Assembly (NCBI GenBank): GCA_021014945.1
Contig: MU266341.1
Coordinates: forward strand, 124,001-188,000
Length of the DNA stretch: 64,000 bases
From: Leucogyrophana mollusca
Taxonomy: Eukaryota > Basidiomycota > Agaricomycetes > Boletales
Direction of reading: 5' to 3'
Of the stretch, positions 1-64,000 are shown in pieces. Within the stretch, counting starts at the first letter, position 1. Every line of letters starts with the position of its first letter. Under the pieces are notes generated by a model, which saw nothing but the letters and a program-made list of their open reading frames with translations, was not told the origin of the DNA and made no database searches. Made by a program: the position numbers and the translations under genes.

Positions 1-54
1 AGTACGTGTTCTCACTCGCCAGCTGGGCTCTATTTTTGACTTGTGTCGTGTTAG

Positions 55-1207
55 AAACCTAGAGAAGCAAGTGGAGTCCGGTAATATGAAGCTCGCTGAT
101 GAGAAAAGGGCTCTTCAAGAAATTAGCCAGGCGAGGCGGATACGCAGGACGGTCGAACACTTCCAGGCAGACCAGGATAGCATTGAAGCAGATCGCCGCA
201 CTGCCGATGAGCTCCGGCAACAACTCGATGACCCGGAGTCCAAGGCAATATCTGATCGCTACGAAGCTATCAAGGTCGAGCTCGATGAAATTAAGAAGGA
301 AGCCGATGAGGCCTATGCCGGCCGCAGTAAGCTCTTCGAGGAGCGCGACGGTCTTCAGGCTCAGATAAACGCTTTGTTTAACGAAAAGCGGGAGTCGGCC
401 CAGCGGTTCCGCGAGGCAAACGATCGGTATTGGACGAAAGTTAACGAAGACCGTGCTCGCCGGGCTGAGCGGGCTCGTGTGCAACGTGCAGCCGAGGAGA
501 ACCAGAAAAAGCTGGACATTGCGGAGCGATTGCGCGAGGAAGCATCCGTGCCGGCATTCCAAGCGCAAATCGAGGATTGTCAAACCCTCATCGACTCGTT
601 GTCTGGCAAGCCCAGCGGAACACTCTCCTCGGCTTCGTTGCCGGCCCGAACAGACGTCGCTGGTGTACCTAAGCTGGAGCCTAGGAAGGTAGAGGAGGCG
701 GGAGATGGTCTTGTTGCGCGCAAGAAGAAAGGAGAGGAAGAGGAGTCGTACTTTGTTGGAAAGAGCAAGAAGGGGAAGAAGGGCAGCGCCAAACCATCAC
801 CCTCCGAAACACCTGCCAACGCTCAGCTCAACGTTCCACTCGCCACCCTTTCCGCCCTTCTCTCACTCTCAATACCTCCCCCAACATCCACTGCTGACGT
901 TGCTCGGGTCATTGAAGATCTCAAAACAAAGAAAACGTGGTTTGAAGCGAACCAGGCTCGGGTCACTGCAGAAAACATGGCCAAGGCCGAAGCCGATATA
1001 ACACGTCTCACCAACGGGGTAAAAACGGAGGGCAAAGGGGAGGCTGGCTCTGAAGTTGCTGAATTGACGCCGCCTAACGGTGGCGGAGAGCAACCTCCCG
1101 AACCGGCGCCCACCCCGGCGGACAAGGGACTGCCTGACACTGCCGTTCCTAGTGAAGAGGTGCAGGAGACGCTAGAGAATGTTAGGGAAGAGGTGGATGA
1201 AGAGTGA
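55..1207 (+). CDS. bfr1: Bfr1-like nuclear segregation / mRNP protein (5' partial)
   Basis: The 3' part of a Bfr1-family gene; its start lies before the window. Bases 2-54 look like an intron (GTACGT donor, TTAG acceptor), so the visible exon starts at 55 in phase 2. The protein is a long, highly charged coiled coil: ALQEISQARRIRR and EADEAYAGRSKLFEERD-type segments over the first 170 residues are typical of Bfr1, followed by a Lys/Glu/Ser-rich linker and a disordered acidic tail ending in REEVDEE. In yeast Bfr1 associates with polysomal mRNPs and the ER and was found by brefeldin A resistance and chromosome segregation phenotypes. The family call rests on the coiled-coil pattern; the function is from family knowledge. 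The stop codon is TGA at 1205-1207. Confidence 0.75.
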
Positions 1208-1538
1208 CCACGAGGGAGTTGGTGCATACCCAGGGACTCATCTTTATAGCATCTCATATATTACCAGATCGGTGCCTACCTATAACTGCAAACTATTTGT
1301 TTGTCCGAAAGGCAAGAGAGGAAAGTATTATTCGACTGAGCAGATCAAGAGCTGTACAATATGAGGACGGACTGGAGAGCAAGGAAACTAAAAAGCGATG
1401 GTCAATACAAATCGGCACAAGGAATGAATAAATGACAGAAGAGGGAGAGGTCGACATATACTGTTTTGCAAAAGGTTTACTATTCATCTCCACATCCCAA
1501 ATAACCCAATGGTATATTTTTCACCTAGTCAATTTCCA
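1208..1538. other. Convergent intergenic region
   Basis: This stretch lies between two converging genes and would hold both 3' UTRs. I see AT-rich patches but no gene, RNA or repeat that I can support. Confidence 0.5.
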
Positions 1539-4472
1539 TCAAGACACGGCTTCTGCCTTGACAGATTCGTTGTCGGATTCGCCGGGTCCGGACGGGCGGG
1601 ATGGATTCAGTCCCAAGTCTTGTGAAGTAAACGACGTCACATCGAAGGTGTTGGCGGCACCATAATCAGAGAAGTGATGAACTGGGGGAATGGAGTCTTC
1701 TGGTGGGACGGACGAGTCCATGTAATTTAGCCCTCCAAAAGCGTCTGGATTGAAAGCGGAGGCTGATGCGTCCAGCGCTCCAACCGGAAAAGGATCATGC
1801 TGCAAACTTGCGAGCATGCTCGACGTTGTTGGAGTGTGACTCATGGCATGCTGAGGTGGCCGAACTTCCATGGCGTTGAAGCTCTCCTGCCCAGCCATAG
1901 GGGACAAGGTGAAGAACTGTTGCTGCATCACCGGTTCTACGGACGCTGCGACGGAGTTCGTGGACAGCGCTACGCTCCTCAGCACGTTCACGGCAATCCA
2001 GTCACTGTGGCTCGTCAGTACAGTACTAGGGATGCAACGACTGCTCACTTACTCCAAGAATAATTTCATGATCTGGAAGGCACCGAATGCTGGGTCGCTT
2101 CGAATTGTCTGTATAGGCGAAACCAGTGAGATGAGGATATGCTTCAAGGGGAACGGCTCCTTACCAGATCCCTCATGACCTGGCTGGTCACATATCCCCA
2201 CCTTATCAGGACGCTTCGCGAACTCATCGTGCCCCTCTCGTCTCCGCTGCCCACCCGCTGCCCCATGAGCCTTTCACAACACTTGTCGGCCCATGCCATC
2301 ACTTCCCTCACCGGCTCGCTGCTCTTGGCTAGGCTATCCATCATTGCGACGAACTCGACCTCTAAGAGCTGGACTAAATCCTCGTGGCGACAATTACACA
2401 CCAGCGCGGACTGGTTCCGGACAGACTCGAAGTCGACTTTTTGCCACGAGCGGCGCATTTCAGACAGCTGCTTCTGGTTCGTGAGGACAGTGTTGAGAGC
2501 CTGGGTAACCTGGTAGATATCCAGGAACCGTACTGCAAAAGAGGAGCCGGTAAGTCAAAGATAGTAAGGGCTGTAGGTTTCCTCATACGTACACACAAGG
2601 TGTCCGAAGCGTGCGCCAAGCTCGACCTTGGGTTCAACGAAGGTATTGCCATACCCATCCAGAGCAAAGAGTAATATCTTCTCCATCTTGCTCGCGAGTT
2701 GTCGTAGGCTTCCTAGGGAAGCCGTTGGGATAGGTGAGAGCATTTGTGACCGAAGGAACTCGAGAATTTCCTGGAATATGGATCAATGAGAATGGCAACC
2801 TTCAAAACAACACAGGCAAACTCACATCATAGAGAATGGCATCAGCCTTGGCCATCAATCCTGCGATTGCGGGAGCATGCACAACTTCGCGGTGGTTTCC
2901 CGTTAAGCTCGACCAGAAACCCCGCAAATGCATCTCGAACTGATCGAATCGGAAAGCGCGCGCACTTTCAAGTACGGAATCTAAATGATCCTGAAACCAG
3001 CCCCACACCTCCCGAGCCGCGATACTGTGAGGAGATGCCGAGTTGGATCCGATGGCTTCCTCGATTGACGGGAAATGGGGCATGTGGCGGACCGATATGT
3101 GTTGCTGGGAACCCCCGAAGGCAACGGGCCCACCTGCGCCTGAAGGCAGCGATAAGCTGGGCTGAGCAGCGAGACCAGACTCCGGCTGACTTGCGTGGCG
3201 GCGAATGGACGCATGACTTGGGTACGAGTTACTCCTTGCGGCGACAGCCTGTGCTTGAGATAGTAAGCTGCCAGCAGTAGGGGTCTTGTCACTGATGTCT
3301 TCATATGATAGGCTGGCCTTTAGATCACCCGTGAGCGTAAGAGAGTTTCGCTTTGATGCGCTGGAGCCCTCGGAATCTTCGTCATCATCTTCATCTGACC
3401 GCTCTTCGCCTTTGTTCTCCGATGATTCCTGTGCAGCGCGCGCCGCGTTGATAGATTGCTGTCCAGCATTGTTGTTTGATTTGCGGATATAGTCTTGAAG
3501 CCACTCGGCTTCGGCCGAAGTAGCGGGACGGATGCCGCAATCTAAAAGAGCGCTAATCAGACTTCTCCCATCATCATCAGACGAAGCAGTGCACGCACAA
3601 TGATATTTACTGTTTCCGCGAACGCCCAGGCGTCGTGTTTTGATCGTTGGGAAACAAAGCCTGATAGCCTTGCCCAATGTCGCCGTGTTGATGTGCGGAA
3701 TCCCGTACTGGTCGCAGACCCGCCGATATGAAAAGTAAAGACCCTGACGAGGTACATTGCCGTCGGGATAAGGGGCATAGTTGGCAGTCAACCTGCGAGA
3801 CGGCGATGAGACGAAGCCATGGGAAAAAGACGGGCAGACTCACCATGCCTGTACAAAGATCTGCTTGGCTCTATCAGATGCACTCGTGGTCGTCGCCACT
3901 CGCACATTAGCTGCCAGTTTTTCCAGTGCGTGATCAGGACTGAGAGACAGTCTGCCGAAAGCGCCAGCGGGATGGATGGTATCTTGATTAGAGGGCAAGG
4001 TTTGACCAGGCCCGTACATAGTAGGATAATCGGAAGGACTGAGAAACATGGAAATGTCTTCCGTTTCGCTGGAGGAAGAATGGACACTCTCGGTATCACG
4101 AGGGTACGGAGAAGCAGCAGCACGGGCCCTGAGATGGCTTTGACGGATATGGCCTTTAAGCGCAGGATTACTAATGTTATGGTTGGGAGGCGAATGACCT
4201 GGAGAAGACATGTCTGGGGGAGGAAGAGAGAAGCCAGACGGGTGGCGAAGCTGATCGGCTGTCATATTGTACGAGAGACGGTATGGATCGTCTGCTGCGG
4301 CGGACATTCCGGAAGGTATACGGGGGATGCCACCCTGGGAAGATTGCGGACGAGAATTAGGAGAATGAGTAGAGGACGAAGACACGGAATTGGAGCGAGA
4401 GTGAGGGTGGCTAAGGGGGAGAAAGTCGAAAGGGATGCCTGAGGACATTGTCTGCATGTTGACAGCAGCCAT
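1539..4472 (-). CDS. RFX-family transcription factor
   Basis: A sequence-specific DNA-binding regulator of the RFX winged-helix family (relatives: S. pombe Sak1, yeast Rfx1). I start at ATG 4472; an in-frame ATG at 4601 would add 43 residues. Residues 1-210 are Ser/Pro-rich and disordered. An intron at 3793-3843 then leads into the RFX domain: W-L-T-A-N-Y, GLYFSYRRVCDQYGI, TLGKAIRLCFPTIKTRRLG and RGNSKYHC, a near-complete match to the wing-helix consensus. After an acidic serine stretch comes the RFX dimerisation/extended region (EVWGWFQDHLDSVLESARAF onward), spread over several exons. The last exon (1539-2048) is a Gln/Pro/Ser-rich tail. Family RFX proteins act in DNA-damage and cell-cycle repression or cAMP signalling; which applies here cannot be told. 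Inner exon borders between 2050 and 2800 are approximate. Confidence 0.9.
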
Positions 4473-4996
4473 CGGATGGAAGATCTGTGAGCGATTATCG
4501 TCGGGGTAAAGAAGAGGAGGCAGTAAGGAGGGTGGGATTGCTGGAGAGAGAGACACAGCAGGAAATAAGCGCGGACCAGCCGACGAAAAGAACGAACGCA
4601 AAGGCAGACGCGAGAAGAAGTGAAGCTGCAGAGAGAAGGCGATGCGACTAACTGCCCAGGCCGGCCAAGGACGTCTATGAAATAAAGCTCTGAGCTGGGT
4701 GCACTATCCCGTAGGCCGTCTTGAAATGAAAAAAGCTGAGATTATTGCGCTTTGCTCGCTGACTTGTAAGATGGACAGCAACAAGCCGTATTGCAGGAAC
4801 GCTGACGAGATCTCTCCAAGAAACTACAGCACAGTCGGTGGTCAAGGCAACGGTCCCGTTTTCGGAGGGAGAAGGGGGAAATGATTTGCTGAGATGGTAA
4901 AATACTTGTCCCATTTTTTGTTTATAGCCCTTTACCGCCACATCAGCGCCTCCTCCTCATCTTCCCACAACCCTTCCATCTATTACAATGTACCTA
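4473..4996. other. RFX 5' leader and ppn1 3' flank
   Basis: The region contains the upstream part of the RFX gene (the frame stays open to an alternative ATG at 4601) and the 3' flank of the endopolyphosphatase gene. Both genes are on the minus strand. No further gene or clear promoter element is seen. Confidence 0.4.
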
Positions 4997-7666
4997 TCAG
5001 CCTTCTTCACCTCCCATGTACATGTACTTCCGGAACCGCTTCCGCAGCTTCTTCTCCTCCTCATTCCCAAGTCGCTGCCCCAGCTCAATCCACGACGGGA
5101 TCGTCAGGTCTGCCATCCCGTACGGCGCGTACTTGGACTCCGTCACATCCCCACTACGAAGCGCCTTGGGCAGGTTTCTCAGTGGAATCGGCGGCGTCGC
5201 GGACATCGTTTTACCACCACCTCCATCTCGATCCTTCCAGGGATGCAGTGCTGAGATGGGAAATGTCAGGTACTCCAACTTGAACTTGGGCTTCCGTCTC
5301 TCGTTGTATTCGTCGAGTTTCGGAAGGTAATACTATACCGAACCCGGCCCTCGATCAGCCATGTATATCTCAGCACCTATTTGAATAACCTTTCGTACCT
5401 GCGCATAGCCCAACGGTGACCAAAGTTTGTTCCGTCTTGACGGTGCATCACGATCTGAGTGCCAGGGCTCCCCAAGCCTGCACCTCCAGCTGTCCCGATA
5501 TGGCTCCGTGCTACATTCAGATGCCTCTTTCCCAGGGTTCCCATGGCGACGGTCTCGTTTCCGTTCGCCCGCTATCTTTATATCCTCCTTGTCCGCATGT
5601 ACATTTTCGAACAGAGATGAGATCTCAGTGACGTTGTAGGCGAACACGCGGAAAGACGGCAGATACGGGTTCGGGACCACGGATGGATTCACATTCACGA
5701 CCGCATACTCGTCATAGTTGACCTTCTTCAGCGGCGCCGGGAGTTGTGAAAAGTCCGTTATGAGTGTCTCAAAAAGATTCGTGTTCTTGGTTATACTGGG
5801 TTTCACCGATTCGTCACCCGCCCCAATCAGGAGGTCATCAGCTTCGATGAAAAAGAACTGCGAACAAGCGTGGGCTTCGTCAGCGAAAGTGGAAAGCAAA
5901 AGGCACATTGTGGAGACATTTACATGATCCGCATTCTTGTGCTGTAGAATGTAGGGTACCGTCAACGTTATGCACCAAGCGATCTTAGACGGAGTCACGT
6001 ACACCAAACAAGTTCCCCAGGATGGTGTCTTGGAATCGTAAGCTCAGCTCAGTAAACCGGTAGTACTACACGGTAAAAATACTATGAGTGATTGCTGAAC
6101 ATTTAAAATACTACGCGGCACTCACGCATTCAGAAAAGTAGTTGTCGGCTGAGGGCGGAACATGACCTAAACATCACCCAAGCCGAGGGTCAGCGTCGCG
6201 GAGAACTACACGGCGCGAAACCCGTACCTGTCACCCACACCTATTAAATGGGGGAAGCCTCGGTTTCAGCGACACGCGTTGAACGCAAACATAGTACCCT
6301 TACGTGCATGTGTCTGGACCGGTACATGTCCAGTTGCTCCTCCAGCCAGTCAAACTCCAAGTTCCCTGGGTCATGAGGGTCCTTATATTGGCACCCTCCC
6401 ACCGCTGCCACAATACATTGAGTGACAGACAGGCACAGACGGCATTAGAACTTGCCTTTGTTAGAGTTAAAAAAATACATAGTGTTGAGGCTGATGACGG
6501 CAACTGCGTCTGGAATCACTTCCACGGAGAAGTATGCGCCTTGACGAAACGCGGGATATGACACGGAGGGTATAAATGGTTTCCATATTCTGGAATAACG
6601 GGTGAGCCAGGCATGCTCCAGGCGGCGAAATTACAATCGTACAGTGAAAATTCGTCGATGATCTCATTAGGACCTGTCGAGTCACAACGGTCGGACCGAG
6701 ACTAAAGTGTATAATAATACAATATTACGCACCTGCTGCTAGGATATTCTTGAAGGCACGAGCAATTATAATCAGGACGAGCCCATACATAATGCAGAAA
6801 GGGGGATCATACATGTGCTAGAGCGAGACGCAGTAATTAGAAACGCATGGAAACCCAGAGGCGGAGATAAAATCACTCACGCGAGATGTCGTTGTTTCCT
6901 GTAGACCGGGAAGGAGTACGGTCATCTTCGATCCTCGAGCGGCGCGTAGATTCGAATAGCTCACCTAAACTTGGCACTACTGGAATGCCCTTCCTGAGAA
7001 ATACTTCCTCCATTCTTCCGGCAATCACACGATTTAAATCATATATCTCATCTAGTGTTCGTGGTAGCTCCTCATCATTGTCGTGCCTGTGAATTGGCTA
7101 AGTGTCCGCCCATCGAAGGATCAGGTCACATACCTGGCATTATCCCCGGTCCCTGCGCCCACAACCGCGTCAGTATGAGTCCATGTGCAGAAGAAAGGCA
7201 TGTACATATCACAAAATCTATTTCGTCGCTCCAGTGTTCGTCCAAAAAATCGAACGTGAAGTTCGTCAAACTAAAGGGAGAATCGCACTCGCTGAGCGAT
7301 GCGTTCAAGATGATCAGCTCAGACCCAAGGAGTCGGTCCTAAAGGGATGAAGCCAACCTAAACGGAGTGCCGTAATATCCGGACCGTCGCTCGTCCTTGG
7401 GCTTCTTCCGGTGACATCCAGACGACTGCGACGCGCCGCTCTTGTAGTGCGGATCTGGGTGCATGTCGCTGATGTGTAGAAATCTGCCATGAAGCTGGTC
7501 CACTCCTAAGGCGGGATAAAAAAAAGTTTGACTCGTGTGCTTAGACGATCAGGTGAAAGCCGAACGTACCGGGCGATGGCGCCTTCAGCACGGCCTGAGG
7601 TGGGGCTGCAAGACCCCCCAAGGGCGCATACAAAGCAACCAGTGAACAGAGCAGCGACTTCCTCAT
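4997..7666 (-). CDS. ppn1: Endopolyphosphatase Ppn1 (17 exons)
   Basis: A vacuolar calcineurin-like phosphoesterase that cuts long polyphosphate chains. My exons, in transcript order: 7666-7570, 7505-7364, 7291-7206, 7152-7134, 7086-6965, 6898-6881, 6817-6813, 6748-6733, 6673-6643, 6589-6456, 6404-6304, 6240-6228, 6166-6126, 6065-6003, 5941-5924, 5857-5399, 5332-4997. They sum to 1701 bases: 566 residues plus stop. Residues 1-21 look like a signal peptide or signal anchor. Metal-site motifs are all restored: HISDMHPDPHY near 43-53, WTGDNARHDND at 109-119, GNND at 156-159, GHVPP at 262-266. The C-terminal part carries NPSVVPNPYLPSFRVFAYN and the typical YAPYGMADLTIPSWI. One intron (6455-6405) is GC-AG. 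Without the micro-exons the gene would look like broken fragments. Secondary calls (other metallophosphoesterases) are unlikely. Confidence 0.93.
6228..6898 (-). other. ppn1: Micro-exon cluster within ppn1
   Basis: Six exons here are 18 bases (6881-6898), 5 bases (6813-6817), 16 bases (6733-6748), 31 bases (6643-6673), and, after two normal exons, 13 bases (6228-6240). The 5-base exon CACAT is bounded by TAG and GTATGA; with its neighbours it spells GNND-I-S-P-H-N-I-L, matching the G-N-N-D-x-x-P-H-N-I motif of the family. The 16-base exon supplies N-I-L-A-A and the 13-base exon V-W-V-T. Intron lengths around them are 51-66 bases, normal for this locus. Confidence 0.85.
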
Positions 7667-8302
7667 CGTCTGGGCCAGGTAGTTGGGCCTCAGGCAACGA
7701 GAGCTGCTTGGGTATTAATACCCGTAGACGCAGTGCAGCAGGCGACGAAACGTTCGGAGGGGGGCACTCCACCGCACGCACGTTCGTCATCTGCCCACGA
7801 TTATGCATAATTATCGATATCAAAGCCATATTCTGCCCCCTTCCCGTGCGGAGTACGACATCACGAGCGTTCTCTCGGTACAGACTGCATGTACGTGTTG
7901 TATAATGAATGACGCTTCCTCTCCGGAGGATTCTGACTTGGGCCTCGAGGCGACCTGGGAAATCAGACTCGCTCCAAGGCACATCATCCGATAACAGCTC
8001 AGTGCCACCCACATAGGGCAGGGCAAATTTCGCGCACGTTCTTAGAATACCCCGACTGAGCGCTTGAGCCACACCCTTTTGGTGTTCTACGGTGTTCATC
8101 TTGATTTCATAGATGCCGTACAGGAGAATAATGTTATTATTATACTATTAGGGTGTAGTGTATAGGGTTGAAGGAAGAATATACTGTATGAAGTGCGTGG
8201 TAGTACAGATGCATTGACAAAGAGCTCGGCGGGATTCATGAACAGGCGATGAACAATAACTTTAAGGGGAGGGGGACTCGCGGACTGGAGATGATGGCGT
8301 GA
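7667..8302. other. Upstream region of ppn1
   Basis: The region lies between two minus-strand genes and should hold the ppn1 promoter. A 197-codon open frame crosses it on the minus strand, out of frame with the ppn1 start, but its product has no recognisable feature and I treat it as chance. Confidence 0.4.
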
Positions 8303-8898
8303 TCATGCCTTGATGGTGGGAGCGGTGTATTCCGCTCTGGGCGTAGATGAATCAAGAGAGCAGTGCCATCCGAGAAGAGTGGCGGCATTGTCATTCGTTG
8401 TCAGCACATCACGGATGGATTTCTCAGCAAGATGACATGTCTGTGCAAAGCTATTAGCTTTCAAACTAGGAATAGTGACGGGCTAATGACTTACCCTGCT
8501 GTAGCCACCACGTTCGAGGGTTGAACGAGACCTGGATATGGCATTGTGTATGGAATCATACGCGTAGCGCCGTCTGTGTGCCAAAAATACATTTGGATGA
8601 GTTAACAAAGCTATGAGGCAATTCAGCGCCAAAGGACGTACAATATGCTCTCCAGTTCATTTTTTGAGCGTGGCATGATGAAGAGATCAGAGCCCAGAAG
8701 GTAGCGACTGAATGCCTGGTACGATGCACAACCGGCTACAAGTGTTTCATTGAATGATGGATGCTCAGTGTCCCAGAAAAACCAGTTCTCGCTGGTGGCA
8801 GGCGTTAGCAATGGTAACATTCGAATAGCGAAACCAACATACGTGAGCTTGTGATGGGCCAAAGCCTCGGACGTGTGGGGTGCGAGAAAGCGATCCAT
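8303..8898 (-). CDS. Small uncharacterised protein, 140 aa
   Basis: I do not recognise this gene. Four exons fit: 8898-8843, 8791-8642, 8573-8495, 8440-8303. They sum to 423 bases (140 residues plus stop) and every intron has GT-AG ends; the first has a GCTAAC branch site and the last GCTAAT. An in-frame ATG at 8922 could add eight residues. The product has no signal peptide or membrane segment. Visible segments include ENWFFWDTEHPSFNETL, then YQAFSRYLLGSDLFIMPRS and a basic RSRSTLERGGYS. It may be a lineage-specific fungal protein. It diverges from the acetoacetyl-CoA synthetase gene and has a TATA-like box about 92 bases upstream. Confidence 0.6.
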
Positions 8899-8989
8899 TG
8901 ATGAAAAGGTTAAAGCTGACAACGGTTTCTAGAGAGCGAGAGAGGGGCAGATGGGAACGATGAAAGAGCGACGTGGGGTTGGACTTTGG

Positions 8990-8997
8990 TATATATA
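8990..8997 (-). promoter_or_regulatory. TATA box of the 140-aa gene
   Basis: The run TATATATA lies about 92 bases before the ATG at 8898 on the minus strand, a plausible core-promoter position in basidiomycetes. Confidence 0.45.
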
Positions 8998-9166
8998 CTG
9001 CCGTACAGTGGGGCGGTTACAGCAAAGATGGAGGCAGTTCGTGATAGCGCAGTAAAAACTGGAAGACAAAACGAACGTTGAAGACCCTTTAGCCAGGGGA
9101 TTTCCATTTGTGGCGGTGTACTTGACGACTTGGCACGTTCGTGTTGGGGCAAAACATCAGCTATCA

Positions 9167-9204
9167 GTCACGATGCTGTGACTTGATAGAGTGACTCCGG
9201 TCAC
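9167..9204. promoter_or_regulatory. Cluster of four GTGAC/GTCAC elements
   Basis: GTCAC at 9167-9171 and 9200-9204 and GTGAC at 9178-9182 and 9191-9195 fall within 38 bases, about 375 bases before the acetoacetyl-CoA synthetase ATG. Either pentamer is expected only about once in 512 bases by chance. A similar cluster, sharing the nonamer CGGTCACGC, sits in front of the lipase gene at 51516-51592. The factor is unknown. Confidence 0.35.
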
Positions 9205-9578
9205 GCCTCCGCTCTCATCTGAGCCGCGTCTGACTGGGTCTGACTTAGCAGCTTGCAAGATACACTGTTCTGAATGCCTCCAAGAGCTTCCCCCACTGTT
9301 GAAGTCGTCCGACGCTGTAAGTCAGCAGTTGTACAACCCCAAGATTTTGTCGATATGGTGCGAGTTTTTGCCAAGTTTTTTTCTTTTCTTTGAGAAGCCT
9401 GACTAATAATTCGCAAATGGTACCAGAGCGTCAGTTTTATTTGTGTGGCAAGATTAGATTAGATCAAGTCTCAGGTTGTGGCTGTCAATTCAATACCCCA
9501 AGTTCCGTGCGGGACGACTCGTGGTCGATCCCAGCCTGCAGTTGACATTCCTGAGTTTTCCTCACTGCGCTGGATGCT

Positions 9579-12540
9579 ATGAAGATCGCTGAAGAATTGC
9601 CGCTTTACGAGCCATCAGGCGCCGAGAAATCTCGTTGCATCAAGCTTCTCAATGATATCAACGCCAAGTTCGACTTGTCACTTCGATCCTACTTCGATTT
9701 GTACAAGTGGTCAACAGACCATCTGGACTTGTTCTGGGCAACCGTTTGGGACGAAGTCAACATCGTTGGCCACAAGGGCAGTCATGTCGTCGACAATGCT
9801 GCCGCCCCCGCTGCCAATCCACCTTGGTTCTCCGAAGCAAAGGTCAATTGGGCTGAGAATATGCTTACCTGCCGCTCTCCCGAAAAAGTAGCACTCATCC
9901 AAGCTAGTACGTTCGTCTTCACAGCATTAGTGTTGATACAGTAACAGCCTCGTCTCCATGTAGCTGAGCCCACACCTGAAAATCCGAGTCCTCTCCTTCG
10001 TCGCGTAACCTATGCTGAACTCTACAGCCTTGTAGCAAGCTTGGTAGCAGCACTGCGCGGCCTCGATCTGCAGCCAGGAGACCGCGTGGCCTCCTACTCA
10101 TCTAATTGTATCGTACGTTGTGGCTTTCCTGGCGGGCAGCACAGTTTATACCCATACGGATCAATCATGACTGATGGCCGTTGCCTTGTGCCGATCAGGA
10201 GAACGTCGCTGCCTGCCTCGCTGCCACTGCCGTCGGTGAGCTTTCCGAGGCATGAACACGTTGACCCGCGCGTTTACAAAGGCTATATAGGCTGTATATG
10301 GGTTAGCGCCGCTGCAGATTTCGGGCCTCATGGAGTCTTAGAGCGGTGCGTGGAAGCAATTTAGACTGAATTGCTCATACATACAGATTACTAAACCGAT
10401 CCTTGTAAGATTTGAGCAAGTCCAACCCAAAGTCATCTTTGCCGTCGACGCGGTCGTGTGCGTCATGTTTCGGCAATAGTGATGGAGGCCAAGTAATCTG
10501 ACAGTTGGGTTGCAGCTATAACGCAAAGGTGCATCCGCATATACCAAAGCTCAAAGCTCTGCTTTCTGGCCTCCGCGACAGGTGTCCTGTGCAGCCGAAA
10601 GTTATCGTCATCCGTGCTACATCCACTGCAACATCTTCGTCTGAGTGGGAGAAGGACTGGGTGGACTGGGAGACCTTTGTCAACGGAGGCGAACGCCACA
10701 GTGCTCTCGAAGAAGAGATACAATGGAGCCGACAGGGCTTCGACTGGCCGCTCTGGATCTTGTTCAGCTCTGGCACGACAGGTATACCTCTTATTCCACT
10801 CGAATTGGTGACACTACAGGTTGACAATCCACGTTCCCAGGACGCCCTAAGTAATTAAGCTCTGTTCACTTTACATCGCTTCGCCTGACGTGGTCTTGGA
10901 TAAATCCTCAGGCCTATTGTTCACCGCGCGGGTGGTATGCTGTTACAGGCCAAGAAGGAGTTTGTGATCTGTGCTGACCTCAAGCCCGAAGACGTGTTCT
11001 TTTACTACACCACAACGTCTGTGACCGTGCCCAATTCACCCTTCGAAGCACTGATAGCCGTTTTCAGGGGATGGATGATGTGGAATTTCCTCGTCAGTGG
11101 GCTGTGTGTTGGTTGTACGCTGGTTCTGTACGATGGAAGTCCATTAAGGGACCCTGCGTATCTGTGGCGCCTCGTGGATGACCTCGATATCACTATCTTT
11201 GGGACGAGCGCAAAGTATCTCGATCAGCTGTCTGTAAGCGTGATCGTTGGCACATTATCGACACACATTGATAGGGTTGTTTCCAGAAAGTTTACAAGCC
11301 CCGCGAACACCATGCGCTTTCCAGCCTTCGACATATATACTCCACCGGCTCACCCCTTGCACACACTCTCTTCGACTTTGTGTACGAACACATACATTCC
11401 AATGTTTTGCTCGCCTCCATTACAGGTAAGATCGATGAAACTTAATTTGGCGAAACATTGGTTAAAAACGGACCTCCTCCGCCTTTAGGAGGCACGGATA
11501 TTTGTTCTCTCTTTGCAGGAATGTGTACGGCATTGCCCGTGTTCCGTGGCGAAATCCAATGTCGTATGCTCGGGATGGCCATAAAGACGTTTATGCCCAC
11601 AGGAGTGCCAAGCGGCGCAGGCGAGGCAGGAGAGTTAGTCTGCGTGAAGCCATTCCCCTGCATGCCCGTCGGATTCTGGCCCCTCCCTGGCTTCGGTAGC
11701 GAAGAGGACGTCAAAGCTGCCGCAGCAAGGTATCAGCAGGCCTACTTTTCTGAATTCAAAGATGTGTGGTGTAAGCCTGCACCGCCGCTTAGTGCGGCAC
11801 GATTCCTGACTTCTTATCCCGATTCAGACCACGGCGACCATGTGTTGATCACACCATCACGAGCAGGAAATGGGGGAGGACTGATCATGCTGGGACGAAG
11901 TGACGGAGTTCTGTAAGCAGCCCCTTTATGCCGTGACATGCTATGTTTACATTCTGCTCTGCAGAAATCCTGGCGGAATTCGTTTCGGATCTTCCGAAAT
12001 ATACGATGTCCTCGACACGTGTTTCGGTCCCTCTCCTGAGAGGGACCCGGCCGACACAGTAGAAGACTGCCTCGCCGTGGGACAAGCGATCGATGGAGGG
12101 ACGGATGAGCGTGTGATCCTTTTCGTGAAGCTTCACGAGGGGAGTGCGCTATCTTTAGATTTGGAGAAGAAGATCAAATCTGAAATAAGATCAAGAAGAA
12201 GCCCCCGCCATGTACCAGCTCGAGTCAGTCCTCTTGCAGTCTTATCAAAGAGACCCTGGAACGTTGCTGATTGCGTGTCCGCGGCGCCGCTTAGATCGTC
12301 CAGATCGAGGACATCCCCTACACTTTGAACGGAAAACGCGTGGAGGTCCCGGTTAAGAAGGTGGGCGCCTACCGGTCACTGTGGCGGCCACGCGTACTGA
12401 CCGGGCCTGACACCTATCAGATCATAAACGGGGCGCATGTCTCGAGCATTAACCCCGAAACGCTGCGGAATCCCGAGTGTTTGACTGCATTTGCACTCGT
12501 CGGAGATACCCTTAGAGCAGAGGTGATTGCGAAGGACTAG
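9579..12540 (+). CDS. Acetoacetyl-CoA synthetase
   Basis: Activates acetoacetate to acetoacetyl-CoA with ATP and CoA in the cytosol, feeding sterol or fatty-acid synthesis or ketone use. The first exon encodes the AACS-type N-terminus (SYFDLYKWSTDHLDLFWATVWDEV region, then WFSEAKVNWAENML). Adenylation motifs follow: LFSSGTTGRPKPIVHRAGG (phosphate-binding loop), GWMMWNFLVSGL, ITGGTDICSLF and DHGDHVLI, and DIPYTLNGKRVEVPVKK near the end with the catalytic lysine region. At least ten introns are needed. Short exons include 10199-10235 (37 bases), 10291-10345 (55 bases) and a 10-base exon at 10841-10850. The last two introns bring in IVQIEDIPYT and IINGAHVSS. The stop is at 12538-12540. The length and order agree with AACS rather than acetyl-CoA synthetase. 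The gene appears intact. Confidence 0.9.
10841..10850 (+). other. 10-base micro-exon in acetoacetyl-CoA synthetase
   Basis: The exon GACGCCCTAA is flanked by CCCAG and GTAATT. The upstream exon ends at 10781 (TCTGGCACGACAG) and the downstream exon begins at 10912. Joined, they give S-G-T-T-G-R-P-K-P-I-V-H-R, the conserved phosphate-binding loop of the adenylate-forming family; skipping the exon would destroy that loop. Confidence 0.88.
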
Positions 12541-13146
12541 GATGGGCTTATTTGGCGTGCAATGGACATACTGTGGCCTGTTTCTGACCGAAATGTGAAA
12601 CTAAAGCGCCCCAAGGCGGCAGTGTGATCTTCCCGCGATGATGGCCACTTGGTGTGAGCATCCCAGCAGGCGGAACCTTTTCGCCGAACTGATAGGTCAA
12701 CTTCCATTCTGGGCCTGGAAATTTTGCCTTCACGTTGGCCTCGAGGCCATCGGTGCGGCTCGTCTTTTTGCAAAGGTACCGGCTCTCAGGATGAACTGGC
12801 AGTACATATAAAAATTTGGGGAGAGCACAGCCTGGATCCGTACATTCTTCTCCTCGAGCGGACACATAACTCGTGTTCCCCCCGACTCGTGATCCATCAA
12901 TCCCTCTAGGTTATTGACCGATTGAAACACGACTCTGGCCACGCCTTGCCACGAATTCACGCCGCCCCTCTACCTCGTGCATTTCATAGCTTTCCCTGCT
13001 TTATTATGAGGCCCTCACGTCCCCTTCCCCTGAACTGTCAGCACCAATCATCATCTCGTCCACATCAATCATTGCGAGAACGCGAGCCGTCTCGTCGTAA
13101 ACGACTATCCACTCTCTCTGTCTCGACCATATTTACAAGGCGTGCG
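12541..13146. other. Intergenic region with weak minus-strand coding hints
   Basis: Two minus-strand frames (about 12955 to 12730 and 12865 to 12548) could be parts of a small two-exon gene: an intron with donor GTACCT near 12781 and acceptor GTGAAG near 12730 would fit in length. I recognise no domain and cannot choose a frame after the intron. The rest is the leader of the first MARVEL gene. Confidence 0.25.
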
Positions 13147-14229
13147 ATGCCTTCCAAGTTCAATATCGTTCGGGCAAGCATCTATGGTGAGCTGCTTCCC
13201 TGGGCTCTAGGGCGAACAGTGTACTGATGTCCAGTGACCAGGCGCGGCTCTGCTATGGACTATCATCTGCTTGGCCATTGCAGCCCACTTCCAAAGTCTG
13301 CTGGTCATCACTGATCTCAGTAAGTCGATGCTACCGACCATGGGTCAGCGTTGACACCAACAATCTGCTACAGCTCGTTTCGTTCCCTTCTCCATCTTCG
13401 TCTGCAGTGCAAGTTTACTCATTCTCGTGGTCTTGTGAGTTTATGGTGGCTGGCATTAGACATGTACTGACACCCTGCAGGCTCGGCTGCAGCGTCCTTC
13501 GCAACGGAAACCCCATATCTACCAGAATCGAGTTGGGATGTCTTGGTTTACTCGGGACCTTCTGGCTAGGTGCGCATTTTAGACGTAAATTCGCTCTCAG
13601 GCCTCTTAATTGCGTGCTTTAAGCCCTCGGCGCATTTTTGGCAAGTTCGGACTCGGAGAACGCGGATGTAGAGTGCTTTGCTTCGGAATCGGACACAGAT
13701 CCGATCGACATTCCTGGATGTGAGTCTCATGATCAAGTTTGCTCCGATGGAAGGTTCTCATTCCGCGGTAGTCTCTACGGACACTTACCAGGCACAGTAC
13801 CGGGTTCTTGAAGCATTCTCTCTCTTTAACGTTATACTCAGTAAGTACACGAGTCCGCGCTTTAAGTCCTTCGAGCTGACTCCCGCATAAGTTTGGGGCT
13901 TCTTGCTGTTCCTACTCGGGATGGCTCTAAGACACCACTTCCGTGTCAACCGGCGTGTGTGGTACATTTCGGTTACATCATATCCATGGTTTGGAAAGGG
14001 GTCTTCATCCGGAGCCAAGCTGCCCGCCCCTGTTAGCGCCCGATCGCGGTCACGGTCCAGAGGCAGGAACTACGACCGTGACGACGAGAAAGACATCCCA
14101 AGCACATGGCGGTACGCGTCGCGGCGCGGCGAAACCGATTACTCTGTATGGACGTCGCAGGGGCACAAGGTCCCCGCACGAGCACACACAGTTGATAAAT
14201 TCAAGAGAAACGCATCGCCCAGGCGGTGA
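13147..14229 (+). CDS. MARVEL-domain membrane protein 1
   Basis: A four-helix membrane protein of the fungal MARVEL type. The start MPSKFNIVRASIYG is followed by an intron and the first helix (ALLWTIICLAIAAHFQSLLV), then FVPFSIFVCSASLLILVVL, RIELGCLGLLGTFWLALGAF (the family's typical third helix), an acidic loop with CFASESDTDPIDIP, and a fourth helix ending LLFLLGMALRHHF. The cytosolic tail is basic and RS-rich. Five or six introns of 50-60 bases interrupt it. MARVEL proteins organise membrane apposition and traffic; the role here is unknown. It is the first of three similar genes in tandem. Confidence 0.8.
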
Positions 14230-14596
14230 TCACGAATAATTTATGTTCGCTGGTTCGTATCTTATCTTTATAGAGGGCTTTTGTAGGATCCTGCAGCGAT
14301 ACCTTACTTACCTTGGGGAAGAAAATAAAGCAGTTCTGTATGTGTTTGTACTTGTAGATGGGCCAAAGTCATTTTTGCTTTCATGAAAGCCTGGAGGTCA
14401 GATATGAACAGATATGAACGCGACAATGAACTCTGCTCCACGTGACACCAGGCGATGCCGTGACATGTGTGCTCTGTTGTACGTACCAAGTTGACTCTGC
14501 ATAAAACCATTGTCTATCCACTGTCTTCTGGGACGATCCTCTCTCTCGACCAAGCCTTGTATAAGTGTATATCCGTTGCGGGACACTCGGTCGATC
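14230..14596. other. Spacer between MARVEL genes 1 and 2
   Basis: The region holds the 3' flank of the first gene and the promoter of the second. I see no gene or element I can support. Confidence 0.4.
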
Positions 14597-15714
14597 ATGA
14601 CTATCCTATTCATGAACCTTCGACTGGTTGGTTATGGTTTGTCCTCTTTAACTTCACCAACTCGGTTAAAACCCAATTGACCCCACATAGTATCAGTTTG
14701 CTTGCTTTCCGGTACAGTTCTCGGGCTTGCAGCCAACTTTGCCAGGCTCTTTTTGCCAAATATAAATCGTACGTCTCGGTTTCAAGGAATGACAAGCGCG
14801 GGAGCATGAAACGGCGCGTGTGCAGATGACTTTACGATTTTCTCGCTCGTCGTGCCATCGTTGACAATATTCGTGTTTCTTCTCCTGTAAGTGAGAGTCC
14901 ATCTCTCTTTTGCATTATTGCTCAGGTTCTTCCAGAGTACAGTTCGCGCAACCCATCATTGAGGTTATTGTGCACTTCATTCTCGGTGTGTTATGGCTAG
15001 GTATGTACCATTGTCAAGCTCCTGCCCATATGCTGAACGGAGCTTATCTGACGGGATTTAAAGCGATGGGGGCATGGTCCGCGTAAGTATTCCATAAAAC
15101 TGGTTATAAGCGGATATGAACAACACATTGCAGTGATATCATTGGATATGTTCAATGTTATCCTCTCGGAGGGCAAGAACAGCCGACAAGCAATGGAAGC
15201 AGTAAGCTTATCTCACGCTGATAGCTGCCTCGAGCTTCCTCATGTCGTTCCATACAGTGTCAGCGCGAACCTACTGTTACGAGTTCAAAGTCATCGAGGC
15301 CTTATCCTGGTGTATATTCGTGTTATGTGCGTTCTTTCCTTCCCTTCGGAGCGATCACGTTACCTTCTCACCACCATCACTATCCGACCAGTCGCCTTTT
15401 TCTTCATGATCATCATCTCCCTCACGATGCGTGCAGTCGTGTGCGGGCGGTACTACGCCTGGCGCGAACACATCTCGCAGTTGGGCTGGTTCGGCGAACT
15501 TCCAGGATATCCAACCGAAGCCGTCTATCCGCGGGGCCCCCCGATGGTTGGGTACGGTAATTACGCTGGCTACGGTCAGCCATATCCGATGATGGGCCAT
15601 GGGGTACAGATCGGCGGCAACTACGTCCAGCAGATTCCTGGCCATTCCATTGTCATTCAACCAGGAGCCAATGGCCACCCCCCAACGATTACTCAAGTGC
15701 CAGGCGTAGTATAG
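14597..15714 (+). CDS. MARVEL-domain membrane protein 2
   Basis: Second in the tandem. I choose ATG 14597, giving MTILFMNLRL, joined by a GTTATG...CATAG intron to VVSVCLLSGTVLGLAANFARL (first helix) and then, after another intron, HDFTIFSLVVPSLTIFVFLLL (second helix). Further exons give IIEVIVHFILGVLWLAMGAW, the loop SADIIGYVQCYPLGGQ, a fourth helix around FKVIEALSWCIFVLC and FFFMIIISLTMRA, and the tail YAWREHISQLGWFGELPGYP followed by a Gly/Tyr/Pro-rich end. The tail is of a kind common in agaricomycete MARVEL proteins. Exon borders in the middle are inferred from hydrophobic continuity. Confidence 0.75.
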
Positions 15715-16101
15715 TCTGTTGGAAAAACTCCGGAAAATGTCTGCTAGTGGCGGACAGCAATGGGAATTTGCGCACCTGACGATATGTCCTGATGATTACT
15801 TACGACTTCTAGCTGCATGGTGGATTGGGATCCCATACTTTTATACCGGTGGAAATCATTGGAGGAAAGGGAGGTCGAGTTTATACATAGCACATAGCAC
15901 ATAGATCTATTTACGTGGAACAATCAGAGTGTTCATCGGAGCTACTGGCATCACGGTCGGGCCTCGAAGTTTGCCTCGTGTAGAACGTGTGCTTGGCCTC
16001 ATGGGCGCCTCGTCAGCTGGAAATACAATGGACTCATCTGGGGGATCCGTTCCCACCCGCCCTTTTGTACTTCTTTTGCGCACCCCCTCCTCAGATCCAC
16101 C
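15715..16101. other. Spacer between MARVEL genes 2 and 3
   Basis: It contains a short ACATAGC tandem repeat near 15884-15904. No gene is seen. Confidence 0.4.
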
Positions 16102-16888
16102 ATGGCCCTATTCACCGACCATCCCTTCAGACATGTTATCAAAGGTGACCATCGGCTATCATCCACCTGCTACACAGAAGCTAAGCAGACAAATTGCAGC
16201 GATCTTGGCTCTCGCGATGGGGCATATTCTCATGAAGCTAATGCCGCACTCAATACGCAAGTTTCCCTCTACTGGCGCCTAAGGTTAGGGTGCTGACCCA
16301 ACATACTATAGAGGTCGTGCATTTGACACAGACATCGGTCACCGTGTTGGCGATTGCTGCTCTGATATACCTGTGAGTTGTGTCCATCGTGATCGGACGG
16401 TAACCGACTCAGGTTCCGGACTTTGCAGGGTGGTCCTGCATCACAGGAGTGAATCGGGTCGGGTTATGTCGCAGAACCAGGAGGAGATGATATTGATCGG
16501 GGCCCTGGGGGCATTCTGGTTCGGTAAGTTCCATTTGCGAAGTTAGGAGTATCAAAGCGGTAACTAGAGATCATCAGCTTTCCTCCTCGCCATGCGAGCA
16601 TTTGGACAGACAGGCGTTGACATCGATTTCGCCCATCCGAGTCACCTCTTTTCCGCCAGCAGCGGAACGGCCGAATCCTCTGTCGTGGGTGCCGCCAGCC
16701 GTGGCGGTAATGCTGCATACGCCCCGCCACTACCGCCACAGGCCCAAACCGGAGGTCAGGCGAGTCAGGCGGGGGCTGAAAGTTACAGGCGCGTGCGTTA
16801 TGGAAACGGACAGGGCGGGGGTCGCAAGCCGTACCCTTGCAGTCCATATGATGCGTACTGCGTTATCGAAGAGTGGGTGTACTACTAA
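16102..16888 (+). CDS. MARVEL-like membrane protein 3 (model incomplete)
   Basis: The third membrane protein of the array. The opening MALFTDHPFRHVIK fits, and later exons give HLTQTSVTVLAIAALIYLVV and EEMILIGALGAFWFAFLLAM, which match helices two and three of this family, then a tail with SSVVGAASRGGNAAYAPP and C-terminal CSPYDAYCVIEEWVYY. The middle exon (about 16195-16262, ILALAMGHILMKLM) does not join the next exon in frame with any GT-AG pair I could find. Either the model is wrong there or the gene carries a frameshift. I cannot decide from sequence alone. Confidence 0.5.
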
Positions 16889-17298
16889 TGGTGCCGGAGC
16901 CGTTGTGGGCCTTGGTGGATAAAATGATTTACGACCGGAGTACGACTTGATTTTCGATGTATATATTTTGTATTTTATGGCTTTCATATCGGATACGATC
17001 CTGGGGATACCAGACCCAATAGACAAGCGTGGAACGAACGTTGAGCAATGACTCTACAGCAGAAAGGCCTCACCGGCCGGCAGGAATGGGAAAAGGCAAA
17101 ACCGGCGCAGTTCGGCATTAATGGGGAGGTATATTGCCGTCACAGTCATACAGCTCCGATCTCTCTCTCTGTCTCTTCCCTAGCGCACACCAAGCTAACC
17201 ACGTCCACGATCCCTCTCACAATCATGATAAGTGTTCTTTCGCCTCTCAGCGTCGAACCCCGCAGCTGATTCTACTCATCCTACACACTTCAACTAAG
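16889..17298. other. Upstream region and unresolved first exon of the E2 gene
   Basis: The first exon of the ubiquitin-conjugating enzyme must lie here, because the conserved R-R-I-E-T-D begins right after an AG at 17298. An ATG at 17225 is followed by ATAAGTG rather than a proper GTAAGT donor. Another frame from ATG 17048 ends at a GTATAT donor in the right phase, but its protein does not resemble the family. Confidence 0.35.
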
Positions 17299-18126
17299 CG
17301 TCGCATCGAGACTGATGTCATGAAGCTGTAGCTAATCTACCCGTGTCTCTCCCATGCAGTGTGTCTGACTTGTGCTGCGTCCAGGCTGATGTCGGATTAC
17401 GAGGTCACACTCGTAAACGACAACATGCGTGAATTCTATGTTCGCTTCTATGGTCCTTCAGAGAGTGAGCGTCATCCGCCCTTGTGCCCCATCCACGCCC
17501 CCCGAAAATGCCACTGATTGCGACACTCGCTTTTCTTGATCAGCTCCATTCGCGGGCGGTATTTGGAAGATTCATGTCGAGCTACAAGCCGAATACCCCT
17601 ACAAGTCGCCCAGTATCGGCTTCATGAACAAGATCTTCCACCCCAATATCGACGAGCTGTGCGTACAGCGTTCACATAGAGGGCTCTGTGCTGACTAGGT
17701 TTTTTCGGCACAGAAGCGGATCGGTCTGCCTTGATGTTATCAACCAGACGTGGTCGCCGATGTTTGGCACGTGCCCCCGATCCCCCTCGCGTTCCCAACA
17801 CGTTGCTGATGATGAGAACAGACATGATCAATATATTCGAAGTGTTTTTGCCACAATTGCTCCGGTACCCAAATCCCAATGACCCCCTCAATGGCGAGGC
17901 GGCTGCTTTGATGATGCGTCATCCGAAAGAGTACGAGGCCAAAGTCAAGGGTGCGTCGTTCGTTGCCTTTTCCGTAACATTTTCTTAACACGGGCTATCA
18001 GAGTACGTGCAGCGATTTGCAACTAAGGATGCAGCAGACGCCGCAACTGATGGGAACGAGGAGGACGTGGACGAGGAAATGAGTGATATAGGCAGCATCA
18101 GCGAGGAAGAGGCCATGGAGTCCTGA
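17299..18126 (+). CDS. ubc8: Ubiquitin-conjugating enzyme E2, Ubc8/UBE2H type (start unresolved)
   Basis: Transfers ubiquitin from E1 to E3-bound substrates. In yeast Ubc8 serves the GID ligase that removes gluconeogenic enzymes. The visible protein begins [19 protein letters not shown], then [20 protein letters not shown], the HPN motif in [10 protein letters not shown], the catalytic cysteine in [15 protein letters not shown], and [15 protein letters not shown]. The C-terminal tail is acidic and ends [10 protein letters not shown], as in UBE2H. Intron 17767-17821 has a GC donor (TTTG/GCACGT) and is required to join MF to [10 protein letters not shown]. The N-terminal few residues are not located; see the upstream region. 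The stop is at 18124-18126. Confidence 0.9.
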
Positions 18127-18474
18127 CCCTCGTTGACCACTCATTATCCCTCTCACTCATATTCACAAATCACTTCCTTCTTACTTCGTATCATTGCATA
18201 TCAGCTCCTCTATTGTGTCATACACTTTTCTTGCCCTTCCCTTCCACTCCAACCTTTGCGGGGATACCCCATCACACCATAATCATTTGCAGCCCCTCTG
18301 TCCTCCGTTTCTTCACTCATATCGGAAACCAACCCCTCTCCTGTTGTACCTATATCTAGGGATTTTGTAGTGCCCACCTTATTGGCTGTAATAACTATGT
18401 ATCTTGCTCAGAGAAGTGCGGAGCACGATGGGGACGAGGAAGAACTAGGCAGCAAACCCGAGCTCCAGGCGGCC
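18127..18474. other. Convergent intergenic region
   Basis: A pyrimidine-rich 3' flank of the E2 gene runs into the 3' end of the THOC5 gene. No gene is seen. Confidence 0.5.
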
Positions 18475-19270
18475 TCAGCTCGGTGCAGGCGTGTTACGGC
18501 TGGATGCGGGTAATGGCGGGACAAGCTCGTCCACTTTTTTCTGGATTTCGGCTGCGGCCTGAATGAATCCCGGTGTGAGCGCACGGCACGGCAGGGGAAG
18601 CTGCGTGGCAACTGTCGCACCTTCATCAGTGCGTCTATTTGTGATTTAACGCTTTCCACGGTTGCGAGCTTAAGCTTGCTCTGCTTAAGAAGGTCTTCCT
18701 TTTGGGCTGTCAACTCTTTTCTTCTCAGGTCCAGTCTGCGCAAAAATAGGAGTGAGCGCGGTGCGTGAGTGAGTGAGTGAGGGGGCCGGCGCAAGCGTAC
18801 CTCTGTCTCTCTGCGAGCTCGAAGCTCAGGCGGTTGAGCATGAGTTGGTGGGGGTTTTGTAGCGCGTCATCCGTGCGCGCTTCTGGGGGTGCAAGCTCTT
18901 TGAACTCTGCGAGGGAGTACAGGGGGACGTCCTGGTATATTGAACTGGAGTTCACGTCAGCGGGGGTCGTGCCAGCCACGCGGTCAACTCACGCAAACTG
19001 TCGGCACTTGTCTATCTCCCGCTCCAGGTGTCGTTTCTCGTAGAGCAAGTTCTGCAGTCCCAGATGGGTCTGATCCATCTCCTGCCTGGCTTCGGTTGTA
19101 GCCTGCTTGTGAGCGCGGGTAGCGGCATTGGCATTGCGATTCAGGGCCTTCAGACGCGCAACGAGGGCGCTGGCCTTTATGTGCACTGCGCTGGGATCAC
19201 CTGAGACGTTATCCGGGGACACGAGCTCCTGGAGATGGCTGATAGCTGCATCGTCCGCCGTGTCTGACAT
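18475..19270 (-). CDS. THOC5: THO complex subunit THOC5
   Basis: A subunit of the THO/TREX complex, which couples transcription to mRNA export. Exons run from ATG 19270 to about 19000, then to 18800, 18740-18621 and 18558-18475. Joined, they give LLYEKRHLEREIDKCRQFA-S-IYQDVPLYSLAEF, the pattern of THOC5 (LLYE...L..EI.KC..F then D..L.SL.EF), followed by PPEARTDDALQNPHQLML and a coiled coil LDLRRKELTAQKEDLL. The protein is about 210 residues, shorter than animal THOC5 and limited to its conserved N-terminal half, which is usual in fungi. The stop is at 18477-18475. The third intron contains a GTGA tandem repeat. It diverges from the G6PD gene across 400 bases. Confidence 0.85.
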
Positions 19271-19670
19271 TGTGTCGAGACGGAAGCAGCCTGAGGAGGA
19301 CCTTGCGGGGAATACCGAGCGCACGTGGTGGGTGGCGTTTGATGGACGGGCCGGATTGGGTCCGTTGGTGACGAATGGCTGAGAGAGGGAAAGGCTTATG
19401 TGGGTGCGATAAATCCAACCTACTGACGCGATAAGTGTCACGACGATTGGAGATTTGCTCTTGCTTGTAGCGTCAACCTTGAGAGCGCCGCTGACGAAGA
19501 GAACCCCGGGTAAAATTACTTCTCCCAACTATCAAATCGAATCCAGGTTATCTCTCACACTCACGTCAGCTCTGTCTTAGCAATAAAGTCACGCATTCCC
19601 CTCCGTACTACTTACACCAACACACAACTGTCATCACTTTCACTTTCTCCTAATTCCCTCGTTCGACGCT
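19271..19670. other. Shared divergent promoter, THOC5 and G6PD
   Basis: Four hundred bases separate the two start codons. The part next to the G6PD start is C/T-rich, as in many highly expressed fungal genes. No TATA box stands out. Confidence 0.45.
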
Positions 19671-21588
19671 ATGGCTTCTATGACACGTTCACCCTCGGGC
19701 ACGATTCCGTCCATGGAGATCAGCCACGACCAGCTCAAAGATAACACTATCGTCATCGGTGAGTGGCCCCCCTGTTGAATGCCTTGTTCGCATCAGCGTG
19801 CTCAGCCGGCGTCTACCTCAGTATTCGGTGCCTCAGGAGACCTTGCCAAGAAGAAGGTATTATTCCTGCGGAGCCTGCTGTTCGCTTCCAGCTAACACCC
19901 CCGCCAGACGTATCCTGCACTCTTTGGCCTCTACCGCAATGGCTATCTTCCTAAAGATATCCACATCGTCGGGTACGCCCGGACCAAGATGGATGACGCA
20001 GAGTACCACAAACGCACGACAGGGTACATCAAGAACCCCGATAACGACCCTGAAGTCACCGCCAAGATCGAAGAGTTCAAAAAGCTCTCGACGTACGTCT
20101 CTGGCGGCTACGAAGATGCGCCGTCCTTCCAGAACCTGACAAAACACCTCGAGTCGATCGAGGCAAACTACAAAGGCGGCGACGTCAACCGCATCTTCTA
20201 CCTCGCTCTCCCCCCTAGCGTCTTCGTCCCTGTGGGCAAGCACGTCAGGGATAACTGCTACTCGTCAAAGGGTGTCAACCGCATTATCATTGAGAAGCCG
20301 TTCGGGAAAGACCTTGACTCCTGTCGTGAGCTACTAAGCTCCCTCAAGCAGTCGTGGACGGAAGACGAGACATTCCGTATCGACCATTACCTTGGCAAGG
20401 AGATGGTGAAGAACATACTCGTCCTCCGGTTCGCCAACGTCGCGATGGGCAGCGCGTGGGACAAGAACTCGGTCAGCAACGTCCAGATCACCTTCAAGGA
20501 ACCGTTCGGAACGGAAGGTCGTGGTGGTTATTTCGACGAATTTGGCATGATCCGTGATGTTTTGCAGAACCGTGAGTCCTGTTGGGTCTACGTGGGAACG
20601 CGACACTCACGTGTGTGTAGATTTGTTGCAGGTCCTGAGTATCTTGACCATGGAACGGCCAGTGTCGTTTGCGTCGGAAGACATTCGGGACGAAAAGGTG
20701 CAGCGTGTGTATGAGTCGTCACAACCCCTCTTCTCACGAATGTGCGTTCCCAGGTCAAAGTGCTGCGCTGCATCCCACCTATCGAGCGCAAAGACACGCT
20801 CCTTGGACAATATGTTGCGGCGAACGGGAAGCCGGGTTACCTGGACGACGATACTGTCCCAAAAGACTCTGTTTGCCCCACGTTTGCGGCCACCACGCTC
20901 TGGATAAATAATGAGCGATGGGAAGGTGTTCCATTTATTCTAAAAGCCGGGAAAGGTATGTCGCCACCGGAAGTGGTTATCGCGGATATTAATTGGGCTC
21001 CTATTTTAGCACTGAACGAAGCCAAGGTTGAGATACGGGTGCAGTTCAAGGACGTTGCGCAGGGCATCTTCAAGGACGTGTCGCGCAACGAGCTCGTGAT
21101 GCGGATCCAGCCCTCGGAGGCTGTGTACTTGAAAATGAACACGAAGACGCCGGGGCTGAACTTCCGGGCGATCCCCACCGAGATGGACCTGACGTACAAG
21201 AGACGGTTCACGGACACGAAGATTCCGGAGGCGTATGAGGCTCTTATCCTGGATGCGCTGAAGGGCGACCACTCGAACTTTGTGCGAGACGATGAGCTGG
21301 ATGTTGCTTGGAAGGTGGGTTGGAGTGCACGTGAAGTGGGTGTGTGCTGACAGCGTGGTAGATATTCACGCCGATCCTGCATTGGATAGACGGGAAGGAT
21401 GGGCCGCGTCCCAAGCCAGCCCCCTACCCATACGGGTCGCGCGGACCGAAAGAGCTGGATGCATATATCGCAAAGCTAGGGTACAAGCGGTCAGCGGAAG
21501 AATAGTAAGTGTCTGGTGCTGTGCTAGGTGCGGGTACTGATGTTGTGTGTGCAGCAGCTGGCCCACGACGAGCATGTCAAATTTGTAA
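19671..21588 (+). CDS. zwf1: Glucose-6-phosphate 1-dehydrogenase
   Basis: Catalyses the first step of the oxidative pentose phosphate pathway, making NADPH in the cytosol. The start ATG 19671 gives MASMTRSPSG; introns follow at 19759 and in the next 150 bases and join the NADP loop V-F-G-A-S-G-D-L-A-K-K-K to TYPALFGLYRNGYLP. The active-site signature RIDHYLGKEMVKN is complete, preceded by NRIIIEKPFGKD. Later exons give EKVKVLRCIPPI, WINNERWEGVPFILKAGK, ALNEAKVEIRVQFKDV and NELVMRIQPSEAVYLKMNTK. The final exons add IFTPILHWIDG and PYPYGSRGPKELD, and the last short exon ends SWPTTSMSNL. All family landmarks are present and the gene looks intact. Confidence 0.96.
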
Positions 21589-21958
21589 AGACTTTCACGC
21601 AAAAAGTAACGATCGCAAGAGTGTAGGTTGTACGAGAAGGTGTCAATTGTTTGTAGCTAGACCAATCGCAATGGCAGTATTTGTTCCGGGAGCAGTGTGG
21701 GCGAGTGCCGGCGGGATGAGTTCGGGTGCGAATGTATTTGTCAGCTTGTGTTCAGTCGCGATTTGAGGACTGGATCACGATCGTCGGCCAAATTGAGCGT
21801 TACTGGAAGACGCTGGGACACTTCCGTCCATCCATCCGACATTCCAATCCTCGCTGTGTTCATGATCGAGTGCACGTCCAGATTTGATCCCCGCATCGAG
21901 TCCGCATTCCTACTAATACTAATACTCCAGTCCTTTCCTCAATAGAACTCAGCTAACC
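21589..21958. other. Tandem intergenic region
   Basis: The region is the 3' flank of G6PD and the promoter of the RING-LON gene. No gene is seen. Confidence 0.45.
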
Positions 21959-23748
21959 ATGTTCCTGCCCCCTCGAGACATTCTCCCCTTGCTCCATTGC
22001 CCTCTCTGCGACCCGTCTGCAGTCCTCGTCAATCCAACAACTCTGCACTGTGGCCACACCATCTGCACCAGCCACGTCCGCTCGCAGTCATGCCCCATCC
22101 CGACCTGCAGCGCCAGCCGCCCTGGTGAACTCACCCCAAACTTGCCATCCTCCTCTCGTGTCGCTTTCTTTCCCGCTCTCCCAGCTGCCCCAGACGACCC
22201 TTCACAGGCACTTCCGTCGGATGCCGTTACGAGAGCAGACGTCATCATCGCTAAAATATTACCCCTCGTGCAACAGGCGGCCGCTGCCTTAGACGTTCCG
22301 GGAGTTCCCTTTGTAGACACCTTCAATGATTCCGGCGATGACTCAGACGATGACCCGCCCCCGTCGGGCGCGGGCGGGTCTACAGGTCGGTCTCCGAGCC
22401 CATCATCCTCTCGCCCGCGCAAACGTATCCGTCGCCATACAGACCAGCACCGCTCTGACCCTCCACAATCTCGCCATGATCCGCTCACTGACTTTGAGAA
22501 GGAACTCACTGCGGAACTCACATGCGAGATATGTTTCATGCTTCTCTATCAACCCGTTACGACACCATGTCAACACGTACGCACGCCATCATCTTTAGTC
22601 GTTGCATCACCTGACCTTTACAAAGACATTTTGCTCCAAATGCCTTCAAAGGTCCCTCGACCACAGCCTGCTCTGCCCTCTCTGTCGCGAAGAGCTCCCC
22701 GGATACGCCTATTTCCAAGACCACCCGCATAATAAAGTCATCCTCTCCTTGCGTTAGTTTCCTTGCTCCTCGCTGCTTACAAATCTAACGTTCCGTAGTG
22801 CTCAAGGCATACCCTGAAACTTACGCCGAACGTGGACACGCTATCGAGATCGAAGAACGCGATGCCCGTCTAGACACCCCCATCTTCGTCTGCCAACTAT
22901 CCTTTCCCGGCCTACCCACCCTCCTCCACTTCTTCGAACCACGTTACCGCCTGATGCTCCGCCGGTGCCTCGAATCCCACTCTGCCACTTTCGGCATGAT
23001 CATGCCCCCACGCGCAGCACCTCTCGCGGGCATCGGCGTCGACGCCGGGTGCGAATTCGGCACGATGCTCGAGATCCGCAGCGTGCAGATGCTCCCAGAC
23101 GGGCGGAGCATGGTCGAGACGTGGGGCACCCATCGCTTTAGACTTTTAGAGCGCGGGACGCTCGATGGGTATATGATTGGCCGGGTAGAACGCATCGATG
23201 ACGACGAGGATGACCTGGATGAGTGGGCGTTTCAGGCGGACGAGCCGTCGACTGTACCACTCCCCCCTTCACCATCTACCGCGTCTCTGTCCTCGTCGAA
23301 TTCCTCCTCATCTACATCGTCATCTCACTCTCATCCACTCCTCGCCCATCTCACCCACACCGCGCCATCCACTTCACCCCCTCCCATTCCTCCCCCGCAA
23401 AGCACCGCCGCCCTCATCTCCATCTGCGGCGCCTTCCTCGACCAGCTCCGCGCAGGAACAGCCCCCTGGGTCGTCCAGCGGCTGAACCACACCTACGGGC
23501 CACAGCCCCCCGCGACGGACCCCGCCGCGTTCAGCTTCTGGATGGCGCTCGTGCTGCCGATCGACGAGCACGAGAAGGCGAAGCTGCTGCCCCTGAAGAG
23601 CGCGCGGCTCCGGCTGCAGCTCATCGTGCACTGGATTGGGCAGCTGAATAATAATTGGTGTGGTAACCCGTTTTCCCCCGTTTTTGCATTGTGCTGATGA
23701 GTGTCGTTCGATGATAGGTGGTTCTCGAGTGGGTGTGTTGTGATATAA
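21959..23748 (+). CDS. Double-RING and LON-domain protein (LONRF-like E3 ligase)
   Basis: Likely a ubiquitin E3 ligase. Residues 18-60 hold a RING-like motif CPLC...HCGHTICTSH...CPIPTC. After a Ser/Asp-rich linker and a basic patch, a second RING begins at TCEICFMLLYQPVTTPCQH and, after an intron, continues TFCSKCL...CPLCREELPGYAYF. A short intron then leads into a LON substrate-binding domain: IFVCQLSFPGLPTLLHFFEPRYRLML, ATFGMIMP, GTMLEIRSVQMLPDGRS. A low-complexity Ser/Pro/His insert of about 60 residues interrupts the LON domain before LISICGAFLDQL and WMALVLPIDEHEKAKLLPL. The last exon adds WFSSGCVVI. The family includes human LONRF1-3; TPR repeats found there are absent here. Confidence 0.88.
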
Positions 23749-24429
23749 CATACATAGTCGGCGCGTGTGTTTGGTTGTTTGTTTTGCATGCATCGAGGAT
23801 ATGCTATGATCTGTTATGCTATCTACCCCGTTTGTGTTACCCCCGCATTTATCAGCATCACGCATTCAAGTTGTATTTTACGCATCTCCGTGCATCTTCG
23901 TAATCGCTATATATATTGGTTTTCGCTGGCTGGCCAACTACATCTTTTGTTCTTACATATACGTAGATGTTTTCGTGTTGGTTCGCGGAATAAATGTATC
24001 GTGGACTGTATGCCGTCTCTGGAGTCAACAAGAGTGTCCGCCGTAATGCTCTTTGCGCGACGACTGCATGCAAAGTGCTGTGCTTCTACGGGGAGAGATC
24101 GGGTTCGCGCTCCGACGGTACAGTGGAGTTTGATTCGCAATCCTTCGACGGTTCGCGATCCTCCCCCTTCCCCGAGCCACGATGATGTGCGGACTTGGGG
24201 CGCAGCGCGGATATTAACGTCGACCTGCCCACTGTGGGAGCGTTGGTCATACCATCTCCAAGCTCGCAGATCTCTGCCCTCGACAAGACAAATTGCGTCG
24301 CGGTATTCTCACCACACTATAGTTCGGGCAGATCACCGGTCATAACAATTGCATTCGACACCTAAATGCGTTACCCTCACAGAAACTACAGACAAGCCGG
24401 ACCCCCTTAACGGGCAAACCCAAGCGACT
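23749..24429. other. Convergent intergenic region
   Basis: This 680-base stretch separates two converging genes. The part near 23760-24000 is T-rich and could be the 3' UTR of the RING-LON gene. I see no gene. Confidence 0.45.
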
Positions 24430-26145
24430 TCAATTCGACGTACTCTCCGTGTACTCCGTCGTCGCAAAACCCAACTTTTGCGGCGAGAAACTAACGTAAG
24501 CCGCGGTCACTCAACACAACACGCAGCACCAGTCACGCACCTGAGAGTTCGTGGTGTCAAAGACCGAGTAGAAGCGCTCGAGGAACGCGTAGCCGTTGAT
24601 GAAGTCCAAGCCCTCTCCACTCGGCGTGCCGATGCTGTTCACGATCAAGTACACATTACTGCTAGTGCCGCCGATGTATGTGTTCAGCGCACGGGGCCAG
24701 ATCTGGCCATTCGGCGTCAGGGCGTACGAGCTCTGCGGAGTGAAGTGAATCTCGTCAGGACACGCCGACACCTGCACGTCGACGAAACACACGCACGCTG
24801 CCTATGGTGAAGGTCAGGTCCTCCAGGGTATCGTATTGGGCGGTGGTGATGCAGAGGAGACCGGTGTCTTCATCCTCGGTCGCACCGGTGAGCGACTGGT
24901 ACTGCGCGTAGGCATCTTGGTTGAAAGAACTGGCGTCAGGACGGGTTGATGCGGAGCTACAGTGTGGCACTTGCCGCTGGCGATCAAAATCAAGCTCGTG
25001 CCGGTATCGACGACACCAGCGGTCTCGGCCAAGATCGTGGTCGATCCGTAGGCGATACTCTCGTTGATTCCCCAGTAATATGACGCTGGGTATGTGGTAG
25101 TAAGGGGCCTGGAGTTATCTTGTGAAGAGGTGCCCTGCTTTGCAGAAAGGACGGCACGTACGTGTAAGCGATGTCGCCGGTGTACTTGGTGGGGTCGGTA
25201 CCGCCGAAAGTGAGCTCGCCGTTGGTTACCTCCTCGGAGGTCGTAGGCTCGAAGGAGACGCTGACGACGACCTGGGAAATGGTTCCCTCGAGGTAGAGGT
25301 TGTCGGTGACTGTCGGGAAGGTGGTATCCTCTGAGCCGCCCACCACGGCGCCTTCTGTCAAGTCCTCAGGACCGAGACTAGGGGCCCAGTCAACCGGGGA
25401 ACTGTGGAGGGACGAGACACGCACCCCAAGATGCCATCGACTCCCGCAATGCCCCCTGAGGTGTCGACGACGATGAATTGCTCGGTGACGACGAGATCAG
25501 CGCTGAGAGTGACTGTATCGTAGTACCCGTCCCCTGGATAATCAACCTCTTGAGCGACAGGTGGTGAGAAGCCTATGTCTGGGGTTTACCGATGAGGGTT
25601 CCAGAGCTATAGCTGGTGACCTCCTGTATTAGTTCAGGCATTGCAGCTCGTGGGCTTCAGTTCACTCGGGAACGTGATGTGCTTCGCCCTTACCACTTCG
25701 TCTCCGGTTGGTACGCTGGTGCTGGTTACTTGATAAGGCGCACCGGCGATACACACAAATGAACTGCCGGTATCAACGAGCATGCTGTCTGTGCGAGGAA
25801 GCTACGTTAGATAATTATGTAACAAAACTCGCCAGCGAAGGGGCACTTGCATGTGGTGGCAGGACTCCCGATGCCAACTTGCGCGATATAACTAGTGGCC
25901 TCGTTGGTCACCGCAACACTACCTGTGCGACGGTCCAACTTGCCACTCGAGATCGCGTCAGCGCGATCCCGGAGGCCCGCGGCTCTGGCCTGATCGTGTT
26001 TGAGGAGGTTTATGGCGCCTCCCTGGGTGTTCAGCCTCCGCACCATGGGGAGGGTGATAGGGGAGTCCCGGACTTGGAAGGCCGGTACTGCCGTGACAGA
26101 CACGGCCAGAAAGACGCTCGCGAGCAAAGAGGAAATAGGAAACAT
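24430..26145 (-). CDS. Secreted pepsin-like aspartic protease (polyporopepsin type)
   Basis: A family A1 protease. The start at 26145 gives the signal peptide MFPISSLLASVFLAVSVTAV, then a propeptide with basic residues (NLLKHDQARAAGLRDRADAI, KLDRR). The mature domain shows YIAQVGIGSPATT, the first catalytic motif LLVDTGSSFV after an intron, YSSGTLIG, FIVVDTSGGIAGVDGILGV, ELTFGGTDPTKYTGDI, the second catalytic motif GVVDTGTSLILI, and a C-terminal part with YAFLERFYSVFDTTNSQ joined to LGFATTEYTESTSN. Many small introns break it. Both aspartates are present. It probably acts outside the cell in nutrient digestion. The stop is at 24432-24430. Exon borders between 24780 and 25800 are approximate. 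Confidence 0.88.
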
Positions 26146-26203
26146 GTCTGACCAGGGACGTTCGGCGCTCGAAGGGGCTATTGCCAATGAACTTCGTGCA
26201 TCG

Positions 26204-26211
26204 TTTTATAG
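26204..26211 (-). promoter_or_regulatory. TATA box of the aspartic protease gene
   Basis: CTATAAAA reads on the minus strand about 60 bases before the ATG at 26145, the usual position for a strongly regulated secreted enzyme gene. Confidence 0.6.
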
Positions 26212-27205
26212 CAATCAGCGAAGCCAGGAGGGGATCAAAAGTTCCACCATGATTGCACATGGTGCTTTCGTCGTACCTCGAGCTTGCAAGATTGTGTCAG
26301 GGGCGTTCGGGCAGGGAGAGACGCCCGGCTATTTCGAGAAGTCTTGAAGAAGTCCAAGGGCCGAGCTGTCTAAGGGACAGCCCTAACAAACTCGTCATGT
26401 GGGACAACGAATGGTTGACAGTTCTTAGCAGTAAGCACAGAATAAGTACAGCAGGATAAGGGTTGAAGTCCTCAACAAAGCCGATGGCTATTGGACTCCG
26501 GTCCGACTCGCATCTGGGAGTAGTCGTTGCTCTAGAACAATACCATTCAGCGAGTGTACACCACATACGCACGCACCGGTTTGCAAGTTAACCTATGCTC
26601 ACACCTATCAATCACTGATCAAGGACAGAGAAGCGGCCTCCCCGAGGAGTTGTCAGTACTGGTTGCCCCTGGACCGGGTCCACGCACAGGAGTCGATAAC
26701 AATAATAATTACTGATTCCGCTGATACTGATGCTGTCGTAGATTGTTGCGATAAGTGCCAAAGCGACACGGCGGGCGAACTTGTATCGCCTCAGCAGCCG
26801 ACTACTTCAAGCCACAACCGTGACTTTGTGAACTTTGAAGCAACTTCTGGCGACAGTCTAAGCCAGTTTATTTTTGACAAAGTAAGCTCGACGTCGTTTT
26901 TTCGGGGTCGATCCATGGAGGTAGAACGGTGGATGCAATGTATGTATCGCTGCGACCCGGTTGTGTCATTAAGATAAAGGAAAGTGTTGAACGTTACTAC
27001 TAGTAGATGATCGAAAGCGGCTTCTGAAGATCTGAGGGCTTCTGCTTTTCCGGCATACTCTATATCATCCAGTCGGAAACACACAATTGCTGGGCATCTT
27101 GAACACTCTTTCTGCTGCTCTCAGTGCCAGCGGGATTCTAATTATCCTCGCCGAAAAAATTGTGCACATATCCTCTTGAAAACGAAATCCCGAGGCAGCT
27201 GAGGA
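26212..27205. other. Divergent intergenic region, protease and spb4
   Basis: Nearly 1 kb separates the two genes. Frames of up to about 100 codons occur on both strands but show no domain, splice logic or composition bias. I see nothing else. Confidence 0.45.
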
Positions 27206-29684
27206 ATGTCACAGTCCACTGCATTTGCTGGGCTCTGGTCCTCTCTCCCCACCTCATTGACACCATGGATGTGAGTCTGTTCAGACCAAGTTATCCACGA
27301 ATTATGCCTATAACTTGCAATAAAGCCTCGATGTCATACAGTCCATGGGTCATACAAAAATGACCCCGGTCCAGGCCTCCACAATCCCTCTGTTCATGCA
27401 ACACAAAGACGTCGTAGTAGAGGCGGTCACGGGCTCTGGAAAAACACTTGCGTTCGTGATCCCAATACTCGAACGATTGATTCGAAGGGAAACCAGGCTG
27501 AGGCGGAATGAAATCGGTGCATTGGTCATTACTCCTACACGGTCTGCCATTCGACTCCATCTGCCTTGCCGGTTGTTGACGGCCCATTCACCAGGGAGTT
27601 AGCCTCTCAGATTCATGCGGTCTTTTCTCTTTTCTTGTCCGCTCAGCCCGGGCATGGCCCCCCCGCAGCTTCGGATGGCGAACGTGATTCGCCTGGCCTC
27701 GCACAGGCAGAGTCTTTGGACCACCCCTCTCCTTTGTTACTCGTGTCGTCTGATCAGTCCTCCCCGTCTCAAGACATCCAACGTTTCCTGTCGACTGGTG
27801 CTGATATAGTTATCGGAACACCAGGACGCGTCGAGGAGTTCCTCCTCGGAAAGGGCAAGACAGTTGTCAGCGTGAGGGAGCTGGAGGTCTTGGTCTTAGA
27901 TGAAGCAGATCGGTATATCCCTTCCCGCCGTGTCACTCTACTGAGCGCTGAGTTCTGTCCCTTAGCCTGCTCGATCTAGGATTCCAAAATCAACTCACTC
28001 GTATCATCACGCACCTACCAAAACAGCGTCGTACAGGTCTCTTCAGTGCAACAATGACTGACGCTGACGCGCTTTCGGAGCTGGTTCGCGTGGGGCTGCG
28101 AAATCCTGCACGTATACTTGTCAAGGTACAGTCAAAAAAGTTGAAGTGCTCCCAAAGTGGTACCGAAAGCAAAGGAGGGAAGGGAGAACTGATCGAAGAG
28201 AGAAGAATACCCGCGGGGTAAGCTTGTTCATTTCTGCTTTGCTTGCTCAGGCAACTGGGCTGATCTTGGTCCTCCCAGTCTCCAGAACTTCTATATCAGT
28301 TGCAAGGCATCGGAAAAACTGGTGCAACTGGCTCGCATCATCCGACACGAAGCTTCATCTCATAACGCATCACACTTCATTGTCTACTTCGCCACATGCG
28401 CATGCGTCGATTATTTCTACCGGGTGAATACGTTTACTTTTTGTCCGGTGTGTCGGTGCCGCTGACATTCACATCCAGGTCCTCCCAAGCCTTCTCATGC
28501 CAAATGCCAAGTTACACTCTCTCCACGGACACCTCCCACCCTCAGCGCGAACCCGTGCACTTTCGACTTTCTCTTCCTCCCCAACTACCTCTTCATCTCC
28601 TTCAATCCTCCTCGCGACTGACGTCGCTGCTCGGGGGCTTGACATCCCTCATGTCGACGTTGTCTTACAGTTTGACCCTCCATCGGATCCGAAGGCATTC
28701 TCACATCGCTGTGGCCGGACGGCAAGAGCTGGAAGAAGCGGCAAGGCTTATGTTCTCCTAGTAGGCAGGGAATCAGAATATATCGGTTAGTTCGCACCCT
28801 CGAGCTTATGCTGTGTGGTACCATTGATGCTCTTTATTTCAGACTTTCTCTCAATACGGAAGATCCCAATTCGCCAACATCCATGCATTCAACAGGACGG
28901 GAAGCTCCTCGACCAAAGTGATGACGAAGCACGAGGAGATGATCCGGACGTGGATTCTTTCCTCGAGAAAATACGAGAAACAGTCGCCACAGATCGCGCG
29001 CTCAATGAGAAGGTATGGCTCCTCGCACAACACCTTACCTCTTGCAATTAACCACGACATACTCTATTCCAGGCCGCAAAAGCATTCGTTTCTTTCGTCA
29101 GAGCCTACTCTAAACACGAAGCATCCTATATATTCCGGATCAAAGACTTGGATCTCGTTGGCGTTGCGAAAAGCTTTGGTCTGCTACGACTTCCTCGGAT
29201 GCCTGAGCTCAAAGACGCGAATAGAGAGGGATGGAAAGATGCTGATATAGACGTGAGCTTGCTTTTCTATCAAGTGTTAGCGCTTCCGTTGGTGCTGACA
29301 TCCACCACAAAGTGGGACACATTCGCCTATGCCGACAAGGCGCAGGAAGCCAAGCGTCTTCAGGAGGGTCCCGCAAAGAAGGCTGAGAACAAAGAAACAC
29401 CAGAGGTTCGAGCTGCCAAACGGAAGCGAAACACCGCTTGGAGCCAGCAAGCCGACAGCCAACAAGAGAAGGAGAAGCGGAAGGAGAAGAAGGACAGAAA
29501 GCGGAAGTGGCTTAAATCACAGAAAGACTCGAACGATGCAACAACGAAGGAGAGCTCGGGAGACGCTGAAGTCGACGCGGAGGACGACTGGGACGAGTTG
29601 GCGAGGGAGGAGAGGCTCGCGAAGAAGGTACGGAAAGGGACTGCCGCTCAGCGAGATTTCGACCAGGAGTTTGCAGACCTTTAG
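27206..29684 (+). CDS. spb4: DEAD-box ATP-dependent RNA helicase Spb4
   Basis: A nucleolar helicase of 60S ribosome assembly (DDX55 in animals). I choose ATG 27206: [22 protein letters not shown] is joined by an intron to [19 protein letters not shown], the family's Q-motif region. Motifs in order: AVTGSGKT (I), TPTRELA (Ia, across an intron), GTPGR, LDEADRLLDLGF (II, across an intron), FSATM (III), [27 protein letters not shown] (V), [13 protein letters not shown] (VI). The C-terminal extension carries [40 protein letters not shown] and a Lys/Glu-rich tail, all typical of Spb4 rather than other DEAD-box proteins. About eight introns. The gene looks intact, with the stop at 29682-29684. Confidence 0.94.
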
Positions 29685-29890
29685 ATTAACATTTCCGTTC
29701 GTCGGGAGTCATTACTGCGGCCCTAGTATAATACACATGCCACGCTCGAGACAGTGTAAAATCGATCGAAACTGGGCTGGTCCAAGTCCACTGTAAAGAT
29801 TACAACTGAATACAATTCCAAAACAAAACAGTCAATGTCATGGTTTTCGGCGAAGGTTTGGTCGCATCTGTGGTTCGCATTAATGCTTAC

Positions 29891-32800
29891 TCAATCCTCA
29901 GAAGAGGGGACACCCACCATTTCAACGAATACCGGTAAAAGCTGGGGGATATGGTGTAGGTCTGGGGGCTTCAGTAAATTAGGTGCTTTCCCCTTCGCTC
30001 TCCGAGGTTTAGGAGGGGGAGGAGGCGGTCGTGAATCCTGGGGCGGCAGGTGCTCTTCATTGGAGCGACGCCGTTGGGGTGCGCTGGGCTCCACAGAAGG
30101 CTGAGGTGGCAAAGGTTTATCGAGGCGAGAAAGTGGTAGCTCTGAAAGCGAGGCTGTCGGTATTGGGGGAACAGGGGGTACATCTCGCACATTTGGCGAT
30201 GAGCGCGAAAAGGTCATAGACTTGGCGCTCCGGAGTGAAAATGCACGTTTGCGGACTGATGGTGGTTCCTGTGTCGGTGGTGGCGCTAACGGTCTGCGAG
30301 GTGCAGGTCGGGCTGAAGGTGACCGTGGTGGTGCTTTGGCCGGAATGTTCTCCTCGCTCGAGTCGTCCTCATAGCTCCCCGAACTGTCCGTCTCATACTC
30401 ACTCGAGTCCTCCTCACTTTCATCGTCCGTCTCCTCCGCAGCAAGATCATCAGCATCCCCCTGCACCAGCTCCCCAAAATTAATCTCGCCCACAACACCA
30501 TGTACAAGTGCCTGCGTGGCCTCGTCCTCGGCGTCTGCATCATGCTGCCCTTGGGCCTTCCCAAAGCGCCTTCGTACCTTGTTTTCGTACGCAACCTTTA
30601 GCTTGTAATGATAGAGCGTGATCGCATCAACTTCTGCGAGAATATTTCTGCGCTCATCGCCACCGTGTGGGAGGAGGTACTCGAGACTGATAGGGTCGCC
30701 GATGCCCTCACGGACAACGGTGAGGAAGAGCTCGATCCATTTCATAAGACTGTCGAAGAGACCCTCGCCTTTGGAATGTACTTTGTGTACGAAACTGTAG
30801 AAGGATTGTTCGTGCCTCTTCACGAGGTCGATAAACATCTGGACGGTCCGATGTGGGTCTTCTTGACTCACTGGGATACAGTTAAGCAAGAGTATGCAAG
30901 TCGAGAGGGTAGATTAAGACTCACGCTCTTCAGTCTGCTCCACCGTTCTGATGAGGTCATTGATAAAGTTCTGCATGTCTCCTAGGGAGTCAGCTATACT
31001 GGCAGCTCTGTAGACCTGTGCCAGAGGCGCATAGAATATCGTAATGATATCCTTCAGTAATTCTGATGTTACCCCCTGAATGTGGCACGTCCAATCAGCC
31101 CAGCACCAGACATGTCAGAGGGTTCATACCTCGAATATAAGTGCGATAAGCTGTTCCCTATCTCTTAAACGTGAATACAGCTGGGACAAGACCTTCAAGT
31201 CCTCGAATAGCCAAGCATCGTCGTCCTGCGGACCGTCGTCATCGTCCGAGTCCGCAAGGGCGTCACGCTGGCGAAGGTATGCGGCGTGCGCGTGGTGAGA
31301 CCGGATAACACGTTGCATCTGGGACCGGTTGAGCACAGGCTCTTCGCCTGAGCGAAGGACGATCGTGAGGAGGCTGTGTTTCTCTTCGGCTGTGGCAAAT
31401 AAAAGCAAGTATGAAGAATGACACTCGAAGAAGGGGGTAACAGGAAGAACGGTACCTGCATCTGCTTTGTATGTATCCTGGATCTCCCTCGGGGCGTACA
31501 CAAATAAGCGAATTTTCTCGCAAATCACCTCATCGTCGACTTTGGCCTTTACCGCCTCAATATCTTCTTCCAAGGCTTTGACTTCTTCTGTAAGGGAGCT
31601 CGTGAACATTCTGCAAATCCATAACCACGTTAGAAGGCAGTCGACGGCGTCAAATAGTAATATAACTCACCGTTGAAGTAAGCTTCGCCCGCCAAACGGC
31701 TGCGCAAGGAAGATGTCCAGCACGCCTATCCACACAATAAGTTGAACACTTCTTGCACAGACATGTCATTGAACAGCTCAACTTACTGCGGATCATATAC
31801 ACTGGGTTACTGATCTTGAGTGCCGTCTTGAGCACGAAGTAAGGCATGAGCCCATGTATCCGTTTCAGGCTAGCGAACGTCTCCGACGAGTTGTCAGCGG
31901 CGACGAGCATTTGGAAGATCGTTGATGCCAACCTAAACCACGTATACATTTAGGCCAGACAACCGGGTATACTAACAGACGTACGATATCCGCGCCCATT
32001 CGAGAACGGCTTGGTAGTTGGATGGCAACCCGCGAACATCAGGGGTGACTTTGATCGTCGCGAAGACATGTGTCAGACCATCTATCTCGGAGCAAGCCCG
32101 TCAGGGACACAGAGTGTGTATAAACAGTCCACGATCTCGCACCTTTCCCCATAACATCCCCCTTCACGCTCTTTACAGCGTCCCGCAGTCCATCCACACG
32201 GCTCGCAATCTCTTGTGCAAATCGTTTCCTCCCGTCCTCTCTCAGCCTGTCGGCTTCCTCGCGTCTCCGTGCATCATCCTGCTCCTCCGCGCTGAGCGTC
32301 GTCGGCCCTGAGAGCAAGAATGAGCGGAGCACAGGGGAGGAGGCAATACTTGACGAAGCCATCAAGCTGTGAAGGTAAGCGCGGAGAGTCAACCTATTCT
32401 TTTCGCGCGAGAGCCGCGAGGGGAAGCCTGGATGAGATGGTGACTGTGGGAGGGACTCGGTGCTTCCGTCGGAGAAGGTGCCGTTCATCGACGAGGCCGC
32501 GGTTCGCGACATGAAAGGGAGGTTTGAAGAGGGTACGTTTACTGTGGTGCGATCTTTCGCCGGCGGAGAGTTGATGCCTTCGTCTGGATGTGCTTTGCGG
32601 AGCTGCGGAGACGATGTCAGCGGCTGAGTAGTACTGAGCGAGAGAATGGTGCACCGACTTCGTCTGCTAGCGTTTTGAAGTCTCCGTATCTGCGAGATAC
32701 GCACACTTCGCGCTCCTCGGAGAGCCGTGTCCGGATGATGAATTCCTTTGGTTATTCAAGCTCCATTGAGGACGTTACATGAGTGGTAAGAGTTAACGGA

Positions 32801-33533
32801 GTACCTCATGCACTCTGCTGCGCATGCGACCCCTGTCTGTGACGGTCCGCACACAAACTATGTTGACCTCAAATACCTCCTTGTTCTTGTTCATTCGGGC
32901 TAGTCGCTTCTTGGCCAGGGTCTCGAGCCGGTCGAGGTCGGATTGCTTTAACCTGACAACTTCCTCGGGTTCGACCACCTTCGTCCCTGCGCCGAAGAAG
33001 AGTGCGAGGTTACGCTCAACCTTTGCAAGGGTTTTCAAACGCGTAGCCTGTTCTGAATTGTCACTGTCATCATCGAAGATTGACGTCGGGGATAAGTTGC
33101 GAGCAAAGACGGACGCCACGAATGGCTGGAGCTTCTCGGAGTAGAAGTCCTTTGGGGCGCTCGCCATGAAGGGAAATGTTAGTACAAATTGGCGAAAGAT
33201 GTATCGCAGGAAGGGTAGATCGAGCGGGGTGGAGCCTCGCGGGGGAGGGGTGAAGGGAGGACCGAGATAAGCGAGAGTGGAGACATTATTATCGGCGGGA
33301 GCACTTGTAATGTCATCTAGCTCGCGATGAAACTGGAGCTGTATGAGGGATTTCTTGAGGTAATGGGCACGCAAAGGCGTTAGGACTGTGGCAGGGTCTG
33401 TTTCATCGGATTGTTTCGAATCGGTGGCTGGGGTAGCGGGGATTTCTCTTGTGGGCCGCCTTGGACGAGATGGGCGAGGTTTCAGTGATACTGAATCTGG
33501 GACCTGCGCTTCAACTGAAGCTTCAGTGGACAT
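29891..33533 (-). CDS. PX-domain lipid-binding protein (Ypr097w/Lec1-like)
   Basis: A large peripheral membrane protein. From ATG 33533: a Pro-rich start, then the PX-associated N-terminal region (LRAHYLKKSLIQLQFHREL, PFLRYIFRQFVLTFPFM), a PX domain split by introns (FEVNIVCVRTVTDRGRMRSR, FIIRTRL..., VSRRYGDFKTLADELRKAHP, LSREKNRLTLRAYLHSLM), and a long helical region of DUF3818 type (NRSQMQRVIRSHHAHAAYL, LYSRLRDREQLIALIFE, YSFVHKVHSKGEGLFD, WIELFLTVVREG). The tail is acidic, then Pro/Ser-rich. This order matches yeast Ypr097w, a PX protein linked to lipid droplets and sterol. The yeast assignment is from memory of domain order. Exon joins at 31080-32100 are approximate. Confidence 0.8.
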
Positions 33534-33945
33534 TGCAGTCCGTTGAAAGCAACGAAGCGTTCAAGGTCAGCAATTATTCATCAGTTGCCGCAGCCCCCAA
33601 CACAAGCGTAATCAGGTCCCGGTGGCGGTACCTCCACAATCTAGGGGCCATTTCTCCCAACGCGTCCATTGTACACTCAACATCCCGCCAAAAGCACTGA
33701 CAACCGCCAGTACTTTGCGTACAGAGCCGAAGCTCAAGCGCTCATATCGGTACTTTTTGTGTGGTTCTTACTTGAGGTCAAACGAGTGGATTGAACACAT
33801 CTGGTTCGGTCGGTGTAGCAGTAGGCTACGGTATCCAGTAGCATGGCATCGGATATCCAGGGTGCTAGCACAGCACGTACTAGATCGATGCCACCAGCCA
33901 ATCCTCTTATCGTCCTTTCAAGCCCAGGAGAGTTTCCATTCCGCG
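33534..33945. other. Promoter region of the PX gene
   Basis: It lies between two minus-strand genes and holds no coding signal I can support. Confidence 0.4.
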
Positions 33946-34424
33946 CTATCCGTTAGGGGCGTAAACTTTCTGGCCCTTGTAAGTTCTTCTCGAAGGCTCA
34001 TCCAACAGTCGTTTCAGCTTCGCAGCCACCTCTCGTACTCCTTCTCGGCATTCGTCCATCCCCCTCCAAGTCCCAGCAACGCTCCAGCACTCGGAGCATG
34101 CTTTCGACGCCTCGTTCACCGTCTCCAACTCCAACTCCCCTCGGCTGTGCAACACAACCAACACATCGACAAGGCGGTTGAAGCCAGTATACCACGTAAG
34201 AATACCACGTTCTGGACTGGTGCTTGCGTCGGTTACAAGATAGGAAGATGCTAAACTTATGGCACGACGGAGGATGGCTTGGTCTAGGGTACCGGTTTCA
34301 CGGGTCATACGCGCCAGGACATGGACAACGAACCGCCCATAGTCGGTGGGCTGACTCTGTGGAGGCTTGCCGTGGAGACTTATCAGCTACGCGCCTGTAC
34401 GGCGGTGAGTGTACTCACCTCCAT
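33946..34424 (-). CDS. Uncharacterised small protein
   Basis: I do not recognise the function. The main exon reads LISLHGKPPQSQPTDYGRFV, then HVLARMTRETGTLDQAILRR, WYTGFNRLVDVLVVLHSRGEL and CSECWSVAGTWRGMDECREGV, ending KGQKVYAPNG. The composition is that of a folded helical protein. The start is uncertain: ATG 34424 encodes only M-E before a GTGAGT donor, and the frame requires an acceptor at 34387, an intron of just 32 bases. The gene is head to head with CCDC47; only 82 bases separate the proposed ATGs. Confidence 0.55.
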
Positions 34425-34506
34425 GTCAGTTTGATGGAAGTGAGCCGTCGGTTGTGAGGGCAAGGATACTGCCGGCAATTGCCGTCTGTTGGTTCTTTCC
34501 GTACTT

Positions 34507-35936
34507 ATGGCGAGCCTACTGGTAAAAGTTGTTAGCAGTCTTACCCCTCCGCCGTTTACCCAGGGCGAGGAGTACGATGGCTGGCAGTACAAGTGGAAAT
34601 TCCTAGTATTCCGCCCTGCGCGTACGCATCTAATTGCCCACCAAGCGCTAAACAGGAACTCACATCAACTTTCCTAGTTTTCCAGACCCAGGCTTACTTG
34701 CTCGTTGGCCTCTTGGCATACGTAGCCATAGCCCTCTACGGGAAATATACCAACCAGAAAAAAGTGAATGCATGGTACGTTTGTCGCCTTCAACTCCCAT
34801 TTCCGCTCTTGACTTCGACGCGTCACAGGTTCACAGCCCACCTACCAACCCTCGAAGCCCAGTTCTCAAAACCCACAACCGCTTCAGGTCTCATCTCCGA
34901 TGGCTACACTGACTTCTTCAACTTCTCCACCGGCCGTCGCGGTATTGCCTCTCTCCACACCATATTCACGCTCCGCCCGCGCCAGGACCTTCTCCAGCTC
35001 ATCTACCAATTCGCATGGCAGATGTACGACTTGCGTTACAACCCGTACGACGAGCTCGTCCTCGATTTTAAGCTCACGCCAGACTCAGCTGTCCCGGATT
35101 GTGTGTGGGCGGTGGTCTCAAAGGAAGAGCTCGTTACTATCAGGAACAGCCGGTGGGACTTGGTACGTTTCCGTGAAGTCGCGCTCCACTTGAGGCTGAA
35201 CGCGCCCCAGACATTCACTAGGACCTCTGACCATGCTTCCCTACCGCCGTCGCTATCCGTGATGACCGAATTTGCAGATGTCACCGACAACTTGTTCAAG
35301 CCCACAGACAAATTCTCACTGACCAAGCTCCTCAGCGATCCCGTCAACCTCAAGTACTTCCGCTCTCTCTCGGTAAACCCCTTCTCCCTCTCCTCACCCG
35401 GCGTGTTCCTGAGCGATCTTCTGTAGGTAACGGACCAACCTCGCGAACGTCCCCCTGTCCCTCTTGCATCGCACGAACGCGAAAAGCACGTCATCCTCTG
35501 CCTCAGTGCGCCACCAGCATCAAATGTATGGGAGACGATTCCCCTCGTAACTGCCATGTTCGCCTTTGTCGACAACCTCTCCAAACTCAATCTTAGACCG
35601 GAGACCAAGAACAAGATGCGGAAGGTAAGGGAGGACGTAGACAAGGAAATTAGGGAGGAGGCGGTTAAAGAGAAGAGGGAAGAGGTATGTTCATTGAGTA
35701 TGTTCCCATAGATACTGCGACTGAGCTGAACACGATAGGCTGCGGAGGACAAGAAAGCTGCCAAACGCAAAGCGGAACAGGACAGAGTTTCGCGTTTGAG
35801 TGCTGCGGAGCAGAAAAAGGTTCGGTCCACGGTTCTTCTCTCCAAACTGGTCCACTCATGTTGGCACTAGATCTTGGAACGTGATCGCAAACGGGCAATC
35901 AAGAAGTCACAGGGCAAGGTAGTCCGGAAAGCATAA
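34507..35936 (+). CDS. CCDC47-like PAT-complex subunit
   Basis: An ER membrane protein; animal CCDC47 is part of the PAT complex that shields unassembled membrane helices and affects ER calcium. The start MASLLVKVVSSLTPPPFTQG has an in-frame ATG six codons upstream. An intron joins WQYKWKFL to TQAYLLVGLLAYVAIALYGK, the single membrane helix. The body follows: FTAHLPTLEAQFSKP, LHTIFTLRPRQDLLQL, PYDELVLDFKL, FADVTDNLFKP, and VTAMFAFVDNLSKLNLRPETKNKM. The C-terminus is a Lys/Glu-rich coiled coil (EAAEDKKAAKRKAEQDR, LERDRKRAIKKSQGK), as in the family. The stop is at 35934-35936. Confidence 0.88.
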
Positions 35937-36052
35937 ATGCAGCATAAGTACATGGATGATATCTAGTGCTATGGTATCTAGAGTACAGCGTATATTATAG
36001 ACCTTGTGAGCTTGTTGATGACCGTGAAAAGTCCAAGTTGTCCATTGAATTG

Positions 36053-39000
36053 TTATGAATGCGGCGCACTGCTCTGAGATGTTTCCGTGCCCAGTGCGGG
36101 AACCTCCACAGCCTCCGTGGTCTTACCTGCTGACGAACCCCATCTCGCTCCCCAACTCGTGAAGAATCGCAGCAACCACATCGGCTTCATCGCCGTATGC
36201 TCCACCACCCCTGCCTCCTCCATCTCCTCATCTTCCACATCCACCTCCACAATCCCCGCTCCCGCTCGTTTCTCCTCCTCCGCCTCACTCTCTGTCCGTC
36301 CCCACGCATCCACCGTCCTTTCCTGCCCATCCAACGTCCACTGCACCCTCGCCCCGCCAACGAGCCGCCGTCCACCCATCCCAAACACCTTCTCGCGTAG
36401 CTCGAGTACCTTTTCTCGCGGTGGCGTTGCGGTGTGCCACAGCTCATCGACACGGAACTGGATCGATTCGTACTCAAGGGCTTGTACCTGCTGGGTCACT
36501 GCGTCTGCTGCATCTCGTGCGGCTTCGATTTGTTGCAGCAACTCGGTTTGTGTTCCGAGGGAGCTGAGGAGCGGCTGATGCGCGTGGTAGTCGGAGCGAA
36601 GAGAGGCGTTCGTGGAGGAGAGCGATGTCGACAGGTGCTATCGTCATAAGTCAGCAATTCCATTCACAACGACAGCGAAAGATGATGATGCTACCTCAAG
36701 ACATGCCAAAACACTTTGCAGATGCGCTTCACGCCTGCGCATCACCAGTAATTGCCCACACAAATCAACGTCCGTCCTCATCCATTCCGTTCGCAGAACC
36801 CGGATGTCTTTGAACGTCGATATAGCTTGGAAGCTGTGTCGCCTGCACCGCACCTGATGAGCACCGCAGTTTTGACAACATGTAAAGAAAAACGCACCTC
36901 CTGACACTTCTCCCCCATATTCTCCTCTTCGCCTCAGCATCACTGTCCCCATCCACGCCTTCACCAAGGGTGCTCTTCTTCCCCTCCGCCTTTCCTCTCC
37001 CGCGTCGCCCCATGCCATCCTCGCCTTCCCATGCACTCACAGGGTCCGACCAGCTCGACACACGACTCTCTTCTCTCGCTTTCTGCGGGCGACGCATGAG
37101 GAACGCGCTCACGCGTTTATCGTACTCCGAGGCCGAACCCGCCCCTTCAGGGACAGTTCCAAGATAAGCAGAGGATGCTTCTGCAGACTCGAGACCTAAC
37201 GTGAAGGGGTTATGCGTCCTCGACTCAGCTACAGTCTGATTAGGATTATGCGGGGATTATAGCAGCAACGGGACACACAAATCGGAGATACCTGTCCACT
37301 GCTTAAAAGATCCTCTTCATCTCCTCCGTCGCTGTGAAGTCGTCAGACGATAGCCACTGTATAAACACGATACCAGTGACTTACGTAGAGACTATAACGG
37401 ACGGGAGACCAAGCCCGCGAGGCTCCGGGTACACTGGAAGGCCGGTGCCAGATGACGATGAGTGCGCCGACACTGGAACGGCAGACATCCGGCCGCCACT
37501 CTTAGCAGGCGATAAATTCAAATCGACGCTCCTCTTAGATCGGTTAATTCTGGACATCGACATCAGACACCACTGTGCAGTGTACCAATCGAATGTAACG
37601 TACCCAGCCCACAGCTCCAGCTTCTTCTGGACACGTCCCGACCATACTCCTCCAAACGCAAAGTCGTCTTCGGTATTGCTCTTCCCACCGTCTACGCGCT
37701 CGGAAACGGCGGGCCCGGCAGGGGCAGAATCGTCATGATCAATGTCGCTTGATGTCAGTCGTTCCCGGTCCTTCTCTTTATCTTTGTCCTTGGCCTTGAC
37801 CGTGTCCTTCTTGTCCCGGTTCCGGTCCTTCTCGACCTTCCCACCCTCCGCGCGCTCCCTCATTTTTAGCACCAGGTCTACCTTCCCACTCCACAGTGCC
37901 CTCAAACACCCTCCAATGCGTTCCTTCTCCTTCTCCCCTTCGTCTGCTTTATCCTTATCCTTGTCCCCACCTTTGTCCCCAGCCCCACCCCGCTCCTTAT
38001 CACCCTTCTCCCTGTCCCCCTTCCCCACAACCGCCCTCACAAATACTCCCAAATCTGCTGTTGGCGCCGACACGCCCCCCGCCCCCCCGACGCCACGCCC
38101 AACAAATCCAGATGCAAGATTTTCGATCCCACTCATCAAGAGGTGCCCTCCACTACCCCCTATGCCTTTGCGTTTTGGGCGCACATGCTCACCCTCTGAG
38201 CTCATTTCCGTGTCGGTGTTGTCTTCGCGATCGAGCTTGCTGAGAAGGACGCGATGCACACGACGTGAGTCTGCCGGGCGCAGTTTCTGGTCATGTGCAC
38301 TTGTTAGGGCCTTGGAGAGCTCGGGAGAAAGGTACGTGAGCCCTTGAGTTGGGGCTGTGGAAATTTGGGCTGGCCCAAGTTGGGGTGAAACGTGGGTTGG
38401 GCCAGCAGTGGCCCCAGGCGACGTATGTACGGATGCGAAATTGGGACCAGAGTGACCCATCAAGGGAGTAGACAGGTGGGGGAGCAATGGGGTCGAGCTG
38501 CTGGATTGAGGGCCGGTGGTGGCCTGGGAGTAGGCGCTGAGGGCGGCAAGGAAGGTTTGTGGATGTATGAATGGGTCCTTGGGCACGACGTGTGCGTATC
38601 CGATGGCCGCGAGCTTGTTACGCGTGGCAAGAACGAAACTGAGCAAGGCTGCCACGATGGTGGGGTCGGCGACGCGCTCCGTAGCCTACGTAGGTAGTGT
38701 GAAGTCAGTGTGACGTGCTGTTGATTTCATCAAGGGAAACACCGACCTCGACGTTGCCACAGTGTTCCCCAAATTCCGCGACCCAGCCCTGGAGCCCCTC
38801 TACGGTCGTGTCACAGAGCAACCCATCAAACAGGAGTCCATACGTCGTCGGAAACATCCCACATACGGCAAGGGAAGTCTGTAAGAGTTTCACCAGTTCG
38901 AGTACGGTCGCGCTGAAGAGTGGGTGACGCTGTGGCAGGGAAGGAGAACTCGACGACGGAGAGTGAAAGGATGTGTTTGAGGGGTCTGCGAGGGCGGAAG

Positions 39001-40003
39001 CGAGGGTAGTCACAGGTTGAGAGTACGCGCGTGTATGGTGGCGAGAATGAGACTTAAGACGAATGGGTGCTGCAGGTGACTCGGAGAGAAAGTAGGTCGA
39101 CTTGAAGCGGTCTTTCGTCGTCTCGCTGTGGGCATAATTGTATTTAAACAATGGTAATTGAGCGAAGCACCCTCTTACCTAGGTTCTTCTAATGTGAGTG
39201 CACTGCGACCACTGCAGCCCATTCGTAGGAGGTTGATGTTGGTGTATAGCCGCTCTCGAGCAGCCAGGAAATCACCATTAGGTATATGCACAATTGTGTA
39301 GTCCGAACGGAAATGCGCCAGTGATGTTACCATCAGAGTGCCCAGGGGTGTCTGCGGTAACACGGGTCTGTAAGCCTAGCTGAAGAAGACAACAAATAGC
39401 ACAAAGGATGGACCTGCTTTGGGCGGGCACCGTCTCTTCGAAGGTGATGTACGGCACTGTTCCATTCGATTTGTGCTTCTGCAGGTGTGAGCGTCGAAAT
39501 GGGACTGAGAGCGGTGACGGTGATCTACCGCGGTAGGGTTAATGGACAACGGATGTTACGGCGGGGCGCACATACTGTATGCTGGGGATCACCTGTGTAC
39601 ACGGTCAGCACAGTCACTGGACGCGTCCTCTCGACTATCCTGGGGTCGCCAAGTAAGTAAGCCGATGCTCTACGCAACTAGAACCCACGAACACCTACCA
39701 TTTCTCGACGGCGTACATCTGGTAGCCCGTCAGCTGGAGCGACTCTGCGTCAGGAACCAACTCGAACTTGTATGGTTTCCCAAGCCATGCAGAGCCAGTA
39801 TCCTGGACAGGGAATTGAAAGGCGTTCGGGTCGGGGCTGGACGAGAGGGTTGCGCTTGCTGAGCCGGATCGAGAACGAATGAGCCTTGCGGGTGTGGGTT
39901 TGATGCGCGGGGAACGTGTTGGCGGTGTTGGTGATACTGGCGAGGACAATGAGCTCTGGCTGGTCGAGCGGACAGTTGGCATTAACAGCCGCGCGTTGGC
40001 CAT
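36053..40003 (-). CDS. Stb6-like (Sin3-binding family) protein
   Basis: A long, multi-exon protein. The start MANARLLMPTV leads through a Ser/Pro stretch to FQFPVQDTGSAWLGKPYKF and LTGYQMYAVEK, joined by an intron to W-IVERTRPVTVLTVYTGDP. This Y-x-V-E-x-W ... V-Y-T-G-D-P pattern is the N-terminal signature of the yeast Stb2/Stb6 family, named for binding the Sin3 co-repressor. Later come FSATVLELVKLLQTSLAVCGMF, YGLLFDGLLCDTTVEGLQGW, LSFVLATRNKLAAIGY, a Lys/Asp-repeat region near 37750-38030 and a C-terminal coiled coil (LQQIEAARDAADAVTQQ, FRVDELWHTATPPREKVLEL). The last residues are disordered. In-frame ATG 40012 is an alternative start. Binding of Sin3 is inferred from the family only. Confidence 0.68.
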
Positions 40004-40239
40004 GTCCTTCAACGTAGAGCAAGCGGAACCTAGTGCCTCAGCCCGTACACTGGGTCTATGTAAGTACTATGGTATTAGTAGTGCCTTTCCCAATCTGTTC
40101 ACACAGTACTGGATCCAATAAGTGGCTGCCTCTGTGCTCTAAGCAATTGCTCTCGACTAGCAGTACAAACATCATTTACAATTGTGTAACTGTATAAACA
40201 TCCAAAATTCCAATACAATGATCCGCGCAGCGGTACAAT

Positions 40240-42068
<1,829 letters not shown>

Positions 42069-42410
42069 GGTGTAAGAGCTATCGGTGCAGAGCCTGTGTT
42101 AGCCAGCCAAAATTGTTGGGCTTAACCTGGCCGGCCAATGGCTGCTTTTTATGATGCAACCACGAGGTTGTGATGGAAACTTCAACCACAAGCGCCTGAA
42201 TAAAACACAACGGGTTGAATTGGGGTTGGATGAACTACACTCTACCAGACACAAGTCCTTCAGGAACGATACGTAGATTAAAAGGTACATGGTATAGTGC
42301 ATACACGGTCAATAGTCGTACAACTGATGCCACACGTAGTAGTAGACAGACCATCGGAGATGTATCCAAGAAAAGCTTCTCAATACGTGGGAGAAAGAGG
42401 ATAAGATCAT
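42069..42410. other. Upstream region of the NDR kinase gene
   Basis: It separates two minus-strand genes and holds the kinase promoter and the 3' flank of the next gene. No gene is seen. Confidence 0.4.
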
Positions 42411-43561
42411 TCATGAGCGGTATAGATCCTTTGTGAAATCAGACTCTGTAGAAGCCCATCGGCCATTACTAGATCGGGGCCGCGGGGGATACGTTACGGT
42501 TTGGAGAGGTTGTGTGGGGTATGATGGATATGACGCATAGGACTGAATTGAACTGGTGGGACTAGACGGCCGATCTGGCAGCACCACATTTTCAGCAAAG
42601 GAAGAGCGAGACTGCGTAGACAATCGATTTTTTGTCCCTCTTCCCACACAAGATAAGAAAAGGGACATTGTCGAGATGAAGATAACCTGGATACTCACGA
42701 GTAAGACTGCCGCGAGCTCGGAACGGTCCCTGTGCTTGCAGCTGATGAAGGATGTAGATGTGAAGATACAGCAGAACTAATTTGAGTTGTCAGATCTGTG
42801 GTCGGCATGTGCAGCAAAGATGCTATCTACCTGTACAGGGAGGCAGGGTTGACTGCCCTTGGCTCGTCAACATCAGCCCACCGTTGATTCAGGCGACTTG
42901 AGTAGGCAACTGAAGGGTCGAAATAGACTCGTGTGGACGTATTTCGGTTGGAGGGCGTTGAAGCGCTCAACGAGTCCTGAGAGCCGTATAGCGAAGTACG
43001 AGGATAGAAAGCCGGAGCTTGCTCGGTAGGTTGATACGGGCCGGGCGGTCGTGACGGTTGATAGAAACTGGGGGGCGGGTCATAAGAGGCACGAGTGGGA
43101 CTGGATAAAGGGGAAGGCGGAACAGAGCCACTGGCATAATGGCCATATGAGGGACCACTTGCAAGGGGCGGGGGGCGATAGCGATAATCATCATGTCGTT
43201 TGTCCTCGGGGAAATGGCCGGTTCTGCGGTTGCTCAGACTCACTTGCCTGCTGTAAGTCTGAGCGTCTGCGGGATTTGGAGGGAGAGGACGGGATAAGCG
43301 CTGTGCACCGTTGCCAGACGGGAATCTCTTATTGATTCGAAGAGGCTGCACGAGGGCTCCCTTTGACTGCGAGTCCTTCGAGCCTGGGGCTTCATTCCCT
43401 TCGTCGCATTCCTCCTCCTCTTCTTCTTCGACTTTGCTTATCTGGGTTTTGGAAATAACAAGTGAGGCTAATGAGGCCTGGAACTGATCAGGAATTTTCT
43501 GGTCGTGTCCTTGCTGGGAGAGCTCATATGTAGGCGGTGGAGGAATATAATGATCACTCAT
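42411..43561 (-). CDS. Uncharacterised disordered Pro/Ser/Tyr-rich protein
   Basis: I do not recognise it. The start MSDHYIPPPPTYELSQQ is followed by a glutamate run (KVEEEEEEECDEG), then a long Pro/Tyr/Ser-rich region with RPLPPNPADAQTYSRQ, SYGHYASGSVPPSPLSSP and FDPSVAYSSRLNQRWADVDE. Exon 1 ends at a GTAGAT donor near 42829; exon 2 encodes S-S-A-V-S-S-H-L-H-P; an acceptor GGGAAG at 42640 then brings in GTKNRLSTQSRSSFAENVVL and the end STESDFTKDLYRS. The reading frame is continuous through both joins. Short PPxY-like and SH3-ligand-like motifs suggest an adaptor or cell-cortex protein, but that is only a guess. Confidence 0.65.
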
Positions 43562-44245
43562 GGCGCGAGTGGTCTGGTCTTTGAGAGAAAGAGAGGAAAA
43601 AGCGCATCGAAGGAGGTGAGGGTTCTCAGGAAAGACAGGTAGACGCTCGGGTCTGCTGAACAAAGAGAAAACGGCAGCAGGCGCTTGCTTGGCTGTTTTA
43701 TGACCTCAGGCACCGCACATTAAGCACCGCCGAGTACCGGCATACCCCGCTATGACCTCTTATGACTAGAATTTTCGCATGAACTCAAAACACACATATA
43801 AGAGCTGTGAGGGAATTGTTCCACATCACAATGCAGATCTTGGAACCACGTACATAGCCCACACAACCCCTCGCCTTTTGAGCGGTGAGTAGTTTCATTA
43901 TGGGCGCTGTACACACACCACCCGTCTTCCTGCTGTTCAAGGCACTCCCAAATATTGTTTCATCGCACGCGGGACAATTGGCATCGGAACTCAACAGAAT
44001 ATACAGGTTGTATACAGGCATGTGCATGTTGTGCCTGAGCAGCACACAAAATATGGGCGCCCTGGAGGGGAAGGGGAACCTCTCATTCTTCTTTCACACG
44101 CTTTCGACAAGCTGCCGCTGAGAGAACGTGGTCAGACGCACTTGAGACGCACAACAACCGGCCATGGTTTCATGTAGACACAGTTATATATCATACGCAC
44201 AAGTCGTGACCTTTCGTGCTGTGTAGCCCACAGACCCGAACTGCC
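43562..44245. other. Intergenic region
   Basis: The region lies between two minus-strand genes. Frames of about 80 codons occur on both strands without support. No RNA gene is seen. Confidence 0.45.
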
Positions 44246-46186
44246 TCACAGTTCGATCCCTTCTAGATTGGTACCCTAGTGGAGGAAAGCTGAATCAGTA
44301 TGTGATTACGAGTGACATCCCGGCCGATGATGCTCACTAGCTTCGGTAATCGGAGGTAGACGTCAGTTCCTGTTGAAAGTGAGATGAAACCGCAGGCTCT
44401 TTTTGCAAAAAGGCTACAAGTACTCACCCCATCCGTCCATTGAGACCAGCTCCAAAGAACCCCCGAAATATCTAGAGTCAAGTTCATGATAACGGAGGAG
44501 GAGAGGATATAGATGGACTTACGTAGTGAAAATATTACTCATAGGAAGTCCGAGCCCAATCCTCGGATGTGGAGCAATGCCAGCCTCCCTTTCAGGGTCT
44601 TTCCCACCTGCAACACTGTCGGACTCCTCGTCTTGACTCTGCCATCGCCCAATTTGCTCTGCTACGGTGGCCTTGACCCCTATGGAACTTGCGGTCCGCA
44701 GTGCGCCAAGGCGAGGTGGGTCCATGCGAGTTGCATTCCGGATGTGCGAGAATGAAAACAAGTCGGACGGCGACTGTATTTGAGCCGAAGAGAGGCCACC
44801 ACCTGAATTAATCTGAATGAATATACGATGGAAACCAGCATAAACAGCTTACCCTGGTCAGATATTCTGACTCCAACATCGTTCTCGCCAGCAACTATGG
44901 TAGCACGGATGGCAGGGAGTGTGGAGGCATCCCGATGATTCAACTCGGTGGCTCGCATTGCCTAAAAACATTGAAGTTAGTCCCAGTTCATGGCATCTTG
45001 CTACGCCTTACATTCTTCAAGAGTTCGAATAATATGTATCTGCGATATAAGGGAATATTGTGAGGTCAATTTGCTCTTCTGGTTTAGCTAAATGCAATGC
45101 ATACTCAAGATGTTCGCGAATATACGCGAATTTCGCGTCGAGATGCCCATCGACCTCGACCTCCGGCCAACCTCGGTTCGGTACGCATTCACCACTGTCA
45201 TCTTCTATGTCGTATGGTTGACTCCTTAGTAATTGGACGCATTTGTCGATGCTACGCTTCATACTGAGCCCCGTGTAGATAATACCCACGTGGGGTTCAT
45301 CTGCTATTTTTGAGGACCCAGACCCAAACGACTTGGTCAAAGCCAGGTGGTGTTCGGCTAGTACGCGTCTTGAAATGCGGGAAACTAACATGCGGCGCAT
45401 GAAGGAGTCCAGCGAGTCTGGTGGTAGGTGCGGAGAGGATAGGGATAGCCCTAGTGAAAGACTCGGTATCACGGGTGCACTTCGCCAAAACGGTGAGTAG
45501 TGGAGCAAGATGTGTTTCGGAGAGGTTCTTACTGCTCGTCTAAAATGTTCTCCAGAAATTCACAAAACGCTAGGTTCTCGGTAAGATTAGTGATAGGAGG
45601 ATGTCGTCGGAATCTGCGGACGCGGTTAAATCGGGCGACGGGAGGAGTTATTGACTAACTTCTCAAATGCGGACCAGTACAGCTGATTGACACAAGGGGG
45701 TCAGATCTAACCATGAATCGAGGTAAGGGCGAACACGGACCTCGTATACTTTGGCGACACTTTCTTGGGTGACTACCACGTATGGTAATGCTTGTAGGTC
45801 TCGTAGTCTATGCGCGATGCGAACCGGAAGTTCGGTGCGCACATAGTTGGCGCTCTAAAGGAGGGCACATGAGACTGCAACACACCACTACGGATCGTGA
45901 ATCAATTCACCTTGATTAAACGGTCACTGTCCATCATCCGACCGAAGAACACCTGTAGAATTGCATCCTAAGCATTACAGCGCAAAGAATTCGTAGTGGT
46001 GGGCTTCACGAGCTGCCGTAGAGTCAGCCTCTGTGCTTCCTTCGAGGCAAAAAGCTCCAGTTGTCGGTTCTGATAGAAGTGTAGCGCAGTGGATTGTGAG
46101 CGGACATGGGGACAGGTGCGCCCAGAGAACCGTCGGAAAGCACTAGAGAGCCCTGTCTGCGTCTGTGAGCAAGTCGGCCAGGTCAT
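44246..46186 (-). CDS. Mitochondrial PDK/BCKDK-type protein kinase
   Basis: A mitochondrial kinase of the histidine-kinase-like family that inactivates pyruvate or branched-chain keto-acid dehydrogenase. The start MTWPTCSQTQTGLSSAFRRF is a basic, Ser-rich targeting peptide. Then LRQLV, RIAHRLRDLQALPYVV and MRRMLVSRISRRVLAEHHLAL (the family R-I-x-x-R-x-L-x-x-H-x-x-L motif). The N box ELLKNAMRAT is restored by splicing REHLE to YILFELLKN. The G1 box D-V-G-V-R-I-S-D-Q-G joins GGLSSAQIQ; the G2 box is GLGLPMSNIF followed by YFGGSLELVSMDGWGTDVYL. The end LPKLGTNLEGIEL matches PDKs. The substrate complex cannot be told from sequence. The stop is at 44248-44246. Confidence 0.9.
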
Positions 46187-46415
46187 TTTCCTGCTGTAAG
46201 AAAGACTGGCCCCTCAGTAAATGGAAGGGGAGATCAGGAGCATGAAGGTGGTCTCCCAAGAGCAAAAACGAGTCAAGAGTTCGTGCAAGTCATAAGGAGA
46301 GATGATGACTTCTCATCGCTTGAGCTTGAAGCGCGTCACAGTCACGGACTAAGCATATCTACGTCGGGATTTCGGATTGAGCTACTAGTGCTGGGACAAG
46401 TTATTTGTTCTACGT

Positions 46416-47496
46416 TTACAGAATTCCCTCTGATTTCAATGCGCCTATTATCAAGAAGGCAGATCTACGGTCCCTATCGACCCCCACCCAGTCGCCTTTG
46501 CGCTGCGTGACCAAGCCTTCGTCACCGACGACAAAGATGTCTTCTGCGTTCTCTGGGACGTCTTTCTCTAGGTCTTGTCTTTCCTCTTCTTCTCTGTCCC
46601 ACAGCACTTCCTCCCATTGAGCGTCGCTTATAGTGACTGCTACCGTTTTAGCGTCTCGGATATTGGGCAAGACCGATGTAAGAAGATTCGACAACAGTTC
46701 GGATGTCCCATCGGCAGTTTGTGAATGAAGGACTGGTAAAGGTAGATATTCGGCCTTCTATTTGTTAGCACCGTAAGGTGACGAGAACATATTCTGGGAT
46801 GCGTACCTCCAGGAGCATCCCTTTCACTACGCCTCCTGCAAGCATCACGTTTCCGACGCGAACCAGCCAATCATCACCGATGGCGAATATAAATCCATCG
46901 ACAACCAGCTGCTGTCCTGTGCCTTGACCTCCTCTCTGAGAGGACGTTGCGCCGCTTTGTCGAACTGAGATCCAGCGTGCTCTGAGCTGGGCAAGCAACT
47001 GTTCCAAAGCTCCGGGCGGTCGGAGAGTGAGGAAAGTAGTTCGATAGTGCGGTGGTGCTATTATCGCCTGGGGAGCGGGGCCTTCAGGGTTCTGATCGCT
47101 AGCATTTTGCATACTTGTGAGGACATCTGCACGTGTCGGTGACGCGGGATCCTCGAGAAGGACGAACACGTTCTCATGCATGGTAAGAGCACACATGGAC
47201 CGCTCGGAGTGGACTTGCAGACCGGGTATTGTACCGAGAGTGGACCGATACGATCGCACACTAAGATGCCATCTACCTCTAAGTTGCCCCTACGTGCCGA
47301 ATCAATAGACCTTTGGGATGCTCGACTTGCTAACAGTGCAGAGTTCTACGAACATGGTGGTTCCGTACTATGTTCTCGTGAATGAGATCGAGTCCAGTCG
47401 TCGGTGCATTGATCCATCGGGCGAGCCTGTGCGCTAATTAGAACTCGTTTAGAGTACTGACCAAATTACCGCTGTTATTCACCCAGTAAACCCCAT
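46416..47496 (-). CDS. med20: Mediator subunit 20 (Med20/Srb2)
   Basis: A head-module subunit of Mediator, which links regulators to RNA polymerase II. The first exon encodes M-G-F-T-G; a GTGAAT...CACAG intron joins it to LARWINAPTTGLDLIHENIV and RNHHVRRTL. The next exons give WHLSVRSYRSTLGTIPGL, CALTMHENVFVLLEDP, LEQLLAQLRARWISVRQSG, VDGFIFAIGDDWLVRVGNVM and LAGGVVKGMLLE-AEYLPLPV, which match the Med20 beta-barrel pattern (W..A.....L...I...........G.W.L....YRS). It ends RSAFLIIGALKSEGIL. The join after RRTL is not settled. Only 124 bases separate its ATG from that of ORC4. Confidence 0.82.
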
Positions 47497-47620
47497 CGGA
47501 AGTGTGGAAGGTGGCAAGGCGTAAGCGTGACACTTCGTTCTGTGACACGATACTACGGGTGCGTGACCGTCGCGCGTGTGGCATATTCCCTTCTGTACCG
47601 AACTACCGATCGCGACAACG
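47497..47620. promoter_or_regulatory. Bidirectional promoter, med20 and orc4
   Basis: The two start codons (47496 minus, 47621 plus) are 124 bases apart, so transcription of both must start within this stretch. No TATA box is present. Confidence 0.7.
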
Positions 47621-49965
47621 ATGCCTAAACGCAAGGCGGGCGAAGATTTCAGTCTACCATCGTCTCCTTCAAAGCGGACAACGCGCTCAAGTGCTCGAAC
47701 TGCAGATGAAGCGCCGTCAGGTTCCAGTCCGCGTCGCCCCCCACCTAAGCGCGCTACCCGAAACACGAAATCCCAAGTTGAGACTCAAGCCGAAACTTCG
47801 CCCCCGTCCGCTCGCACAACCAAACGAAATCCCCGCGCGGCTCCTCAGCGGCGGGGCGCAGATTCTGCTGTCAAAGCTGCCTCAAACACGTCAAGCAAGG
47901 ACACCCTGGAAGCGGAGGATTCTGATAGCTCAGATGAGCTGAACCTGTCCCCACCCAAAAACCCAGTGCAACCTGTGACTCCACCCCCTAAATCCCGCCC
48001 TCGGGTTGTGATGCACTCAGTGGAAATCACTACTCCTGCATTTCTGTCTTCTAAGAAGTTAGTATCGACGACCGCGTCGCCGGCTCCAAGTGGCATTCAC
48101 GCACAGCGGGCGTCTGGGAAGCCCCAGCAGAGGCCCCCTTCTACACCTTCAAGACTCTCTCCGCTGAAGCCCGGCCTACCCCCTGATAAGGCCAGTTCGT
48201 CCACGTTCCCTTCAACCCCTTCTAGGAAGACACAACCCGCTGCTCCTCAAGCGTCACCATCTCGACTCCCCAGAGTGCAATTATCATCACCTGGAAAGCC
48301 TGATCCCCAGATTACTGCCTCTCCCTCGAAAAGTCACCCAGCCGTTCCTCAGTCCCCGACGCGTCTGCCTCGTGTTCTACCTCCGCATCTCATACCTTGT
48401 CTTCAGCTACAGAAACGTGCTACATTGTCCGCACTTCAAGATAATTCTTCTACAGTGGTGGAAGAAAGTGGCTCCAAAGAACCTAATACTAACAATCTTG
48501 CTTTCGGGCAATTGCGGGACCTGCTCGCTGGTACTGTCAATCGAGGGGAAGGAAACAGCTGCCTTCTTCTGGGACCGCGGGGAAGCGGCAAGACTAGCGT
48601 AATTTTCTCAAGGTCTCCCCATTGATGTCCGTTGACATACCCTATCAACAGCTTGTCGAACAAGCCATTCTTACCCTTCCTAGTAGGCCTATCATCCTTC
48701 GGCTGTCTGGTCATGCCCAACACAACGACCGCCTTGCCTTGCGAGAGATTGCCCGACAGCTATCTCAGCAGACAGGCAAATCTTTCTTATCCGACTCGGA
48801 CGGGGATCCCGAAAAGCTGGACGAGGGCGACAATCCGTTCTTGGATGCTGGCCCGTCTATCTCGTTACCACCACCATCTCACCTACCTGCGCTGATATCT
48901 GTCCTCCCAACTTTGTCGCGACCTACCATCGTCATACTTGACGCCTTTGACCTCTTTGCCTTGCATGCCCGACAGTCATTATTGTACTGCCTTCTGGATA
49001 CGGTTCAGAGTTGCAGGGTTGGACAGGGTACTAATGGCATAACTGTCATTGGCGTGACAACCCGGATCGACACGATCAATTTGCTCGAGAAGAGGGTGAA
49101 GAGCCGATTTTCCGGACGAATATTACGCACCGCACCACCAGCGAACCTTGCGGATTGGACCACAATAGCAGAACGTGTGCTGTCTGCCCCTATTGACAGT
49201 CCCGATGGAGAATGGCCGCAGATGTGGAAAACTGCCGTGGAAAAATTCTTGAGCGAGCGGATGGTGTCTGATTCCTTGAAGCAGACTTTTTCCCTGACTC
49301 GTGATGTGAGGATGCTCAAGCAGATATTGGTGATGAAATTTCCATGCCGTTGCTCCTTCATTGAAATTGATGGGCTCACAGATCAATGTGGTCGCGGAAC
49401 TTTGTGCATCTACGCCGTTCCCTACGCCTTCTCAACTCGCCTCCGCGCTGGCCACCCAGCGCTGGCGTGTCCAGTTTTCTAATCTACACAGTATGTCGAT
49501 TTTTCTGAAATGCTGGTTGGCACACCGTTGAATGCACACTATCCAGCGTTATCGTATCCTTCAGCTTGCCTCCTGATTGCGGCGATGCACGCGGACACTG
49601 CAGGACATGATATTGTCAATTTTGAAATGCTCTATGATTCTTTCCGGGATCAATTCCGGGCATCTGCGGCGGCTCCTGTCCAGATAGAAGGCGGCAGCAT
49701 AGGTATGGCGAGGTGCACGCGTGAGGTTCTCATGAGTGTACGTCCCTGCGACATGAGTGGTACCGTGGCCGCTGTCTCACACTATCCTCAGGGCTTCGAG
49801 CAACTTCTGGCGGCACGGATATTTGTGAGCATTGCCGCACCGTCCCCAAATATAGCCCCGCAGTTCGTGTGCTATCGATGTATGGTTCGGAGGGAGGACG
49901 TTAAGAAGGCAGTCGATAAGATGGGACAGACGAACCTGAAGAAATGGCTTAGTAAAGCACAGTGA
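47621..49965 (+). CDS. orc4: Origin recognition complex subunit 4
   Basis: An AAA+ subunit of ORC, which loads the replicative helicase. From ATG 47621 (MPKRKAGEDFSLPSSPSKR) a disordered, S/T-P-rich and basic region of about 260 residues precedes the AAA+ core. Walker A is LLLGPRGSGKTS, followed across an intron by LVEQAILTLPSRPIILRLSG. The Walker B region is TIVILDAFDLFALHARQSLLY, close to the ORC4 consensus. Sensor motifs lie in VIGVTTRIDTINLLEKRVKSRF. Further exons give INVVAELCASTPF and QRWRVQFSNL, ALSYPSACLLIAAMHAD and HDIVNFEMLYDSFRDQF, the ORC4 winged-helix part. The stop is at 49963-49965. The gene looks intact; its long N-terminal tail could be a CDK target, an inference from the SP/TP content. 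Confidence 0.92.
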
Positions 49966-50131
49966 GATTTGAGATCTCGTAACACTTCCTGTCATACCAA
50001 CTTAAGAACAACACATTTGTGCTCCGAGCCTTCATACAATGGGCGGCAATCATTGGTCTGTGTTCCATGTTCTTGTTCGTGCATGCTCCTATACAAGTGG
50101 TGCGATATACTACAATCATTTTGACTCAGAT

Positions 50132-50718
50132 TTACTGGTATTCAGCAATGTACTCCTCCTGGAGAGGTGCGTCATAATGCTCCTTGGCTAAATATCCCCA
50201 ATCAGCAAAAGGAATAGAAAAGTCGGTGGACAAGATCTACCTTTCTTCTTGGCCTCGTAAGCATCGAAGGCGTCCGCCTGTGCCATCGTCAGTCTCGAGT
50301 CTGTGACGAATACTTCGGACTCACCCCCTTGGTCTCGACCAAGCGGTCGATGAAACCACCGGCAGCAGCAGCACTGGTAGAACATAAATTCCCGCAACTA
50401 GTAGGGTAATGCAAAGACATACATAAATTCCTTGGCCTTTGCGTGGCTGTCAGGCTTGCCGTTTGCTGCGCAGTGGTCCTCCCATGCCTTAGCGGCCTTT
50501 GATCCGAAAGTCAGTCGGTATACACACTCTACCGCAGTATCTGGACCCTACCTCGTATGACGCGGCAGCGGCGATGAGTTCGTGGGACAGCGTGGCCTCG
50601 TGGGGGGCGTTCTGAACCTGTCGGGATGGTTAGCAAGGGGGTCCATAATGTCGGCGACAACGGTGCTGACCTGGTCGTAGGCTGCGGCGTTGTCGCTGTC
50701 GTCGGAGAACCAACCCAT
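50132..50718 (-). CDS. CipC-like stress protein (DUF3759)
   Basis: A small soluble protein of the CipC family, first seen as induced by concanamycin in Aspergillus and common in basidiomycete hyphae under stress; its biochemical role is unknown. From ATG 50718: MGWFSDDSDNAAAYDQ, intron, VQNAPHEATLSHELIAAAAS, intron, AAKAWEDHCAANGKPDSHAK, intron, then IAAAAGGFIDRLVETKG, ADAFDAYEAKK, and the last exon AKEHYDAPLQEEYIAEYQ. All joins are GT-AG and in frame. The protein is about 125 residues. A TATA box lies about 75 bases upstream, which fits an inducible, highly expressed gene. Confidence 0.9.
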
Positions 50719-50790
50719 GATTTATGATAGATAGTGATATAAAGATGGATAGATATGAAGATGGGGAATAATTGGGACGATATGGCCTGG

Positions 50791-50798
50791 TTTATATA
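50791..50798 (-). promoter_or_regulatory. TATA box of the CipC-like gene
   Basis: TATATAAA reads on the minus strand about 75 bases before the ATG. Confidence 0.6.
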
Positions 50799-51515
50799 GT
50801 GTTGACTGCTGTCAGACCAGAAATAGAAGGGAGAAAGAAAGGTGGTCTGTTTCAAGGGGGTCACATGGAAGACCGAGATGATTCTGAGATGAATATGGAT
50901 CCTATCGGATGAAGACAAGTGCCTACAGGTTCCTGTTTCCAGTATGGATTGATTTGGATTTCTAACCGGGCGTTATCTTGCGCGATCAGAAGGAATCGAG
51001 GCTATGGATGGCGATTTCAGAAACCGGGACTTTCCTCAAAGCATGATGCTGTGTTGTTCCTTTCGGTGAGTAGTACTCCGCTTGAGGATCGATACGATCT
51101 GATAGGAACGATAACCTGCATGCAGGGAGTCCAAAGAAAGATATCTGATTTGGAGTGTTCCTCGAAGTCCACGATATTTCGCTACTTGACAATGGTGCCG
51201 CAGTCGTGCGAGACCTTCTCCAGGATTCGCGAGCCCGTCATTTGGCAACGAGTGGAGCCCTAACCTCCCACTCCCCGAGTATTTTAGGCTGACAGCGCTG
51301 AACAACAAAGATTAGAGCTTGAGACACTCATGATTCCTTTTTGAACTGTAACAGGGTATGTATGGTAACCGGCCGGGCGTCTCCTCGGTGACTGGGGTAT
51401 GGTTACAGTTCCGTCCCACCGGGGTAGGTCGTATTTAGACTGGGACGTGGAAGACGATAAATGATATGCCGACCAGCAAAGTGATGTTGCAGGAGATGAG
51501 TCCGCGATTACTGAT
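50799..51515. other. Divergent intergenic region, CipC-like and lipase genes
   Basis: About 0.7 kb without a convincing gene; frames up to 114 codons show no domain. It continues into the GTGAC element cluster on the lipase side. Confidence 0.4.
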
Positions 51516-51592
51516 GTGACGCATTTGTGACATTCGGTCACGCTTCGTCGGGTGTCACGGTGCCCGACTCCACGTGTTACCCCACAAGTGAC
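51516..51592. promoter_or_regulatory. Cluster of five GTGAC/GTCAC elements with a CACGTG box
   Basis: GTGAC at 51516, 51527 and 51588 and GTCAC at 51537 and 51554 fall within 77 bases, with an E-box CACGTG at 51571-51576. The cluster is about 100-170 bases before the lipase ATG. The CGGTCACGC nonamer also occurs in the acetoacetyl-CoA synthetase promoter. Confidence 0.35.
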
Positions 51593-51683
51593 GCGAGGCC
51601 GAACAAGGCTACATGTGATTCGCTGGACACGCCTTCTGCTCGTACTTTCTCCGTCTCTCTCTCAAGGTCCTGCATAGTGCGTG

Positions 51684-54600
51684 ATGAAACAAGCACCGGA
51701 TCCGTTGAACACAGATTATGTGGACGAATCGTCAGTCCGGAATTATTAGGGTGTTTGGCTATGTGTTGACACGAACAACCCTAGACACATCGAGGCTTTC
51801 GTGAATGCTCTACAAACAGACGAGCTGAGCGGGCACGATCCTTTCGGAGCCGCTTCCCCTGGTACCCATCCAAGCACCCCCGTTCCGCAAAGCCCCCGGG
51901 TGAGAAAGGTCTCCGCCCTGTCCGACTTCGCGCCTGTAAATCTGAAAGTCAAGAGGTAATCATCCACCACCTTTGCGTCATCCACCCTCATGTAATGAAT
52001 GATATTCAGAAGGAGAAAGCGGGAGAAATCAAATGTTAGGAGGCAAGACTGGCTCTTTCTCTTGGTCCGATGGCCATTACTAGTGAGTGTCAGTTCTTGT
52101 CGCCTTCCTCGTGGCTCATGGCGTTGTGCGGGACTCCGTAGTGCTTCATTTTCGTCATAATAGCTGCTCAGTTTGGCCTATACATCTTAATTCGTCAGAT
52201 GGTCAATACTAAAGAGTGGCTCTCTGCATGTAAGCTTGACCGCAAGGCAGCAATGCGAGGCTCACCCCTACACATCAGGGCGCGGTCAAAGAGGCGTATT
52301 ACGGAAACGCCTACGTGCCGCTCGAACATATGAGGTGAGTTCACATATGACCCCGCGCCCACCCTCCGGGCCTGCACGGAGCTTTTGAGAGTCCATTTCG
52401 CTCCCCCTGCGATGCTAGTTCTCACGACGGTATTTAGGAATGGAAAGACGCGGCGGTAACGCTGGACCAGTATCTCCAGTTCCAGGAGTGGAAGAAAGTT
52501 GATGAAGATTCCTTTTATGACTGGAAATTAGTGCGGAAGGTGATAGCAGTCTCTTTCGTTTCACTGAAAGGCTTTAACTGAAACCTTTCAGGTCAACCGA
52601 TCTCTGAGACTTCTGAGGGAGAAGAATGATGTCCGTGGTGTGCTTGGTGTCCTCGAAACCTGCATCAGAACCAATTTTGCTGGTGTGGAGTCTTCCAGGT
52701 GCGGCTTCTTTGGTCTCCAAGAAACGAGAATAATAATCTTTATTGTGTGAATCAGGCTTTACAGTGAAGTAAGTGTGTCGTCATGAAGCTGTGACAGCCA
52801 GGCCCCTGACATCCTGTCGTCAGACCTTCCTGGGTACAAAAGATTTAATCGAGTGTAGGTTGCTAGGATTGTCGGATTGATGTGCTGTTCGTTCACGTTA
52901 TACTAGCTTATCACAGCGAGCAGGAAAAAGCACTGCAATTCATCCGGGATTCCTCGGAACTTTCGAATGAAGAGAAGAAACGGTTTTTCAAGAGTGCTAG
53001 CACCAACCTCGGCACTTCCGCGCTATGCCTTTCCGGCGGTGCTTCTTTTGGTTACTGTGAGAATATCCATCGCCGCTGACGTTTGCTCAGCTGGCTTACC
53101 GTTTGTATCTACAGATCATCTCGGCGTTGTAAAGGCGTTTCTCGATGCCGGACTTCTTCCCCGCGTGATCGCGGGGACTTCCGCGGGCGGTCTTATTGCT
53201 GCTCTGGTATGCACACGCACAGATTCAGAACTTAAAGCAATCCTAGTTCCGGAACTCGCGCATAAACTATCCGCTTGCGATGAGCCGTTCAACGTATGGT
53301 TCAAACGTTTCTGGAAGACTGGTGCAAGATTTGATAGTGTGTCGTGGGCACGCAAGGTTAGTAGGGCAACTTGGCTTCCCTCCTATAGGTTCATATAGCG
53401 GACTAGTGCACATTTTTCACTCGTGGATCCATGACCTTTCGGGAAGCCTACATGAGAACAGGCCGGATCCTCAATATATCCGTTATCCCAGCTGATCGAC
53501 ACTCGTTCGTCCATGCCTTGACGTATCTCGGCTTATCTTGACTTTCAATCGTACTTCACAGTCCGACAAAGTTGCTGAATTATGTCACCGCGCCCGACAC
53601 GATCGTTTGGACTGCCCTACTCGCATCTGCTGCAGTGCCTGGAATTTTGAATCCCGTTGTGTTGATGCAGAAACTCAAGGATGGTCACGTTGTACCGTGG
53701 AATTGGGGAAGCAAGTTCAAAGACGGGTCGTTGAGGTACGCAGGCACCACTCTCGAGACCTGTTCCTGACGTTGAGCGAACATCCAGAGTTGACATCCCC
53801 ATTCAGGCCCTCAATCTGTACTTCAATGGTGAAACCCATCTTCCTCTAATTATGGACTGGGACTGATTGTGCACAGTCACGCATCCCGTCGTGTCGCAAG
53901 TCAATCCTCATGTTCACTTGTTCTTCTTTGCTCCCCGAGGATCTGCAGGGAAGCCGGTAGCTCACAGAAAGGGTAAAGGTGCGCAGTCGATCAAAGCTGT
54001 CACTCCGCTTCCCTGCCAATACCTGTCACCATAGGATGGAGAGGAAATTTCCTACTGTCGGCTGCCGAGCAATGGCTGAAGCTTGAGCTCACAAAGAACT
54101 TCAAGGTGCGGTCTTCCTCCGCCTGTTGAGCTAGCCTCGAAAGCTATAATTAGTTTTTCTGACAGGTTATCCGTGATCTCGAGCTCCTCCCACAACTATT
54201 GGGTCAGGATTGGTCAAGCGTCTTTTTACAGCGATTTGATGGGGCTGTCACGTAAGTTGTGATCATATCGTATTGTTATGATGTGACTAACGCTGGCACT
54301 CCAGAATATGGCCGAGAACACGATTCCTGGTATGTGCCAATATTTTGTTCGACAACCATTCGCGTTTCCGATGAGGCTAATGCTGTTTCATTAGGACTGG
54401 ATCCATATTTTGAGCGATCCGGACCCCCCGGAGCTGGAAAGAATGATGAAAGTGGGACAGGTCGTCACATGGCCGAAGGTGAGTGAAACACAAAAACATT
54501 TTTGCCTGCGAAGTTATTTGATGATGGCCTATCCCCTCAGTTGCACATGATCGAGAATCGCTTCCGCATAGAGAAGCAGATACTGCTCGGTCGACAGGCA

Positions 54601-55341
54601 GTGCGAAAGGCCCTACAGGCAAAAGGACGATCTACGACGAATCCCGCTGACCCAGATGTCATTGTCGACTCAGGCAATATACCCGAGCCGATCACAGGCA
54701 CTCATCTTCCCGTGACATCTTTGAACAACGAATCACCACTGCCCATGGACACCGATATAGAGAGCGCCTTTGCCGCCAATGGGACGGCTTGGTACTTCAA
54801 ACGTGGCCGGCCCCCTGCTGCTGTTGCTGCCACCGATTCGGGAACTTCTACACCGTTCGAGAGCGGTTATACCAATGCAACAGATCCCCTTCGCTCACCA
54901 CTTCTGCGGCGGAAGTGGGCATCTGAGTTACTTGATCAGCCACCTTCAGGCAGTGTGGACAGCTTCACGCGAAGCTTCCGCCCGGCTACACCTGATCCCC
55001 CTCCCGTCGACCCCCTTCCTGCTGCTCCGCGACGCGGTACTGCTGTTTCTCCCTCCGGCTTCCTTACGAAATTGCGGCCACATTCTCTTTCCACGCTATC
55101 AGTACCATTCTCGGCGTCACACAGGTCGGGAAAAGCTCCAGCTAAGGAGCCAAGCTTGGATGCAAACGAACCTGCGTGGAGTAGCGACAGTTCTTCGGAG
55201 GATGACTTGTCGTTTGATGATCAGAGGCACCTGCGTCATCCATCAATTCTGAGCTCGGCTCCAGGTGTGAAGGATACCCTAACAGAGTCGGACAGGGAGA
55301 TACAGGAGGGAGACGGTGACATTGGAATAGATTCAGATTAG
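51684..55341 (+). CDS. Patatin-like triacylglycerol lipase (Tgl4/Tgl5 type)
   Basis: A lipid-droplet triacylglycerol lipase. I choose ATG 51684: MKQAPDPLNTDYVDE-S, joined by an intron to HIEAFVNALQTDELSGHDPF. The TAG-lipase N-terminal domain follows over several exons: AVKEAYYGNAYVPLEHM, FQEWKKVDEDSFYDWKLV, LLREKNDVRGVLGVLETCI. The patatin core has the oxyanion loop CLSGGASFGYYHLGVVKAFL, the nucleophile elbow G-T-S-A-G-G and the catalytic aspartate in K-F-K-D-G-S-L-R, plus LLASAAVPGILNPVVLM. After QWLKLELTKNFKVIRDLELL the C-terminus (54500-55341) is long, Ser/Pro-rich and acidic. Such tails in yeast Tgl4 carry kinase sites. About sixteen introns. The catalytic dyad is present, so the enzyme should be active. 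Confidence 0.9.
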
Positions 55342-55522
55342 CATCCATTTACGAGGATCTTGTATTCCACCGCGTAACTATAATCCTGTAATGTATGTAG
55401 TGTACTCACTCTAATACCCTGTACTCAGTTTGGACACCAGCCCCTAATTGTGGCGTGGTACCAACGAGGCTTGACTGCTTCACAGCACGCAAGCTATTCC
55501 ACTCATCCTAGTCCAGACGAAA

Positions 55523-56523
55523 ATGTCTGCGAGCCCCCCACCACCAGATGTACTTGCTGCAGCTGCTGAGCGCCGGAATCAACTTGTGGGAGACACGGTA
55601 TCTCCAGCCCAGCTCATTCAAGAACATGAACAGCGCCAAATGTTCCGACGCTTGATAGACCCTGGAATATTTCGCCCAAATTCCAAAGAAACCGCTTTGG
55701 CGTCTTTGAAGGTCGCTGCCAAATACAATTAGTAGGAAAACAACTGGTTCAACACTGACGGCCTCTCTATTGCAGACACTCTCATCGTTGGCGGAGAACC
55801 TACTCCGGGAACCTGACAATCCCAAGTTCCGACAATTTAAATCCACAAATGATACCATCAGGCGACGACTGATTGAGCCAAAAGGTGCTTTGGAATATGC
55901 TATCGCGGTTAGTGAATCATGATGCAGTTGCTGTCCAAGTGCGATATTAACGTATCCCCTGGTTGAACGAATACTCCTCCCAGATGGGATTCCGGCCAGA
56001 CGTAAGTTTCCTTCGTCATCAACACTATCAGCGCAAAAGTTGAACTAACTACTTTCGAAGGTGAAGGACTTTCAGCCCTTCTATGTGTTTAATGACCGCA
56101 GAGTAGCCGATCTCCGAATCGGTGCTGTCATCCTCAAGGAGGTTATCGATCGGGAGACAGAAAAGCAAGAGTACTCCAAACGGAATAAAGTGGACCAGAA
56201 AGCCGTTGCTGCAGAGGTCACACAAAGGGTTGGTGGTTTCGTAGCCCTCGTCACTAGCAGAAAGGGCACTTAGTCCTCCTGAACAGGTCAAACTTGCGTT
56301 CATTGACGATCGCAAGGCAAAGATGGTCCGAGACCAGATAGAACGACAGGCCCGTGAGGCTCGGGCGGCTAATCGCCCTGCGAGCGTGGAGCCTCGCACG
56401 GAGGAAGTTGAGGTGCCAGCATCCCCTGAAGACTTTCAGGGTCGGAGAAGTATGCCAGGAGTCGGGTACACGCTAGCCTCCCCTGATCCGAATGTTGACG
56501 GGCCCCCGCCATACAACGGGTAG
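55523..56523 (+). CDS. PUB-domain protein (probable Cdc48/p97 adaptor)
   Basis: The PUB domain binds the tail of the Cdc48/p97 segregase. Residues 1-65 form a Glu/Gln-rich helix (LIQEHEQRQMFRRLIDPGIF). After an intron the PUB core reads TLSSLAENLLREPDNPKF, STNDTIRRRLIEPKGALEYAI, then an 18-base exon at 55984-56001 encodes M-G-F-R-P-D, then VKDFQPFYVF, matching the PUB pattern with its G-F-x-P/x-x-x-x-x-Y/F end. A helical charged segment (VKLAFIDDRKAKMVRDQIER) and a Pro-rich tail follow. No UBX or PNGase domain is seen. Confidence 0.83.
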
Positions 56524-56857
56524 CTCCATGTACACCTACGCTCTCGATGTCTGGGCTGGTGCTCGGCCTTCTGACCCGGTATCGTCAGTATCTAGTTCAC
56601 ATATGTAATGTTGGCTATGCCCGCCACACCTTGCGGATTACTCAAGGATTTCGGATTCAACCTGATATGATTGATCAAGGTGTCATATTGGAACGAAGCA
56701 AACGTGTATTTCAAGTAGTTAAAGAGAAGGGACCCTAGGCCTCTCTGACTTTGAAACAGCGGGTACGGGTGGTACAGGCGGCATGGGGAATTGGGAGAGA
56801 GTGGCCTTATTGCTATGGGGAGCTCGACTATCCTTCGACGTCGCTATCAGCAGTACA
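56524..56857. other. Convergent intergenic region
   Basis: The 3' flanks of the PUB gene and the repeat-protein gene meet here. No gene is seen. Confidence 0.45.
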
Positions 56858-59800
56858 TTAGTCGCCGGTTTGAAATAGAGTGAAACCAGTCATCTCACCT
56901 GCTGATTGATCATAAGCTCTGGCTCGCTGAAGAACCAGGCTTTCCCTTCGATGCGAGGTCGACTGGGCGCGTCCAAGATGATCAGGCGCGTGATGGCTCG
57001 ACAGTGGTGGAGTAATCATCGAACTCCTGCGGTCAACAGACAAGGCAGCGCCCCTAGTAGGTGACTGCCGCTCCTTGGCACGCTCTCTGTGATCAACTGA
57101 CTCAGGGGATTTTAGGCCTCCACTGGACGCTCGCCTGTGAACGCCCGGAATCATGGATGCGCCAAAGGACTTCACTGCTTGTGATAGACGCGATCCCGAG
57201 GACCGCGGACTCGGATTGGAAGAATCTTTAGTAGCTGGCGGTGATGGCGTGGACAAGACAGGGCTTCGTACGCGAAGAGGTGGCAGTGGGGGGATCTGCT
57301 GCTGGGGTGGAGATACCATGCGGAAACCGGCACCACTCGGAGACCGGATAATGACAGTTCCGGAGCGTGAACGAAGGAGACGAGGACCTGACGCATCATT
57401 GAGAGGCGGTGGTCGACGGCGAGGACCTATGGGAACTTCGTCGTGTTTTTTTGCGTGTGCGTGGGCTAGATCCTGCGCATAACCACTGGGCGTCCATATA
57501 ACGCTGTCACGGAAGACCTCAACGTGGAGCTGATGGTGGGTCTTGCCAACTTTGAGTGTCGGCTTGCCGTTTTGATAAGCAATTGCCTCGGTGACCAACT
57601 CTGCATGCGTTTTCCTCCGCCGGGTAATTGGTTGACGGACGTCCAAGTCAAGGGCTGCAGGATAAATGTCGAGGTAGGGATATATCGGACGATCTGTGGA
57701 CCTGATGAGGAGATGGAACCAACTAAGCGCAGCCCTCGATACTCACAGAGCTCCAAAACAGGATATTTCGATGGGAGCTGACAGCTGGCTACGTAGAATT
57801 CCGCGCGATTGTCCTCGGGCGCCGCATCTGTGTAGCCATAGATGTCGAAATGCGGATAGACAGCAGGATCTGGTTTAAAAATGTAAGGAGGCGAAGACTT
57901 GACACAGAAAAACCGTACAAAGGTTGAATAACGGATATCTCGCCTGTACTCTGATTGGTACGGCATTGCGCCTGTCTGCATTCCCGGAAGCGTCTGGAAT
58001 TTGCACTGACGAAAGCGCAGGATAAATATTAAAGTGCGGATACACCGCTGGGTCTGACTAGATGTGAGCTGAAGTGATAACCATCGGAATTGGACAACTC
58101 ACAGATATCGAAAACAGGGTAATTATGTTCTGTCCTCATAAAAGATTGACCCACACATGGCTCTCCAGAAGGCCCAGGATACAGGTCAAAGTAAGGATAG
58201 ACAGCGGGATCTGAGTATTACATAGGATCAGAAAAGCAACTCTTTATATGAACGAACGTAGTACGCACAAATCAACAGTGAAGGATACAGCGCCGGTAGC
58301 TGCACGATGATCTCCGCCTCTGTGTCCGTCGGAACCGACAGTGCCGCTGAAGGCCCAGGATACAAATCAAAGTGCGGATACACGGGAGGATCTGCAGTCA
58401 CAGTTGGAAATTGCACTTGTTTAGCGTGATAGGAAGTGACTTACAGATGACGAGGGAGGGATACGAAGACGTCAGGTGCACAGAGACCTCGCCACTTGCA
58501 TTGACCCGAGGCGTAACACTGGGATATAGATCAAAGTGAGGGTAGACAGCGGGATCTGCAAATATATTAGGGATAGATGCGCTTCTGAGGCCCAGGACAC
58601 GCACAGAGAATAATTGTTGGGTATTCCGATCGTAGCCGTACATCGATTTGGTCCGCCATAGCGCCATGTGTTGGAGACGCGGCCGCAGCGACACCGGGAT
58701 ACAAGTCAAAGTAAGGGTAAACAGACGGATCTTGACAAATAGTTCATTCATAGCAAAGGAGGCTGGATAAGGTGAGAAACGTACAGACGACGAGTGCCGG
58801 ATATAACATCTCCAGCCGGACGTCCACCCCGCCAGCCCTCTCTGACGGCAAACTCACAGGAGGGTAAATGTCGAAGAGTGGATAGGCGGCAGGATCTACG
58901 AGTGGTTGGAATCGCTTTCGTACAAAGGAAATGCGTAACTTACAAGGGCAGACATCCGGATAGACACGACTCAAAGACACAGATACGGACGGCAATGTTA
59001 CCTGAAAACGGGACGCAGTCAGCAAAAACCTCGAGCACCCTAGTGAATACTAACTTGAGCCTGTATTTTGCGCTTGCGGTCACTTGCCAACGGAACAATA
59101 GGGTAAAGATCAAAATGAGGGTAGACCGCTGGATCTGATGAATAATACGTAAGTATTTGTGTTGATCGTGACGCCACCCAAGACTTACATAGGTCAAAGG
59201 CAGGGTATGCAGTACCCAATAGTACAGATGGCCGGGACACTGATTGGGGGTTGGCCTTACGGCTGTCCGCTTGGTCTAGTTGGGGGTACGGCTGTACGAA
59301 AGGATACACCCAAGGATCTAGACATTGAGTGAGAACGGAAGTCTTTCTTCGAAAACGATGGCAAAATACATATATTAAACCAGGGATATCGTGGAGGAAG
59401 CTGCACTGAGAAGTCGGCGTCTTCCTCTATTGCCACTGGTGGATAGATCCAATCCAAGCTCCTGGGATAACCAGACGGATCTGATGATGAAACGAGTCAA
59501 TACACCAAGACCGATAATGGTGGAGCCACATACAGATATCGAAGCAAGGATACGCGACTGGTAACTGAACTACAATCTCCTCGAGAGGTCTCCTTGGTTC
59601 TGATGCGCCGAGATGACATTAGTCGAACGGCTACCACAACTGACTGGGATCGACTCACTTGTCTCAACAGAACCCCTCTGGACCTGGGGATCTAAGAAAA
59701 GCGTTGGTATGGCATACGATCCCGCAATGGGCCTTGAAAACTCGACTCACATAGATCAAAGTCCGGATATTGAGAGGAGCGCTCTTTGAAGGACTGTATT

Positions 59801-62071
59801 ATTTCAGCACCCAGCGTCGGGTACGGCGACACGAATGGGTACACAGATGGATCTAATAAACCGTTTAGGCTTGTTGGTGCATGTTGAGACCAACTTTAAC
59901 TTACATATGTCGAACCATGGATAATAAGCAGAGAGTTTCGGAGAGGTAGTAAGAGGTTCAGCCAGGGCAGCATGATATATAGAGTCGAGATTAAACGGAT
60001 ATTGAGCGGGATCTGGAGATAAAAGTTTAGACAGGGCGTGCACAAACGGGAGACGAGGCTCACAAAGATTAAAAAGTGGATATGCGGGCGAGAGCGCAAC
60101 TATCACTCGTTGTTGGACTAAAATTGGGACAGGTGTTTGCTCTAACTTTTCTGTTCGTCCAACCGACGGATAGATGTTGAAATGAGGGTAAACGGCGGGA
60201 TCTATTCAACAAAAGCTCAGCCTCTCAACGATGCTGGCAACATTGAAGGGGGCTCACAAATATCAATAATGGGATAATGGCCAGCCTGGCTGGCGGAGTC
60301 AGTGTCTTCGGAAGACATGCCACCAGTCTTTGAGGATGTGGGATATAAATCAAAATGCGGATATGCCGCCGGATCTGCTGAAAGGTCAGTCAAAAGAGTT
60401 TGGGATCAAACAATGGCCTCACAAATATTGAGCTGAGGATACTCCGAGACTAGACCACCACACCCTTTCAATTGGACCGAAATCGAAGACGGAAGCATAT
60501 CTTGCTTAGGAGTCCAATAAGGCCACACCATGTTCCAAGGGGTGCAAGGGCACTCTGTATTGAAGAAGTATCCATTCGAGTAGGCTCCACCCATAGGGGT
60601 AAGTGGCGCATCTTCAAGCATGCGCTGTCCGATATCGGGAGATGGGAGTCGATCAATGTTGGATACGACTGAGATCCAGTCATCATCCGGAGGACCCCAG
60701 CTTGTGGCAGTTGTAGGTGTCAATAGCACCGACCCTTGTAACCGGCGGTCGAGATGCACAGACGGCAAGCGGTAAGGGGATGTCGGTGATCCCGGTAAGT
60801 CACTTGGGGGTCCGGCTGAGGTGACAGACCAAGTGTAGTCCGCAAGATTGAGCTCTTCAGGAACAGCACGTTCCAGCGCATACTCGTCCATGGGTTCTGC
60901 GGCCTCGTTCACTTTAGCATCCGGAGCAGGTTGGTAGGATTCCGCCATTGGTGCAGGGTCTAGCAGCGCACTGGCTCTCCAAGAGTTTACTCGCTGCTGC
61001 AATTCTGCCTGTGCGGCGTGAGGGTTTGCTGACTGGGGGATGGGGGAGAGAATATGCATCGGCTGAGCTACAGGGGGTGGGCTCTCTGGTTGCTGGACTG
61101 GTTTTGACACTGCCGGCTGAACCGCGAGAGAATCGAGGCGGTCAACCAATGAAAGCTTTCTCGGGACATGACGGGATGTTCCAACTCTCGACGTTGACGG
61201 CTGCGCGGCCATAACCATACCGATATCCCACCGCTCTTCGCTGACTTGCTCCTCGGCAAATGTCGTCCGACTATCCCCCCGCCAATGATGCACCGACGAA
61301 ATCTGTGAGGGGCCGGGGGGTGTGATAGTCTCTGTAGTGTCCCGCGAAGATCCAGCAATCCATGCATCAAACCAACGAGCTTTGACCAAATCGATGTCAA
61401 ATTCAATCTGGCCACTGATTGGCAACTGTTGATGAGCAATGGAGGGCGAGCGAGCCTCGAACAAGTGTCCCCAAAGATATTGCCAAGAATCATCAGAAAT
61501 GCGGGGAGTAATGGTCACCCCATTCTCAGTGATATGGAGGTATAAGCATAGGCCAACAGTGCTCGGAAAATTGAATTCTCGCGCAATGGCTGTCAGCTGT
61601 CCGTACATCTGCAAAGAATCTCAGCGTCAAGATATAAATGATCTCAAAGAGACGTACGGATGGGAAAAGTGGCATAAGGATGCCTTGAGACAGCCGGTGT
61701 CGTGGACCCGTCGAAAGCATGTTACCCAATTGTCCCTGATCAAGGGGGAAGTCGGGCGGGGGGAGAAGGACAACTAAATTTTTCGGGGTGCGCTGGGCAG
61801 AGCGTTCACGTGAGTCGCGCACGCCTGAATTTTGGTAGGATAGCGTGGAAGTTCTACGGGGTTGAAGTCTTGGTCGATCCGGAGAAGTCGCCAATGACCG
61901 GGCGGGAAGTACAGCATGATCCAAATCTGCTCCGAGACCCAGTGGCCCTGGGCCGAAAGTTCGAGCGTGAAGTGAGTCCGCGTCAGTTTCTGGCGGGCTG
62001 ATTGGGTGCACGGCTCTCGGAGCGGCATAGGAGGGCATTGTATGGTAAGTTGGACCTGCAAAGTGAGACAT
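56858..62071 (-). CDS. Giant Y-P repeat protein, 1404 aa, one exon per repeat
   Basis: Function unknown. Exon 1 (62071-61658, residues 1-138) and exon 2 (61608-60423, to residue 533) form an N-terminal part with KNLVVLLPPPDFPLDQ, HRLSQGILMPLFPS and MYGQLTAIAREFNFPSTVGL, CLYLHITENGVTITPRIS, then LPISGQIEFDIDLVKARWFD and a disordered Pro/Ser region. Residues 534-1126 are 15 tandem units, each one exon, with core Y-P-A-V-Y-P-H-F-D-L-Y-P and end Y-P-x-F-D-I. The last exon (57693-56858) gives YRPIYPYLDIYPAA, ITRRRKTHAELVTEAIAYQN, HHQLHVEVFRDSVIW and a basic Ser/Pro tail. All exons after the first sum to 3801 bases, closing in frame. No signal peptide or membrane segment. ATG 62071 is the first in frame. 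Repeat introns are 48-59 bases. Confidence 0.88.
57747..60374 (-). repeat. Array of 15 exon-encoded Y-P repeat units
   Basis: Units in protein order (bases; codons): R1 60374-60258 (39), R2 60201-60064 (46), R3 60012-59905 (36), R4 59852-59751 (34), R5 59691-59659 plus 59599-59534 (33), R6 59480-59370 (37), R7 59317-59189 (43), R8 59134-59055 plus 59001-58944 (46), R9 58895-58785 (37), R10 58730-58605 (42), R11 58555-58445 (37), R12 58391-58269 (41), R13 58210-58103 (36), R14 58053-57919 (45), R15 57869-57747 (41). Every unit begins with AT (AC in R14) completing a Tyr codon whose T ends the exon before, and has a length divisible by three. Typical start: YPAVYPHFDLYP. Typical end: YP-x-F-D/N-I/L. 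Confidence 0.9.
58944..60012 (-). repeat. Probable duplicated three-unit block R3-R5 / R6-R8
   Basis: R3 and R6 share an N/S-L-D-x-I-Y start and a Y-P-W-F-D/N-I end. R4 and R7 share Y-P-x-V-Y-P-F-V-x-P-Y-P-x-L and end Y-P-x-F-D-L. R5 and R8 are the only units with an extra internal intron. The paired order argues for duplication of a three-exon block. The extra introns differ in phase (1 in R5, 0 in R8), so that third pair is weaker. Confidence 0.55.
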
Positions 62072-62808
62072 GACCAACGGCTTGGGTCAATGGATACAAT
62101 GGCTACGGAGACAAGGATACTGGGAACGACCAGAGGTGGCAGCACGGCCTAGAGAGCTGGCTAGCAGCAATGACGAGTCGGTGGATGGATGAGCCCTGCA
62201 GAGAAAGAAAGAGAGCGAATGCTGCCAGCGGCACAAGCTTATGAAGGTAAAGAGTGGGACAGATTTCTCAGTGAGTATTGAGGAAAGACCGATGATTGGA
62301 TCGCACGAAGACTGTGTAAATCACCACGGCGACCGTGTCAAACAATCTATTAAAGTCACTGGATCCGTGAGGACAGTGAGATGAGATTCTCATACCACGT
62401 CCGGCGTGTGTTTGCAGGAGCTCAGCACCAGTGATAAGAGGCTATCCCTCAGGTCTATGATCCATAAAGTCGAAGACATACCCATGTTGATGACTCGGGT
62501 CTGACCGGCGACCTGATGCCCGAACAGAACGTCGTAACATGTCGGATAAAGGAGAGACCCATCATGGTCTTGCAAATAGTAGCCCATCAATCCGACACAT
62601 TACCACAGATCACGATGAAGGCAGTCCACACCCACGCAACTTTGCAATAAGGGCAGCGGAATGAGAGCAACGGAAGCAAAATCCGGCCACAGCTGGCCAC
62701 GGGACTGTGTGGCATTTCCCACGTGGCAGCGGAACGGATGCTTCAATGCTTCAATCGCTGAGCCGACCACAACGGTGATCAGTAACTTTGACATAGATTC
62801 TGTAAACG
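62072..62808. other. Divergent promoter region, Y-P repeat gene and CSN4
   Basis: About 740 bases between two divergent genes. It contains a short ATGCTTCA tandem repeat near 62738. No gene is seen. Confidence 0.45.
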
Positions 62809-64000
62809 ATGGAAAGCAAATTGGCGCAGTGTGCCGCGCTCAGTCAAAAAGACAAAGCTCCTGCATATCTGTCCCTCGTCTCTGAGGTACTTGCCCGACC
62901 AGACCAGTCGACTATAGCCCCAGATCTGCACGTACTCGTCGACACCGTTGTTAACCAGGACACCGTCGGTCTTGTCATTGGAAGACAGTTCCTTTCGGAG
63001 CTCGTAAAGATCCTAGGGGCCGGAGGAATCACCGATCACGATCTACGGAAACGTATCGTCGAGGATACTCTGTCAACTACGCAATCGCGCCTACAAAGCT
63101 ACGAGGAACAAGTAAGCCACAATGTGAGTATGCTCTAGATTGTTTGACAATGCCTCGTTTTTAGGTGAATGCATTGCGATTCCAACTAGCTGACCTCCTG
63201 GAAACCGAAGAGGACTGGAGCGAAGCCGCCCGCGTCTTGATGGGCATCTCCCTGGATTCTGGTACTCGGTTAGTGGCGCGATCCATAACACGTAGATAAG
63301 CTCACTGAACGCGCACAAAGATCGCTTCCGGATGACGAAAAGTTTCGTGTTTACATCCGCATTGTCCGACTATTGCTGGAGGAAGAAGATTCCGTACAGG
63401 CCGAAACTTACTACAATCGCGCGGTCTCGCTCTCCAATTCGACTAGTGATAGAGAGACTCTTCTTCAATTTAAGCTTTGTCAGGCGAGAATTAGCGACTA
63501 TGCTCGCAAGTTCCTGGAAGCTGCTATGCGATACCACGAACTCAGCTGGGTCGCCGAGATCGACGAGGAGGAAAGAAAGGAGATACTGTCAGCGAATCCC
63601 TTCGTTGACGCACTGTCGTCACTCATCCTTTCACAACCAGATCGGCCGCAGTAACATGTGCCGTCCTCGCCCCAGCAGGACCAAACCGTTCCCGAGTACT
63701 AGCTTCTCTGTACAGGGACGAGCGCTCTGCAGACCTGGCTACATACAACATCCTCTCCAAGATGTTCCTCGATCATATCCTGCGTCCAGCAGAAGTCAAA
63801 TCCTTTGAAGAAAAGCTAAGACCACATCAGCTCGCCAAAATAGCTATATCTTCCAATGATCAACTCGCATCAGCCATTGACGACGACGATTCTACAGAAC
63901 CAGCGACCAGTACGAGAAGGGGACCTTCGACAGTACTAGATCGTGCTGTGATGGAACACAATCTCCTAGCAAGCTCCAAGATCTACAACAACATCACTTT
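62809..64000 (+). CDS. csn4: COP9 signalosome subunit 4 (3' partial)
   Basis: A subunit of the COP9 signalosome, which removes Nedd8 from cullin ligases. From ATG 62809 (MESKLAQCAALSQKDKAPAY) the helical repeats follow: YLSLVSEVLARP, IGRQFLSELVKILG, VNALRFQLADLLETEEDW, SEAARVLMGISLDSGT, FRVYIRIVRLLLEEEDSVQA, ETYYNRAV, FKLCQARISDYARKFLEAAM, RYHELSW. After another intron: AVTCAVLAPAGPNRSRVLAS, LYRDERSADL and YNILSKMFLDHIL, all typical of CSN4. The window ends inside the approach to the PCI domain (VMEHNLLASSKIYNNI), so the C-terminus is missing. Introns near 63114, 63269 and 63594 are consistent with the frame. Confidence 0.92.

What the first reader, a model, noticed from the sequence alone, without database searches (positions are those of the whole stretch)
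56858..62071. A 1404-residue protein in which each repeat is one phase-1 exon and every bounding intron cuts the same tyrosine codon
Fifteen units of 33-46 residues (core Y-P-A-V-Y-P-H-F-D-L-Y-P) are encoded by consecutive exons. All 16 introns bounding the units fall after the first base of a Tyr codon (T/AT, once T/AC), every unit length is a multiple of three, and intron lengths stay within 48-59 bases. The rest of the gene closes in frame. Symmetric 1-1 exons can be gained or lost without frame damage, so the array could vary between strains or by exon skipping. The N- and C-terminal parts look like conserved folded segments. I know of no described function.
Basis: partly seen in the sequence, partly recalled or inferred. 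Interest (0 to 1): 0.88.

Follow-up and report, generated by a model that had tools for sequence, protein, structure and literature searches.

The report
Mushroom protein array, splice-split tyrosine motifs
A fungal gene carries a long row of similar protein motifs, each cut in half by an intron inside the same tyrosine codon and rejoined by splicing; protein data from related mushroom fungi suggest the same layout there, in a family of unknown function.

Summary
All 16 introns bounding the 15 units split a Tyr codon after its first base (15 T|AT, 1 T|AC). I found no Pfam, PDB or Rfam match for it and no paper. New evidence: ORFs called on contigs (taken to be unspliced DNA) read into the introns, so the split Tyr appears as Cys, mostly followed by Lys/Glu ('YPYLNICE'). 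78 of 120 listed ORFs show it; ten uninterrupted transcript-like ORFs show 165 Tyr and 0 Cys. The split-tyrosine site is thus probably widespread in the family. The unit is an 18-residue aromatic block with two YPX3[LI] motifs that AlphaFold does not fold. Best reading: a multivalent motif scaffold whose beads are rejoined by splicing; Bro1-family V domains are a testable partner. Function is inferred, not shown.

The parts
56719..62071 (-). corrected gene, 21 exons / 20 introns, 1432 aa
   Evidence: identical to public protein P0001 from Met12 on
61357..61780 (-). conserved N-terminal segment (LVVLLPP..QGILMPLFPSMYGQLTAIAREFNFPST..DAWIAGSSRD), interrupted by intron 61657-61609
   Evidence: conservation; model of a relative, pLDDT 81-86 over residues 101-150 of P0157
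61609..61657 (-). intron 1 of the gene, phase 0, 49 nt, not part of the array
57659..60441 (-). YP-core array: half core, 15 units, half core; 59 YP dipeptides
60375..60422 (-). split-Tyr intron 1, T|AT, 48 nt
60202..60257 (-). split-Tyr intron 2, 56 nt
60013..60063 (-). split-Tyr intron 3, 51 nt
59853..59904 (-). split-Tyr intron 4, 52 nt
59692..59750 (-). split-Tyr intron 5, 59 nt
59600..59658 (-). extra intron inside a unit, phase 1 in a Lys codon, 59 nt
59481..59533 (-). split-Tyr intron 6, 53 nt
59318..59369 (-). split-Tyr intron 7, 52 nt
59135..59188 (-). split-Tyr intron 8, 54 nt
59002..59054 (-). extra intron inside a unit, phase 0, 53 nt
58896..58943 (-). split-Tyr intron 9, 48 nt
58731..58784 (-). 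split-Tyr intron 10, 54 nt
58556..58604 (-). split-Tyr intron 11, 49 nt
58392..58444 (-). split-Tyr intron 12, 53 nt
58211..58268 (-). split-Tyr intron 13, 58 nt
58054..58102 (-). split-Tyr intron 14, T|AC, 49 nt
57870..57918 (-). split-Tyr intron 15, 49 nt
57694..57746 (-). split-Tyr intron 16, 53 nt
56719..56843 (-). last coding exon with tail SQFPMPP and stop
   Evidence: FP[MLI]PP near the C-terminus of 53 of 120 listed family proteins

Best explanation
An undescribed scaffold protein of mushroom-forming fungi, probably cytosolic (inferred; no localisation predictor was run): a small conserved N-terminal segment, Ser/Pro-rich linkers, and a flexible 'beads on a string' array. Each bead is Y-P-x-(F/L)-(D/N)-(I/L)-Y-P-A-V-Y-P-(H/Y)-F-(D/E)-(I/L)-Y-P and holds two YPX3(I/L) motifs; in this gene strict beads start 36-46 residues apart. 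SHOWN in this gene: most exons of the array run from the middle of one bead to the middle of the next, and the intron cuts the central Tyr codon (phase 1), so splicing joins two half-motifs into each bead. FOLLOWS FROM THAT: any such exon joined to any other regenerates an intact bead, so valence can change by whole exons without frame loss. INFERRED: the array works by multivalent binding of a partner (or itself) through the aromatic beads. Leading partner candidate, about 0.2: the V domain of Bro1-family proteins (Bro1, Rim20/PalA), which binds YPXnL-type motifs.
For: Spliced protein matches the public one. Split-Tyr site beyond this species: 78 of 120 listed ORFs show YPxxx[ILV]C, 74 of the 109 without an NCBI source; Lys or Glu follows in 69 of 93 with a looser pattern, as GTAAG/GTGAG donors after T predict. 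Thirteen retained-intron signatures 'C..DP.VYP' in 12 of 241 proteins, and a 74-aa ORF, P0241, has DPAVYPHFDLYP..YPTFSICK (31). The ten listed full-length proteins without an NCBI source have 165 Tyr, 0 Cys (67). Non-Tyr/Pro core positions are constrained and linkers are not, over 857 cores. YPX3[LI]: 9-33 per protein in 120 of 120 listed proteins, own included. A three-core stretch gets no fold: pLDDT 57.5, pTM 0.30. YPX3L binds ALIX through its V domain (PMC4907476, passages); YPXL/I recognised by PalA (title in the reference list of PMC12345238, 54). Two loci with the ALIX_LYPXL_bnd family in this genome.
Against: Binding was not tested. The core is conserved beyond YPX3L (F, D/N, central AV), and only 3 places in the window protein have L/M before YPx1-3[LI] (77), the residue I recall as preferred by ALIX. 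Low AlphaFold confidence with 25 sequences does not prove disorder. Introns carry no residual similarity to each other (mean pair score 4.03 against 4.10, SD 0.17, for shuffles), so exon duplication is not shown from DNA. The read-through test uses protein letters; 42 of 120 ORFs lack the strict sign (80), and in P0133, P0143, P0147, P0166 and P0228 the first boundary keeps Tyr (27). Beyond Hygrophoropsis the unit order is not clearly kept (Suillus: first 3 of 10 units).
Confidence: 0.5

Rival explanations
1. Specific case: the array is a polyvalent ligand of Bro1-family V domains (Bro1 and/or Rim20), a hub that gathers ESCRT-associated adaptors at endosomes, the plasma membrane or septa.
For: 28 YPX3[LI] in the window protein, 9-33 in 120 of 120 listed proteins; ALIX binds YPX3L through its V domain (PMC4907476 passages); two V-domain loci in this genome, both with the string FYN[QE]L that in ALIX holds the contact residue Phe676 (recalled).
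Against: No interaction data; the position before Tyr is mostly V or variable, with 3 strict L/M matches; the central AV and the D/N are more conserved than such a motif needs.
Confidence: 0.2
2. Self-assembling aromatic sticker-and-spacer protein: evenly spaced Tyr/Pro beads make a gel or plug, for instance at the septal pore of Agaricomycetes.
For: Tyr every 4-6 residues in beads, separated by variable spacers; disordered, partly proline-rich septal-pore proteins accumulate at pores of a filamentous fungus (PMC10023807 passages; Aspergillus oryzae, recalled); conserved unannotated Agaricomycetes genes include Spc14 and Spc33 of the septal pore cap (PMC8893723 passages).
Against: Only an analogy: no localisation; specific residues (F, D, I/L, V, A) are conserved beyond what generic stickers need.
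Confidence: 0.2
3. The units fold together into a regular structure (beta solenoid or extended beta repeat) that AlphaFold failed to model.
For: A weak V-x-V-x-L pattern precedes the core (positions -8, -6, -4 in 857 cores).
Against: pLDDT 57.5, pTM 0.30, no strand of 3 or more residues; spacing between cores varies.
Confidence: 0.12
4. The repeats are YXX-Phi signals read by clathrin adaptor mu subunits.
For: Position +3 after each of three core Tyr is F/L/I/V in most of 857 cores; 56 Y..[LIMFV] matches in the window protein.
Against: Pro at +1 recurs after the core Tyr, which this signal does not need; the motif is very loose; no search for membrane segments was made.
Confidence: 0.06
5. Artefact: the region is non-coding and the exons are chance frames.
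For: None found.
Against: Public protein, 235 proteins at E <= 0.001 in a database of 5.8 billion, ten uninterrupted transcript-like ORFs.
Confidence: 0.01

Closest known systems
YPXnL-type ligands of ALIX/Bro1/PalA V domains (viral late motifs, PAR1, P2Y1, PacC/Rim101)
   Same: YPX3L and YPXL/I strings; V-domain proteins present in this genome
   Different: known ligands carry one or a few motifs (papers seen, and recall); here 28, paired in beads, and the family is not known to bind
Proteins made of symmetric phase-1 (1-1) exon modules (recalled: animal extracellular modules)
   Same: most repeats are one exon; all bounding introns phase 1
   Different: fungal; a motif array without predicted fold; the intron lies inside the conserved motif rather than in the linker; secretion was not tested
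Septal pore proteins of fungi (SPP/SPA; Spc14, Spc33)
   Same: proline-rich, no known domain, conserved in Agaricomycetes (Spc14, Spc33)
   Different: no sequence comparison with them was made; localisation unknown

Membership tests
Symmetric-exon repeat protein | all introns bounding the repeats in one phase | tested here: met
   16 of 16 phase 1
Symmetric-exon repeat protein | each repeat is a single exon | tested here: not met
   13 of 15; two units carry an extra intron
Symmetric-exon repeat protein | same intron position in relatives | tested here: met
   split-Tyr read-through in 78 of 120 listed ORFs (77, which asked for one more residue), 13 retained-intron signatures; indirect, DNA of relatives not available; five ORFs lack it at the first boundary
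Bro1/ALIX V-domain ligand | YPXnL strings | tested here: met
   28 YPX3[LI] and 11 YPX[LI]
Bro1/ALIX V-domain ligand | L or M before YP (recalled preference) | tested here: not met
   3 places only
Bro1/ALIX V-domain ligand | motifs lie in unfolded protein | tested here: inconclusive
   pLDDT 57.5
Bro1/ALIX V-domain ligand | direct binding | not testable with these tools
   no interaction or complex prediction available
Any Pfam repeat or domain family | match over the curated cut-off | tested here: not met
   window protein 0 families at E <= 10. In relatives only scattered weak matches: three families in one member each of 16, best E 0.0009, cut-offs not shown; one in 1 of 6, E 0.018; two below cut-off in 1 of 5
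Septal pore protein | localisation at the septal pore | not testable with these tools
   no expression or localisation data held
ERH-like or other known fold, N-terminal segment | structural match | tested here: inconclusive

The most novel reading that the evidence does not exclude
A mushroom-wide scaffold whose binding motifs exist only after splicing: each YP bead is built from two exons across a split tyrosine, so exon number sets valence, and the beads recruit Bro1-family adaptors in numbers no ligand known to me reaches.
Probability: 0.15. Interest if true: 0.85.

Novelty: new variant of a known kind. Interest (0 to 1): 0.62.

Why it matters
It is a gene family found in several orders of mushroom-forming fungi, without a domain, paper or function that I could find. 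Its architecture ties intron position to a short motif rather than to a folded domain, so motif number could change by whole exons. That makes it a natural system for asking how motif valence evolves. The partner question can be put to a simple binding test.
Full report
WHAT WAS CHECKED. The finding describes a minus-strand gene of about 5.2 kb. I rebuilt it from the DNA. Removing 19 GT-AG introns from ATG 62071 gives exactly 1404 residues without an internal stop. Sixteen of the 19 introns bound the 15 units, and all 16 cut a tyrosine codon after its first base; 15 are T|AT and one T|AC. Their lengths are 48-59 nt.

CORRECTIONS. First, two of the 15 units have an additional internal intron (59658-59600, phase 1 in a Lys codon; 59054-59002, phase 0), so 13 of 15 units are single exons. 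The better model is 1432 aa, 21 exons, 62071-56719.

FAMILY. A whole-length search gave 235 proteins at E <= 0.001, the gene's own included, of which the best 120 are listed. The named ones are, as far as I recognise the genera, Agaricomycetes, among them Boletales, Agaricales, Polyporales, Russulales, Gloeophyllales, Corticiales and Hymenochaetales (order names recalled). All 120 have 25-68 YP dipeptides, median 45.5. The window protein matches no Pfam family. The gene is apparently single copy: apart from one weak match on another contig (E 0.005), the matches in the own genome lie at this locus.

THE UNIT. Over 857 cores in the 120 proteins the consensus is Y-P-x-(F/L)-(D/N)-(I/L)-Y-P-A-V-Y-P-(H/Y)-F-(D/E)-(I/L)-Y-P, preceded by a weak V-x-V-x-L and followed by a variable linker. 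The cores were picked by a pattern that fixes Tyr and most Pro positions, so only the other positions are evidence of constraint. The intron of L. mollusca lies in the central tyrosine. Therefore an exon of the array typically holds the second half of one core, a linker, and the first half of the next core.

IS THE SPLIT SITE CONSERVED? DNA of other mushrooms was not available. I used an indirect test. When an ORF is called on unspliced DNA, it reads past the T of the split codon into GT, giving TGT (Cys) and then, from GTAAG or GTGAG, Lys or Glu. On the acceptor side AG|AT gives GAT (Asp) in place of Tyr. Of the 120 listed proteins of the N-terminal search (11 have an NCBI source), 78 have YPxxx[ILV]C, and 74 of the 109 others. 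One search, which asked for one more residue, counted 77, with 89 sites Cys and 47 Tyr; the second half of each core always ends in Tyr and adds to the 47. With a looser pattern, 69 of 93 Cys are followed by Lys or Glu. In the 120 full-length proteins the counts are 2192 Tyr and 17 Cys, the latter in 12 proteins. The ten of these 120 without an NCBI source (P0011, P0046, P0050, P0058, P0083, P0100, P0101, P0106, P0112, P0116) are uninterrupted long ORFs on contigs under 8 kb, which I take for transcripts because the genomic gene is broken by introns; they show 165 Tyr and no Cys. I also find 13 complete retained-intron signatures (Cys, 8-26 residues, Asp/Asn-Pro-x-Tyr-Pro type) in 12 of 241 proteins, and a 74-residue ORF, P0241, with DPAVYPHFDLYP near its start and YPTFSICK further on.

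RESULTS AGAINST. Forty-two of the 120 ORFs lack the strict sign. Twenty-seven of these carry strings such as DEACK or ETCE, where a related Lactifluus protein, P0114, has ETY, which suggests a split Tyr outside a YP core; others stop before the array. Four show only Tyr (P0122, P0125, P0135, P0138). P0133, P0143, P0147, P0166 and P0228 keep Tyr at the first boundary and show Cys at the next, so a boundary intron can be missing. The clusters are not independent species, and this test reads protein letters only.

EVOLUTION OF THE ARRAY. Against Hygrophoropsis aurantiaca, the first eight of ten strictly defined L. mollusca units find their best partners in the same order, each above its best paralog; the last two do not. 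Against a Suillus protein only the first three units are in order. In 4 of the 54 listed proteins with at least four strict units, some neighbouring units are at least 95% identical (P0027, P0028, P0040, P0054), so whole units appear to have been duplicated recently there. The introns of L. mollusca show no similarity to each other beyond shuffles, so any duplications here are old or the introns have drifted. Retention of 8 of 16 boundary introns would bring a stop within the intron.

STRUCTURE. Three cores with two linkers, modelled from 25 sequences, give pLDDT 57.5 and pTM 0.30 with no strand of three residues: no fold. The N-terminal segment of a relative is predicted with pLDDT 81-86 over residues 101-150 of P0157; structure searches give nothing above noise.

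HOW IT MAY WORK. Shown: gene layout here, and by read-through a split site in many relatives; conserved bead and variable linker. Inferred: a flexible multivalent scaffold. The bead contains two YPX3(I/L) strings, and the window protein has 28. YPX3L is an ALIX-binding motif (PMC4907476, passages seen), and YPXnL can vary in spacing (PMC8402826, passages). [quoted passage not shown] This genome has two loci with the ALIX_LYPXL_bnd family, one matching the solved BRO1 chain 4jio at E 1.2e-9, and both have FYN[QE]L. Against a simple Bro1 reading: the residue before Tyr is rarely L/M, and the bead is conserved beyond the motif. I give the scaffold reading 0.5 and the Bro1 partner 0.2.

VERDICT. 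The exon-per-repeat claim and the 3' end needed correction. The layout is a new variant of exon-encoded repeats: the intron is inside the motif. Function stays open but testable.

Noticed in passing
window 62071 and 62038: The public model of the L. mollusca gene starts at Met12; Hygrophoropsis and Suillus proteins support the upstream Met1.
   Followed up: partly
P0079 (Moniliophthora roreri): A relative bears the name 'salivary gland secretion 1', with no Pfam match; likely a carried-over misnomer.
   Followed up: partly
P0121 (Stygiomarasmius scandens): A relative is named 'Autophagy-related protein 1..' (cut in the listing) in UniRef; no Pfam match. Unverified name.
   Followed up: partly
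family proteins upstream of the array, e.g. P0043: A second short repeat, PW..VWPY, recurs in some relatives, up to 11 loose matches; 3 loose matches in the window protein.
   Followed up: no
C-terminal part after the array, window about 57640-57500: Two similar strings, KTHAEL and KTHHQLHVEVF, recur in relatives as THxELHxxV..KSHxxLHxxVF: a small repeated motif after the array.
   Followed up: no
window 47576-49479 +: ORFs match AAA_16 (below cut-off) and ORC4_C (above): an origin recognition complex subunit 4 gene.
   Followed up: no
window 2805-3791 -; 22798-23694 +; 29894-30889 -: RFX-type DNA-binding ORF, LON substrate-binding domain ORF, and a DUF3818 (PX-protein) ORF.
   Followed up: no
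introns 60063-60013, 59188-59135, 58943-58896: These three boundary introns are multiples of three without a stop, so retention would keep the frame; apparent retained introns occur in some annotated relatives.
   Followed up: no
Russula-type ORFs such as P0185, P0208: The ORF ends in DEACK or ETCE upstream of any YP core, perhaps the same split-Tyr intron in a diverged context.
   Followed up: partly
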